Shown piece after piece: positions 1 through 36,898 of a DNA stretch of 36,898 bases. Source of the DNA: a virus; the IMG/VR virus record IMGVR_UViG_3300044640_000922, positions 1 to 36,898 of that record; one strand, 5' to 3'. Position numbers and translations under genes: made by a program. Position 1 is the first letter of the stretch, and each line of letters starts with the position of its first letter. The notes beneath the pieces are model-generated. The model did not search any database and was not told the origin of the DNA. It saw nothing but the letters and a program-made list of their open reading frames with translations.

Positions 1-36
1 GGCGCTCAACCTCGGCCGTGTTGGCGGCGCGCTCGC
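1..36. repeat. Terminal direct repeat, left copy
   Basis: These 36 bases recur at 36863..36898 with a single mismatch (G at position 18 here, T in the right copy). Joining the copies restores one continuous minus-strand reading frame, so they are the overlap of a circular or terminally redundant genome rather than unrelated repeats. An exact assembler overlap would have no mismatch, so this reflects either a read error or a real variant (Thr versus Lys codon in the restored protein). Confidence 0.9.
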
Positions 37-79
37 GTTCAGCGGCGGCGGGGTCGTGGGGCTTGCGGCGTCGGCTCAC
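1..79 (-). CDS. 5' part of a conserved phage protein split by the window ends
   Basis: This is the first 26 codons of the gene whose remainder lies at 36387..36898. The start is a GTG at 79..77 that overlaps the TGA of the upstream gene (76..78), the usual junction in this operon. The N-terminus reads VSRRRKPHDPAAAERERAAN, which is charged and Ala/Arg-rich. With the terminal repeat collapsed the whole protein is 184 residues. Function is not recognised; see the 3' part for the domain description. Confidence 0.8.
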   Translation of the reverse strand, partial: MSRRRKPHDPAAAERERAANTAEVER

Positions 80-582
80 TTCACCACCTCCAGCGCGCTC
101 CGCGCCGCTGTCCGGGCGATCTGCTCCAACCTCGCGGCCTCGGCCTCAAGGCTGTCCGCCTGCTCCCGGCGCCGGAACCAGATGTCGGGCATCTCGCTAG
201 GCTCGCGCGTCTGCGGTCCTGCGGCCTTCCGCTGCTCCATGGCCTCGATCCGCAGGTGACGGGCCTTCTCGCGCAGGGTCAGGCCGTCGAACTCGCCTTG
301 CGTCAGGGGTCTCCAGGGCTCATAGGCCAAGGCGTCTCCCCGGACCTCCGGCTTGACCGCATCCCGCACCAACGGCTCCAGTTGGCCGGGCGTCGGGAAC
401 CTCCGGTCCTGCCCCAGCCGCCAGCGGCGGCAGGCCGTCAGGATGGCCTCAATCGGGTACTCCCGCAGGTCCTCGACCCATCCGGCCACCCACATGGCCC
501 GCTCATCCGGGCTCATCGCCGCCGGGCGGCAATGCACGGCCAAAGCCGCCAGCGCCTCACTGATCTCGTTCGCCTTAGCCAT
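76..582 (-). CDS. Conserved phage protein next to DUF1376 gene (possible replication accessory)
   Basis: A 168-residue protein starting MAKANEISEALAAL. The ATG at 582 was chosen because it overlaps the stop of the DUF1376 gene (575) by 8 bp; the frame is open further upstream but only as antisense-like sequence. Residues 1-75 are helical with a W-x-E-D-L-x-x-Y-P core and end in RRFPTPGQLEPLV, a layout seen in small phage proteins that follow a replication-initiation-type gene. The middle has a KARHLRIEAMEQRK helix and the C-terminus is a Glu/Ala/Arg coiled-coil-like helix. A helicase-loader or primosome-accessory role is suggested only by position. It is followed through a GTGA overlap by the gene split across the ends. 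Confidence 0.72.
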   Translation of the reverse strand: MAKANEISEALAALAVHCRPAAMSPDERAMWVAGWVEDLREYPIEAILTACRRWRLGQDRRFPTPGQLEPLVRDAVKPEVRGDALAYEPWRPLTQGEFDGLTLREKARHLRIEAMEQRKAAGPQTREPSEMPDIWFRRREQADSLEAEAARLEQIARTAARSALEVVK

Positions 583-1492
583 CCCAGGCAATCCCCATCC
601 GTTCGAGCTTTTGCTTGGCCAGGTCGTTCGCCCTGGCGTGTTCCTCGGCGATCCGGTCGCCCAGCGAGACCACCACGCCCCGGCCCGCGATGGCCTCGCC
701 GACCTCCAGCGGTCGGGACCGCGCCGAAACGCTGCGGGCAATCGCGCCGTCGAAGTAAGCCCAGCTCTTGATCGGCTCGGTCGCTGCGGCGGTCAGCACC
801 CGCAGGGCCGGGATGACATCCTCCCGCCAGCTGGCCCCCGCCCGCTTCCATGCCGCCATGCGCGCGGCAGTCGTCACCAGGCCTGGCGTTCGCGCCGGGT
901 CAAGCATGGCGCTGTTGACCTCACGGGCGGCAAGCACCGCGAGGTTCTCGCCGACGGCAGGCCAGTCGGTCGGAGGTTCAAGGGCTTCATTTCGAGGGGA
1001 AACATCTTCGCGCCCCCGCGCGCCTAAACCTTCACCACCTATATCTTTATCTTTCTGGTTCTGGTTCTGGTTCTGGTTCCGGAGCAAATGCTCCGTTTTC
1101 GCTATAGCGAGATTGGGTGTATTTTCGTTGTTTTCGTTGATGTTTTCGCCCGCACTCGCTTTCATGGCCTTTTTTGCCCCGCTCTGGGCCGCACGTTTCC
1201 GTTGCTCAACCCGGTCGGTGTAGCGCTTCAGTTCGACGGCCACCCGCTTGTGGGTCAGGACGCCGCCGCGCCGGGTGAAGAACTCGAGGACGACCGGCTT
1301 GACCTTCGCCCATTCGTCGGCAGACAGCAGCGTTAGGCGGGACAGGCGCTCATCGTCGGCGGGCAGCTTGCCGTTGGCCCGCCACATGGCCATGAGCAGC
1401 AGGAGGTAGGCGCCATGCTCCACCGTGCCGAGGTGGCCGGTGTCGGCGCGGTATTCCGCGACATAGAGGGGCATGAACGGCGGCGCGCTCAT
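575..1492 (-). CDS. DUF1376 domain protein, putative phage replication protein
   Basis: 305 residues. Residues 4-90 match the DUF1376 pattern: FMPLYVAEYRADTGHL, then EHGAYLLLLMAMWRANGKLP, then a winged-helix-like stretch ending VELKRYTDRVEQR. This family is common in phages and prophages at the place where a replication initiator usually sits. A basic, low-complexity linker follows (residues 100-150) with an Asn-Gln repeat encoded by a hexanucleotide tandem repeat (1053..1076). The C-terminal half (about 175-300) is helical and may contact the replication fork or a helicase. ATG at 1492 overlaps the upstream TGA (ATGA). The DNA-binding/replication role is inferred from family and neighbours (DnaA-IV, RusA). 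Confidence 0.8.
   Translation of the reverse strand: MSAPPFMPLYVAEYRADTGHLGTVEHGAYLLLLMAMWRANGKLPADDERLSRLTLLSADEWAKVKPVVLEFFTRRGGVLTHKRVAVELKRYTDRVEQRKRAAQSGAKKAMKASAGENINENNENTPNLAIAKTEHLLRNQNQNQNQKDKDIGGEGLGARGREDVSPRNEALEPPTDWPAVGENLAVLAAREVNSAMLDPARTPGLVTTAARMAAWKRAGASWREDVIPALRVLTAAATEPIKSWAYFDGAIARSVSARSRPLEVGEAIAGRGVVVSLGDRIAEEHARANDLAKQKLERMGIAWDG
1053..1076. repeat. Tandem hexanucleotide repeat (4 x TTCTGG)
   Basis: Four exact copies of ttctgg lie inside the DUF1376 gene and encode the Asn-Gln run in its linker. The unit is a multiple of three, so copy-number change by slippage would lengthen or shorten the linker without shifting frame. Confidence 0.9.
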
Positions 1493-1782
1493 GGGTTGCC
1501 CCCCATGCGCTTCTCATGCGCCCGGACGGCGTGAAGGATCGTGGTGTGATGCCGACCGCCCAGCCATGCGCCGATCTGGGGCAGGGAAAACTTCCGCTTT
1601 CCGCAGGGGTGGCGCATTTCGTACAGGGTTGCGGCCACCATATGGCGCGGGCGGACCAGTCGACGCGAAGGCCCGCCGGTCACGATCTCGGCAGGCTTCA
1701 CGCCATGCGCCTGCGCAGCCTCGCGGATGACGCGGCGGACGACATCCGGGGCCGTCAGGTGAAAGGAGGGCTCGCCGCTCAT
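1489..1782 (-). CDS. DnaA domain IV-like DNA-binding miniprotein
   Basis: 97 residues from ATG at 1782, which overlaps the upstream TGA (ATGA). Residues 10-92 resemble only the C-terminal DNA-binding domain (domain IV) of the initiator DnaA: a first helix VVRRVIREAAQAHGV, a basic turn RRLVRPRHMVAATLYEMR, then SLPQIGAWLGGRHHTTILHA, the DnaA signature helix-turn-helix. There is no AAA+ domain. In E. coli DnaA the signature is GRDHTT; here the Asp (a base-contacting residue) is His78, so the preferred site may differ from the classical DnaA box. It could recruit or block initiation factors at the phage origin, or compete with host DnaA. It sits between the two-HTH protein and the DUF1376 gene. 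Confidence 0.85.
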   Translation of the reverse strand: MSGEPSFHLTAPDVVRRVIREAAQAHGVKPAEIVTGGPSRRLVRPRHMVAATLYEMRHPCGKRKFSLPQIGAWLGGRHHTTILHAVRAHEKRMGGNP

Positions 1783-2279
1783 GCCGCCTCCTTCATCGGA
1801 TAGAAGGCCGGCGCGCACGGAGCGACACCGCGCACACCGACGCGCTTCTCCGACCAGGCCATGAACCCGTTGGGGTTGGCGGCGAGGATGGCCTGCAGAT
1901 GCTTCTCGCAGGCCTCGGCGGTGTTCTCGGCCTTCACGTCACGGGGAATCCGCTCGCGGGTGCTGACCGGCGAGCGACGCCCCGGGTACACGGCCGTACC
2001 CATCAGCGAAGCCCACTTGTTGCTGACGGCGTTCGGAGTGCGGACCAGCTCTCTGGCGATCTCGGCGAAGCTGGCGCCCTCGGCGGCGCGCCGCATCAGG
2101 GTCATTTCGTCTGGCAGGGTCCACGGGCGCAGATGCATATCGATGCGGGCAAGCCGCCTCGCCACCGACTTCTGCGAAACGCCCAGGGTAAAGGCGATCT
2201 GCCAGCGGGGCTTTCCGGCGTCGCGCAGGGCGCGAAGCTCGGCGTCCTGTTCGTCAGTCCACTTCCGTGCTGCGGGCAT
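1779..2279 (-). CDS. Two-HTH (SANT/GcrA-like) DNA-binding protein
   Basis: 166 residues. The N-terminus (about 6-46) reads KWTDEQDAELRALRDAG, then WQIAFTLGVSQKSVARRLARI, a Myb/SANT- or GcrA-type helix-turn-helix. A second, related unit follows (about 52-92): RPWTLPDEMTLMRRAAEG, then SFAEIARELVRTPNAVSNKWASL. GcrA, an alphaproteobacterial regulator, has the same 'WT-D-E...L..L...G.S...IA..L..T.NAV..K..RL' pattern, but this protein carries two units and a different C-terminus. A transcriptional or DNA-organising role is likely; true GcrA function is unproven. The start ATG at 2279 has GAGGA upstream and lies 26 bp inside the end of rusA. Confidence 0.75.
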   Translation of the reverse strand: MPAARKWTDEQDAELRALRDAGKPRWQIAFTLGVSQKSVARRLARIDMHLRPWTLPDEMTLMRRAAEGASFAEIARELVRTPNAVSNKWASLMGTAVYPGRRSPVSTRERIPRDVKAENTAEACEKHLQAILAANPNGFMAWSEKRVGVRGVAPCAPAFYPMKEAA

Positions 2280-2625
2280 TGTAGATCCTCACTCTCAGAT
2301 GGCCGGGTTTGACCGGCGGTTCGACGGCCCACATGGCGACGATGGCTCTCGCCTTGCTGTCGTCCTGGATGACCCCGGCCCGCTTCAACAGGTCGGAGGT
2401 CGGCTTGATCAGGTTGTCCAAGTCGCGGGCCCGCCGGTCGGGCGGCGTGGCGTCGATCCAGAGGCGGTAATCTTGGATCGGGGCCTGCGTCGGCAGTTGC
2501 GCCGCGACGGCGCGGCCGGCGGCGAGGATCCAGTCCCGATACCGCTTGGACAGGATCACCCGGCCGTTCACCGCCCGCAGGGTGCGGTTGACCGAGGGCG
2601 GATAGGGCAGGGTCAGCTCGATCAC
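2254..2625 (-). CDS. rusA: RusA-family Holliday junction resolvase
   Basis: 123 residues, the normal size of RusA. It opens with the family pattern LPYPPSVNRTL (residues 6-16), has RARDLDNLIKPTSDLL (65-80) and ends the core with VIQDDSKA (85-92). D68, D70 and D89 fit the acidic metal-binding catalytic residues and K74 the conserved lysine. RusA dimers cut four-way junctions formed during recombination and replication, resolving concatemers before packaging. It starts at a GTG (2625) overlapping the TGA of the small upstream gene. Its partners in this genome are the annealing protein and NinB on the other strand. Confidence 0.92.
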   Translation of the reverse strand: MIELTLPYPPSVNRTLRAVNGRVILSKRYRDWILAAGRAVAAQLPTQAPIQDYRLWIDATPPDRRARDLDNLIKPTSDLLKRAGVIQDDSKARAIVAMWAVEPPVKPGHLRVRIYNARSTEVD

Positions 2626-2792
2626 CGGACGCCCCGCAGGCAGTCGTGAACGAACGCCTGCCGCTCGGCCTCGATGTGGCGCACGGCCCTATGCTTGGCG
2701 CGGGCCTCCGCGATCCGGCGGTCGAACTCGGCCAGCTTGGCGTCAAAGGCCGAGGGCTGGCGGCGCAGGCGAGACAGGAGGGAACGGATCAT
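2622..2792 (-). CDS. Small charged protein, paralogue of 3682..3861
   Basis: 56 residues between the methyltransferase (ATGA overlap at 2789..2792) and rusA (GTGA overlap). The core FDRRIAEARAKHRAVRHIEA and ERQAFVHDCLRGVR closely matches the small protein on the other side of the methyltransferase (FDRRLYEARRAHKPTRHIEA, ERRAFTHAALKAQ). It is helical, Arg/Glu-rich and has no membrane segment. Tight overlaps on both sides and the paralogue argue that it is a real gene. Function is unknown; a partner or regulator of the methyltransferase is possible. Confidence 0.75.
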   Translation of the reverse strand: MIRSLLSRLRRQPSAFDAKLAEFDRRIAEARAKHRAVRHIEAERQAFVHDCLRGVR

Positions 2793-3685
2793 GCTGCACA
2801 CTCGACGCGGCCAAACAGCGCCCCGTCTTCCGCAATCCTGGCGGCCGCCATCTCGGCATAGGCCGGGTTTAGCTCGCAGAGGATGGCGTCTCGACCGTGG
2901 CGGTCGGCCACCAGTCCGGTCGTGCCTGACCCACCGAAGGGGTCCAGCACAACGCCCCCTCGCGGGCTCCCGGCCAGGATGCAGGGCTCTATGAGGTCGG
3001 GCGGGAATGTGGCGAAGTGGGCGCCTTTAAAGGGCTTGGTCGCCACGGTCCAGACGCTGCGGCGGTTGCGGGTGTCCCGGATCGCTCTAAAGGCTTCCCG
3101 CCCCGGCACCGCATTTGTCTTGCCATTGAACTCGCCGCGGACTTTAGACTGGCGAGGGCCCGCGCTAGACCGCCCCATCTGATGGGCACCGGTCTTGCCG
3201 GTATGGAGCTCCGAACCGCGCGCGCCATAAATGGCGTCTTCCTGCATCGCCTCGTTGTCGAAGTAGTAGCGAGGCCCCTTCGACAGCAGGAAGATATACT
3301 CATGCGCCTTGGTGCAGCGGTCCTTTACGGACTCGGGCATCGGGTTCAGCTTGTGCCAGATGACGTCTTGCCGAAGGGTCCAGCCGTCCGCCTGTAGGGC
3401 AAGGGCGACGCGCCAAGGGATGCCCAACAGGTTCTTGGCCGAGCCGTAGCTATCCCCCAGGTTCAGCCAGAGGGTGCCGTCATCCCGCAGGACGCGGCGG
3501 ACCTCGCGGAACACCGCGACCAGTTTGGCGACGAACTCGTCAGGCGTGGCCTCCAGCCCAATCTGTCCGTCATGCCCGTAATCGCGCAGGCCGAAATAAG
3601 GCGGCGAGGTGACGCAGGTGTTGACGCTTTCACTCGGAAGGGAGCGTAGGGTCTGGAGGCAGTCACCGACACGAAGCGAGATCAC
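2789..3685 (-). CDS. Beta-class site-specific DNA methyltransferase (N6-adenine or N4-cytosine)
   Basis: 298 residues. The catalytic motif comes first, TSPPYFGLRDYG (S27-P-P-Y30), and the AdoMet-binding motif DPFGGSGTTG is near the C-terminus (248-257): the motif order of the beta class that includes CcrM and M.BamHI-like enzymes. GDCLQTLRSLP at 7-17 and QDVIWHKLNPMPES at 106-119 are further family motifs. The target-recognition region is about residues 135-210. SPPY is more usual in N4-cytosine enzymes but occurs in adenine ones, so target base and site cannot be read from sequence. No restriction enzyme is adjacent, so it is an orphan enzyme, probably for protection from host restriction or for regulation. 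GTG start at 3685 overlaps the previous stop. Confidence 0.9.
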   Translation of the reverse strand: MISLRVGDCLQTLRSLPSESVNTCVTSPPYFGLRDYGHDGQIGLEATPDEFVAKLVAVFREVRRVLRDDGTLWLNLGDSYGSAKNLLGIPWRVALALQADGWTLRQDVIWHKLNPMPESVKDRCTKAHEYIFLLSKGPRYYFDNEAMQEDAIYGARGSELHTGKTGAHQMGRSSAGPRQSKVRGEFNGKTNAVPGREAFRAIRDTRNRRSVWTVATKPFKGAHFATFPPDLIEPCILAGSPRGGVVLDPFGGSGTTGLVADRHGRDAILCELNPAYAEMAAARIAEDGALFGRVECAA

Positions 3686-3861
3686 CGGCCCACCTGCGCC
3701 TTTAGCGCGGCATGGGTGAACGCCCGGCGTTCGGCCTCAATGTGGCGCGTCGGCTTGTGCGCGCGGCGGGCCTCGTAAAGCCTCCGGTCAAAGTCGGCCT
3801 GGGCGCGTTCCCATGCCCACTTCGCCTTGATGCGGGCGATGGATTTGTGAAGGATGTGCAT
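3682..3861 (-). CDS. Small charged protein, first gene of the methyltransferase operon
   Basis: 59 residues from an ATG at 3861 preceded by GGAGACACGT (good ribosome site). The C-terminal two thirds (about residues 24-57) is clearly related to the 56-residue protein at 2622..2792: DFDRRLYEARRAHKPTRHIE followed by AERRAFTHAALKAQ. The N-terminus MHILHKSIARIKAKWAWERA is basic. Its stop overlaps the methyltransferase GTG. No family recognised; predicted soluble and helical. Confidence 0.72.
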   Translation of the reverse strand: MHILHKSIARIKAKWAWERAQADFDRRLYEARRAHKPTRHIEAERRAFTHAALKAQVGR

Positions 3862-3871
3862 ACGTGTCTCC

Positions 3872-3901
3872 GGTTAGAATTAAGCGCCGGACTTCCTAAC
3901 C
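3872..3901. promoter_or_regulatory. Inverted repeat upstream of the methyltransferase operon
   Basis: GGTTAG (3872..3877) and CTAACC (3896..3901) form a 6-bp inverted repeat around an 18-nt spacer, 11 bp upstream of the first gene of the minus-strand early operon. On the minus strand a TTAATT sequence lies in the spacer and could be a -10 box, though I find no good -35 at the right distance. It is a candidate operator or leader hairpin. Confidence 0.35.
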
Positions 3902-3952
3902 TTCACGGGCAATGCAGAGCCGCGACCGTGTTAACGCTTGCGCGCAGGATAG

Positions 3953-3967
3953 GCCTCTCTGAGAGGC
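3953..3967. promoter_or_regulatory. 15-bp palindrome between repressor and methyltransferase operon
   Basis: GCCTCTC-T-GAGAGGC is a perfect 7-bp inverted repeat with a one-base centre, in the 138-bp gap between the HTH gene (stop at 4000) and the operon start at 3861. No U-tract follows on either strand, so it looks more like a protein-binding site than a terminator. Confidence 0.45.
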
Positions 3968-3999
3968 GTCCGGCTGTCCACTCGAAAGGATTCGCGGCC

Positions 4000-4188
4000 C
4001 TAGTTCCGCTCGCGCAGGTTTTCCAACCATGCCCGAGGCTTAATTCCGTAAGCATCCTCCAGCCTGACGGCCAGACGGAGCGATGGCGACTTCTTGCCGG
4101 TGAGAATTTCGGAGGCATGGCCCACCGCCATTCCCAGGTCGGCATGAAGGTGTTTGACCCGAAGGTCGGATATGTTGCGTTTCTTCAT
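4000..4188 (-). CDS. Small Cro/CI-type HTH repressor
   Basis: 62 residues. Residues 13-52 fit an XRE/Cro-type helix-turn-helix: LHADLGMAVGHASEILTGKK, then SPSLRLAVRLEDAYGIKP, where the 'S.S.......A..Y.I.P' tail is characteristic of HigA/Cro-like repressors. There is no peptidase or dimerisation domain, so it is Cro-like in size. It lies divergently from the plus-strand operon (first ATG at 4313) and upstream of the minus-strand early operon, the classic place for a genetic switch. GGTGGGG precedes the ATG. It likely binds the ACCATCCCA/TGGGAT sites in the gap beside it. Confidence 0.78.
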   Translation of the reverse strand: MKKRNISDLRVKHLHADLGMAVGHASEILTGKKSPSLRLAVRLEDAYGIKPRAWLENLRERN

Positions 4189-4312
4189 GGCCCCACCATC
4201 CCATGCCGCGATGGGACGCGCAATCTTTTTTTCTCGATGTGCGATTTTTTGTTGACGTCATCCGGGGCGCGTGGGATGGTTCGTTATCGCCACAGCGCGA
4301 CGGAGAACACAG
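4189..4312 (+). promoter_or_regulatory. Divergent control region with promoter and candidate operators
   Basis: On the plus strand TTGACG (4252..4257) is followed after 17 bp by GATGGT (4275..4280), a plausible promoter for the operon starting at 4313. TCCCAT-gccgcg-ATGGGA (4199..4216) is a perfect inverted repeat just upstream of the HTH gene start. ACCATCCCA (4195..4203) is also the exact reverse complement of TGGGATGGT (4272..4280), and that second copy covers the -10 box. Repeated half-sites on both sides of a divergent promoter, one over the -10, are what operators of the adjacent HTH protein would look like. Binding itself is inferred. Confidence 0.6.
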
Positions 4313-4660
4313 ATGACCCCCATCACCTACGACGAAGCGGTCGCCGACTACTACGAGGCCGCCAGCGAGGCCCACGAGTTCACCCGCTACAGCGCGGAGT
4401 ATGACGCCGGTTACGCCCACGAGGCCCTGACCGCCATCCGCGCCTGCATCGTTGAGAACCTCGGTCGGTACATGGAGCGCGCCGACGGCGCCTGCTTCGG
4501 TCGAGACGAGATCAACGAGGCGGTTGAGTACGCCACCGACATGATCGGCGAGAACCTCGACGGCCCGGCTGGCCTGCTGTTCCGCTGCATGAACGCCTAC
4601 ATCCGCGCTGAGACTGAGGCGTTGGCCGCTCGCGCCAAGCGCATGGCGGAGGCCAATTGA
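4313..4660 (+). CDS. Hypothetical protein, first gene of the plus-strand operon
   Basis: 115 residues starting MTPITYDEAVADYYEAASEA; the ATG at 4313 has CGGAG 9 bp upstream and fits the promoter at 4252. The frame is open further 5' but without a ribosome site. It is acidic, all-alpha in appearance, Tyr/Ala/Glu-rich, with ARAKRMAEAN at the end. No family recognised. It ends in a TGATG overlap with the next gene. Being first in the operon nearest the switch, it may act early in infection, but nothing in the sequence shows what it does. Confidence 0.7.
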   Translation: MTPITYDEAVADYYEAASEAHEFTRYSAEYDAGYAHEALTAIRACIVENLGRYMERADGACFGRDEINEAVEYATDMIGENLDGPAGLLFRCMNAYIRAETEALAARAKRMAEAN

Positions 4661-4824
4661 TGGACCTCCGCCTCACCCCTCACCTCAACGGCTACGCCCT
4701 CCGCTTCTGGTCCCCGGAAGCCGACGAGGTCATCGCCACCTTTCCCACCATCGACGAGGCGTGGGCAGCGCTCAAAGCCGCCCGCCGCGCTGCCTTCCAA
4801 CTCAGGAACCTGACCCGTGTTTGA
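4660..4824 (+). CDS. Small hypothetical protein
   Basis: 54 residues, MDLRLTPHLNGYALRFWSPE onwards. Its ATG shares a base with the preceding TGA (TGATG at 4658..4662), and its 3' end overlaps the GTG of the HNH gene by 8 bp. The pattern resembles a small beta-alpha domain (GYALRFWSPEADEVIATFPT, then IDEAWAALKAARRAA). No known family; translational coupling on both sides is the main evidence that it is real. Confidence 0.6.
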   Translation: MDLRLTPHLNGYALRFWSPEADEVIATFPTIDEAWAALKAARRAAFQLRNLTRV

Positions 4825-5332
4825 GACGTTCCTGGCCCGTGTCGAGTTTGAGCCGAACACCGGCTGCTGGCTTTGGACTGGCGCCCCTAGCGCTGGTGGA
4901 TACGGCGTCATCAAGCATGACGGCCGCTATCAAAAGGCTCACCGGGTGTCTTGGGCCCTGCATCACGGCTTCATGCCGGATAGGGATGTCAAAGTCTGTC
5001 ACCGCTGCGACACCCCGGCTTGCGTTAACCCCGCGCACCTTTGGCTGGGCACTCAGCGCGAGAACATCGCGGACATGGTCGCCAAGGGGCGCAACCGGCC
5101 CCCGGCACCGCAGCTGGGCAGCAAGAACCCGCAGGCGGCGCTGACCGAAGATGACGTGTGGGCGATCCGCCACATGCTTCGCAACGGCAGCTTCACCCAG
5201 CCTCAAATCCGCCGCGCCTACGGCGTGAGCCCCATGACGATCAACCGGATCGCGCGCGGCGAAAGCTGGCGCCACGTCCACTTTAACTGGCCATTCGAGG
5301 CCGTTTCATCCCTTCAGGAGAAGGCAGCATGA
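4817..5332 (+). CDS. HNH homing-type endonuclease with C-terminal HTH
   Basis: 171 residues from GTG at 4817. Residues 13-85 match the phage HNH_3 nuclease type: GCWLWTGAPSAGGYG, HRVSW (42-46), VCHRCDTPACVNPAHLWLGT (60-79) and RENIADMVAKGR. H62, N71 and H74 are the likely metal and catalytic residues, with C61/C64/C69 as a possible zinc site. Residues 107-152 (ALTEDDVWAIRHML, then FTQPQIRRAYGVSPMTINRI) form a helix-turn-helix that would bind target DNA, as in free-standing homing nucleases. Such enzymes cut related phage DNA lacking the gene and spread by repair. It could instead have a packaging or recombination role; it is not next to the terminase. Confidence 0.88.
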   Translation: MFETFLARVEFEPNTGCWLWTGAPSAGGYGVIKHDGRYQKAHRVSWALHHGFMPDRDVKVCHRCDTPACVNPAHLWLGTQRENIADMVAKGRNRPPAPQLGSKNPQAALTEDDVWAIRHMLRNGSFTQPQIRRAYGVSPMTINRIARGESWRHVHFNWPFEAVSSLQEKAA

Positions 5333-6144
5333 CCGCCGTTACCACCCTTACCGTCCACCCCGTCACCGACATGGAGCGCATGGCGAAGGCCTTTGCCGGC
5401 TCTAAGCTGTTCGGCGTCCAGAACGTCGAGCAGGCCCTCGCCCTGATGCTGGTCGCCCAAGCCGAAGGCCGGCACCCCGCCAGCGCGGCGCAGGACTACA
5501 ACATCATTCAGGGCCGCCCGGCGAAGAAGGCCGACGCCATGCTGCGGGACTTCCTGTCCGCTGGCGGCAAGGTCGAATGGCACACACTGAACGATGAGAA
5601 GGCTGACGCCACCTTCTCGCATCCTGCGGGCGGATCGGCTCGGATCGACTGGACGCTTAAGCGCGCCCAAGCCGCCGGGATCAGCAACCCGATGTGGAAG
5701 AAGTATCCCCGGCAGATGCTGCGGTCCCGCGCCGTCAGCGAGGGCGTCCGCACCGTCTGCCCCGGCGCCACCTCGGGCATGTATGTCCCCGAGGAGGTTC
5801 AGGACATTGTCCACGTCGAGCCCGCGCCGGTCCGGGTCGAGGCTGTAACGGTCGAGCCCGCGATTGAGGGCGACTTCACCGCCGGGCCGCAGCGCAAGTC
5901 CTCCGCTCAGGCCAAGCGCGACGGCGACCACGAACGCATCATGGCCGAGGTTGACCGGCTGACGAAGGACGGGCTTGCCGACTGGCTGGCCAACTTCGAC
6001 CGCTACACGAGCGACCTGCCCCTGTCATGGCTCGACCCGATCCGCGACCGCCTCCACCTGCGCCGGGATGAACTGTTCGGCAAGGCCCAGCCCGAGGATG
6101 ACATGGACGCCGCCTTCGCGGGTGCTGTCGGGAGGGCCGCGTGA
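5329..6144 (+). CDS. RecT-like single-strand annealing protein (putative)
   Basis: 271 residues; ATG overlaps the upstream TGA. Residues 30-155 carry a pattern typical of a RecT-type phage recombinase group: EQALALMLVAQAEGRHP (34-50), QDYNIIQGRPAKKADAML (55-72), GGKVEWHTL (79-87), FSHPAGG (96-102), then WKKYPRQMLRSRAVSEGVRTV (123-143) and ATSGMYVPEEV. The 'P..ML..RA.S...R...P....G.Y.PEE' signature is shared with RecT/Bet-like annealing proteins, which coat single strands and anneal them during recombination-dependent replication. The C-terminus (200-271) is variable and acidic. NinB follows immediately, supporting a recombination module, but I see no cognate 5'-3' exonuclease. Family assignment from memory of motifs. 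Confidence 0.68.
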   Translation: MTAVTTLTVHPVTDMERMAKAFAGSKLFGVQNVEQALALMLVAQAEGRHPASAAQDYNIIQGRPAKKADAMLRDFLSAGGKVEWHTLNDEKADATFSHPAGGSARIDWTLKRAQAAGISNPMWKKYPRQMLRSRAVSEGVRTVCPGATSGMYVPEEVQDIVHVEPAPVRVEAVTVEPAIEGDFTAGPQRKSSAQAKRDGDHERIMAEVDRLTKDGLADWLANFDRYTSDLPLSWLDPIRDRLHLRRDELFGKAQPEDDMDAAFAGAVGRAA

Positions 6145-6539
6145 GCCGCGCCCTCGTCATCCTCAACCGCGCCTCCGACCGCGAGCGCGTTCAGGCGTGG
6201 GCCGCGAAGGCCCCTTGGGGAACCCGCGTCACCTTTCAGGAGGCCAAGCGGACCACGGACCAGAACGCGCGGATGTGGGCGATGCTGACCGAGGTGGCGC
6301 GTCAGGTGAAGTGGCATGGGCAGAAGCTATCACCAGACGACTGGAAGGTTGTGTTTCTGTCCGCGCTGAAGGCTGAATTGCGCATGGTCAGGAACCTCGA
6401 CGGCACGGGCTTTGTCCAGTTGGGCCGGTCCTCGTCCAGCCTGTCGGTTGGTGAGATGGCCGACCTGATGGACCTCATCGCGGCTTTCGGAGCCCGCGAG
6501 GGCGTCACCTTCGCAGAGCCCGAGCGGGTGGCCGCATGA
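6141..6539 (+). CDS. ninB: NinB-family recombination mediator
   Basis: 132 residues, close to lambda NinB (Orf). GTG start overlaps the previous TGA. Typical features are the N-terminal RALVILNRASDRERVQAWA, then EAKRTTDQNARMWAMLTEVA (residues 33-52), VKWHGQKLSPDDWKVVFLSA (55-74), LGRSSSSLSVGEMADLMDLI and AAFGAREGVTF. NinB/Orf proteins bind single-stranded DNA and SSB and help load annealing proteins or replace RecFOR. It directly follows the annealing protein, as expected of a functional pair. Confidence 0.88.
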   Translation: MSRALVILNRASDRERVQAWAAKAPWGTRVTFQEAKRTTDQNARMWAMLTEVARQVKWHGQKLSPDDWKVVFLSALKAELRMVRNLDGTGFVQLGRSSSSLSVGEMADLMDLIAAFGAREGVTFAEPERVAA

Positions 6540-6868
6540 CCTTCTCCGTCAACGGTCGCGGCCACCAGGTCCTGCGCGCCCTCGCGGACGGGCCGCTTCC
6601 TCCGGAGGAGCTCGTCGCCCTCGTGGCGCCGTGCGGGTCCTATGGCCGGCGCAAGCGGGCGCACTTCCTGCTGGTGTCCATGATTGACGCCGGGCTTGTG
6701 CGCCGGTCGGGCCTCCTGCGGATCCACCAGATCACGTCGAATGGCCGGGAGGCCCTCACCGACCTGAACGCGGGCTCCCCCGTCCACCTTGAGCAGCCCG
6801 AGCCCCGCATCACGTTCACCCGCAGGGCCGGGGAGGTGGCTAAGAACCCCTCCCCGGTGGCCGGATGA
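6536..6868 (+). CDS. Hypothetical winged-helix-like protein
   Basis: 110 residues, ATGA overlap with ninB. Residues 1-72 suggest a winged helix: VNGRGHQVLRALADGPLPPE, ELVALVAPCG, RAHFLLVSMIDAGLVRRSGL, then a wing LRIHQITSNGREAL. The C-terminal 40 residues are Pro/Arg-rich and probably disordered. It may bind DNA, but no specific family is recognised. Confidence 0.62.
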   Translation: MTFSVNGRGHQVLRALADGPLPPEELVALVAPCGSYGRRKRAHFLLVSMIDAGLVRRSGLLRIHQITSNGREALTDLNAGSPVHLEQPEPRITFTRRAGEVAKNPSPVAG

Positions 6869-7182
6869 CCCCCGCCGAGAAGCGCCAGACGCGCCAGCGC
6901 CGGGAGGCAGACCTTCTGCGCAAGCACTTAAGCCAAGCCATCGACGCGGCGGACCAGCAGATTGATGCGCTGAAGCGCGAATTGGGACCGCTCAAGGAGG
7001 TCAGGGCGGCGGTCCTGCCCGGCATTCTGAAGACCCTGGACGACTTTTACAGGGGCGCAACCTTTGCGGCGCGAAACCAATTTGATGGCGACATCAACCG
7101 CATTCAAGCGCGCATTGCGAACCTTCGCGAGCAGGCTGAACTCTACCGAGACCAGCGAGACGCAATCGAGGGCGGCGAATGA
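6865..7182 (+). CDS. Hypothetical coiled-coil protein
   Basis: 105 residues, ATGA overlap with the gene before. Almost entirely helical and highly charged: TPAEKRQTRQRREADLLRKH (2-21), then IDAADQQIDALKRELGPLKE, and a second helix AFKRALRTF-like region encoded as IQARIANLREQAELYRDQRD near the C-terminus. Heptad-like spacing suggests a coiled coil. No enzyme motif and no membrane segment. Function unknown. Confidence 0.62.
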   Translation: MTPAEKRQTRQRREADLLRKHLSQAIDAADQQIDALKRELGPLKEVRAAVLPGILKTLDDFYRGATFAARNQFDGDINRIQARIANLREQAELYRDQRDAIEGGE

Positions 7183-7583
7183 CCCCCGAGGAAAAGCGCA
7201 CCACCCTCGCCAGCCTCCGCGCCGCCATCGGCCAAATCCGGCCCGATAAGACGCCGCGCAAGGGCTTTACCGCTGCACAACGCCGGAAGGTAGCCGAGGC
7301 ATGGTCCGGGGCCTGTAGCGCCTGCGAAACGGCCCTGTCGGGCGCATGGCACATCGACCACGTCATCCCCCTGGCCCTCGGCGGCCGCCACGATCCGGGG
7401 AACTGGGTCCCGATCTGCGTCGACTGCCACAAGGCCAAGACGCGGGGCGACGTGAAGGCCATCGCCAAGACCGAACGCATCATCCGCCGCGAGACGGAGG
7501 GGCCGAAACCGTCCCGCCTCAAGAGCCGCGGCTTCACCCATTCCCGCCGCTTTGACGGCACAGTCAGGAGGCTCACGCCGTGA
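7179..7583 (+). CDS. HNH endonuclease (5-methylcytosine McrA-like fold)
   Basis: 134 residues. A compact HNH domain spans residues 44-90: GACSACE (C46, C49), GAWHIDHVIPLALGG (H58-I-D60-H61), PGNWVPICVDCHKAKTRGD (N75, C80, C83, H84). H61, N75 and H84 are the expected ββα-metal nuclease residues, and the four cysteines a zinc knuckle. N- and C-terminal extensions are basic. Phage proteins of this shape act as nicking or homing enzymes or aid packaging. It is the second HNH gene in this operon and unrelated in detail to 4817..5332. ATGA overlap upstream, GTGA downstream. Confidence 0.88.
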   Translation: MTPEEKRTTLASLRAAIGQIRPDKTPRKGFTAAQRRKVAEAWSGACSACETALSGAWHIDHVIPLALGGRHDPGNWVPICVDCHKAKTRGDVKAIAKTERIIRRETEGPKPSRLKSRGFTHSRRFDGTVRRLTP

Positions 7584-7891
7584 CCCGCCGCGACGTCCAC
7601 ATCACCCTCACCCCCTATGCCCCCGGCTGCAGCGCCCTGCCGATCCGGGCCGAACGCCGGGTCCTGTCCCTCTACGCCGTGGAGCCCGGCCAGGCCGTCC
7701 GCGCCTTGGTCGATAGGCTTGAGCGCCCGCCAACCGCCTTGGCCGTCGAGGTCATCGGAGGCTGCGTCCAGATCATCGGACGGGTCGAGGGCATGAAGTC
7801 CGCCCAGCCGCTGGCATGGGTGGGCGACGGGCTCACCGAAGCGGAGATCCGCGCCGAGTTGGAAGCTGAACGTTTCAGGAGGGCGGCGTGA
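7580..7891 (+). CDS. Hypothetical protein
   Basis: 103 residues from a GTG at 7580 overlapping the HNH stop; a GTGA overlap follows. The N-terminus VHITLTPYAPGCSALPIRAE and LSLYAVEPGQAVRALVDRLE suggest alternating strands and helices; the end is LTEAEIRAELEAERFRRAA. No recognised family. Real on the basis of coupling and codon pattern. Confidence 0.6.
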   Translation: MTRRDVHITLTPYAPGCSALPIRAERRVLSLYAVEPGQAVRALVDRLERPPTALAVEVIGGCVQIIGRVEGMKSAQPLAWVGDGLTEAEIRAELEAERFRRAA

Positions 7892-8505
7892 GGGTCCTTG
7901 TCGCCTGCGAATATAGCGGTGTGGTCCGCAACGCCTTCCTAGACCGTGGGGCGGACGCCTGGTCCTGCGACCTGCTGCCCTCCGAAGACGGGTCTAACCG
8001 GCACATTGTCGGTGACGCCCGCGACCTGCTGAACGACGGCTGGGACCTGCTGATGGTCGCCCATCCGCCTTGCACTCGGCTTTGCAACTCCGGCGTCCGC
8101 TGGCTCTCGACGCCGCCCCCGGGCAAGTCCGCCGACCAGATGCAGCGCGAGCTGCAGGAAGGCGCGGCCCTGTTCTCGGCTTTCTGGAACGCGCCGATTG
8201 ATCGCATCGCGGTTGAAAACCCCATCATGCACCGACACGCGAAGGCCCTGATCGAGGGCTACCGCGACCCGGCGCAGTCGATCCAGCCGTGGCAGTTCGG
8301 GCATGGCGAGTGCAAGCGCACCTGCCTCTGGCTCAAGAACCTGCCGCCCCTGATCCCCACCACCGTGGTCGACGGGCGCGAGCAGCGCGTCCACCGCCTG
8401 CCGCCTCGCCCCGATCGCTGGAAAGAGCGCAGCCGGTTCTTCCCCGGCATTGCCGCCGCGATGGCTGACCAGTGGATGCCCCAAGCCCTGAAGGAGGCCG
8501 CATGA
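7888..8505 (+). CDS. Reduced C5-cytosine methyltransferase-like protein
   Basis: 205 residues from GTG at 7888. Residues 1-10 MRVLVACEYS mimic motif I; D28 in SCDLL lies at the place of motif II; GDARDL at 42-47 fits motif III; VAHPPCTRLC (57-66) carries the catalytic Pro-Pro-Cys of C5 methyltransferases; AVENP (108-112) fits the motif VI Glu-Asn-Val/Pro. The usual target-recognition domain and motifs VIII-X are absent or unrecognisable: typical C5 enzymes exceed 300 residues. Such short forms recur in phages. It could methylate cytosine with relaxed specificity, need a partner for recognition, or be a degenerate AdoMet-binding protein. It lies between a small hypothetical gene and genes leading to the pentapeptide protein. 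Confidence 0.72.
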   Translation: MRVLVACEYSGVVRNAFLDRGADAWSCDLLPSEDGSNRHIVGDARDLLNDGWDLLMVAHPPCTRLCNSGVRWLSTPPPGKSADQMQRELQEGAALFSAFWNAPIDRIAVENPIMHRHAKALIEGYRDPAQSIQPWQFGHGECKRTCLWLKNLPPLIPTTVVDGREQRVHRLPPRPDRWKERSRFFPGIAAAMADQWMPQALKEAA

Positions 8506-8708
8506 CCTACCTCACCATTCCCACCCCCACCCGAGCCCTTGCCGACACGGTCGCGGCTGAGATGTCCACCGTCCGCCGAGCCCTTGGAGGCGACTGGACG
8601 ACGCCGGAGGCCCTGGCGCGGGCCGAACAAGCCGCCGAGCGCCTGCGCGGGCAGATGGCGGCGCTGCGGATCGAGATGAAGCGGATCGCCAAGGAGACTG
8701 CACGATGA
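8502..8708 (+). CDS. Small helical protein
   Basis: 68 residues from ATG at 8502, which overlaps the methyltransferase-like stop; an earlier in-frame ATG lies inside that gene and is less likely. Two helices, LADTVAAEMSTVRRALGG and PEALARAEQAAERLRGQMAA, with a basic end. ATGA overlap with the pentapeptide gene. No family. Confidence 0.6.
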   Translation: MTYLTIPTPTRALADTVAAEMSTVRRALGGDWTTPEALARAEQAAERLRGQMAALRIEMKRIAKETAR

Positions 8709-9016
8709 CCCGCAACGACACCATAGCCAGCCTCGCCGTCAACGCTTGGATCAACGGGGGCCGGGTGGTCTGGCCCGGAGCCAACCTGTTCGAGGCCGAC
8801 CTGTACGGGGCCTACCTGCGCGAGGCCGACCTGCGCCGGGCCAATTTATACGGCGCCGACCTGACCGGGTGCGATCTGCGCGGGTGCGACCTGCGCGGGG
8901 CCGACATGCGCTGGGAAGACCTGTTCGGGGTCTACCTGTCCGGGTGCCACATGCGCCAAGTCAGGGTCACTCTCGGCAACCGCACGTTTACGCTGAACGA
9001 GGAGACTGAACGATGA
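8705..9016 (+). CDS. Pentapeptide-repeat protein
   Basis: 103 residues. Twelve consecutive five-residue units of the A(D/N)Lxx type run from residue 26 to 85 (ANLFE, ADLYG, AYLRE, ADLRR, ANLYG, ADLTG, CDLRG, CDLRG, ADMRW, EDLFG, VYLSG, CHMRQ). They would fold as a short right-handed quadrilateral beta-helix of three coils. Some pentapeptide proteins (MfpA, Qnr) mimic DNA and protect or inhibit gyrase; others have no known role. The predicted helix is short. Gyrase modulation or DNA mimicry against host defences is a hypothesis from family and context. Confidence 0.9.
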   Translation: MTRNDTIASLAVNAWINGGRVVWPGANLFEADLYGAYLREADLRRANLYGADLTGCDLRGCDLRGADMRWEDLFGVYLSGCHMRQVRVTLGNRTFTLNEETER

Positions 9017-9414
9017 CCCCGACCAATGACCAGATTTTCAGGGAGGCCGTCCGCAGGCGGGAGGCCGTTCCAATCGAGCAGAGGCTTCCTGTGCAGGACT
9101 ACGTCATTGAGGTCGTGCGCGAAAACTGGACCCCGCCTGAGCCTGTGGACCCGGACATTCTGGCGTTCAGGGAGTGGGGCGCGGCTGACAGCGAGGCGGA
9201 TGGGTGGACGGGCGGAGCAACCCTCCATCGGCAAGGTCATTTTGACCTCTCGGAGGGAGCCCAAGCCTACCTCGCCGGCGCCCGCATGGCCCGAGAGAGG
9301 GAGCAGGAGCGGGCTAAGGTGTTGGTGAATTATATAAGGGATCCAAGAGCAGACATGCGCATCGTCGCCCTCGCCAAATACGAGGTAGATCTGCTGAAGG
9401 AGTCCGATCAATGA
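9013..9414 (+). CDS. Hypothetical phage protein
   Basis: 133 residues, ATGA overlaps on both sides. Contains PEPVDPDILAFREWGAADSE, a 'DPDxLAxREW' pattern that I have seen in small phage proteins of unknown function, and a Gly/Ala region LSEGAQAYLAGARMARERE. Ends with a helix ALAKYEVDLLKESD. No enzymatic motif. Confidence 0.6.
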   Translation: MTPTNDQIFREAVRRREAVPIEQRLPVQDYVIEVVRENWTPPEPVDPDILAFREWGAADSEADGWTGGATLHRQGHFDLSEGAQAYLAGARMAREREQERAKVLVNYIRDPRADMRIVALAKYEVDLLKESDQ

Positions 9415-9608
9415 CTGAATCTGAACGCATCAAGCAACTGGAGCGGGCTTTGATTAAAACCGGCGCTAGTCTCGCCGCCGCGATTTCTTTGCTGGAGAAC
9501 GGCGGGAGGAAGGCTGCGGCATCAGATAAAATGTTTGAAATAATGCTGGAAGATTACCGAGCGGCGCTGTCTGAGGCCCGCGCTCTGCTGAAGGAGGCCG
9601 ACCAATGA
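9411..9608 (+). CDS. Small coiled-coil protein
   Basis: 65 residues: SERIKQLERALIKTGASLAA, ISLLENGG, EDYRAALSEARALLKEAD. Helical and amphipathic, joined by ATGA to both neighbours. It shares the LExAL pattern with the next gene and may be a distant relative. Confidence 0.58.
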   Translation: MTESERIKQLERALIKTGASLAAAISLLENGGRKAAASDKMFEIMLEDYRAALSEARALLKEADQ

Positions 9609-9838
9609 CCATGACCCCACAGGACACAATCAAGCACCTCGAAGACACAATCAAGCACCTCGAAGACATGATCCGGCTGCTGGAGGCGGCGCTGGAGTTC
9701 TACGCCGACAGCAAGAACTGGCAATCACCGTCCAGCGGCTTTGCCCTCCAGTATGATCCGCAGTCGCCCGAGGTGCAGAGAGATCGCGGGCGGCGAGCCC
9801 TTCTAGCCTTGGCTAAGAACAAAGGGGTGTTGGGATGA
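9605..9838 (+). CDS. Small protein with tandem N-terminal repeat
   Basis: 77 residues. The helix DTIKHLE is repeated exactly and then degenerately (DMIRLLE), followed by AALEFYADSKNWQ, a pattern common in small phage proteins ('ALEFYAD..NW') and a C-terminal RDRGRRALLALAKNKG. The duplication is exact at the DNA level (9623..9664). Function unknown. Confidence 0.65.
   Translation: MTMTPQDTIKHLEDTIKHLEDMIRLLEAALEFYADSKNWQSPSSGFALQYDPQSPEVQRDRGRRALLALAKNKGVLG
9623..9664. repeat. 21-bp perfect tandem duplication
   Basis: gacacaatcaagcacctcga plus one base is present twice in direct succession, keeping frame and adding one seven-residue (heptad) unit to the coiled coil of the 77-residue protein. 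A recent slippage event is the simplest explanation. Confidence 0.93.
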
Positions 9839-10056
9839 CTGACCATCGCCCCGCCGCCCGGTCAGCCATACGCGGCCTGATCCAGTTGCTCACCGACCAC
9901 CAGCCCCGCCGCCAGCCCCGCGACTTCATCGCCGCCGCTTCGCCTCGTCCGCAGCCCTACAGCGCCAAGGGCGATTGCCCGGACTGGCTGGCCCTTGTGC
10001 TGGGCGCTCTCGCCGTGGCGTTCATCATCGGCGCGTTCGTGGCGGTGATACAGTAA
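9835..10056 (+). CDS. Small membrane protein, last gene of the operon
   Basis: 73 residues. The N-terminus is basic and Pro/Arg-rich (RPAARSAIRGLIQLLTDHQP); the C-terminus (about 49-72) is a single hydrophobic helix, DWLALVLGALAVAFIIGAFV, suggesting a tail-anchored inner-membrane protein. ATGA overlap with the previous gene. It is the last gene before the hairpin and terminator at 10090..10150. A superinfection or membrane-sensor role is conceivable, unproven. Confidence 0.62.
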   Translation: MTDHRPAARSAIRGLIQLLTDHQPRRQPRDFIAAASPRPQPYSAKGDCPDWLALVLGALAVAFIIGAFVAVIQ

Positions 10057-10089
10057 GGCGGTTGTGTTTGGTGGCGCGCCGGGTTAGAA

Positions 10090-10127
10090 GGGTTGCGGAA
10101 TCTGATCTCCAAATCATTCCGCAGCCC
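10090..10127 (+). other. Long RNA hairpin after the first plus-strand operon
   Basis: gggttgcggaa (10090..10100) pairs with ttccgcagccc (10117..10127), and TGAT/ATCA pair inside it, leaving a 6-nt loop and a 2-nt bulge. One G-U pair, otherwise Watson-Crick. It ends exactly where the terminator hairpin begins, sharing the C-run at 10125..10127, so the two could be mutually influencing. The loop contains ctccaaa, as in a tryptophan anticodon loop, but D- and T-arms are absent, so I do not call a tRNA. Confidence 0.6.
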
Positions 10128-10151
10128 CTCGCCTCGGCGGGGGGTTTTTTT
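10125..10151 (+). terminator. Rho-independent terminator of the first plus-strand operon
   Basis: CCCC-t-CGCC (10125..10133), a TC loop and GGCG-GGGG(G) form a GC-rich hairpin followed directly by seven T residues (10145..10151). It lies 69 bp after the stop of the 73-residue membrane protein gene and just before a new promoter. Confidence 0.85.
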
Positions 10152-10167
10152 ATAGGGAATTATATAT

Positions 10168-10200
10168 TTGACTCCCCGATAATTCCGGGGTAGATATCTA
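10168..10200 (+). promoter_or_regulatory. Promoter with palindromic spacer (operator)
   Basis: TTGACT (10168..10173) and TAGATA (10191..10196) are spaced by exactly 17 bp and match sigma70-type boxes well. The whole spacer is an inverted repeat, CCCCG-ataattc-CGGGG, which would place a dimeric protein between the boxes. The -10 region is itself part of a 10-bp palindrome (tagatatcta). GACTC at 10170..10174, a GANTC methylation site, overlaps the -35. The next gene (10242) has AAGGAG 6-12 bp before its ATG. Confidence 0.78.
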
Positions 10201-10241
10201 CTTATGGAGCGGATAAGACGAACGCTCACAAGGAGATAGCG

Positions 10242-10451
10242 ATGAGCAACCAAGCCACGGGCAATTTCGCCCATCAGCCCCGGGAGGGTTTCATGGCTCC
10301 GACGTTCCGCATCTTCGTTCGCACCGCTGAAGGCGCCGAGTTTCAGGCTTTCACGTGGTGCCGGGACGAGGCATCTGGCATCGCTCGCGCTTGGCGCGAA
10401 GGCCGCGAATTTGGTCACAACGTGACCGCCGTCTGGGCGGAGGCGGTCTAA
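10242..10451 (+). CDS. Small hypothetical protein, first gene of second plus-strand operon
   Basis: 69 residues; ATG at 10242 with AAGGAGATAGCG before it. A second in-frame ATG at 10293 also has GGAGGG upstream, so a shorter 52-residue form starting MAPTFRIFVRTAEG is possible. The C-terminal part (FRIFVRTAEGAEFQAFTW, then ASGIARAWREGREFGHNVTA) looks like a small beta-beta-alpha domain. TAATG overlap with the next gene. Function unknown. Confidence 0.68.
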   Translation: MSNQATGNFAHQPREGFMAPTFRIFVRTAEGAEFQAFTWCRDEASGIARAWREGREFGHNVTAVWAEAV

Positions 10452-10657
10452 TGGCCGTCACGCTTGAAATCGGCCCCAATGGCTCAACCGTCATGGTTGA
10501 GCCTGTGCTTCGCAAGGGCCTAACCCGTCGCGTCTTCCGCTACATGGCGGATGGCTCGCTTGAATGGGCCGCCTACGATGACTGGCGGTCTCAACATGAG
10601 CGCGCCCGGTTCTTCGGCTTCGCCTCTCGCGAACTCCCCGCCTCTATGACCTCCTGA
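10451..10657 (+). CDS. Small hypothetical protein
   Basis: 68 residues, MAVTLEIGPNGSTVMVEPVL onwards. The ATG shares an A with the upstream TAA. The first half is beta-like with VFRYMADGSLEWAAYDDWRS in the middle; ends ERARFFGFASRELPASMTS. No recognised family. Confidence 0.6.
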   Translation: MAVTLEIGPNGSTVMVEPVLRKGLTRRVFRYMADGSLEWAAYDDWRSQHERARFFGFASRELPASMTS

Positions 10658-10669
10658 AAGGAGCCCGAC

Positions 10670-10867
10670 ATGCATAGCGTTCTTCGCCCCAACTACCGCC
10701 GCGCTCGCGCCCTCGCCTTGGAGATCGAGGCCGCTCGCGTCCATCTGGACGAGGCGCGAGGTGACCCTTCATACACCCTCGACGACATCGAGGATTTGAA
10801 GGCCGAACTACATCACTTGGAGCGCGAGTTCTCGCTAACCGGCGTGACTTCGGAGTATGACCTGTGA
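10670..10867 (+). CDS. Small helical hypothetical protein
   Basis: 65 residues with AAAGGAG before the ATG. A helical hairpin: RRARALALEIEAARVHLDEA and LDDIEDLKAELHHLEREFSL. Acidic, coiled-coil-like. Ends in a GTGA overlap with the next gene. No function recognised. Confidence 0.62.
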   Translation: MHSVLRPNYRRARALALEIEAARVHLDEARGDPSYTLDDIEDLKAELHHLEREFSLTGVTSEYDL

Positions 10868-11094
10868 GCGGCCCTCATCCCGATCCGCTGTCCGACATGC
10901 TCAGCAAGCCGCACGAATTGGACGGTCGGTTCGAGCGCGAGGCGAAGACTGTCACCACGTGTATCTCGGATGCCGCGCTTACCTCAATCGCCGTCAGCCT
11001 TAAGCGCATCGCAGATGCCATGGACGGCGGCGATGCCTCTCAAGGCATCCAGAACAGCCTTTTCTTCCTCGAACAGAAGATGCATGGGCAATGA
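10864..11094 (+). CDS. Small hypothetical protein upstream of the transposase
   Basis: 76 residues from GTG at 10864. Contains TSIAVSLKRIADAMDGGDAS (about 41-60), an amphipathic helix found in short phage proteins of unknown role. The TGA overlaps the transposase ATG (ATGA at 11091..11094), meaning the transposase is translated from the same phage message. Confidence 0.6.
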   Translation: MSGPHPDPLSDMLSKPHELDGRFEREAKTVTTCISDAALTSIAVSLKRIADAMDGGDASQGIQNSLFFLEQKMHGQ

Positions 11095-12008
11095 GCAAGT
11101 CCACGATCTCCACGTTCGAGCTTTTCCAGATGTTCCCCGACGCGGAAGCCGCGCGGGTCTACATGGAGGGTAAGCGGTGGCCTGACGGCGCCGTCTGCCC
11201 GGCCTGCGACGAGGCCAAGCGGATCACCACGCGCAAGGGCGGCTTCTACCGCTGCAATGCCTGCAAGACGGACTTCACCGTTCGCACCGCGACCATCTTC
11301 GAGCGCAGCCATATCCCGCTGCACAAGTGGCTCTACGCCATGTATCTGCTCGTCACGTCCCGCAAGGGCATCTCTTCGATGCAACTGGCGAAGCAAATCG
11401 GGGTCACGCAGAAATCCGCGTGGTTCATGCTTCAGCGGCTCCGCGAAGCCTGCGGCAATGACCCCAGCGTCCTGAGCGGCATCGTCGAAATCGACGAGAT
11501 GTATGTCGGTGGCAAGGAAGCCAACAAGCACAAGGGCAAGAAGCTCAACGCCGGTCGCGGCGCGGTCGGCAAGACTGCCGTGCTGGGGATGCGTGAGCGC
11601 GGCGGGAGGACCAAGGCTGGCGTGATCGCCAACACGTCCGCCAACACCCTTCACCGGGCCGTTCACGGCCACGTTGAACCCGGCTCGACGCTCCACACGG
11701 ATGAGCATGGCGGATATCTCGGGCTCGACGGGCTGTTCTACACCCATGAGAGCATCAACCACGGCTCGGGCGAATACGTCCGCGACGGCGTTCACACCAA
11801 CTCCATCGAGAGCGTGTGGGCCGTCATGAAGCGCGGCATCCATGGTGTCTATCACCACGCCAGTCCGAAGCATCTGGACCGCTACGTCAGCGAGTTCACG
11901 TTCCGCCTCAATGACGGCGATGTTGCCCGACACACGCTGGACCGCATCTCGTCCCTCCTGTTCGCCTCCACCGGCAAACGCCTCACCTACAAGGCCCTGA
12001 TCGCATGA
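11091..12008 (+). CDS. IS1595-type (ISXO2-like) transposase embedded in the phage operon
   Basis: 305 residues, full length for the family. Residues 36-58 are a zinc ribbon (C36-x2-C39, C55-x2-C58) read as VCPACDEAKRI and YRCNACKTDF. A helical DNA-binding region follows (RKGISSMQLAKQIGVTQKSA, 91-110). The DDE-like core is intact: EIDEMYVGGKE (D135), LHTDEHGGYL (D204) and HTNSIESVWAVMKRG (N237/E240 and K247), matching the DD(N/E)K signature. HLDRYVSEFTFRLN closes the core. Unlike an inserted IS, it overlaps its neighbours by ATGA at both ends and I see no terminal inverted repeats or target duplication, so it looks like a phage-resident, possibly repurposed transposase. Confidence 0.92.
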   Translation: MSKSTISTFELFQMFPDAEAARVYMEGKRWPDGAVCPACDEAKRITTRKGGFYRCNACKTDFTVRTATIFERSHIPLHKWLYAMYLLVTSRKGISSMQLAKQIGVTQKSAWFMLQRLREACGNDPSVLSGIVEIDEMYVGGKEANKHKGKKLNAGRGAVGKTAVLGMRERGGRTKAGVIANTSANTLHRAVHGHVEPGSTLHTDEHGGYLGLDGLFYTHESINHGSGEYVRDGVHTNSIESVWAVMKRGIHGVYHHASPKHLDRYVSEFTFRLNDGDVARHTLDRISSLLFASTGKRLTYKALIA

Positions 12009-12148
12009 CCGAAATCCTGAAGGCTCTCGACGCAATCACCACCCGCGTTCTCGGCTATCGGCCCAAGGAAAAGGGCGCCGCAGCGACCAAGATGCGGAAG
12101 CAAATCGAAAAGGCGGAAAGGAAGGCGAAACGTGAGGAAGGGGAGTGA
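12005..12148 (+). CDS. Very small basic protein coupled to the transposase
   Basis: 47 residues, MTEILKALDAITTRVLGYRP onwards, ending in a Lys/Arg/Glu helix (KMRKQIEKAERKAKREEGE). ATGA overlap with the transposase stop. A short amphipathic segment followed by a strongly basic tail could bind nucleic acid. Last gene of the operon; its 3' end lies in the terminator stem. No known family. Confidence 0.6.
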   Translation: MTEILKALDAITTRVLGYRPKEKGAAATKMRKQIEKAERKAKREEGE

Positions 12149-12167
12149 ACTATATAATTCCCTTTTT
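12138..12167 (+). terminator. Terminator at the end of the second plus-strand operon
   Basis: AAGGGGA (12138..12144) pairs with TTCCCTT (12158..12164), allowing one G-U pair, and is followed by further Ts to 12167. It sits in the 17-bp gap between convergent genes and would stop plus-strand transcription from running antisense into the late operon. Confidence 0.6.
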
Positions 12168-13110
12168 ATACGGCCTCGCCCCGGAAATAGGCTACGCCGT
12201 CGATGACCTCGCACAGTTCAGGCGGCAGGAGGCGACCGTCCTTGAACGTCAGGACCGCGAACCCTGAACACCAGGGGGTCGCGTTGTTCTCCAGATACTC
12301 GAACTGCGGACCGAGCGGATCGGCCAGAGTGCCGGTGTCGACGCCCCACCGACGCCCGGTGTAATCGGCCCAGGGCGTGATGGCGAGCCGGTGAAGGTGG
12401 CCCGTGACCATCGTCAAGCCGCCTTTCAGGGTGTTGTTGTAAGTGGCGTGGATGCCGTTGGCCTGCCGGTGCTTCACCATCACCGAGCCGTTCAGGCGGA
12501 TAGACCAAGCCATTTCCCATTCGGGGAACTTGTCAGCAAGCCGCTCCAGGACGCCGTCATACTGCCCGGCGTTGATGGCGAGGGCGCGGTCAAACCGCTG
12601 GTCGTGGTTGCCGATATTCCAGTCAAGCGGCGTCCCCCGCCTGGCGGCGAGGGCGATCTCATGCATCCGCTCAAGGCAGGCGTCCAGCTCTTCCTTCACC
12701 GAAGGAGGCTGGCCCCAGCCGTGAGGGTCGTGCCGGCTGATCCGGGCGCCGTCGAAGATGTCGCCGTTGGCGATGATCCGGGCGGGCTTCAAACGCTTGA
12801 TCAGTTTCAGCAGCGCCTCGTTCGCCACCGTCCGCGAGCCCGGCCAGAAGTGGGCGTCGGAGAAGGTGACAACGTGGCCGTTCTCCACCGTCGCCTGACG
12901 CTCGCGGGTGTAGGACCAGGCCTGGGTGTAGATGGTCGCCGACTCGCGAACCGGGTTCGTCTCCAGCAGGAGGCCCCGCTGGCTCATGGCCCGCCGGCGG
13001 TCATAGACGCTACGCTCGGTGACCCCGAGGATGCGGGCGGCCGCGGCAACAGATCCACGCGCGGTTTCCCACGCGGCGATGAACTCTTCGTCAGTCGAGC
13101 GGCGGGGCAT
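12166..13110 (-). CDS. Calcineurin-like metallophosphoesterase with N-terminal HTH
   Basis: 314 residues. Residues 5-48 are a helix-turn-helix (EEFIAAWETARGSVAAAARI, then LGVTERSVYDRRR). The rest is a metallophosphoesterase with all motifs: SDAHF (D85, H87), NGDIFDG (D117), GNHDQ (N168, H169), VKH (H214) and GHLHR (H238, H240). Such enzymes hydrolyse phosphoesters, including nucleic acids or cyclic nucleotides, with two metal ions. The HTH suggests a DNA substrate or site, and phage relatives are often placed near packaging or lysis genes. GGAGGG precedes the ATG. It is the last gene of the late operon. Confidence 0.9.
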   Translation of the reverse strand: MPRRSTDEEFIAAWETARGSVAAAARILGVTERSVYDRRRAMSQRGLLLETNPVRESATIYTQAWSYTRERQATVENGHVVTFSDAHFWPGSRTVANEALLKLIKRLKPARIIANGDIFDGARISRHDPHGWGQPPSVKEELDACLERMHEIALAARRGTPLDWNIGNHDQRFDRALAINAGQYDGVLERLADKFPEWEMAWSIRLNGSVMVKHRQANGIHATYNNTLKGGLTMVTGHLHRLAITPWADYTGRRWGVDTGTLADPLGPQFEYLENNATPWCSGFAVLTFKDGRLLPPELCEVIDGVAYFRGEAV

Positions 13111-13128
13111 GTGCCCTCCGTTGGCTGT

Positions 13129-13407
13129 TTACGGGGAGGTCTTCCGGCAGGGCTCGATTGCGGCCTCCAGGGCCTTGAGACGGGCTTCTCGCAGGGGCCA
13201 GCCGGCCGCCAGCAGCCGGGTGAACTCGGCCTGGTCGGGGGCTTGGCGCAGGGCCTCGCGGGTGTCGGGATAGGTCGGAGGCTTGGGGAAGTCCGCCGAG
13301 ACGCACGGAACCGGGACCGGCACTTTGATTTCAATCGGCGGGGGCGTGTCGGTCGTGGCGCAGGCGGCGAGGCTTCCTGCAGAAAGAATGGCAGCGTAAA
13401 CTTTCAC
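13129..13407 (-). CDS. Putative outer-membrane spanin lipoprotein (Rz1-like)
   Basis: 92 residues from GTG at 13407, overlapping the stop of the upstream spanin-like gene (GTGA). The N-terminus MKVYAAILSAGSLAACATTD is a lipoprotein signal with lipobox LAAC, cleaved before C16. A proline-rich stretch follows (TPPPIEIKVPVPVPC), typical of o-spanins. The C-terminal half is helical. With the upstream membrane-anchored coiled-coil protein it would bridge inner and outer membranes and fuse them at lysis. It overlaps the partner gene only by four bases rather than being nested as in lambda. Confidence 0.75.
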   Translation of the reverse strand: MKVYAAILSAGSLAACATTDTPPPIEIKVPVPVPCVSADFPKPPTYPDTREALRQAPDQAEFTRLLAAGWPLREARLKALEAAIEPCRKTSP

Positions 13408-13799
13408 GGCACGGTCTCCTCAAAGCGCCGGCGCACGTCCTCGGCCCGCTCGCAGGCGTTCGCGCCGTTGAGGCGGGCGGTCAGGAGGGCGTCAGCCTGT
13501 TTGCGAGCGGAGGCGGCGACGGCGCGGGCATCGGCGGCGGCCTTGTCGGCTTGGGCGAGCTTCACGCGGCCCGCAGCCTCCAGCGCGTCCACGGCGGCTT
13601 TCTGGCGGCTCAGGGCGGCCTCGCACGTCCTTGCGCGGGCTTCCTGCCATGCGAGGGCGGAACGGGCCTCAGCGGCGCTCTTTTCGGCCATGTCGAGGTC
13701 AGCCTTGAGGCGACCGACCCGCACGGTCTGGAGGGAGGCGAAGGCCAGCAGGAGGGCGAGCGCCCCCGCGGCCCAAAGTCGGGGGCTCATCCACCACAT
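13404..13799 (-). CDS. Putative inner-membrane spanin (Rz-like)
   Basis: 131 residues starting MWWMSPRLWAAGALALLLAF; the ATG at 13799 lies one base after the endolysin TGA. Residues 8-24 are a single N-terminal transmembrane helix, and residues 30-125 are a long Ala/Glu/Arg/Lys coiled coil in the periplasm with three cysteines (TCEA, NACERAED). This is the form of i-spanins. The lipoprotein gene follows with a 4-bp overlap. The assignment rests on topology and context, not sequence identity. Confidence 0.75.
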   Translation of the reverse strand: MWWMSPRLWAAGALALLLAFASLQTVRVGRLKADLDMAEKSAAEARSALAWQEARARTCEAALSRQKAAVDALEAAGRVKLAQADKAAADARAVAASARKQADALLTARLNGANACERAEDVRRRFEETVP

Positions 13800-13800
13800 G

Positions 13801-14301
13801 TCAGGCCTCGTTCGTGCTGACGGTCTTGGGCTCCGGGAAGCCGACCACGCGCACGGCCTTGGGCGGCAGGGGAACGCCGGGAGGCCAGCGGGTGGCGATG
13901 CAGCGGCTTTTCGCAATCCAGGCGTAGTTCACCGCATCACCCTGATTGCCACCGAGGACGCGATAGTTCGTTGCTGTCTCGCCCGCATAGAAGCCGACAT
14001 GGCCCCCGCCGGGCCGCTCGAAGACCAGAACCGCGCCAAGGGTCGGCTCCACCGGCTGGCCCCAGTCGGCCCACGCCTTGGCCCTCACCGCGATCTGCGG
14101 CGGGGTCTGGCCGGCGGCGGTCATGCAGTAGGCCACGAAGAGCCCACACCACGGGGTCGCGTCGTCGGTGTAGGCGATGCCCAGCCGGCGCCCGACCTTG
14201 CCGGCCCACTCGATGATCTTGGGGTTGGACCTGGCCCCCGGAATTTCGCGGGTTCCGATCTGAGCCTTGGCGACCGAGTGCCAGACGGGGGTGTCAGTCA
14301 T
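13801..14301 (-). CDS. Endolysin, NlpC/P60-CHAP-like peptidoglycan hydrolase (TIGR02594 type)
   Basis: 166 residues. It opens PVWHSVAKAQIGTREIPG and NPKIIEWAGKV, then DDATPWCGLFVAYCMTAAG with the catalytic Cys at C52, PTLGAVLVFERPGGGHVGFY with the catalytic His at H101, and VLGGNQGDAVNYAWI. This arrangement is that of the TIGR02594 family of cysteine amidase/endopeptidases. No signal peptide, so a holin is needed to reach the cell wall. AAGGAA lies upstream of the ATG, which overlaps the holin stop by 8 bp. Confidence 0.88.
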   Translation of the reverse strand: MTDTPVWHSVAKAQIGTREIPGARSNPKIIEWAGKVGRRLGIAYTDDATPWCGLFVAYCMTAAGQTPPQIAVRAKAWADWGQPVEPTLGAVLVFERPGGGHVGFYAGETATNYRVLGGNQGDAVNYAWIAKSRCIATRWPPGVPLPPKAVRVVGFPEPKTVSTNEA

Positions 14302-14530
14302 TGGCCGTGGTTCCTTTGGCTTTCTCCCATGCCCGGATGGCCGCGAACGGAGCCGCTGCGGCGATGCAGGCGGCGAGGCCTGTAAGGTCGGGATAGGTGC
14401 GGGTGATGAGAGGGACGGCGATGCCGTTGACGATCAGGCTTCCGCCGATGCCGAGCTGGACCAGAGGCCGCCACCACTTCCGGACCGCGCAGAGGGCGGC
14501 GGACTGGAGGGCGAGGATAGCGGCCTTCAC
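14294..14530 (-). CDS. Putative holin
   Basis: 78 residues from GTG at 14530, overlapping the stop of the gene before. Two hydrophobic helices: about 22-40 (PLVQLGIGGSLIVNGIAVPL) and about 46-64 (LTGLAACIAAAAPFAAI), preceded by KWWR and ending in a charged tail EKAKGTTAND. A small two-helix membrane protein directly before the endolysin is the usual holin position and shape. The N-terminal helix AAILALQSAALCAV might be a third segment. Confidence 0.75.
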   Translation of the reverse strand: MKAAILALQSAALCAVRKWWRPLVQLGIGGSLIVNGIAVPLITRTYPDLTGLAACIAAAAPFAAIRAWEKAKGTTAND

Positions 14531-14901
14531 TTGAGCAGCAGGGCTAGCCGGTCGCCGGTCAGCCACCACAGAACCCCGCCCAGCAAGGTCGCCGCCATGG
14601 CCGCGCCGGTCGCCGTCTTCACCCACCCGTCCCATGTGGCGAACCGCCGCTGGACGTCGCGCTCCAGACGCATCAAGCGCCCGACGATGCCAGTGCCTAC
14701 GGGCTGGCCGTATTCGTCCTGGCTTTCCGAGCCGATGGCCTTGGTGAGGCCGGTCAGCATTTCCTCAATCTTCGCCGTCGCCTGCCAAGCCTGTTCGGCC
14801 TTGGACGCGGACTGCTCGATAAGCTGATAAATCTCGTCGTGGGTCTTGCCCTCGGGCTGGTTGACAGCGCGAGTGCGCCGACGCGGCGGGGTTTCCGGCA
14901 T
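14527..14901 (-). CDS. Coiled-coil protein with C-terminal membrane anchor, lysis cassette
   Basis: 124 residues. N-terminus basic (PETPPRRRTRAVNQPEGKTH), then a coiled coil (about 20-88: DEIYQLIEQSASKAEQAWQA, KIEEMLTGLTKAIG, LMRLERDVQRRFATWDGWVK) and a C-terminal transmembrane helix (about 93-115: TGAAMAATLLGGVLWWLTGD). Such proteins often sit beside holins and may be an anti-holin or second holin. First of the lysis genes after the divergent small gene at 14928. Confidence 0.65.
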   Translation of the reverse strand: MPETPPRRRTRAVNQPEGKTHDEIYQLIEQSASKAEQAWQATAKIEEMLTGLTKAIGSESQDEYGQPVGTGIVGRLMRLERDVQRRFATWDGWVKTATGAAMAATLLGGVLWWLTGDRLALLLK

Positions 14902-14927
14902 GGCGGGGTCCGTGGTAGGGTGGAGGG

Positions 14928-15125
14928 ATGGAAAAAGACGTTCCGCCGATCCTCGACGTTCACGCCGATGTCGTGCATGACCCGTCCGCCCAGCCCGCAG
15001 GCTCAGCGGATCAGTTCACCGAGATCCTGACCAACCTGGTTGGCAAGGGGATCATGATTGCCATTCTGGTCGTGGCCGGCCGGGTCTGGAATTGGCTCTA
15101 CAACCTCTGGTTCAAGATTTTCTAG
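14928..15125 (+). CDS. Small membrane protein on the opposite strand of the late operon
   Basis: 65 residues with GGTGGAGGG directly before the ATG. The first 35 residues are acidic and soluble (MEKDVPPILDVHADVVHDPS), followed by one hydrophobic helix (about 39-56: GKGIMIAILVVAGRVWN) and an aromatic, cationic tail WLYNLWFKIF. No minus-strand frame in the 220-bp gap between its neighbours looks real. Its TAG and the minus-strand TAG of the 708-residue gene share the palindrome CTAG (15122..15125). The lone orientation means it would be expressed separately from the late genes, but I find no clear promoter. Confidence 0.6.
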   Translation: MEKDVPPILDVHADVVHDPSAQPAGSADQFTEILTNLVGKGIMIAILVVAGRVWNWLYNLWFKIF

Positions 15126-17248
15126 AACCGGATTGTTGAGGCCAGCGGGACAGCGGCGCGAGCCGCCTGCGACTGACGAATGGCGTTTTGTGCGCGGGTG
15201 GCCTGCAGCACGTTCAGGAGCCTCGTGATCTCGTCCGGGTTTATGGCCGTCTGACCGAGGATCGCGTTGGCTTCCTCGTCGTTCAGGACGCCCGTGCGCT
15301 TGGGGATGACCTTGGACAGACCGCGCGCCAGCCGACCGGGGACGCTCTGCGGGGACGAAAGTGCGTTGACGGCCTCGTCGACACCGGCCTCAATCGGGTC
15401 CTGCGGGTCGCTAAGGTCCTTCATCGCGGCGGTCTTGGGCGCCGTGCGCGATTGGGCGGTGATGGCGTTGTTTCGCTCGGCCGCCTTCACCCGCGTGGCG
15501 GCGGACTTCACAAAGGCCGCGAAGCTGGCGTCGTCCGGGAAAGCCAAGGCGATTTTCTCGCCAAGGTTCTGGTCCTCGGTGAGCCGGCGCATGACCGAGA
15601 TGTCACCCTTTGCGCTCTTGACCTGCTTAAACAGCGCCTCGGCCACGCCCTTGCGGTAGTGAAGCATGGCCGCCGGGTCCATGGCCGCCAGTTCCTGCTG
15701 CACCTCCTCGGGCCAGACGCTGTTGTTGAGGACGTTCTTGCCCATTTCCAGAGCCGACTTGTTGTCGGCGTCGAGGCCGTATTGCTTCAGCCAGGCGTCG
15801 TAGTCGGCGAAGCCGCCGCGGTTGGGATCGCGGGCGTTGTCGCGGATGGCCCGGCCAAGGTCTTTCAGGGCAACGCCGGTGTCTCCGTCCCCGTTGCGGA
15901 ACGCCCGATCCGCCCCCTTCAGCAGCTTCTCGGAAATGTTCTGCGCATCGCGGACCCGCAGGGTGACGCCCGAGGGCTTGTCCAGCACCTGATCCAGAAC
16001 GCGCATGAGGTCGCCGGCCTGGTTGCGAATGGCCGGGTCTGTGTTGGCCCTCATGTTTTCGGCGGCGTCCTGAAGGGCGCTGCGGGCGCGGTCGGATCGC
16101 AGGGCGAGGATGGAGTTTTCGTCCAGAGTGACTAGATGCTCGCCCAGCTTCTCCATGCCGGAGCGCGCGTTGTCGCGCTGGGTGGTGATGAGGTTGTTCT
16201 GGTAGGAGAAGAAGTCACCCTTGGCCCCGAGGGCGCTTTGCACGTCCTGCGCCACGGCCTTGGCCGTTTGCGCCCTGTTGGCGTCCACCGCCCGACGCAC
16301 CGCCGTCTGAGCGGCCCCAGGAGACGCTGCGGCGGCCTCGTAGACGCCGAACAGGTTGTCCCCGCCTTGGTAGAGCGGGTTCTGGCCCGGCTTGAACTGG
16401 ACCCCGGCGCGCACGTCCCGCTGAATGGCGCGATCAAGCGCACGGGCGACCTTCACTTCTGCGGGATTGGCGCGGGGTGGAGGTGGGGGCAGTCCGGTCC
16501 TCTCTGCTGCGCTGACGCCCATGGCGTTGACGCCCGCCGTCACGGCGTTCCGAATGTTCTCCGGAACCCGGTTCGCTACGGCCTGCACCATTGGCTGCAC
16601 AGCCCCGGACACTGCCCTGAACGCGGGCGGCACTGCGGCGCCCACGCCGAAGCCAAAGGCTGCGCCGGGAAGAATGCCCTCGACGCCCTGGTCTCCGGCG
16701 CCGGCAAGACCCCCCGCCGCCGAGCCGGCCGTACCGGCCCGCAGCATCTGCGCGCCCATTCCGGCTCCGGGCTTGGCGATTGCCAGCGGCCCAAGAACCT
16801 TGTTCACCGGGGAAGCGATTGCGCCGACCACGGTTCCCGTTCCGGAGGCTACCGGGTTGCTTCGTGCATAGCCTTGGCTGGCCTCGCGCTCCGCTTGAAG
16901 GACAGCCGCCTTCGCCTGCTGCGGGGTGTAGGACTTCTTGCCGAACAGGGCGCCGCCAAGGGCGTTGTTCACGGCGGTTTCAGCCATAGCGAGGTTGGCG
17001 TCGAGGTCGTCCGCGAAGTTGAAGCCGGCGCCTTGGCTAATGGAGCGGATGATGCCCGGCGTAGAGGTGGCGCGGCGGCGAGCGTCGGCGAGGGCTTCCT
17101 GCTGCGGGTTTGCGGCTTTGGCCGGCTTTCCGCCAGCGTCGGGAAACTGCCGCAGGACCTCGGCTCGGATTTGCGCATCCGTTGCCCCCGCCGGGCCTTG
17201 GATGGTGTAGGTCCGGCCGTCCGGGGCCTTGATCGAGTAGGTGGGCAA
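15122..17248 (-). CDS. Large putative DNA-ejection / internal virion protein
   Basis: 708 residues from TTG at 17248 with a strong AGGAGGGG site. The N-terminus PTYSIKAPDGRTYTIQGPAG then TDAQIRAEVLRQFPD is a small domain that recurs at the start of phage internal and tail proteins. Residues 70-240 are Gly/Ala-rich and amphipathic (for example GTGTVVGAIASPVNKVLGPL, AAFGFGVGAAVPPAFRAVSG), suggesting membrane insertion. The rest is long-helical (NLITTQRDNARSGMEKLGEH and following). Last of a group of four Ala-rich genes after the tail hub, the position of P22 ejection proteins gp7/gp20/gp16. No lytic transglycosylase motif is evident. Confidence 0.7.
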   Translation of the reverse strand: MPTYSIKAPDGRTYTIQGPAGATDAQIRAEVLRQFPDAGGKPAKAANPQQEALADARRRATSTPGIIRSISQGAGFNFADDLDANLAMAETAVNNALGGALFGKKSYTPQQAKAAVLQAEREASQGYARSNPVASGTGTVVGAIASPVNKVLGPLAIAKPGAGMGAQMLRAGTAGSAAGGLAGAGDQGVEGILPGAAFGFGVGAAVPPAFRAVSGAVQPMVQAVANRVPENIRNAVTAGVNAMGVSAAERTGLPPPPPRANPAEVKVARALDRAIQRDVRAGVQFKPGQNPLYQGGDNLFGVYEAAAASPGAAQTAVRRAVDANRAQTAKAVAQDVQSALGAKGDFFSYQNNLITTQRDNARSGMEKLGEHLVTLDENSILALRSDRARSALQDAAENMRANTDPAIRNQAGDLMRVLDQVLDKPSGVTLRVRDAQNISEKLLKGADRAFRNGDGDTGVALKDLGRAIRDNARDPNRGGFADYDAWLKQYGLDADNKSALEMGKNVLNNSVWPEEVQQELAAMDPAAMLHYRKGVAEALFKQVKSAKGDISVMRRLTEDQNLGEKIALAFPDDASFAAFVKSAATRVKAAERNNAITAQSRTAPKTAAMKDLSDPQDPIEAGVDEAVNALSSPQSVPGRLARGLSKVIPKRTGVLNDEEANAILGQTAINPDEITRLLNVLQATRAQNAIRQSQAARAAVPLASTIRF

Positions 17249-17260
17249 TGGCCCCTCCTG

Positions 17261-18145
17261 TCAGTCGGTGCGGGTAGCCTTGCCCCAGCCACTGTTGGCG
17301 CGGGGCGGCGGAGGGACGGGCGGGGGCTTCTTCTGGCCGCCGCCGGAATAGCTGGACCACCACTTGCTGAACGCCGCGTCGGCCCCGTCAAGGTTCCCGC
17401 GCCGCTGATACCAGCGGTCGTTCCACGCCAGCTTGGCGTCCTTCCGGGACTTCTCCGGATCGTCGGAAGGCGTCCAGATAATCGCGTTCCCCGCATCGCC
17501 GCTGACGTTCTTCCGGGTCGCTCCGTCCGGGCTGCGGTAGAAGGCTCCGCGCGGGGCGGCGTCCCGGCTCTGGCCAGATGTCATGTCAAGGGGATTGGTC
17601 GGCGTCAGGCCCGGGGTCCGTTGAGCCATGATCTCGCGCACCACCCCGAGATTTTCGCGCAGGTCTTCGGGCTGCATCCCCACATAGAGCGAGCCCAAGG
17701 CGCTTTCGAGCCGCCGCCCTTCGGCGTCGGACGCTGCGCCCAAGCCCGACGCGCCCGTGGGGGATTGCGCCTTGAGGGTCTCCATCTCGGTCCGGAAGAC
17801 GTTGGACCTGAGCGGAAGGAGCTTGCGGTCGAGGGTGTATCCCGGCGTTCCGGGGCGACCATCCGGCGAGCGCCAGATCGACATGATGCCGGGCGGCTTG
17901 ATCTCGCCCGCGTCCATGGCGGCCCAATAGCCCGTCGCCTTTTCGGGGTTGGCGTCAAGGAAATTGCGGGCGGCGTCCACCTGCCCCAGCCGCATCTGTG
18001 CGACCTTGAGTTGGTCGCCGGCGCGGGCCTTGCGCGTGACATATTCCTCGGTGGCGACGAAGTTCTTGCCGTCCCACACGCCGAGGTTTCCCCCGCCGAG
18101 GTCGTACTCGGCTCCGACAACGTAACGCTGCTGCGCTCGGGTCAT
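17261..18145 (-). CDS. Putative virion/ejection-associated protein
   Basis: 294 residues; AGGAGGCGCACATC precedes the ATG. Begins with MTRAQQRYVVGAEYDLGGGN and a helical segment (KARAGDQLKVAQMRLGQVDA). The C-terminus is Pro/Gly-rich and basic (GGGQKKPPPVPPPPRANSGW), probably disordered. Lies between two other ejection-type genes. No family recognised. Confidence 0.65.
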   Translation of the reverse strand: MTRAQQRYVVGAEYDLGGGNLGVWDGKNFVATEEYVTRKARAGDQLKVAQMRLGQVDAARNFLDANPEKATGYWAAMDAGEIKPPGIMSIWRSPDGRPGTPGYTLDRKLLPLRSNVFRTEMETLKAQSPTGASGLGAASDAEGRRLESALGSLYVGMQPEDLRENLGVVREIMAQRTPGLTPTNPLDMTSGQSRDAAPRGAFYRSPDGATRKNVSGDAGNAIIWTPSDDPEKSRKDAKLAWNDRWYQRRGNLDGADAAFSKWWSSYSGGGQKKPPPVPPPPRANSGWGKATRTD

Positions 18146-18157
18146 GATGTGCGCCTC

Positions 18158-18841
18158 CTAGAACTTGCGACCTGTGGGAGTGGGGGCTGTCGGGGCATCT
18201 CCGCTCACGCCGCCAGCCCCAGCCGCCGGCGGCCGGTTGGCGCGGATTTCGGCGGCCCGGCCCGAAGCCCGGCGCTGTTCGGCCAGTGCGTCTTGTGCGT
18301 CGATCTGCCGTTGCGTCAGAGCCTCGGCGTAGCGGTCGGAGTAGACCTCGCTCGCCTCGCCCGTCTGCGGGTCGATTGAGACCACGCCAGAGCGGGTGTT
18401 GAACAGCTTTCGCTCGGGGGCTTTCGGGCTCAGGAAGTCCCGCAGGCCGCTGATGCCGTCCAACGACACACCCGCCCCCAGCGCGTTCATCAGCGCCGCT
18501 TGTCCCTGCGGGCTGGTGAAGTCGAACGCCGGGGCCTTGGGCTGCATCTGGGCCATCGGATCAAACCGACCACGCCCGGCCAGGTTGGCCTCGCTGATCA
18601 GCTCGTTGACCTGCGGGGTTTGGGTGTCGGGCTGGATCTGGGCGAGAAGGCCCTGGATCGCCTGTTGCTGCTGCTGCTGCTGGGCCAGCCTCATGCGGCG
18701 TTCCTGCAGAGACTGGAAAGCCCCGCCGCCGGGGTTCGCCATGTCCTGAAAGGTCGCTTGCAGGTTCTGGATGCCTTCCGGCGAGGTGTAGAAACGGCCC
18801 ATCTGGCCGAGGGCCTGTCCGATCTTGCCAAGGATTGCCAT
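18158..18841 (-). CDS. Putative virion protein with poly-Gln tract
   Basis: 227 residues. N-terminus AILGKIGQALGQMGRFYTSP, then LQERRMRLAQQQQQQQAIQG with a run of seven glutamines encoded by a CTG/CAG microsatellite at 18662..18683. The middle is helical (RYAEALTQRQIDAQDALAEQ) and the C-terminus Ala/Pro/Gly-rich. Such Gln/Ala-rich proteins occur among ejection proteins that unfold to pass through the tail. The tract is a likely length-variable site. Confidence 0.68.
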   Translation of the reverse strand: MAILGKIGQALGQMGRFYTSPEGIQNLQATFQDMANPGGGAFQSLQERRMRLAQQQQQQQAIQGLLAQIQPDTQTPQVNELISEANLAGRGRFDPMAQMQPKAPAFDFTSPQGQAALMNALGAGVSLDGISGLRDFLSPKAPERKLFNTRSGVVSIDPQTGEASEVYSDRYAEALTQRQIDAQDALAEQRRASGRAAEIRANRPPAAGAGGVSGDAPTAPTPTGRKF

Positions 18842-18844
18842 GCT

Positions 18845-19939
18845 CTACCTGCCCTTCATAAAGCCGCCGCCGCCGGTCGCCCCGAGCGCCATCAAAGACC
18901 CGCCGCCGGTGAACGGAGCCAGCGCAAGGCTGCCGAGCGTGCCGATAACGCTCATCGGGTCGGAGGTCCGGGAGGTCGAAGTGCTGTTCCCCGTCACCGT
19001 CTCGCCGGAGAGCAGGTTCAGGGGCATGCCGCCATAGGTCGCGGCGATCTGCTGGAGGACGGACAGGGGGGCCTGCGCCCGGGCTTGACTAAGCGCTTGC
19101 TGATCTGCGCCAAGAGCCCCCTGAAGGGCGATGTTCTGCCGCTGATCTGCGCCCATCGTCTCGCCAAGCGAGGCCAGCGCCCCGCCAGCCGCCAGTTGCC
19201 GGGCAAGCGCGGAGTCCTGCGCCCCGGCGTTGTAGCGTCCCGCCTCGTTCTGCGCCTGTGCCCCGAACGCCGCCGCCTGGTTCCTCGCCGCAGCATTGGC
19301 AAGAGCAGCCTGATTGGCCGCAGCCGCGCCGAACTCCGCCGCCTGGTTGCGGAAGCCTGCGTCCGTCGCCGACAGGCCCGTTGCGCGGGTGAACATCTGG
19401 TCCCGCAGCTGGGCAGAGGTCGAGGCCCGGCCCCGCGCAAGGTCGCTTTCCGTCAGGGCGCGCGTGATGGCCGCGCCAGATCCTCCGAAGGCCCCGCTGC
19501 GGGCCTCGTCCAGCGCCTGCTGCGCTCGCGTGGCGCCCGCGCCGTAATCGAAGTCCGCCAGCGCGGAATTGACGACATCGGCTTCATACGGGCTCTTGTA
19601 CTTGTCCAGACCCTCCAGAAGCGAGGAGGCGGTATAGCCCTGCGACCCGGCGTCCGTGGCGTCGTAGCCCTGCGCGTCGTAGGTGTTGGCTCCGGCGCCC
19701 GCCACCTCATTGAAGATGCCGCCCGCCTGCCCGAAGTAAGGGCTGGAATTGAGGCGTCCGGCGTTCTTGAAGGCCTTGGTCTGCAGCTGCGAAGGCCCGG
19801 CCACAAACGTGGTCGGATCGCGCCCCATCAGCCCTTGAAGCGCCCCGCCAACACCCGCCAGACCTTCCGTCACCCACGTGGGGTTGTTCGGCGTCCGGGT
19901 CTGCGTCGAGGATGAAGTGGTCTTGGTCTTCTTCGACAT
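18845..19939 (-). CDS. Ala/Gln-rich putative ejection protein
   Basis: 364 residues; ATG directly follows the upstream TAG. N-terminus low-complexity Lys/Thr/Ser (MSKKTKTTSSSTQTRTPNN), then SPYFGQAGGIFNEVAGAG and a long Ala/Gln/Asn helical region (about 140-280) with repeated 'RNQAA.FGA.A.N.A' units (FRNQAAEFGAAAANQAALAN, ARNQAAAFGAQAQNEAGRYN). C-terminus Gly-rich (APFTGGGSLMALGATGGGGF). The family resembles P22-type phage internal proteins in position and composition. Confidence 0.7.
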   Translation of the reverse strand: MSKKTKTTSSSTQTRTPNNPTWVTEGLAGVGGALQGLMGRDPTTFVAGPSQLQTKAFKNAGRLNSSPYFGQAGGIFNEVAGAGANTYDAQGYDATDAGSQGYTASSLLEGLDKYKSPYEADVVNSALADFDYGAGATRAQQALDEARSGAFGGSGAAITRALTESDLARGRASTSAQLRDQMFTRATGLSATDAGFRNQAAEFGAAAANQAALANAAARNQAAAFGAQAQNEAGRYNAGAQDSALARQLAAGGALASLGETMGADQRQNIALQGALGADQQALSQARAQAPLSVLQQIAATYGGMPLNLLSGETVTGNSTSTSRTSDPMSVIGTLGSLALAPFTGGGSLMALGATGGGGFMKGR

Positions 19940-20281
19940 CTACAGCGCCTTCCAGAGTTCCCCGTTGCGGGGCTCGAAACCGAAGTCCCGCAGGCGGCGC
20001 TTCCAGCCCCTGCGTCCGTTCACCGTGGCCCACCGCGCGCCCTGCGCCCGGCCCCACGCGGCCATGCCGGGGATCATCGCCAGCATCTCGGCCCCGTCCC
20101 CGCCGCCCAGCCAGACGTGCATCCGGTCGGGGTCGGTCACGAGGGTCGTGACGAAAGCCGCCTTCTCCCCCGGCCAAAGCGTGGCCCGGCCAGTGAGAAG
20201 CTCGGCCACCACCTCCGCTTCAGTCGCGTCCGTCAGCGCCGGCAGAAGCCAGCGGCGGACCCGCACCCATTCTCCGATCAA
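19940..20281 (-). CDS. Small conserved virion-region protein, possibly GNAT-fold
   Basis: 113 residues from a TTG at 20281 that overlaps the hub gene's stop (TTGA). The pattern MHVWLGGGDGAEMLAMIPGM, AAWGRAQGARWATVNGRRGW, KRRLRDFGFEP resembles the second half of a GNAT acetyltransferase fold (strand, helix, 'GR.GW...L...GF'), and relatives occur next to tail genes of podoviruses. The AdoCoA-binding R/Q-x-x-G-x-G/A loop is not clear, so catalysis is uncertain. Confidence 0.62.
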   Translation of the reverse strand: MIGEWVRVRRWLLPALTDATEAEVVAELLTGRATLWPGEKAAFVTTLVTDPDRMHVWLGGGDGAEMLAMIPGMAAWGRAQGARWATVNGRRGWKRRLRDFGFEPRNGELWKAL

Positions 20282-22077
20282 CGCTGCCCCGCCGGGGTCA
20301 CGTCGATGGTGGGGTTTCCCATCCTCACGAAGCTGGGCGAGGCCGAGCCGCTGAACCGCAGCTTGGCGAGGCGGCCCGTCGCGCGAAGGTCGGACTTGGA
20401 CTGGCCGGGGGCCATGGTCTGCCCGGAGGTCGAGGTCTCCGAGGCCTGCGGATAGAACCGCGTCACCGCCGCCACCTCCACCGCGCCGACCTGGTCCTTG
20501 AAGTCGGGCCAGAGGGTTCGCAGCTGCATGGTCAGGGCGGGGTCGAGGTAGTTGTCCGCCGTCTCGATGAACCAGGAGAGGGGAGCGCCGTTCGCCGACT
20601 GGCCCTTTTCATGCCAGTAGAGGTTGCCTTGCGGATCCGCAGCGATCGGATAGCTGTTCGGGCTGGGCGGGGCGTCGGAATAGGCCGTCCGGGCCATGTT
20701 CCCGCGATACCAGGCGCTCTCCGGGGCGTTGAGCAGGGTCGGGATGTGCGCGGCGAGATAGCGCGAGCATTCCACCCCGTCGCGGGCGTCCGGATAGTCG
20801 ATCCGGATTTCGTTGAAGAAGGCCGTCGAGCCCACCGTGATCTTGTCGGTCTGCGCCGGCGCCATGTTGTCGGCGAAGTCGTCCTGAATGGGGCAGGGAA
20901 CGAGCGTCGGCTGCCCACCGAGCGTGTAGCCATAGAACTGGAGGTTCGGGCCGACCCAGAAGGCCTGTTGACCCACCACCGTGAAGGCGTTCGGGCCGAT
21001 AATGCCGCACTCTTCGCCGACCTGATCAAAGCGCCAGGGCTGGATGAGGGAGCCCACGAAAGTGCCGACGAACAGGCCCCCGGTCGTCCAGATCAGCAGG
21101 TTTTCGCCCATGACCGCGCCGCAAACAATGCGACCGCCCCCCGGCAGGCGATACTCCCGCGCCGAGGTCGAAGCCGCCGTGTTCCACACCGTGTTGTCGC
21201 CGACACTGGAATGGCGGATCACCAGCGGGTCAAAAGCGTAGGGCGAGGCCTCTTGATTGCAGCCTAGGGCAAACACCTGACGGGTAGGGGCCACCAGCGA
21301 GTACGTCACCTGAACCGGGGCATTGGCCACCACCACCGCCCGGGATCCAGTGTTGTTCGTCCAGGCATAGATCGCCCCGTTGCGCGGGTTGGCGATCAGG
21401 TTCTGGCCCCAGGACGCCAGACTCCATGTCCGGGGGAAGAAGTCCGCCGTCGAGGGCGTTGACCACGTGCCGGTTCCGTAGGTTCCCGTTCCGTAGCCAG
21501 CCCCACCCGTGCCGTCGATGTTGCCCGCAGGAAGCGCCACCTGCGGGGTGACAATGACGCCGGTCCCGCCCCCGGTCGCGCCCGAGGTCGCATTGGAGGT
21601 GAAGGTGTAGGTGTAGGAGTTGGCGTCCACCACCGTGATGGTGAAGGTGCCGTTGGGGGTGATGCCGCCGACAGCCGCCGCGCCGGCCACGATGACGGAC
21701 GTGCTGGACGTCAAACCGTGGTTGACATGGGCCACCGTCACCACCGCCGAGCCGTTCGTCACGGTCAGGGGGTTGGAGCCGAGCAGGGTCGGGGGTCCAA
21801 ACGGCGTGATGTCGAAAACCGACCCGCCCTGATAGACCTGAAGCGCCGAATGCGAGCCGGAGGCGATGTTGAGGACCGCCGCGTTGTCCGTCCAGCCGAA
21901 CAGCTTGCGGACCACGCCGGTGAAGGGTGAATTGGTGATGGCTTCCCACCCGCCGATCACCTGCGCCCGTCCCCGCCAGAAGCGCACGTTGGAGCCGTCG
22001 GCATAGCGTCCCGAGGCGGCAAAGGTCGTGTCGTCGTTGTTCAGGCCGGGAGGCAGTTCAAGGACGACGCGGGGCAT
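20278..22077 (-). CDS. Tail hub / DNA-stabilisation protein (P22 gp10-like)
   Basis: 599 residues. Begins PRVVLELPPGLNNDDTTFAA, YADGSNVRFWRGRAQVIGGW, the opening of phage stabilisation proteins of the gp10 type, and continues as repeated beta-propeller-like strands (FGWTDNAAVLNIASGSHSAL, LLIWTTGGLFVG, FTVVGQQAFWVGPNLQFYGY). P22 gp10 has about 470 residues; part of the excess is an inserted domain at about 102-178 (NPLTVTNGSAVVTVAHVNHG, then GGITPNGTFTITVVD and SATSG-like Gly-rich end), which is also found in the protein at 24041..24706. It plugs the portal-tail channel after packaging. GGAGCTGATTGA precedes the ATG. Confidence 0.78.
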   Translation of the reverse strand: MPRVVLELPPGLNNDDTTFAASGRYADGSNVRFWRGRAQVIGGWEAITNSPFTGVVRKLFGWTDNAAVLNIASGSHSALQVYQGGSVFDITPFGPPTLLGSNPLTVTNGSAVVTVAHVNHGLTSSTSVIVAGAAAVGGITPNGTFTITVVDANSYTYTFTSNATSGATGGGTGVIVTPQVALPAGNIDGTGGAGYGTGTYGTGTWSTPSTADFFPRTWSLASWGQNLIANPRNGAIYAWTNNTGSRAVVVANAPVQVTYSLVAPTRQVFALGCNQEASPYAFDPLVIRHSSVGDNTVWNTAASTSAREYRLPGGGRIVCGAVMGENLLIWTTGGLFVGTFVGSLIQPWRFDQVGEECGIIGPNAFTVVGQQAFWVGPNLQFYGYTLGGQPTLVPCPIQDDFADNMAPAQTDKITVGSTAFFNEIRIDYPDARDGVECSRYLAAHIPTLLNAPESAWYRGNMARTAYSDAPPSPNSYPIAADPQGNLYWHEKGQSANGAPLSWFIETADNYLDPALTMQLRTLWPDFKDQVGAVEVAAVTRFYPQASETSTSGQTMAPGQSKSDLRATGRLAKLRFSGSASPSFVRMGNPTIDVTPAGQR

Positions 22078-22081
22078 TCAA

Positions 22082-22645
22082 TCAGCTCCAGTCGGAACGC
22101 GGGGGATACTGTGTGCGCTTGGCCCGGCGGCGCGGGTCGTCGTACTGGCCGGGCCGCTTGCCCTCGTCGCGCTGGATGGCCTTTTCGCAGTGGTCGCGGT
22201 CGATCCAGTGCAGGATGCGGCAGAAGATGCAGGCGATTTTCCGGCCCCGGCGGGCGTCCTTGCCGGCGCGGGACGAAAGCCGCTCATCCTCATCGCCACC
22301 AAGAACGACGTTCAGCAGTTGGCTCAACGAAATGCCGATGTTGATGATGTACAGCTTCGGCGTCAGCTTCTGGGTCGGCTTGCCGGAGATTTTGCCTTCG
22401 TCGGGCTCAAGCGCCTTCTCGCAATGGTCCTTGTCGATCCAGCCTAGCAGGACGCATAGGATGCACGGGATGACGCGGCGCTTGTCCAGATCCTTGAAAA
22501 ACCGGCTGGACAGCGTTTCGCCCGGGCTTCCTCCGGTGACGGCGTTCAGCACCTGATCAAGGGCCACAAACAGCCGGCGGAAGTAGGTCAGGATTGGTCG
22601 ACCGGGGATATAGGTCTGCTGCTGCGGGTAGCGGCTTTTCGTCAC
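22082..22645 (-). CDS. Phage protein with tandemly duplicated CxxC/HC domain
   Basis: 187 residues made of two homologous halves. Unit 1 (about 27-88): FVALDQVLNAVTGGSPGETL, SSRF, IPCILCVLLGWIDKDHCEKA. Unit 2 (about 106-166): LSQLLNVVLGGDEDERLSSR, IACIFCRILHWIDRDHCEKA. Both keep CxxC (C61/C64; C139/C142) and Asp-His-Cys (74-75; 152-153), which could bind metal. The single-domain form is widespread in tailed phages ('D..LN...GG..DETLSSR....HC..A') without a known role; a two-domain version is unusual. GTG at 22645 overlaps the previous TGA. Soluble, basic C-terminus. Confidence 0.72.
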   Translation of the reverse strand: MTKSRYPQQQTYIPGRPILTYFRRLFVALDQVLNAVTGGSPGETLSSRFFKDLDKRRVIPCILCVLLGWIDKDHCEKALEPDEGKISGKPTQKLTPKLYIINIGISLSQLLNVVLGGDEDERLSSRAGKDARRGRKIACIFCRILHWIDRDHCEKAIQRDEGKRPGQYDDPRRRAKRTQYPPRSDWS

Positions 22646-23070
22646 GGCGCTTCTCCCGCGAGGATTTGAGCCGCACGGCCCACGCCGATCAGTCCGCCAA
22701 GCTCCAGCAGCGGGACGCCGGTCTGAATGTCGGGGTCTGACAGGCGCACCACCGTCGCCGCGTCCAGCATGTGCTGGTAGTCGGAGATCAGCGGATTGAC
22801 CGCCGCCGCCTGCCGGATGGCGATGCGTTCGGCCTGCGTGAACAGCCGCAGGAAGTCGATCTTGTTCAGTTCATCGACCGGAGCGGGCGGGGGAGGCGGG
22901 GGCGTGTAGGGAAAGAAGCCCTGGTTGACGTAGCCGAGTTCCACAGCCGCGTCGGGCACGGCGGCGGACAGATCGGCAAGGCAGGCGTCCGACAGGCCCA
23001 CCAGTTCGGCGGGGAGCGGGCCGGGGTCGCCGATGAGGGTGTCGGGGAGGGTCTTGCGTTGGTAGAGCAT
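22642..23070 (-). CDS. Putative tail-fibre-associated protein
   Basis: 142 residues; ATG overlaps the glycine-rich fibre stop (TAATG). N-terminus MLYQRKTLPDTLIGDPGPLP resembles tail-fibre-assembly/adaptor proteins; a linker of consecutive prolines (YTPPPPPPAPVDELNK) separates it from a helical domain (FLRLFTQAERIAIRQAAAVN, LISDYQHMLDAAT) that recurs in short proteins after phage fibres. It may be a chaperone or cap for the glycine-rich adhesin before it. Confidence 0.65.
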   Translation of the reverse strand: MLYQRKTLPDTLIGDPGPLPAELVGLSDACLADLSAAVPDAAVELGYVNQGFFPYTPPPPPPAPVDELNKIDFLRLFTQAERIAIRQAAAVNPLISDYQHMLDAATVVRLSDPDIQTGVPLLELGGLIGVGRAAQILAGEAP

Positions 23071-24041
23071 TAGGGGACCACCAGTGTGCCGTTAGACGTG
23101 AATGTGTGAACCCACCACCGGGTTGAGCCGTCGAGGTAGTTGGTGACAGTGCCGCCGGTGCAAAGTTGGGTGGGGCTGGCGTAGGACCAGATGGCGACGC
23201 CGGAACCGCCGATACCGCCAAGCTCTGATAATCCGCCCCCTGCTCCGCCTCCGCCGCCGCCAGTGTTGGCCGATCCGTTGTTTCCGCGAGCAGCCAAAGT
23301 TTGGCTGGCGGTCGCGCCGTTACCGCCACCCCCGGAACCGCCAGCGCCGGCTGCTCCACTTACAGCGCCGCCACCACCACCGCCGCCATAGGTTACCAAA
23401 GCGCCGGAGATGTTGTTTGAAACGCCAGCCCCGCCCGTCCCGCCAGCGGCAAAAGATCCGGCCCCGTTCGCCCCAGAGGCGCCGGCGCCGCCGCCACCCG
23501 CTCCCGACGCATATCCTGGGAATGGCGCGCCACCCCCATTTCCGCCGTTAAAACCGCCTGCTGCGGCTATGCCGTTTGATCCACCAGTCGGATCACTAGC
23601 GCCACCACCGCCACCATTGGCGCCCGAAAGGCCGTTTATCAGTGAAAACGAAGCGTTGCCGCCGCCGCCGCCGCCTTGGGCGATTAACACTGATCCTATA
23701 CTTGAGGCGCCACCAGATTGGCTTGAGACTGATCCGCCTCCGTCTCCGCGCGCGCCACCTACGCCGATAGAAATTGAATAGACGCCGCTGCTTAGGTTTG
23801 CTGATCCAGCGACAACAGCGCCGCCGCCGCCGCCACCACCACCGCCCCAGCCCGAGCCATTTCCTCCACCTCCCCCGCCACCACCAACGATCAGGTATCG
23901 CCCTTCAAGCCCCACCCGCTTCCGCCCGTCCATCCCCTGCGCCCGCAGGCCCATGCCGCCCATCGCCATGCTCTGCGAGCCAGCCGGGAGGGTCATGGAC
24001 TGGGCCAGAAGGCCCGTAGGTCCGAGCGGCTGGGTGGGCAT
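23070..24041 (-). CDS. Glycine-rich tail adhesin
   Basis: 323 residues from ATG at 24041, which overlaps the upstream TGA; the frame is open further 5' but that part is antisense-like over the upstream gene. N-terminal 50 residues (PTQPLGPTGLLAQSMTLPAG, GRKRVGLEGRYLIVGG) then about 230 residues of poly-Gly and GGxG loops alternating with short sequences, as in polyglycine-II sandwich adhesins at fibre tips. The C-terminus (about 285-323: VAIWSYASPTQLCTGGTVTN, YLDGSTRWWVHTFTSNGTLV) is a small beta domain common at the end of such proteins. It probably recognises the host surface. The variable loops would set host range. Confidence 0.82.
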   Translation of the reverse strand: MPTQPLGPTGLLAQSMTLPAGSQSMAMGGMGLRAQGMDGRKRVGLEGRYLIVGGGGGGGGNGSGWGGGGGGGGGAVVAGSANLSSGVYSISIGVGGARGDGGGSVSSQSGGASSIGSVLIAQGGGGGGNASFSLINGLSGANGGGGGASDPTGGSNGIAAAGGFNGGNGGGAPFPGYASGAGGGGAGASGANGAGSFAAGGTGGAGVSNNISGALVTYGGGGGGGAVSGAAGAGGSGGGGNGATASQTLAARGNNGSANTGGGGGGAGGGLSELGGIGGSGVAIWSYASPTQLCTGGTVTNYLDGSTRWWVHTFTSNGTLVVP

Positions 24042-24706
24042 CAGTAGCCGAAGCCCTGCGCGTCGAAGACGATGCCGGTGTTGGTGACGCTGATGCCGAC
24101 ATACAGCGTCTCGTTCTTCGCCAGGATCAGGGGCGCGGAGTCCGTGTAGCCGAAGTCGCCGCCGGTCTGCGCCGTGGTCGTGGCGACCGTGTAGGCCGAC
24201 AGGAGGGCCGACTTGATGAACCGCTTGGTGGTCCCGCCATCCGGGCTGACGAACAGCTGAAGCTCGGTCGCCGTGTTGGTGGCCCGCGCTAGAGCCGTCA
24301 GGCGGGTGATCCGCGCGCCGTTGCGGCTGGCCCGGCTGTCCTGCACCGTCACCGCAGAACCGCCGCCCGTCGCCGTCGAGGTGGCGTTTGAGCCGTGGGT
24401 GATGGTGTAGGTCGAGGAGGTCAGGACGGTCACCTGATAGGCGCCGGAAGGCGTGATGCCGCCGACCGCAGAGGCTCCCGCCATCGTGATGGTGTCGCCC
24501 GTTGCAAGGCCGTGATCCGCCTGCGTCACCGTGACCGTGGGCGAGGCGTTGACCACGCTCAGAGGGTTGGGGTTCAGCAGATACAGCGGGGCCAGCAGGA
24601 CCGTGTTGGTCGGGCTGTCCGTGTAGGTGGTGTTGGCGGTCGTCGCCACAGCCGTGGCGGACCACGGGGTTTGAGGCGTAACGATGGAATTGGGAGTGAC
24701 AGGCAT
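24041..24706 (-). CDS. Tail/fibre protein with the HGL beta domain
   Basis: 221 residues; AAGGA before the ATG. Residues 47-122 (NPLSVVNASPTVTVTQADHG, GGITPSGAYQVTVLTSSTY, Thr/Gly-rich end) match the domain inserted in the tail hub at 20278..22077. The C-terminal part (ALARATNTATELQLFVSPDG, TKRFIKSALLSAYTVATTTA, ETLYVGISVTNTGIVF) is a beta-rich structural domain. It precedes the adhesin gene with a TGATG overlap and may connect it to the tail. Confidence 0.72.
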   Translation of the reverse strand: MPVTPNSIVTPQTPWSATAVATTANTTYTDSPTNTVLLAPLYLLNPNPLSVVNASPTVTVTQADHGLATGDTITMAGASAVGGITPSGAYQVTVLTSSTYTITHGSNATSTATGGGSAVTVQDSRASRNGARITRLTALARATNTATELQLFVSPDGGTTKRFIKSALLSAYTVATTTAQTGGDFGYTDSAPLILAKNETLYVGISVTNTGIVFDAQGFGY

Positions 24707-24718
24707 TTCAGGGGGTCC

Positions 24719-25393
24719 TTAGAGAGCCGCAGCGAAGGCGATGGCGAGTTTCGTGGCCGTCGCGGTCTTGGCGGCCTGGTCGGAGGCGTAGTTCGTGATG
24801 TCGGAGGTGGTCAGCGTCGGAATGCCCCAGGAGGCCACCGCCCCGTTGGTGATGAGCGCCTTGCCCGCGTTGCCGCCTTGGCCGGGAAGTGAGCCGCCCG
24901 CCATGGTGAAGGCCACGCCGTCAACATAGCCCTTGGTCGCTGCGTCGGTGTTGGCCGAGGGCGCCCCGAGGTTGGTCAGGGTCACGCCGCCGAAGTTGGT
25001 CGCGGTCGTGGTGCGGTAGAAGTTGATCCCGTCCGGCGAGTAGCAGAAGCCCACCTCGCCCGCGGCGAAGGATGCCGTGGCCCCTGCGCCAGTGGTGACG
25101 ATGACAGCGCCAGAGGCGGCATTGCGGACGAAGTAGAGCTTCCTGACCCCGGGAACCGTGATCGTCCCGCCCGTCCCGCCGGTGATGTTCAGCGCCATGC
25201 AGCGGGCCTGATCGGTCGCCCCGTTGACGCTGGTGAGCGCCGTCGGGCCAGACAGGCTCAGGCTCACCGCACCGGCCAGCGCGTCCTCGATGAGCTGGAA
25301 GACGCCCGCGTTGAGGTTGGTGCCCCAGGTGTTGAGGTTCTCGCCCGGAGCCTGAAGGTTGAGCCGAAACGATATCGAGTAGTCTGAGGGCAT
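24719..25393 (-). CDS. Tail fibre-type protein
   Basis: 224 residues. Opens YSISFRLNLQAPGENLNTWG, then NLNAGVFQLIEDALAGAVSL, the start of many phage fibre proteins. Residues 140-160 hold the fibre motif NLGAPSANTDAATKGYVDGV ('ATKGYVD'), which marks trimeric coiled-coil or beta fibre repeats. C-terminus Ala/Thr-rich. ATG overlaps the upstream TGA. Confidence 0.82.
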   Translation of the reverse strand: MPSDYSISFRLNLQAPGENLNTWGTNLNAGVFQLIEDALAGAVSLSLSGPTALTSVNGATDQARCMALNITGGTGGTITVPGVRKLYFVRNAASGAVIVTTGAGATASFAAGEVGFCYSPDGINFYRTTTATNFGGVTLTNLGAPSANTDAATKGYVDGVAFTMAGGSLPGQGGNAGKALITNGAVASWGIPTLTTSDITNYASDQAAKTATATKLAIAFAAAL

Positions 25394-25641
25394 CAGAGAG
25401 CGCTCCCGTCAGCCCGGAGCCAGGTGTAGACCCCGGCCACGGGGGTGCTGATGGCGATGGAGTTCTTGTCGGAGACGTGGATCATGCAGCCGGGCCAGTC
25501 CGCCGCCGGCGGCAGGTCGGCATTGACGACCGAGGCAAGCTGAACCGGCTTGGTCGGGACCGCCTGTTCGTTGATGGCGTCCTGCATCTCCTGCAGGGTC
25601 GGGGCGAGCGGAAAGCCAAAGGTGGGAGAAACCGGCCTCAT
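25393..25641 (-). CDS. Small tail-region protein
   Basis: 82 residues if started at the ATG at 25641, which overlaps the upstream TGA (ATGA); a GTG two codons earlier (25647) is an alternative. Sequence MRPVSPTFGFPLAPTLQEMQ, LPPAADWPGCMIHVSDKNSI, AGVYTWLRADGSAL. The last part resembles the short beta domain that follows fibre proteins ('..W.G..IYVSD...' in phage head-fibre domains). Likely a small decoration or fibre piece. Confidence 0.65.
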   Translation of the reverse strand: MRPVSPTFGFPLAPTLQEMQDAINEQAVPTKPVQLASVVNADLPPAADWPGCMIHVSDKNSIAISTPVAGVYTWLRADGSAL

Positions 25642-26339
25642 GTCCACACCTCCGAATTACCCGGAACCGGCGTCCAGATGCCCGGCGAGCCCGTTGGACT
25701 GGACCAAGACGCGCCCGCACCCGGAACCGGCGTCCACGTCGCGCCGCTGACAAGCGCCACGGCGGACAACGTATCCCGGGCCTCCGTGACCGCGAGAAAG
25801 CCCGTAATGTCCCCCCCAAACACCGCCCCCGAAGCCGAGAGGGTGTCCCGAGCCTCCGTGACATTGACCGTGCCGGTTATAGGCCCGCCAAAGACCGTTC
25901 CAGAGGCCGCAAGCGTATCAGGCGCTTCCGTCCGGGCCAGCGAACCCGAGATCGCCACCCCGCCAGATGCGGAGAGCGTGTCCGGTGCTTCTGTGACCGC
26001 TACAGTGCCGGTTGCCGGTCCACCCGAGACAGTGCCAGAGGCCGATGCAGTATCCGCCGCCTCAGTGACGCCGACAGAGCCCGCAACGAGAACCGCACCC
26101 GAGATAGAAGCGGTATCCGCTGCCTCCAGGATGGCCGCAGTACCTGTGATGCCGCCGCCCGAGACCGTGCCAGACGCCGAGACGGTGTCGGCTGCTTCGG
26201 TAATGCCAGCCGAGCCAGAGACAATGACCTGGCCGAGGGCGTCGAGGGCGTCGGGGGCCTCCGTGACCGCCAGAGAGCCCGTAATCGCCCCGCCAGGAGC
26301 CCCGGCGGACAAAGCCGGGACGCGAATCCGCAGGGCCAT
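25638..26339 (-). CDS. Tandem beta-repeat tail protein (eight TEAxDTLSASG repeats)
   Basis: 233 residues. From residue 19 to about 199 it consists of eight units of 22-24 residues of the form (I/A)xGxxxVTEAxDTxSASGxV, for example GSLAVTEAPDALDALGQ and GTVNVTEARDTLSASGAV. Such repeats are frequent in phage tail and adhesin proteins and probably stack as beta-strands. The C-terminus has two WTPVPG repeats encoded by an 18-bp direct repeat. Repeat number could vary between relatives and set spacer length. Confidence 0.78.
   Translation of the reverse strand: MALRIRVPALSAGAPGGAITGSLAVTEAPDALDALGQVIVSGSAGITEAADTVSASGTVSGGGITGTAAILEAADTASISGAVLVAGSVGVTEAADTASASGTVSGGPATGTVAVTEAPDTLSASGGVAISGSLARTEAPDTLAASGTVFGGPITGTVNVTEARDTLSASGAVFGGDITGFLAVTEARDTLSAVALVSGATWTPVPGAGASWSSPTGSPGIWTPVPGNSEVWT
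25659..25736. repeat. 18-bp direct repeat, two copies 60 bp apart
   Basis: acccggaaccggcgtcca occurs at 25659..25676 and 25719..25736 and encodes the two WTPVPG segments at the C-terminus of the beta-repeat protein. Confidence 0.88.
25743..26285. repeat. Degenerate tandem repeats encoding the beta units
   Basis: About eight degenerate copies of a 66-72 bp unit make up most of the gene at 25638..26339, alternating in similarity (every second unit is closer), which suggests growth by duplication of a two-unit block. Copies share the gcctccgtgac / gcttccgt core. Confidence 0.75.
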
Positions 26340-26343
26340 GAGC

Positions 26344-27168
26344 TTAGTCTCCGATCAGCGGCGGGCGGCTCTTGAACGGGTGCGCAGCGGGCAGGTTGGC
26401 CACCAGGCCCCACTTCCACGCCAGATAGCCCTCAACGGCCTGAACCTGCGGGAACGAAAGGGCGAGCGTCATGATGAGTTCCGCAATCCAACCGTTCCAG
26501 GAAGACCCGCCAGCCGTACCGACGTCCGACCCCACGCGGACCCCCGTCGTGCTCAGAGCGGCGGACTGGCCCGCCAGCGTGGCCCGGGCGCCCCCGTTGG
26601 CGGAGATCGCGTTCTCGTTGGCCGCGAGGCCCGCTGTGCCGAACGCGCCTGTCAGCAACTGCGGGCCAGTGCCGAGGCCCGTCAGGGCCGGCGAGGTCGT
26701 CCCCGACCCCCCGGCGATCTGCATGGCGCTTCCGGCGGCGTTCACCGAGCCGAGGTAGAACTGCGGATAGGCGGCGCTGGGCGAGCTCGTGTCGCCTGTC
26801 AGCTTGGTCACGGCGATGCGACGAAAGTTAGAGAGCAGCCCTGCGCCGGAGACCACCGCAAAAGTGCAAAACGCCCGGTTGGGCGCGATGTTGAAATCGG
26901 GAGTGTCGAGCTTCGTCGCGCTGGCCGCCGTGAAGTTCACCGCTGGCAGGCCGTTGATGGCGTTGCTCAAGAGCGCCGGTTTTCTGACGGTCGTCGTGGC
27001 GTTACGGCCAAAGCCGCTCTTGTCCCTCCAGGTGTTGACGCCGGACCCATCGACCACAAGGGTTGAGAGATCGGCGGCGTCGAGCCAAAGCGAAGGAAGG
27101 GTGCTCTCCGGCGTCCAGAGCCGCGCCTGAAGCCGCGCCTCATCGACAGGCGAGACGCCTCGGGGCAT
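26344..27168 (-). CDS. Tail protein with concanavalin A/LamG-like lectin domain
   Basis: 274 residues. Residues 24-265 fit the ConA-like beta-sandwich: LPSLWLDAADLSTLVVDGSG, VNTWRDKSGFGRNATTTVRK, PAVNFTAASATKLDTPDF, VRVGSDVGTAGGSSWNGWIA and ELIMTLALSFPQVQAVEGYL, then WKWGLVANLPAAHPFKSRPP. The 'W.D.SG.G..A', 'F.G.IAEL..Y', 'VEGYLA.KWGL...LP..HP' signature is common in phage and environmental lectin-like proteins. It likely binds surface polysaccharide. Confidence 0.82.
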   Translation of the reverse strand: MPRGVSPVDEARLQARLWTPESTLPSLWLDAADLSTLVVDGSGVNTWRDKSGFGRNATTTVRKPALLSNAINGLPAVNFTAASATKLDTPDFNIAPNRAFCTFAVVSGAGLLSNFRRIAVTKLTGDTSSPSAAYPQFYLGSVNAAGSAMQIAGGSGTTSPALTGLGTGPQLLTGAFGTAGLAANENAISANGGARATLAGQSAALSTTGVRVGSDVGTAGGSSWNGWIAELIMTLALSFPQVQAVEGYLAWKWGLVANLPAAHPFKSRPPLIGD

Positions 27169-27581
27169 CAGGCGACGTCCTCATTCCAGGGCCGGACGTA
27201 GAGCTCGTTTCCCGAAGCCGCCAGGGCCACCCCAGCGTTATTCACAAGGGAGAACCGCATCACGTACGGGTAGAGGCGGACCATGTTGAGGACCGCCACC
27301 TTGGCCCCGGCGCCTGCGAGAAGGGGGACCACATAGAGGTCGCCGCCGACCCTGTCCGCTGTGTCCGTTCCGTCATTCAGCGTGACCCGGACCGTGATCG
27401 ATCCGCCGGTCGCCGGGGTGATGGAGCCGAGCTTGATTGTCACCAAGCCGTAAAGGTCCCGGTTCGCGCTGTTGTCGTAAGTGACGACCGAGGACTCCCC
27501 GGCGTTGGCCAGCGAGTTGAGCGTCGTGCCGGCGAAGTTTGAAGAGCGGGCACTTGGGGTTGCCCATTTCGCGACAGCCAT
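27168..27581 (-). CDS. Beta-rich tail structural protein
   Basis: 137 residues, MAVAKWATPSARSSNFAGTT onwards. Predominantly beta (RDLYGLVTIKLGSITPATGG, SITVRVTLNDGTDTADRVGG, VLNMVRLYPYVMRFSLVNNA), of the kind seen in short podovirus tail genes. TGATG with the lectin gene. Function not recognised more precisely. Confidence 0.65.
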   Translation of the reverse strand: MAVAKWATPSARSSNFAGTTLNSLANAGESSVVTYDNSANRDLYGLVTIKLGSITPATGGSITVRVTLNDGTDTADRVGGDLYVVPLLAGAGAKVAVLNMVRLYPYVMRFSLVNNAGVALAASGNELYVRPWNEDVA

Positions 27582-27584
27582 GAT

Positions 27585-28025
27585 CTACCCCACTGCTCCC
27601 CGGGCCAGACCCACCGACCGGGCCGTCACTTCGATTTGGTTATGCTCCGCCCAAGACGGGAACCTGCGCCGCTCGGCGCTGGCCTTCAGAATCTGCGCGT
27701 CGGTGGCGGTGATGACCGTCGCCGCCGCTAGGCCGTCGAGCCCGGATCGGACAAAGGCGTGAGCCGTGTCGACCCCGCCGTTTTTCAGAATGTAGAAGAC
27801 CCAGCGCAGCGTCGCGTCCTGCACCGCGCCCGCTTCGATGGCGTTCAGAACCCGCGCCCCGCCCTCGGGGCCGAGGGCGACCATAATGCCCGCTGGCCCC
27901 AGAAGGGTCTGCTCCAGGGTGACAACCTCCGGAAGGCTGGGGTCTGGGCTGTTCAGCAGCTCGGCGACCCGCCAGTCCGGAAGACCGGCGAGATCGGCGG
28001 CGGCGACACGTTCGGCCAGGCTCAT
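27585..28025 (-). CDS. Conserved phage tail-region protein
   Basis: 146 residues. Helical: AERVAAADLAGLPDWRVAEL, LNSPDPSLPEVV, then GPAGIMVALGPEGGARVLNA, LRWVFYILKNGGVDTAHAFV and ILKASAERRRFPSWAEHNQI. The 'DW..AE.LN.PD....' opening and 'S.A...G......' end occur in phage proteins that follow adaptor genes. No known role. AGGGTTGACCCC precedes the ATG. Confidence 0.65.
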   Translation of the reverse strand: MSLAERVAAADLAGLPDWRVAELLNSPDPSLPEVVTLEQTLLGPAGIMVALGPEGGARVLNAIEAGAVQDATLRWVFYILKNGGVDTAHAFVRSGLDGLAAATVITATDAQILKASAERRRFPSWAEHNQIEVTARSVGLARGAVG

Positions 28026-28047
28026 GGGGTCAACCCTTCAAAGGCGC

Positions 28048-28452
28048 TTAGCCGTTGCCTTCGGTCACGGTGAAGGACGTCACGCTCACCGTCTGACTGG
28101 TGGCGATGCTCGTGTTATTCAGGTTCAGGTCCGAGCCCGACGTGCCCACGTCACCGTCCATGATCGCCGTGCTGCCGTTGGACTGAAACAGGCGGAACCA
28201 AGAGGCCGTTCCAGTGGCGGCCGCCGTGCCATTGCTGATCGCATTGGCCGTCAGGACGCCGCTGGCAGCCGCCGCCGCAAACGCCGTCGCGTTGCAGGTC
28301 AGCTCCACCAGCATGGTCTGAGAGGTGATGGCCGTACCCACATTGGCCGGCCGCGTCCCGTTGTAGATCCGCACCTTGGCGGAGGTTCCAATGCGGGTAT
28401 TGAGCGCGTCCAGCATGGCGTTGCGCGTGGTCGTGTCGTACTTGATAGCCAT
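28048..28452 (-). CDS. Putative tail/decoration protein
   Basis: 134 residues. MAIKYDTTTRNAMLDALNTR, then AKVRIYNGTRPANVGTAITS and FRLFQSNGSTAIMDGDVGTS. This 'R...LD......G....LRIY.GT.PA....' pattern is recurrent among small phage structural proteins encoded between head and tail genes. Beta-sandwich appearance; function unknown. Confidence 0.7.
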   Translation of the reverse strand: MAIKYDTTTRNAMLDALNTRIGTSAKVRIYNGTRPANVGTAITSQTMLVELTCNATAFAAAAASGVLTANAISNGTAAATGTASWFRLFQSNGSTAIMDGDVGTSGSDLNLNNTSIATSQTVSVTSFTVTEGNG

Positions 28453-28460
28453 CGGGTGCC

Positions 28461-29111
28461 TCAGAAGTCGGTGTAGATGCTGTAACGGCGCTGCAGGCCG
28501 CGCTGCGGGAACTCGGTGCGAAGGACGCCGACCACCGGCTTGTCGGCTACGCGGATGGCCTCCAAGGCCTCGTCGAACAGGGTCTTGAACGTCACCAGCG
28601 CTTCGCTGTCCCGCAGGAAGGGGCCGGCCGACATCAGGGAGCCGTAGAGGTAGACATCCGGGGCGCTCGTCAGGAGCCAGTTGGTCGGAGCCGCGTCCGA
28701 AAGAGCCGGAACCTTCCGCACATAGGCCAGCGTTCCGACGTAGGACTGGCTGGGCGCGGGCCAGATTTGGAACTGGTCGCCGATGATGGTCACGAACTGC
28801 GGGGTGCTCGAAACGCTGCTCTCCGTCAGCGCCTCGCTGATCTGCTCCGGGGTTGCGAGCATCAGCTCAAAGGCGTTGCCAGTCGCATCGGTGATCCGGA
28901 AGGACTTGAACTCAAGGAAGTCGCCGGGAATGGCGAAAAAGGGCGTATCGACGTTGGCCGTCGCGATGACCTGCTGCTCGCGTGTGCGCAGGTCACGGTT
29001 GATGCGGGTTTCGGCCAGCGTGATGAAGTCGGGAATGCGGGCGGTCAGGTCCGAACGGTTCAGCCAGTCGGCGACCGCCGACTGAAGCTCTGAGTAGGTC
29101 GTGATGGCCAT
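28461..29111 (-). CDS. Head-tail adaptor protein (P22 gp4-like position)
   Basis: 216 residues. Opens TTYSELQSAVADWLNRSDLT, ARIPDFITLAETRINRDLRT, the typical helical start of podovirus adaptor proteins that ring the portal. The middle holds IPGDFLEFKSFRITDATGNA, ELMLATPEQISE, FQIWPAPSQSYVGTLAYVRK, and the end WLLTSAPDVYLYGSLMSAGP. The gene follows the coat gene across a terminator, in the order coat-adaptor seen in P22-type genomes. Confidence 0.82.
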   Translation of the reverse strand: MAITTYSELQSAVADWLNRSDLTARIPDFITLAETRINRDLRTREQQVIATANVDTPFFAIPGDFLEFKSFRITDATGNAFELMLATPEQISEALTESSVSSTPQFVTIIGDQFQIWPAPSQSYVGTLAYVRKVPALSDAAPTNWLLTSAPDVYLYGSLMSAGPFLRDSEALVTFKTLFDEALEAIRVADKPVVGVLRTEFPQRGLQRRYSIYTDF

Positions 29112-29120
29112 GCGGTCCCC

Positions 29121-29153
29121 CAGAAGAAAGGGGAGAGGCCGAAGCCCCTCCCC
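29121..29153 (-). terminator. Strong hairpin terminator after the coat gene
   Basis: On the minus strand GGGGAGGGGC and GCCTCTCCCC form a 10-bp stem (one G-U pair) closed by a UUCG tetraloop and followed by TTTCTTCT. It lies 19-51 bp after the coat stop and before the adaptor gene. Such a partial terminator would keep coat message high relative to the downstream tail genes. Confidence 0.85.
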
Positions 29154-29171
29154 CCCTGTCGATCAGCTGGA

Positions 29172-30374
29172 TCAGCTGTTGTGGAGGCGCGCGGCCAGTT
29201 GGGGCCGGAGCGTCTTGTAGCCGTAGAGGACATCCAGACGAGTGGGGAACTTGTCGTTGTTGATGTCGTACTGGCGGACGACCCGCATCGAAATGCCGTC
29301 CATGACCTCGCGGGCGGCGAAGTCCACACCGCCCGGCATCACCAGGTCCGCCGTCGCAAAGGCGAAGGCTTCCTTCTGGTAGAGCAGGGAGATGCCCACA
29401 GCCGTGGAAGCCGTGCCGGCGAAGGTGATAGCCGCAGTCGCCGAGGTGGTCGGGATGACCACGTTCTGACGGCCGCCAGCCAGCACAATGGCCGGGGAGA
29501 ACGACACAGTGCCCGCGCCGCCGGCGTAAGCCGCCGCCACCACGAACTGCTGCAAGGTCCCGGTGCTGACCTTGGTCTCGGGGTGAACCGCGAACACGTT
29601 GCCGATGGTGAACACGTCGCCCACGTTCATCGCGCCGGCGCCGGTGGCCACGGTCATGGTCGAGACCGGGTTTTCCGAGATCGGCAGGACGCCCACGAGG
29701 GTGGAGGTCGTGTAGGAGGCGTTGGCCGCACCGCGAGTGTGCCTGCCCCACATGGTGTTTTCGACAAAGTCGAAGCCGGCAGTGCGGCCCATGTAGCCTT
29801 CGCGATACTGCTTGGCGATGCCCGAGGTGTCGTTGAACAGGCCCTTGAGCGCGTCCACGAACTTGGCGTTGTCCGTGGTGTTCAGGTTGGCCGTCCGGTC
29901 ATTGAGCGGAGCCAGGGCGTTTTGAAGAAGCACGCGCCCATTCAGCACCCTTTCCAGCGTGATCGCCGAACCGCCGTTCCAGTCGCTCTGGGAAACGTCC
30001 CTATACATGCTCATGGCGTCGGCCTCGATGGAGGCCGCCAGCGTGGACATGGCGGGGTCCAGGATGCGCTTGGAGAAGTCGTCCAGCGACAGGGTCAGGT
30101 CCACCGCGGTGAAGTTCAGGTCAACACCCCTCTGGGTCTGGACCTTCAGCTCGACGCTGGCCTCGTTGGTGTCCTGGGCGGCCAGGGTGGCGCCGGTGCG
30201 GACCACGTACTGGTTCGGCAGGCGGACCTTGAGGGTGTCGCCGATCTTCGCGCCTTTTTGGGCGAACGAGTCGTCATATTCCCGGACGATAGAGCCGACG
30301 AAGTTCAGCTTCTGGTGGAGAACGCGGAGAGCCTCGCGGGTCACCGCTGTGGGGGTCAGGAGAGCGTTGGGCAC
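29172..30374 (-). CDS. Major capsid protein, P22 coat (gp5) family
   Basis: 400 residues (P22 gp5: 430) from GTG at 30374 with AAGGA upstream. Recognisable stretches are LLTPTAVTREALRVLHQKLN (5-24), VGSIVREYDDSFAQKGAKIG, DTLKVRLPNQYVVRTGATL, VDLNFTAVDLTLSLDDFSKR and LDPAMSTLAASIEADAMSMY, which match the N-terminal arm and helical spine of the HK97-fold P22 coat family. Glycine/Thr-rich beta domains lie about 220-330. It assembles on the scaffold encoded just upstream into the procapsid. Confidence 0.9.
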   Translation of the reverse strand: MPNALLTPTAVTREALRVLHQKLNFVGSIVREYDDSFAQKGAKIGDTLKVRLPNQYVVRTGATLAAQDTNEASVELKVQTQRGVDLNFTAVDLTLSLDDFSKRILDPAMSTLAASIEADAMSMYRDVSQSDWNGGSAITLERVLNGRVLLQNALAPLNDRTANLNTTDNAKFVDALKGLFNDTSGIAKQYREGYMGRTAGFDFVENTMWGRHTRGAANASYTTSTLVGVLPISENPVSTMTVATGAGAMNVGDVFTIGNVFAVHPETKVSTGTLQQFVVAAAYAGGAGTVSFSPAIVLAGGRQNVVIPTTSATAAITFAGTASTAVGISLLYQKEAFAFATADLVMPGGVDFAAREVMDGISMRVVRQYDINNDKFPTRLDVLYGYKTLRPQLAARLHNS

Positions 30375-30430
30375 GGTGTGTGTCCTTCATGGGAAAGGCG
30401 CGTCATCTCGACGGGCCGTGATGTTGGGGG

Positions 30431-31360
30431 TCAGCGCGCTCCGGCCTTGGCCAGTTGCGCGTTACGACGGCGCAGCCATTCGTCCGCCGGCAGGCTGTCA
30501 TCGAGGCCGGGCTTGTACCCGCCTGCCCGCTGGCCAACGGCCTTGGCGGGGGTGACTGCTGCCTGTTTGGCCGCTTGTTGCGCCTTGGTGGTCTGGGCCT
30601 TCAGTTTCGCCAGCTCCGTCTCGGCCTTGTGCAGACGCGCCAGAACCTTGAAGGTCCGGGTGTCCGCCGTGCCGTCCGGATTGACCACACTGTCCCGAAG
30701 CTCCTGCGGGGTGATGCCGAAGTTTTCGGCAGCGTATCCCGCAAGCGTCGTGACCAGTTCCGAAGACCAGCCTTCGATCTCGCGCGAGAGGACCTTCTCG
30801 GCTTCAGCGATAGCGTTGGCGGTAGACCGCTCGCTGATCTGCTGCACTTCCGTCTCGGTCTTCGCTATGGCGCCTTCCAGTTCCGCCTTCGCGTCCCTGT
30901 ATTGCTGCCAGGAGGCCATGGCCGAGGCCGTGGCGTCCGCACCGTAGTTGGCCGAGTAGGCCTGCCAGTCGGTGTTCTGGAACTGCTGGAGCTGCTGCTC
31001 CACAGCCCGCAGGTTCACCCGGTGCTCGAGGGTCGCCTGCTGGAGTTCGGCCCGCTGGTTCAGCGACGTGAAGTGCTGCTCAACAGTCCGCCTCTGGTCG
31101 GCGAGTTCCTGGGTCTTCCGGGTGTAGTCCGCCTGCCGCAGCAGAGCGTCCTTCAGCGGCTTGGGAACGCGGTATTTCGCGCCGTCCCAGTCCACCTCCT
31201 CGGTGTCGTCCTCCGGTTGGCCGTCTTCGGCTCCCTCGGTTTCCGCCTGGTCGGTGTCGTCGCTGTAGGACTCAGCGTCGACTTCCGGAGCGTCGAGGAT
31301 GGCATCATCCTCAACGTCGACCGGATTGGTCGCGTCTTCTGTCATGGGGTAGGGGTCCAT
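30431..31360 (-). CDS. Scaffolding protein
   Basis: 309 residues from ATG at 31360; an in-frame ATG at 31345 (MTEDATNPVDVED) is as likely, and neither has a strong ribosome site. The first 57 residues are very acidic (DDTDQAETEGAEDGQPEDDT), then VDWDGAKYRVPKPLKDALLR, a long coiled coil (about 70-200) and a basic C-terminus (PADEWLRRRNAQLAKAGAR) that would touch the coat. Size, composition and place between portal and coat define phage scaffolds; P22 gp8 is 303 residues. Confidence 0.85.
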   Translation of the reverse strand: MDPYPMTEDATNPVDVEDDAILDAPEVDAESYSDDTDQAETEGAEDGQPEDDTEEVDWDGAKYRVPKPLKDALLRQADYTRKTQELADQRRTVEQHFTSLNQRAELQQATLEHRVNLRAVEQQLQQFQNTDWQAYSANYGADATASAMASWQQYRDAKAELEGAIAKTETEVQQISERSTANAIAEAEKVLSREIEGWSSELVTTLAGYAAENFGITPQELRDSVVNPDGTADTRTFKVLARLHKAETELAKLKAQTTKAQQAAKQAAVTPAKAVGQRAGGYKPGLDDSLPADEWLRRRNAQLAKAGAR

Positions 31361-31398
31361 CTAAGGGAAAGGCGCGCCTCACGGCGGGCCGGGCTCTG

Positions 31399-33330
31399 TC
31401 AGCCGTCCGTGTAGAGGCCGGCGGGCAGTCTGGTTTCGCGGGTCGTCGCGCTGATCCTCTTGGTCTCAGCTTCGTAGGCCGCGATGTCGAGTTTCCGGGC
31501 TTCTAGGCTCTTGTCATCCTCAAGCGCCTGGTACCTGGCCTGCATCTCACGCAAGGCCGTGGCGTATTGCTGGACCGCCTGTTGAGCCTGAGCGTCCGGG
31601 GCCTGCCCTTCCGCCTCGCTCATGACCCGGCCGGCCATCGCCTTTTCCATCCGCTCGGCAATCTCGTCAGCGCCCGGCCAGTCCAGGTTCTTGACGAGGA
31701 GGTCACCAATGACCGGCGCCGCATCCGGGTAGGCGCGGATGAGCTCGATCATCTGGTTCGCCGCTTCCTGGCGCAGGCTGGCGAAGGACGGGCCCGCCGA
31801 CACCGTCAGGTCGTAGCGGCCGGCGGTCAGGTCGTAGATCCGCGTGATCTCCCGAACCTCGTCGGTCAGCGGATCGGCCTCCTCGACCTGCACCGGCTGA
31901 TTGACGGCCCTCATCTCGCTTTCGCCGTCTTCGCCCAGGACGCGGATGACGCGGGGGACGGAGTAGACCTGCGGAATGAGGTCGATCAGCACCCGGCCCG
32001 CATGGCGAATGGCCCGCGACAGGTTGTCGATGAAGTGGAACGTCGCGTTGTCCGCTTCCATCTGCCGGGCAATGATGGCCTTGCCGCTCGTCTCGTTCGA
32101 CCGCGCGCCGAGGCTGGCGTCAAACATCCCGATGACCGACTTGATGTCATCCGAAGCGTTCAGGGCCTCTTGCAGGGCACCCGCCGGCACACCGGAGAAC
32201 GGCTGGCGCTGGGGAGCCTCGGGGCCGTCGAACTCAATGAACGCATGGCTCTGGACGTTCGCCGTCGCCCACTTGGCCGCGTCGGTCTCGAACGCACCCT
32301 TGCGCCCGATGAACGGAGCCTTGGGGGCCAAGGCCACCAGTTCGGTCGAGGTGGTGCGCCAGTAGTTGAACATCCGCTGGGCGTCCTTCGCCCCGCGGAT
32401 CAGGCTGCGGAAGTGCCGCTTGCCCTTGAAGTTCACCTCGGCGCCGTAGACCGGAATGATCGGGATGTACTTCCCGGCCCAGTCCACCGTCTCCAGCACT
32501 TCCGCGCCGCTCATGACGTACTGGCGGACCCGATGGCTGTCCACGTCCCGCGAGCCCTGCACCTGAACGCCAATCGCGTCGAAGGCGGGCTTGTTGGCCT
32601 TGTAGTCCGCCTCCTCGACCACCATGCCGTCAGACAGGAGGAGGATGGTCCGCTTGACCTTTTCACGGAGCCAGTATTCCGCCACCTGAACGAACTCGCC
32701 GTCACGCCACGGCGCACCGACACCGCTCCAGGCCTCGCCTTCCCAATCCACCTCTTCCGCGCCGGGATAGGCCTTCTTGAAGGCCGCCTTGGTCATGCTG
32801 TCGGTGACGAAGCAGTAGTTCCAGTCAGAGCTGTCCGCCGCAGTGGAATAGCAGTCAGGATAGACCGCCAGAGGGTTCGGGACCCGCTCGATCACCACGT
32901 CCTGGTCGAAGGTGTCGTCGGAGGTGTAGCGCGTGTTGATGCGGAAGTAGCCGAAGCCGCCGAACACCGCGTGTTCGAGGGCCGTGTCGTAAGCCACCTC
33001 GGCATTCGACGACTGCTCGATGTTGCGGATCAGGCCGTTGAGGACTTCCGCTGTCTCCGGGTCGGCCTCGCTGTCCACCGGCATGACGCGGATGCCGGGC
33101 TTGTTGCGGCGGGCGTCGTTGACGACCTGGCGGCCCATGCTCACCAGCTTGTTCACCGTCAGGCAGGGCCGGCCTTCAAGCTCCCGATCCCGGCGCACCC
33201 GCTCGGGCCATTGGTTCTCCATCAGGGCGAAGTCGACGTCGTCTTCCCACGCCTTGCGGTTGTGGGCGTCGTGCTCGGCAGTCTTCTCAAACCCTTCGAG
33301 GGCTTCTTTCAGCAGGTCGGCCTTGTTCAC
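31399..33330 (-). CDS. Portal protein, P22-like
   Basis: 643 residues (P22 gp1: 725) from GTG at 33330 overlapping the terminase stop. N-terminal signature of the P22 portal group: NRKAWEDDVDFALMENQWPE, RDRELEGRPCLTVNKLVSMG, RQVVNDARRNKPGIRVMPVD, then GGFGYFRINTRYTSDDTFDQ and VERVPNPLAVYPDCYST. Later MFNYWRTTSTELVALAPKAP and LGARSNETSGKAIIARQMEA form the stem region. The C-terminal 100 residues are a coiled coil (barrel-like). Twelve subunits make the packaging and ejection channel. Confidence 0.93.
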   Translation of the reverse strand: MNKADLLKEALEGFEKTAEHDAHNRKAWEDDVDFALMENQWPERVRRDRELEGRPCLTVNKLVSMGRQVVNDARRNKPGIRVMPVDSEADPETAEVLNGLIRNIEQSSNAEVAYDTALEHAVFGGFGYFRINTRYTSDDTFDQDVVIERVPNPLAVYPDCYSTAADSSDWNYCFVTDSMTKAAFKKAYPGAEEVDWEGEAWSGVGAPWRDGEFVQVAEYWLREKVKRTILLLSDGMVVEEADYKANKPAFDAIGVQVQGSRDVDSHRVRQYVMSGAEVLETVDWAGKYIPIIPVYGAEVNFKGKRHFRSLIRGAKDAQRMFNYWRTTSTELVALAPKAPFIGRKGAFETDAAKWATANVQSHAFIEFDGPEAPQRQPFSGVPAGALQEALNASDDIKSVIGMFDASLGARSNETSGKAIIARQMEADNATFHFIDNLSRAIRHAGRVLIDLIPQVYSVPRVIRVLGEDGESEMRAVNQPVQVEEADPLTDEVREITRIYDLTAGRYDLTVSAGPSFASLRQEAANQMIELIRAYPDAAPVIGDLLVKNLDWPGADEIAERMEKAMAGRVMSEAEGQAPDAQAQQAVQQYATALREMQARYQALEDDKSLEARKLDIAAYEAETKRISATTRETRLPAGLYTDG

Positions 33331-34595
33331 GACATCCAGCCTCCCTGCACGCTGACCGACTGCCGCTCGCGGCGGGAGGCGGACGGTTCTTCATAGGCAA
33401 TCATCAGGTAGCGCAGGGCGTCGGCGGCGTGACTGGTCCAGTCATGCAGCGGGCCGAAGCTGACCTTGCGCTTCGGATCAACCTTCTCGCGATACTCACG
33501 GATAGCCCGAAGGCCGATCTCGCAGCGGGTCTGGTCTATCCACGTTCGCGGCAGCATCCGCCGCACCGTCTCAATCCCGTCCTCGACGCCAAGCCGCGCC
33601 GTCACCCGGGTTCGGAAGCCCATGCCTTCCAGCATCTCCACCCGGCTCTTGCCGGTTCCCAGTTCGCGGGCCTGCGCGTCGTGGGGCAGGATCAGAGGAG
33701 CGTAGAGGTAGGGCTTTTCGCGCAGCGCCCTGGCATACCAGTCCAGCGCAACGCCGTTGTTCTCGATGTAGTCGATCAGCCTGATCTCGCGCCCGGCGAA
33801 CTGGGCCAGCCAAATGGCCGTACTGTCCCCGATCCCGAGGTCCCAAGCCGCGTGAACTTCCAGCGCCGGGTCATGCGGCACATGGCCGATGCGCTTAGGG
33901 TTGGCGATCTCGGCCTCGTTCAGCAGCCGGGCGTAATAGGCGCCCTCGACCGCCGCGTCAAACGAGCACTCGAACTCGCGGAGGAACTCGTCCTCCGACA
34001 TTTCCGACCGCAGGGCCTCCAGCTCACCCGGCGGGATCAGCCCCGTCTCACTGGCCCGCAGGATGGACAGATACCAGTCCGGGTTGTCCTTGGCCCGCTC
34101 CACGATCTCGTAGAACCCGTTGCGGCCCTTCGGCGTCCCGATGAAGGTCGCCTTGCCCTGCCGGTCAGCCAGAGCCGGGCGGATGACCTCAGACCAGGCG
34201 CGGGGGTCCATGTCCCCCACCTCGTCCATGACCACATCGTCCAGATAGATCCCGCGCATCCGGTCGTAGTTGTCCGCGCCGTACAGGCGGACCCGGTTGC
34301 CATTCGGGAAGTCCACCCGAAGTTCGGCCTCGTTCGGGATCGTCCCCGGCACCTTCAGGGCGTAAGACTTCAGGTAGGTCCAGGCCACGTCCTTGGCCTG
34401 AGCGTAGAACGGGGCGACGTAGGCAAAGCGGCCATTGGGCAGGGCGTCGAAGCTCAGGGCCGCGTCCACTTGGTCCATAATGGCCGCAACCGTCTTCCCG
34501 GCCCGGCGATGCGCCACGATGGCCGCAAACCGCGACCGGCGCCGGTGATAGTCCACGAACGGAGCGCGGGGCTTGTAGCCCAGGTCAATCTCCAC
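33327..34595 (-). CDS. terL: Terminase large subunit
   Basis: 422 residues from GTG at 34595. Walker A variant AHRRAGKTVAA (residues 28-38), motor strand PNGNRVRLYGADNYDRMRGI, Walker B LDDVVMDEVGD with D124-E125, coupling motif FIGTPKGRNGF (151-161). The C-terminal nuclease is RNase H-like with HAAWDLGIGDSTAIW (first catalytic Asp D252) and a late DALRYLMIA. The ATPase drives DNA into the prohead and the nuclease cuts concatemers; the terminase type is of the small, headful-compatible kind. It overlaps its small partner by 11 bp. Confidence 0.95.
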   Translation of the reverse strand: MEIDLGYKPRAPFVDYHRRRSRFAAIVAHRRAGKTVAAIMDQVDAALSFDALPNGRFAYVAPFYAQAKDVAWTYLKSYALKVPGTIPNEAELRVDFPNGNRVRLYGADNYDRMRGIYLDDVVMDEVGDMDPRAWSEVIRPALADRQGKATFIGTPKGRNGFYEIVERAKDNPDWYLSILRASETGLIPPGELEALRSEMSEDEFLREFECSFDAAVEGAYYARLLNEAEIANPKRIGHVPHDPALEVHAAWDLGIGDSTAIWLAQFAGREIRLIDYIENNGVALDWYARALREKPYLYAPLILPHDAQARELGTGKSRVEMLEGMGFRTRVTARLGVEDGIETVRRMLPRTWIDQTRCEIGLRAIREYREKVDPKRKVSFGPLHDWTSHAADALRYLMIAYEEPSASRRERQSVSVQGGWMS

Positions 34596-34869
34596 GCGGG
34601 ACGCCCGTCGTCACCTTGATGACCGTGGTCTTCATCTCGCCGTTCACATCGGCGTTGATGGTCGTCGGCAGCACCTTCCCGATCAGCGTCATGAACGCCG
34701 TGGGGTTCTCGATGGACTGCCGGCGAAGGTAGTCCTGCCCGCCTGCATCATCCAGCGCACCGAGGATCATGTCCTTCAGCGCCTTGGTCGCCTTGTTCTG
34801 GGAGCCCTTGGGCCTGCCCTTGCCAGCAGCAGGCGGCTTTCTCGTCACTAGTTTAGTGGCGTCGGTCAT
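34585..34869 (-). CDS. Small terminase-like DNA-binding protein
   Basis: 94 residues; GAGG precedes the ATG. Residues 12-40 read PPAAGKGRPKGSQNKATKAL and KDMILGALDDAG, a 'GRPKGS.NK.T' pattern of DUF5681-like proteins that lie just before the large terminase. The middle DYLRRQSIENPTAFMTLIGK and VLPTTINADVNG is typical as well. It should bind the packaging start site. Short for a full TerS, so it may act with another factor. Confidence 0.8.
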   Translation of the reverse strand: MTDATKLVTRKPPAAGKGRPKGSQNKATKALKDMILGALDDAGGQDYLRRQSIENPTAFMTLIGKVLPTTINADVNGEMKTTVIKVTTGVPRGD

Positions 34870-35221
34870 AGCGCCTCACTCACCAGACCTTGCGGCTTCC
34901 TGGCGTCGATGCGGATGGGATCGGCCCGCGACTATCGCTTACGGGTCAGGATGATTGGCGTTTGATGCGATGTCGGGGCCGAAGGTGTGAGGGCCGGGCC
35001 TTTCGCGCACCCGACCCTCTCCGGCCGTTGCACCAGTCGCCAGCCGGCTTCCCGCGCGGGGGAAGGTGATGGGCAAAAAGCAAGGGCCGAGGTTTCCCCC
35101 GGCCCCGGCCCAAGTCCCATACGGGAACCTGTGAATATGATATGTGCCCGCCTACGGGCGTCGGATCGTCGGCGCAATTCGCGCCTCTAAGGATGGAGCG
35201 TGCTTCGCGCCCGGTGATTTG
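34870..35221. other. 352-bp intergenic region between late and early minus-strand operons
   Basis: No convincing gene on either strand. The region must contain the late promoter, but I see no consensus -35/-10 for the minus strand upstream of 34869. It does hold a row of inverted repeats: GGCGC-aattc-GCGCC (35171..35185), GCCCG-ccta-CGGGC (35146..35159), TCCC-atac-GGGA (35115..35126) and the terminator at 35084..35105. A TATCATATT sequence (minus strand, around 35137..35145) is a weak -10 candidate. A packaging site or origin could also lie here. Confidence 0.6.
35075..35105 (-). terminator. Rho-independent terminator of the early minus-strand operon
   Basis: On the minus strand GGGCCGGGGG and CCTCGGCCC pair around AAA and are followed by TTGCTTTTT (35075..35083). 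It lies 117 bp after the last early gene (35222) and separates early from late transcription. Confidence 0.78.
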
Positions 35222-35650
35222 TCAAGCGGTCGGTTTGGCCTCTTGGGCGATGGCTTCGGAGTTGAGGGTGCAGATAGCTATGCTGGCTTCTTCGAGGGCC
35301 ATTTCCCCTTCAATATGAAGATCGCCGGTTCTGACAAGCGCCTCAATGGCCTTGTCAGCAGCCTCCAGCCCTAGACGGATGCCCCCTAGACGGGCGGCGT
35401 CGCACAGCTTTTGGATGTCGCCCTCTACGGCTAGGCGGGCCTCGTCAAAGGCTTCCAGCCCCATTTGCAGCCCCTCTTTGCGGGCGGCGTCGATCAGGGG
35501 CTGGTTGAGGATGCGGTAGCGGAGCTTGTAGTCCCAGGCAATCCATCTGGCTAAATCACGATCATCTGCCTGATAAAGCTGGCTGACCTCCACCCAAACG
35601 TCATCTGCGACCGGCTGGGGTCCGCCGTTGTGTTCGATCCAGTCAGTCAT
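35222..35650 (-). CDS. WIE-GG family protein, copy 3
   Basis: 142 residues; AGGAGGCGCAAC precedes the ATG at 35650. N-terminus MTDWIEHNGGPQPVADDVWV, shared with the two genes upstream. The middle YRILNQPLIDAARKEGLQMG is nearly identical to copy 2, with 40 bp identical DNA. The C-terminus is a long acidic helix (LAVEGDIQKLCDAARLGGIR, LEAADKAIEALVRTGDLHI). The 'W-I-E-x-x-GG-x-x-P' opening occurs in many phage proteins of unknown function ending in an 'AYR.' type beta-hairpin. Last gene before the operon terminator. Confidence 0.75.
   Translation of the reverse strand: MTDWIEHNGGPQPVADDVWVEVSQLYQADDRDLARWIAWDYKLRYRILNQPLIDAARKEGLQMGLEAFDEARLAVEGDIQKLCDAARLGGIRLGLEAADKAIEALVRTGDLHIEGEMALEEASIAICTLNSEAIAQEAKPTA
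35482..35521. repeat. 40-bp perfect direct repeat (copy A)
   Basis: Forty bases, from gggcggcgtcgatcagggg onwards, are identical to 35843..35882 and encode the RYRILNQPLIDAA core of two paralogous genes. A second shared block of 36 bp with one mismatch lies at 35610..35645 and 35995..36030 over the N-terminal WIEHNGGPQP codons. Confidence 0.93.
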
Positions 35651-36038
35651 GTTGCGCCTCCTTGGCGATGGTCTCGGGGTTGAGGTTGCGGATGATGTCG
35701 GCTGCCTCCCCCATCCCATCGCTGCGCCCCTCTAAATGGCTGTCGGACTTGTCGCCCGCCCTCCATTCATTCTCCAGCGTGTTTTCGGCCTTGAGGGCTG
35801 CTTGTTCCGCAGCCTCCAGCCCTAGTTCAATGCCCCGTTTCAGGGCGGCGTCGATCAGGGGCTGGTTGAGGATGCGGTAGCGTAATTCCCAACCTTCCCA
35901 CGGAAGCTCGCTGGCTTGCTCCATTTCGTCCGGTTCCCCGGAAAGGTACCCTCCCGCAAAAGGCCACTGGGCCTCCACCCACGCGTCATCATCAACCGGC
36001 TGGGGTCCGCCGTTGTGCTCGATCCAGTCATTGCTCAT
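35643..36038 (-). CDS. WIE-GG family protein, copy 2
   Basis: 131 residues from ATG at 36038 with GAGGGGG upstream. N-terminus MSNDWIEHNGGPQPVDDDAW and ELRYRILNQPLIDAALKRGI match copy 3. Between these lies a different stretch (AQWPFAGGYLSGEPDEMEQA). The C-terminal half is a helix with NEWRAGDKSDSHLEGRSDGM and ends NLNPETIAKEAQHD, again like copy 3 (TLNSEAIAQEAK). The 3' end overlaps copy 3 by 8 bp. Recent duplication of copy 3 with divergence in the centre. Confidence 0.75.
   Translation of the reverse strand: MSNDWIEHNGGPQPVDDDAWVEAQWPFAGGYLSGEPDEMEQASELPWEGWELRYRILNQPLIDAALKRGIELGLEAAEQAALKAENTLENEWRAGDKSDSHLEGRSDGMGEAADIIRNLNPETIAKEAQHD
35843..35882. repeat. 40-bp perfect direct repeat (copy B)
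   Basis: Partner of 35482..35521, about 360 bp away in the same orientation. Recombination between the copies would delete one paralogue and fuse the remainder in frame. Confidence 0.93.
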
Positions 36039-36390
36039 CAAAAATCCCCCTCAGCGCATTGAAGTGATCGGCGAGAATAGCGAGTTGCTTATCAAGCCGC
36101 CTGACCTCCGCCATTATGGCCGGGACCTCCGCCAGCTTGGTGTCGCGCTCACACTGGAGGCGAGCATGATGCTCCACCAGTACGTCCCACGCGGCCTTGG
36201 CCGCCTCTTGCGGCGTTGATGTCGTTTCGCGGGCTGTGGGTCGCCACCACTTGATCTGGTCCGTCGCTCTCCAGTCCCACCAGGAGGCCAGGCCCGTAGC
36301 AAACGGCTTGCCGATGCCGAACGAGACATCAACAATCGCCGAGGCGTCCACAGGGCGCTCACCGCCGCTCCATTCGATCCAGTCAGTCAT
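36028..36390 (-). CDS. WIE-GG family protein, copy 1
   Basis: 120 residues; GAGGGAGGTAGC precedes the ATG. N-terminus MTDWIEWSGGERPVDASAIV, then VSFGIGKPFATGLASWWDWR and TDQIKWWRP, the fuller beta-domain form of the family. The C-terminus is a coiled-coil helix (QEAAKAAWDVLVEHHARLQC, LAEVPAIMAEVRRLDKQLAI). It shares the WIE-x-x-GG-x-x-PV start with copies 2 and 3 but not the RYRILNQPL segment. Function unknown. Confidence 0.75.
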   Translation of the reverse strand: MTDWIEWSGGERPVDASAIVDVSFGIGKPFATGLASWWDWRATDQIKWWRPTARETTSTPQEAAKAAWDVLVEHHARLQCERDTKLAEVPAIMAEVRRLDKQLAILADHFNALRGIFDEQ

Positions 36391-36898
36391 GCTACCTCCC
36401 TCGCCCTCACAGGGGCCTCATAAACCCGTCTCAGGTTCTCCAGCGCGGCCCGCACAATTGCTGGCTGGGCATCCCTGCCCGTCACGCCTGATACCCGCTC
36501 CACGATGCCTCGATACACCATAGGCCGGTCTTCCTCGACTGTTGCGACCGCAAACGCCTTCAGCAGCTCACGGTCCATGGGGCCGACTTGCGCCAGCACC
36601 CGCTCCACCTCCCGGCCCGCAATAATCATCCGGTCCGTCACCAGTTCCGCTGCGCCCGTCCCGCCGTCGACGGCTTCCATCCGTCCGGCTGATCCCGCCA
36701 GCCCCTTCCAGACAGCCCAGGCCTCACAGAAGCGCATGGCGGCGGCGTGGTGGTTCGGCGTGATCGAACCCGACCGCAGGAGGACGGTGAAGACGTTGGA
36801 GCGCCAGGCGCTGCGGATCTTGCCGTCCGGGCCGATGTTCACTTCGGCGCCCATGCCGGTCAGGCGCTCAACCTCGGCCTTGTTGGCGGCGCGCTCGC
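36387..36898 (-). CDS. 3' part of the conserved phage protein split by the window ends
   Basis: Frame is open to the end of the window and continues into 1..79. The visible part includes GMGAEVNIGPDGKIRSAWRS, NVFTVLLRSGSITPNHHAAA, MRFCEAWAVWKGLAGSAGRM and ends EAPVRAREVA. Helical second half (TDRMIIAGREVERVLAQVGP, MDRELLKAFAVATVEEDRPM, IVRAALENLRRVYEA). The pattern of a short basic N-terminus followed by 'G.I....AA..F...W' is seen in phage proteins downstream of replication genes, function unknown. The stop overlaps copy 1 of the WIE-GG genes by 4 bp. Confidence 0.78.
   Translation of the reverse strand, partial: ERAANKAEVERLTGMGAEVNIGPDGKIRSAWRSNVFTVLLRSGSITPNHHAAAMRFCEAWAVWKGLAGSAGRMEAVDGGTGAAELVTDRMIIAGREVERVLAQVGPMDRELLKAFAVATVEEDRPMVYRGIVERVSGVTGRDAQPAIVRAALENLRRVYEAPVRAREVA
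36863..36898. repeat. Terminal direct repeat, right copy
   Basis: Same 36 bases as 1..36 except T instead of G at position 36880. The copy lies in the coding frame of the split gene; see the left copy. Confidence 0.9.

Follow-up and report, generated by a model that had tools for sequence, protein, structure and literature searches.

In IS10 and IS50 the ribosome-binding site is hidden in read-through RNA, and IS1 carries a promoter in its left inverted repeat that is repressed by InsA. The control of Tn10 and Tn5 by Dam provides a precedent for regulation of a transposon by adenine methylation (PMC5390034, PMC5371812, PMC4265352). PMC8101967, citing Siguier et al. 2009, gives the groups of the IS1595 family as IS1595, ISPna2, ISH4, ISSod11, ISNwi, ISNha5 and IS1016.

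The locus considered here lies in a 36,898-nucleotide stretch of viral DNA (IMG/VR record IMGVR_UViG_3300044640_000922), the whole of which is referred to below as the window. A preliminary description had proposed a promoter, TTGACT-N17-TAGATA, with a palindromic spacer and a GANTC site overlapping its -35 box, and had linked it to the operon that expresses the transposase. The boxes, the palindromes and the GACTC are all present at the positions described (Table 1), but the region is not a phage regulatory region; what was described as a promoter forms the left end of an IS1595-family element that has inserted into the phage genome.

An IS1595-family element in a phage terminator

The insertion sequence is intact, is 2,008 bp long and spans window positions 10155-12162. 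Its TIRs start with GG and are matched at 21 of 23 bp, and GGGAATTATATA is found at both element ends. A sister phage (L178, ~96% identical) shares the phage genes and the terminator region but has a single TTTTTATA and no insert; its terminator region runs straight into the downstream flank and so represents the empty site. Together, the TIRs, the flanking TTTTTATA copies and the empty site indicate that a 2,008-bp element entered the phage genome between two convergent operons, its target being the T tract of the terminator there. When the first downstream protein was used as a query, two contigs were recovered that are ~99% identical to the window from 10152/10155 on and unrelated before, and this break in identity marks the end of a mobile element. 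Element boundaries were located automatically in ~75 relatives, and the 8-bp duplications were perfect in nearly all of them. DNA searches against annotated phages and plasmids returned no match, and named phages held distant transposases only (at most 41% identity). Nothing was found in Rfam at curated thresholds; two sub-threshold Rfam matches on the phage-terminator side were put down to chance.

The transposase contains a DDE_Tnp_IS1595 domain (PF12762, 162.4 bits against a cutoff of 27; NF033547, 214.3 against 75) and an N-terminal zinc-ribbon (PF12760, 40.6 bits against 25.4). Four passenger ORFs precede it, and the operon with a transposase that had been described is thereby borne out, as part of the element.

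Since promoter and operon make up one insertion sequence, they do not belong to a phage regulon. It is very improbable that the palindrome is an operator through which a phage or host regulon governs a phage operon: it does sit upstream of small early genes, but it is part of the insertion sequence, is missing from the empty site of L178, and accompanies the element when this is found in unrelated surroundings (L002, L003). Nor does it recur in the phage; the window has a single exact CCCCG-N7-CGGGG, and matches with up to two mismatches number 79 against 104 expected.

Table 1. Features of the element and its flanks (window coordinates).
Feature	Position	Strand	Remarks
Phage intrinsic terminator closing the upstream early operon	10123..10151 (stem 10123-10146)	+	T tract contains the insertion target
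Left target duplication copy, TTTTTATA, 8 bp	10147..10154		Single copy in the L178 empty site
Left TIR, GGGAATTATATATTTGACTCCCC	10155..10177	+	21/23 to right TIR; family TIR consensus, ~75 relatives
-35 box TTGACT	10168..10173	+	Inside left TIR; 17-bp spacing to TA-type -10 in 50/69 relatives
GACTC (GANTC) site	10170..10174		Part of TIR motif; overlaps -35; sole GANTC in element
Spacer palindrome CCCCG-N7-CGGGG, CCCCGATAATTCCGGGG	10174..10190		Confined to one transposase clade
-10 box TAGATA	10191..10196	+	Family forms TAGTTA, TATATA, TATATT, TAGATT
TATCTACTT, complementary to ribosome-binding site	10195..10203	+	Upstream of predicted start at ~10203
Leader stem-loop GAGCG-N11-CGCTC	10207..10227	+	Stem here in nearly all clade members; sequence varies
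Ribosome-binding site AAGGAGATA of first passenger ORF	10230..10238	+	Complementary to the 10195-10203 block
Passenger ORF 1, 69 aa	10242..10451	+	Without Pfam or PHROG match
Passenger ORF 2, 68 aa	10451..10657	+	Without family match
Passenger ORF 3, 65 aa	10670..10867	+	Without family match
Passenger ORF 4, 76 aa	10864..11094	+	Without family match
IS1595-family transposase, 305 aa	11091..12008	+	PF12762 1e-47; PF12760 2.5e-10; NF033547 1.8e-63
Short right-end ORF, 47 aa	12005..12148	+	Without Pfam match
Right TIR, reads TTCACTC	12140..12162	-	Pairs with left TIR
Right target duplication copy, TTTTTATA	12163..12170		Flanks the other side of the element

The predicted TIR-embedded promoter, its spacer and the leader

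The predicted promoter matches the consensus weakly (5/6 at the -35, 3/6 at the -10), and a sigma-70 scan listed no promoter at 10168-10196. The call was made mainly on spacing conserved among relatives; of the 69 relatives whose TIR contains TTGAC or TTTAC, 50 have a TA-type -10 exactly 17 bp further on, and the other spacings from 15 to 20 bp are each represented by 0-7 relatives. On this basis the promoter proposed earlier stands as a prediction, and we infer that a putative housekeeping-sigma promoter drives the transposase gene together with the four passenger ORFs that come before it. The 10-bp palindrome at the -10 (TAGATATCTA, tagatatcta, 10191-10200) is also present as described but is not conserved in relatives, and probably arose by chance.

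With the -35 inside the end that the transposase recognises, bound transposase should exclude RNA polymerase; transposase on the left TIR would thus block RNA polymerase and bring about autorepression. Among 53 elements that do not belong to the palindrome clade, the leader of 27 contains a further, third copy of the element's TIR motif, matching at 10-12 of 12 bases and oriented either directly or inversely; in the left ends inspected, direct copies bring a TTGAC -35 and inverted copies sit in the promoter. Variant TIRs are mirrored in these leader copies (TTGACTTGC in L059 and L118, ACTTCC in L102), and in most elements that lack a third copy the promoter is located within the TIR. The simplest reading of these sequences is that the transposase binds and represses its own promoter. 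In the leaders of L012, L021, L026, L031, L059, L076, L084, L086, L099 and L118, an internal TIR copy overlaps an internal promoter, which points to autoregulation by the transposase throughout this part of the family.

When elements were placed on the transposase tree, a CCC-N11-GGG pattern filling the spacer was present in 21/21 members of one clade and in 0 other elements. The arms vary, from CCCCG/CGGGG in the window to CCCTC/GAGGG (L006, L008), CCCGAAA/TTTCGGG (L013) and CCCGA/TCGGG (L047, L060), and in L034 and L100 the left arm deviates at its outermost base. Covariation was assessed in 28 sequences, partly retrieved with a pattern that fixes the outer pairs but not pairs 4/14 and 5/13. 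The inner pair 5/13 was kept in 26 of the 28, with three pair types, compared with 12.2 in shuffles; pair 4/14 was weakly kept (15/28 vs 10.5). As the transposase tree holds ~2-3 changes at pair 5/13, the covariation rests on few events. The palindrome between the boxes is nonetheless real, given its presence throughout the clade and the covarying inner pair, and the spacer dyad is selected or recently inherited, more than noise.

The palindrome between the boxes may be the dimer site that had been suggested, but it is explained at least equally well as a hairpin in RNA that reads through from outside. If the palindrome were a DNA operator, a dimeric protein (the transposase or another repressor) would block RNA polymerase between the boxes. 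The conservation of the dyad in the clade, with its axis exactly mid-spacer (0.65 paired vs at most 0.45 for shifted axes), and the three pair types at 5/13 are consistent with such a site; one palindrome arm overlaps the TIR, and the spacers of L041, L058 and L102 hold an inverted copy of their own TIR motif. However, the downstream arms track the left end and not the right TIR, unlike a plain transposase half-site, and in the members with TAGTTA the inner mismatches coincide with a longer outer stem and a bulged T, a pattern that is RNA-like and awkward for a dimer site. Moreover, a clear DNA-binding passenger gene common to the clade was not found. We consider an operator function conceivable, although somewhat doubtful. 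The spacer hairpin was also considered as an intrinsic terminator and set aside, as no run of U comes immediately after it.

The RNA hairpin would belong to a mechanism in which transcripts entering from outside turn the left end into RNA; the palindrome would then form a hairpin, and UAUCUACUU would pair with AAGGAGAUA, hiding the ribosome-binding site. Immediately downstream of the -10, the palindrome clade has a conserved block, TATCTNCTT, that is complementary to AAGGAGATA, with the leader stem-loop lying between the two. Because the block is upstream of the predicted start, it would occur only in RNA read in from outside; internally started transcripts, lacking TATCTNCTT, would be translated, as in IS10 and IS50. 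In partition-function folding of the clade, the predicted openness of the ribosome-binding site was 0.25 in read-through RNA and 0.57 in internally started RNA, and shuffling the upstream sequence gave 0.41; for the window element the prediction was 0.16 for read-through vs 0.80 for internal transcripts. Pairing of the TATCTNCTT block with the ribosome-binding site had a mean of 7.7/9, vs 5.8 for other left-end segments. For single elements the significance is weak: in only 5/29 clade elements is the site hidden better than in 95% of shuffles, and L013, L161 and L174 do not fit. The predicted protection from read-through by a hidden ribosome-binding site is moderately supported. Taken jointly, the best explanation of the locus is probably a complete IS1595 element with a TIR-embedded promoter, autorepression and a read-through RNA lock, some of these parts being predictions.

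What lies downstream of the leader is less constant. Nearly all passenger-bearing members of the clade have the start of their first ORF at position 84-94 of the element, but the passengers differ (e.g. L013, L016, L020, L022, L111) and are mostly small uncharacterised proteins; the DNA methyltransferase in the passenger slot of L020 is the only passenger ORF with a family match. Since the start position is nearly fixed and the genes are not, the left end of the clade looks like a fixed promoter-leader cassette ahead of exchangeable cargo. Several of the elements with differing small genes in the fixed slot are on viral contigs. Clade members also occur in host genomes, for example those of Novosphingobium and Pelagerythrobacter (L108 and L111). 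One contig (L168) has two different clade left ends ~430 bp apart, at positions 9408 and 9839, perhaps through nested or composite insertions.

The GACTC site and methylation

GANTC is roughly ten times rarer in the window than expected: it occurs 16 times, where a dinucleotide model predicts 155 sites and a trinucleotide model 111; four of the sites are at 9400, 9417, 10098 and 10170. The body of the window element has 0 GANTC against 10.6 expected, GACTC being kept in the left TIR only, and the right TIR, which reads TTCACTC, has neither a GANTC nor a -35. Pooled across the clade, element bodies hold 22 GANTC against 134.5 expected, and the left GANTC is retained in 18/21 members. Because both the phage and the element body avoid GANTC, the host is likely of the CcrM type and probably methylates the GACTC of the left TIR. 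The site overlapping the -35 is, as was first suggested, a potential CcrM target, and its methylation may modulate the promoter or TIR binding.

The further proposal, that CcrM methylation of the GACTC tunes the promoter and with it the transposase, would by analogy with Dam for IS10 and IS50 couple transposition to replication. It could draw on the depletion of GANTC around a retained left-end site, on the Dam precedent for Tn10 and Tn5 (PMC5390034, PMC4265352) and on the CcrM/GcrA-dependent promoters already known (PMC3667746). However, the family TIR consensus, GGGAATTATATACTTGACTCCC, includes GACTC in relatives both with and without surrounding GANTC avoidance (L068, L041 and L054 are examples of the latter), and the site is therefore no CcrM-specific adaptation. 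The GACTC is present because it is TIR sequence, and TIR function alone suffices to explain its retention. GACTC was found at the left end of 21/26 elements in GANTC-depleted hosts vs 15/34 in others (Fisher p 0.007), but this excess was unsupported once kinship was controlled by independent contrasts, an underpowered comparison with 5 independent pairs in which nothing was significant, and right ends showed no such excess. In addition, L034 and L100 have lost the site, and L025, L036, L051 and L106 carry TTTACT instead. We therefore regard tuning of the promoter by methylation as unlikely. The more elaborate scenario, in which the clade in CcrM-type hosts purged GANTC from its body and kept the promoter-TIR copy, so that full or half CcrM methylation would keep both the expression of the transposase and the recognition of the ends in step with the cell cycle of alphaproteobacteria, is if anything slightly less likely still.

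In a literature search of partial coverage, a CcrM equivalent of the Dam control of transposons was not found; among the papers retrieved, timing by methylation was described for Dam and not for CcrM. The clade provides a clean comparative set for asking whether CcrM methylation times transposition and, if it did, the element would be a CcrM counterpart of Dam-controlled IS10.

Three other genes of the window, all on the minus strand, are worth recording. A GcrA-like match (1779-2279; PF07750, 24.7 bits, just below cutoff) is possibly a phage cofactor that reads methylated GANTC; a phage DNA methyltransferase (2789-3685) matches CcrM models in its N-terminal part (NF050803, 102.5 bits, far under the cutoff of 830; PDB 6pbd, 7.8e-21); and a small protein (1489-1818) has a DnaA C-terminal DNA-binding domain (PF08299, 6.7e-11).

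Comparison with described systems

A puzzling phage promoter is hereby resolved into a well-defined mobile element, in which one DNA stretch may combine a transposase recognition site, a promoter, a palindrome and a read-through RNA lock. What is new here, within the known IS1595 family, is a promoter embedded in the TIR together with a palindromic spacer particular to one clade and, by prediction, a lock against read-through.

The element shares with the IS1595 family the zinc-ribbon and DDE_Tnp_IS1595 domains, GG-starting TIRs and an 8-bp target duplication, and differs in having four passenger ORFs before the transposase and a conserved palindromic spacer in a promoter that is embedded in the TIR. 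Like the CcrM/GcrA promoters of alphaproteobacteria (PMC3667746), it has a GANTC in a housekeeping-type promoter within a GANTC-depleted genome, although here the GANTC is imposed by the TIR and there is no sign of GcrA dependence. As in IS1, the promoter lies partly inside the TIR and is open to repression by an end-binding protein encoded by the element; unlike IS1, the element has a single transposase frame and a palindromic spacer, and a separate repressor was not found. With IS10/Tn10 and IS50/Tn5 it has in common a terminal promoter overlapping an adenine-methylation site and, by prediction, the hiding of the ribosome-binding site. The transposase families are unrelated, however; the methylation site is at the -10 in IS10 and IS50 but at the -35, within the TIR, in the window element, and the pairing of site and enzyme is GATC and Dam there, as against GANTC and, as a candidate, CcrM here.
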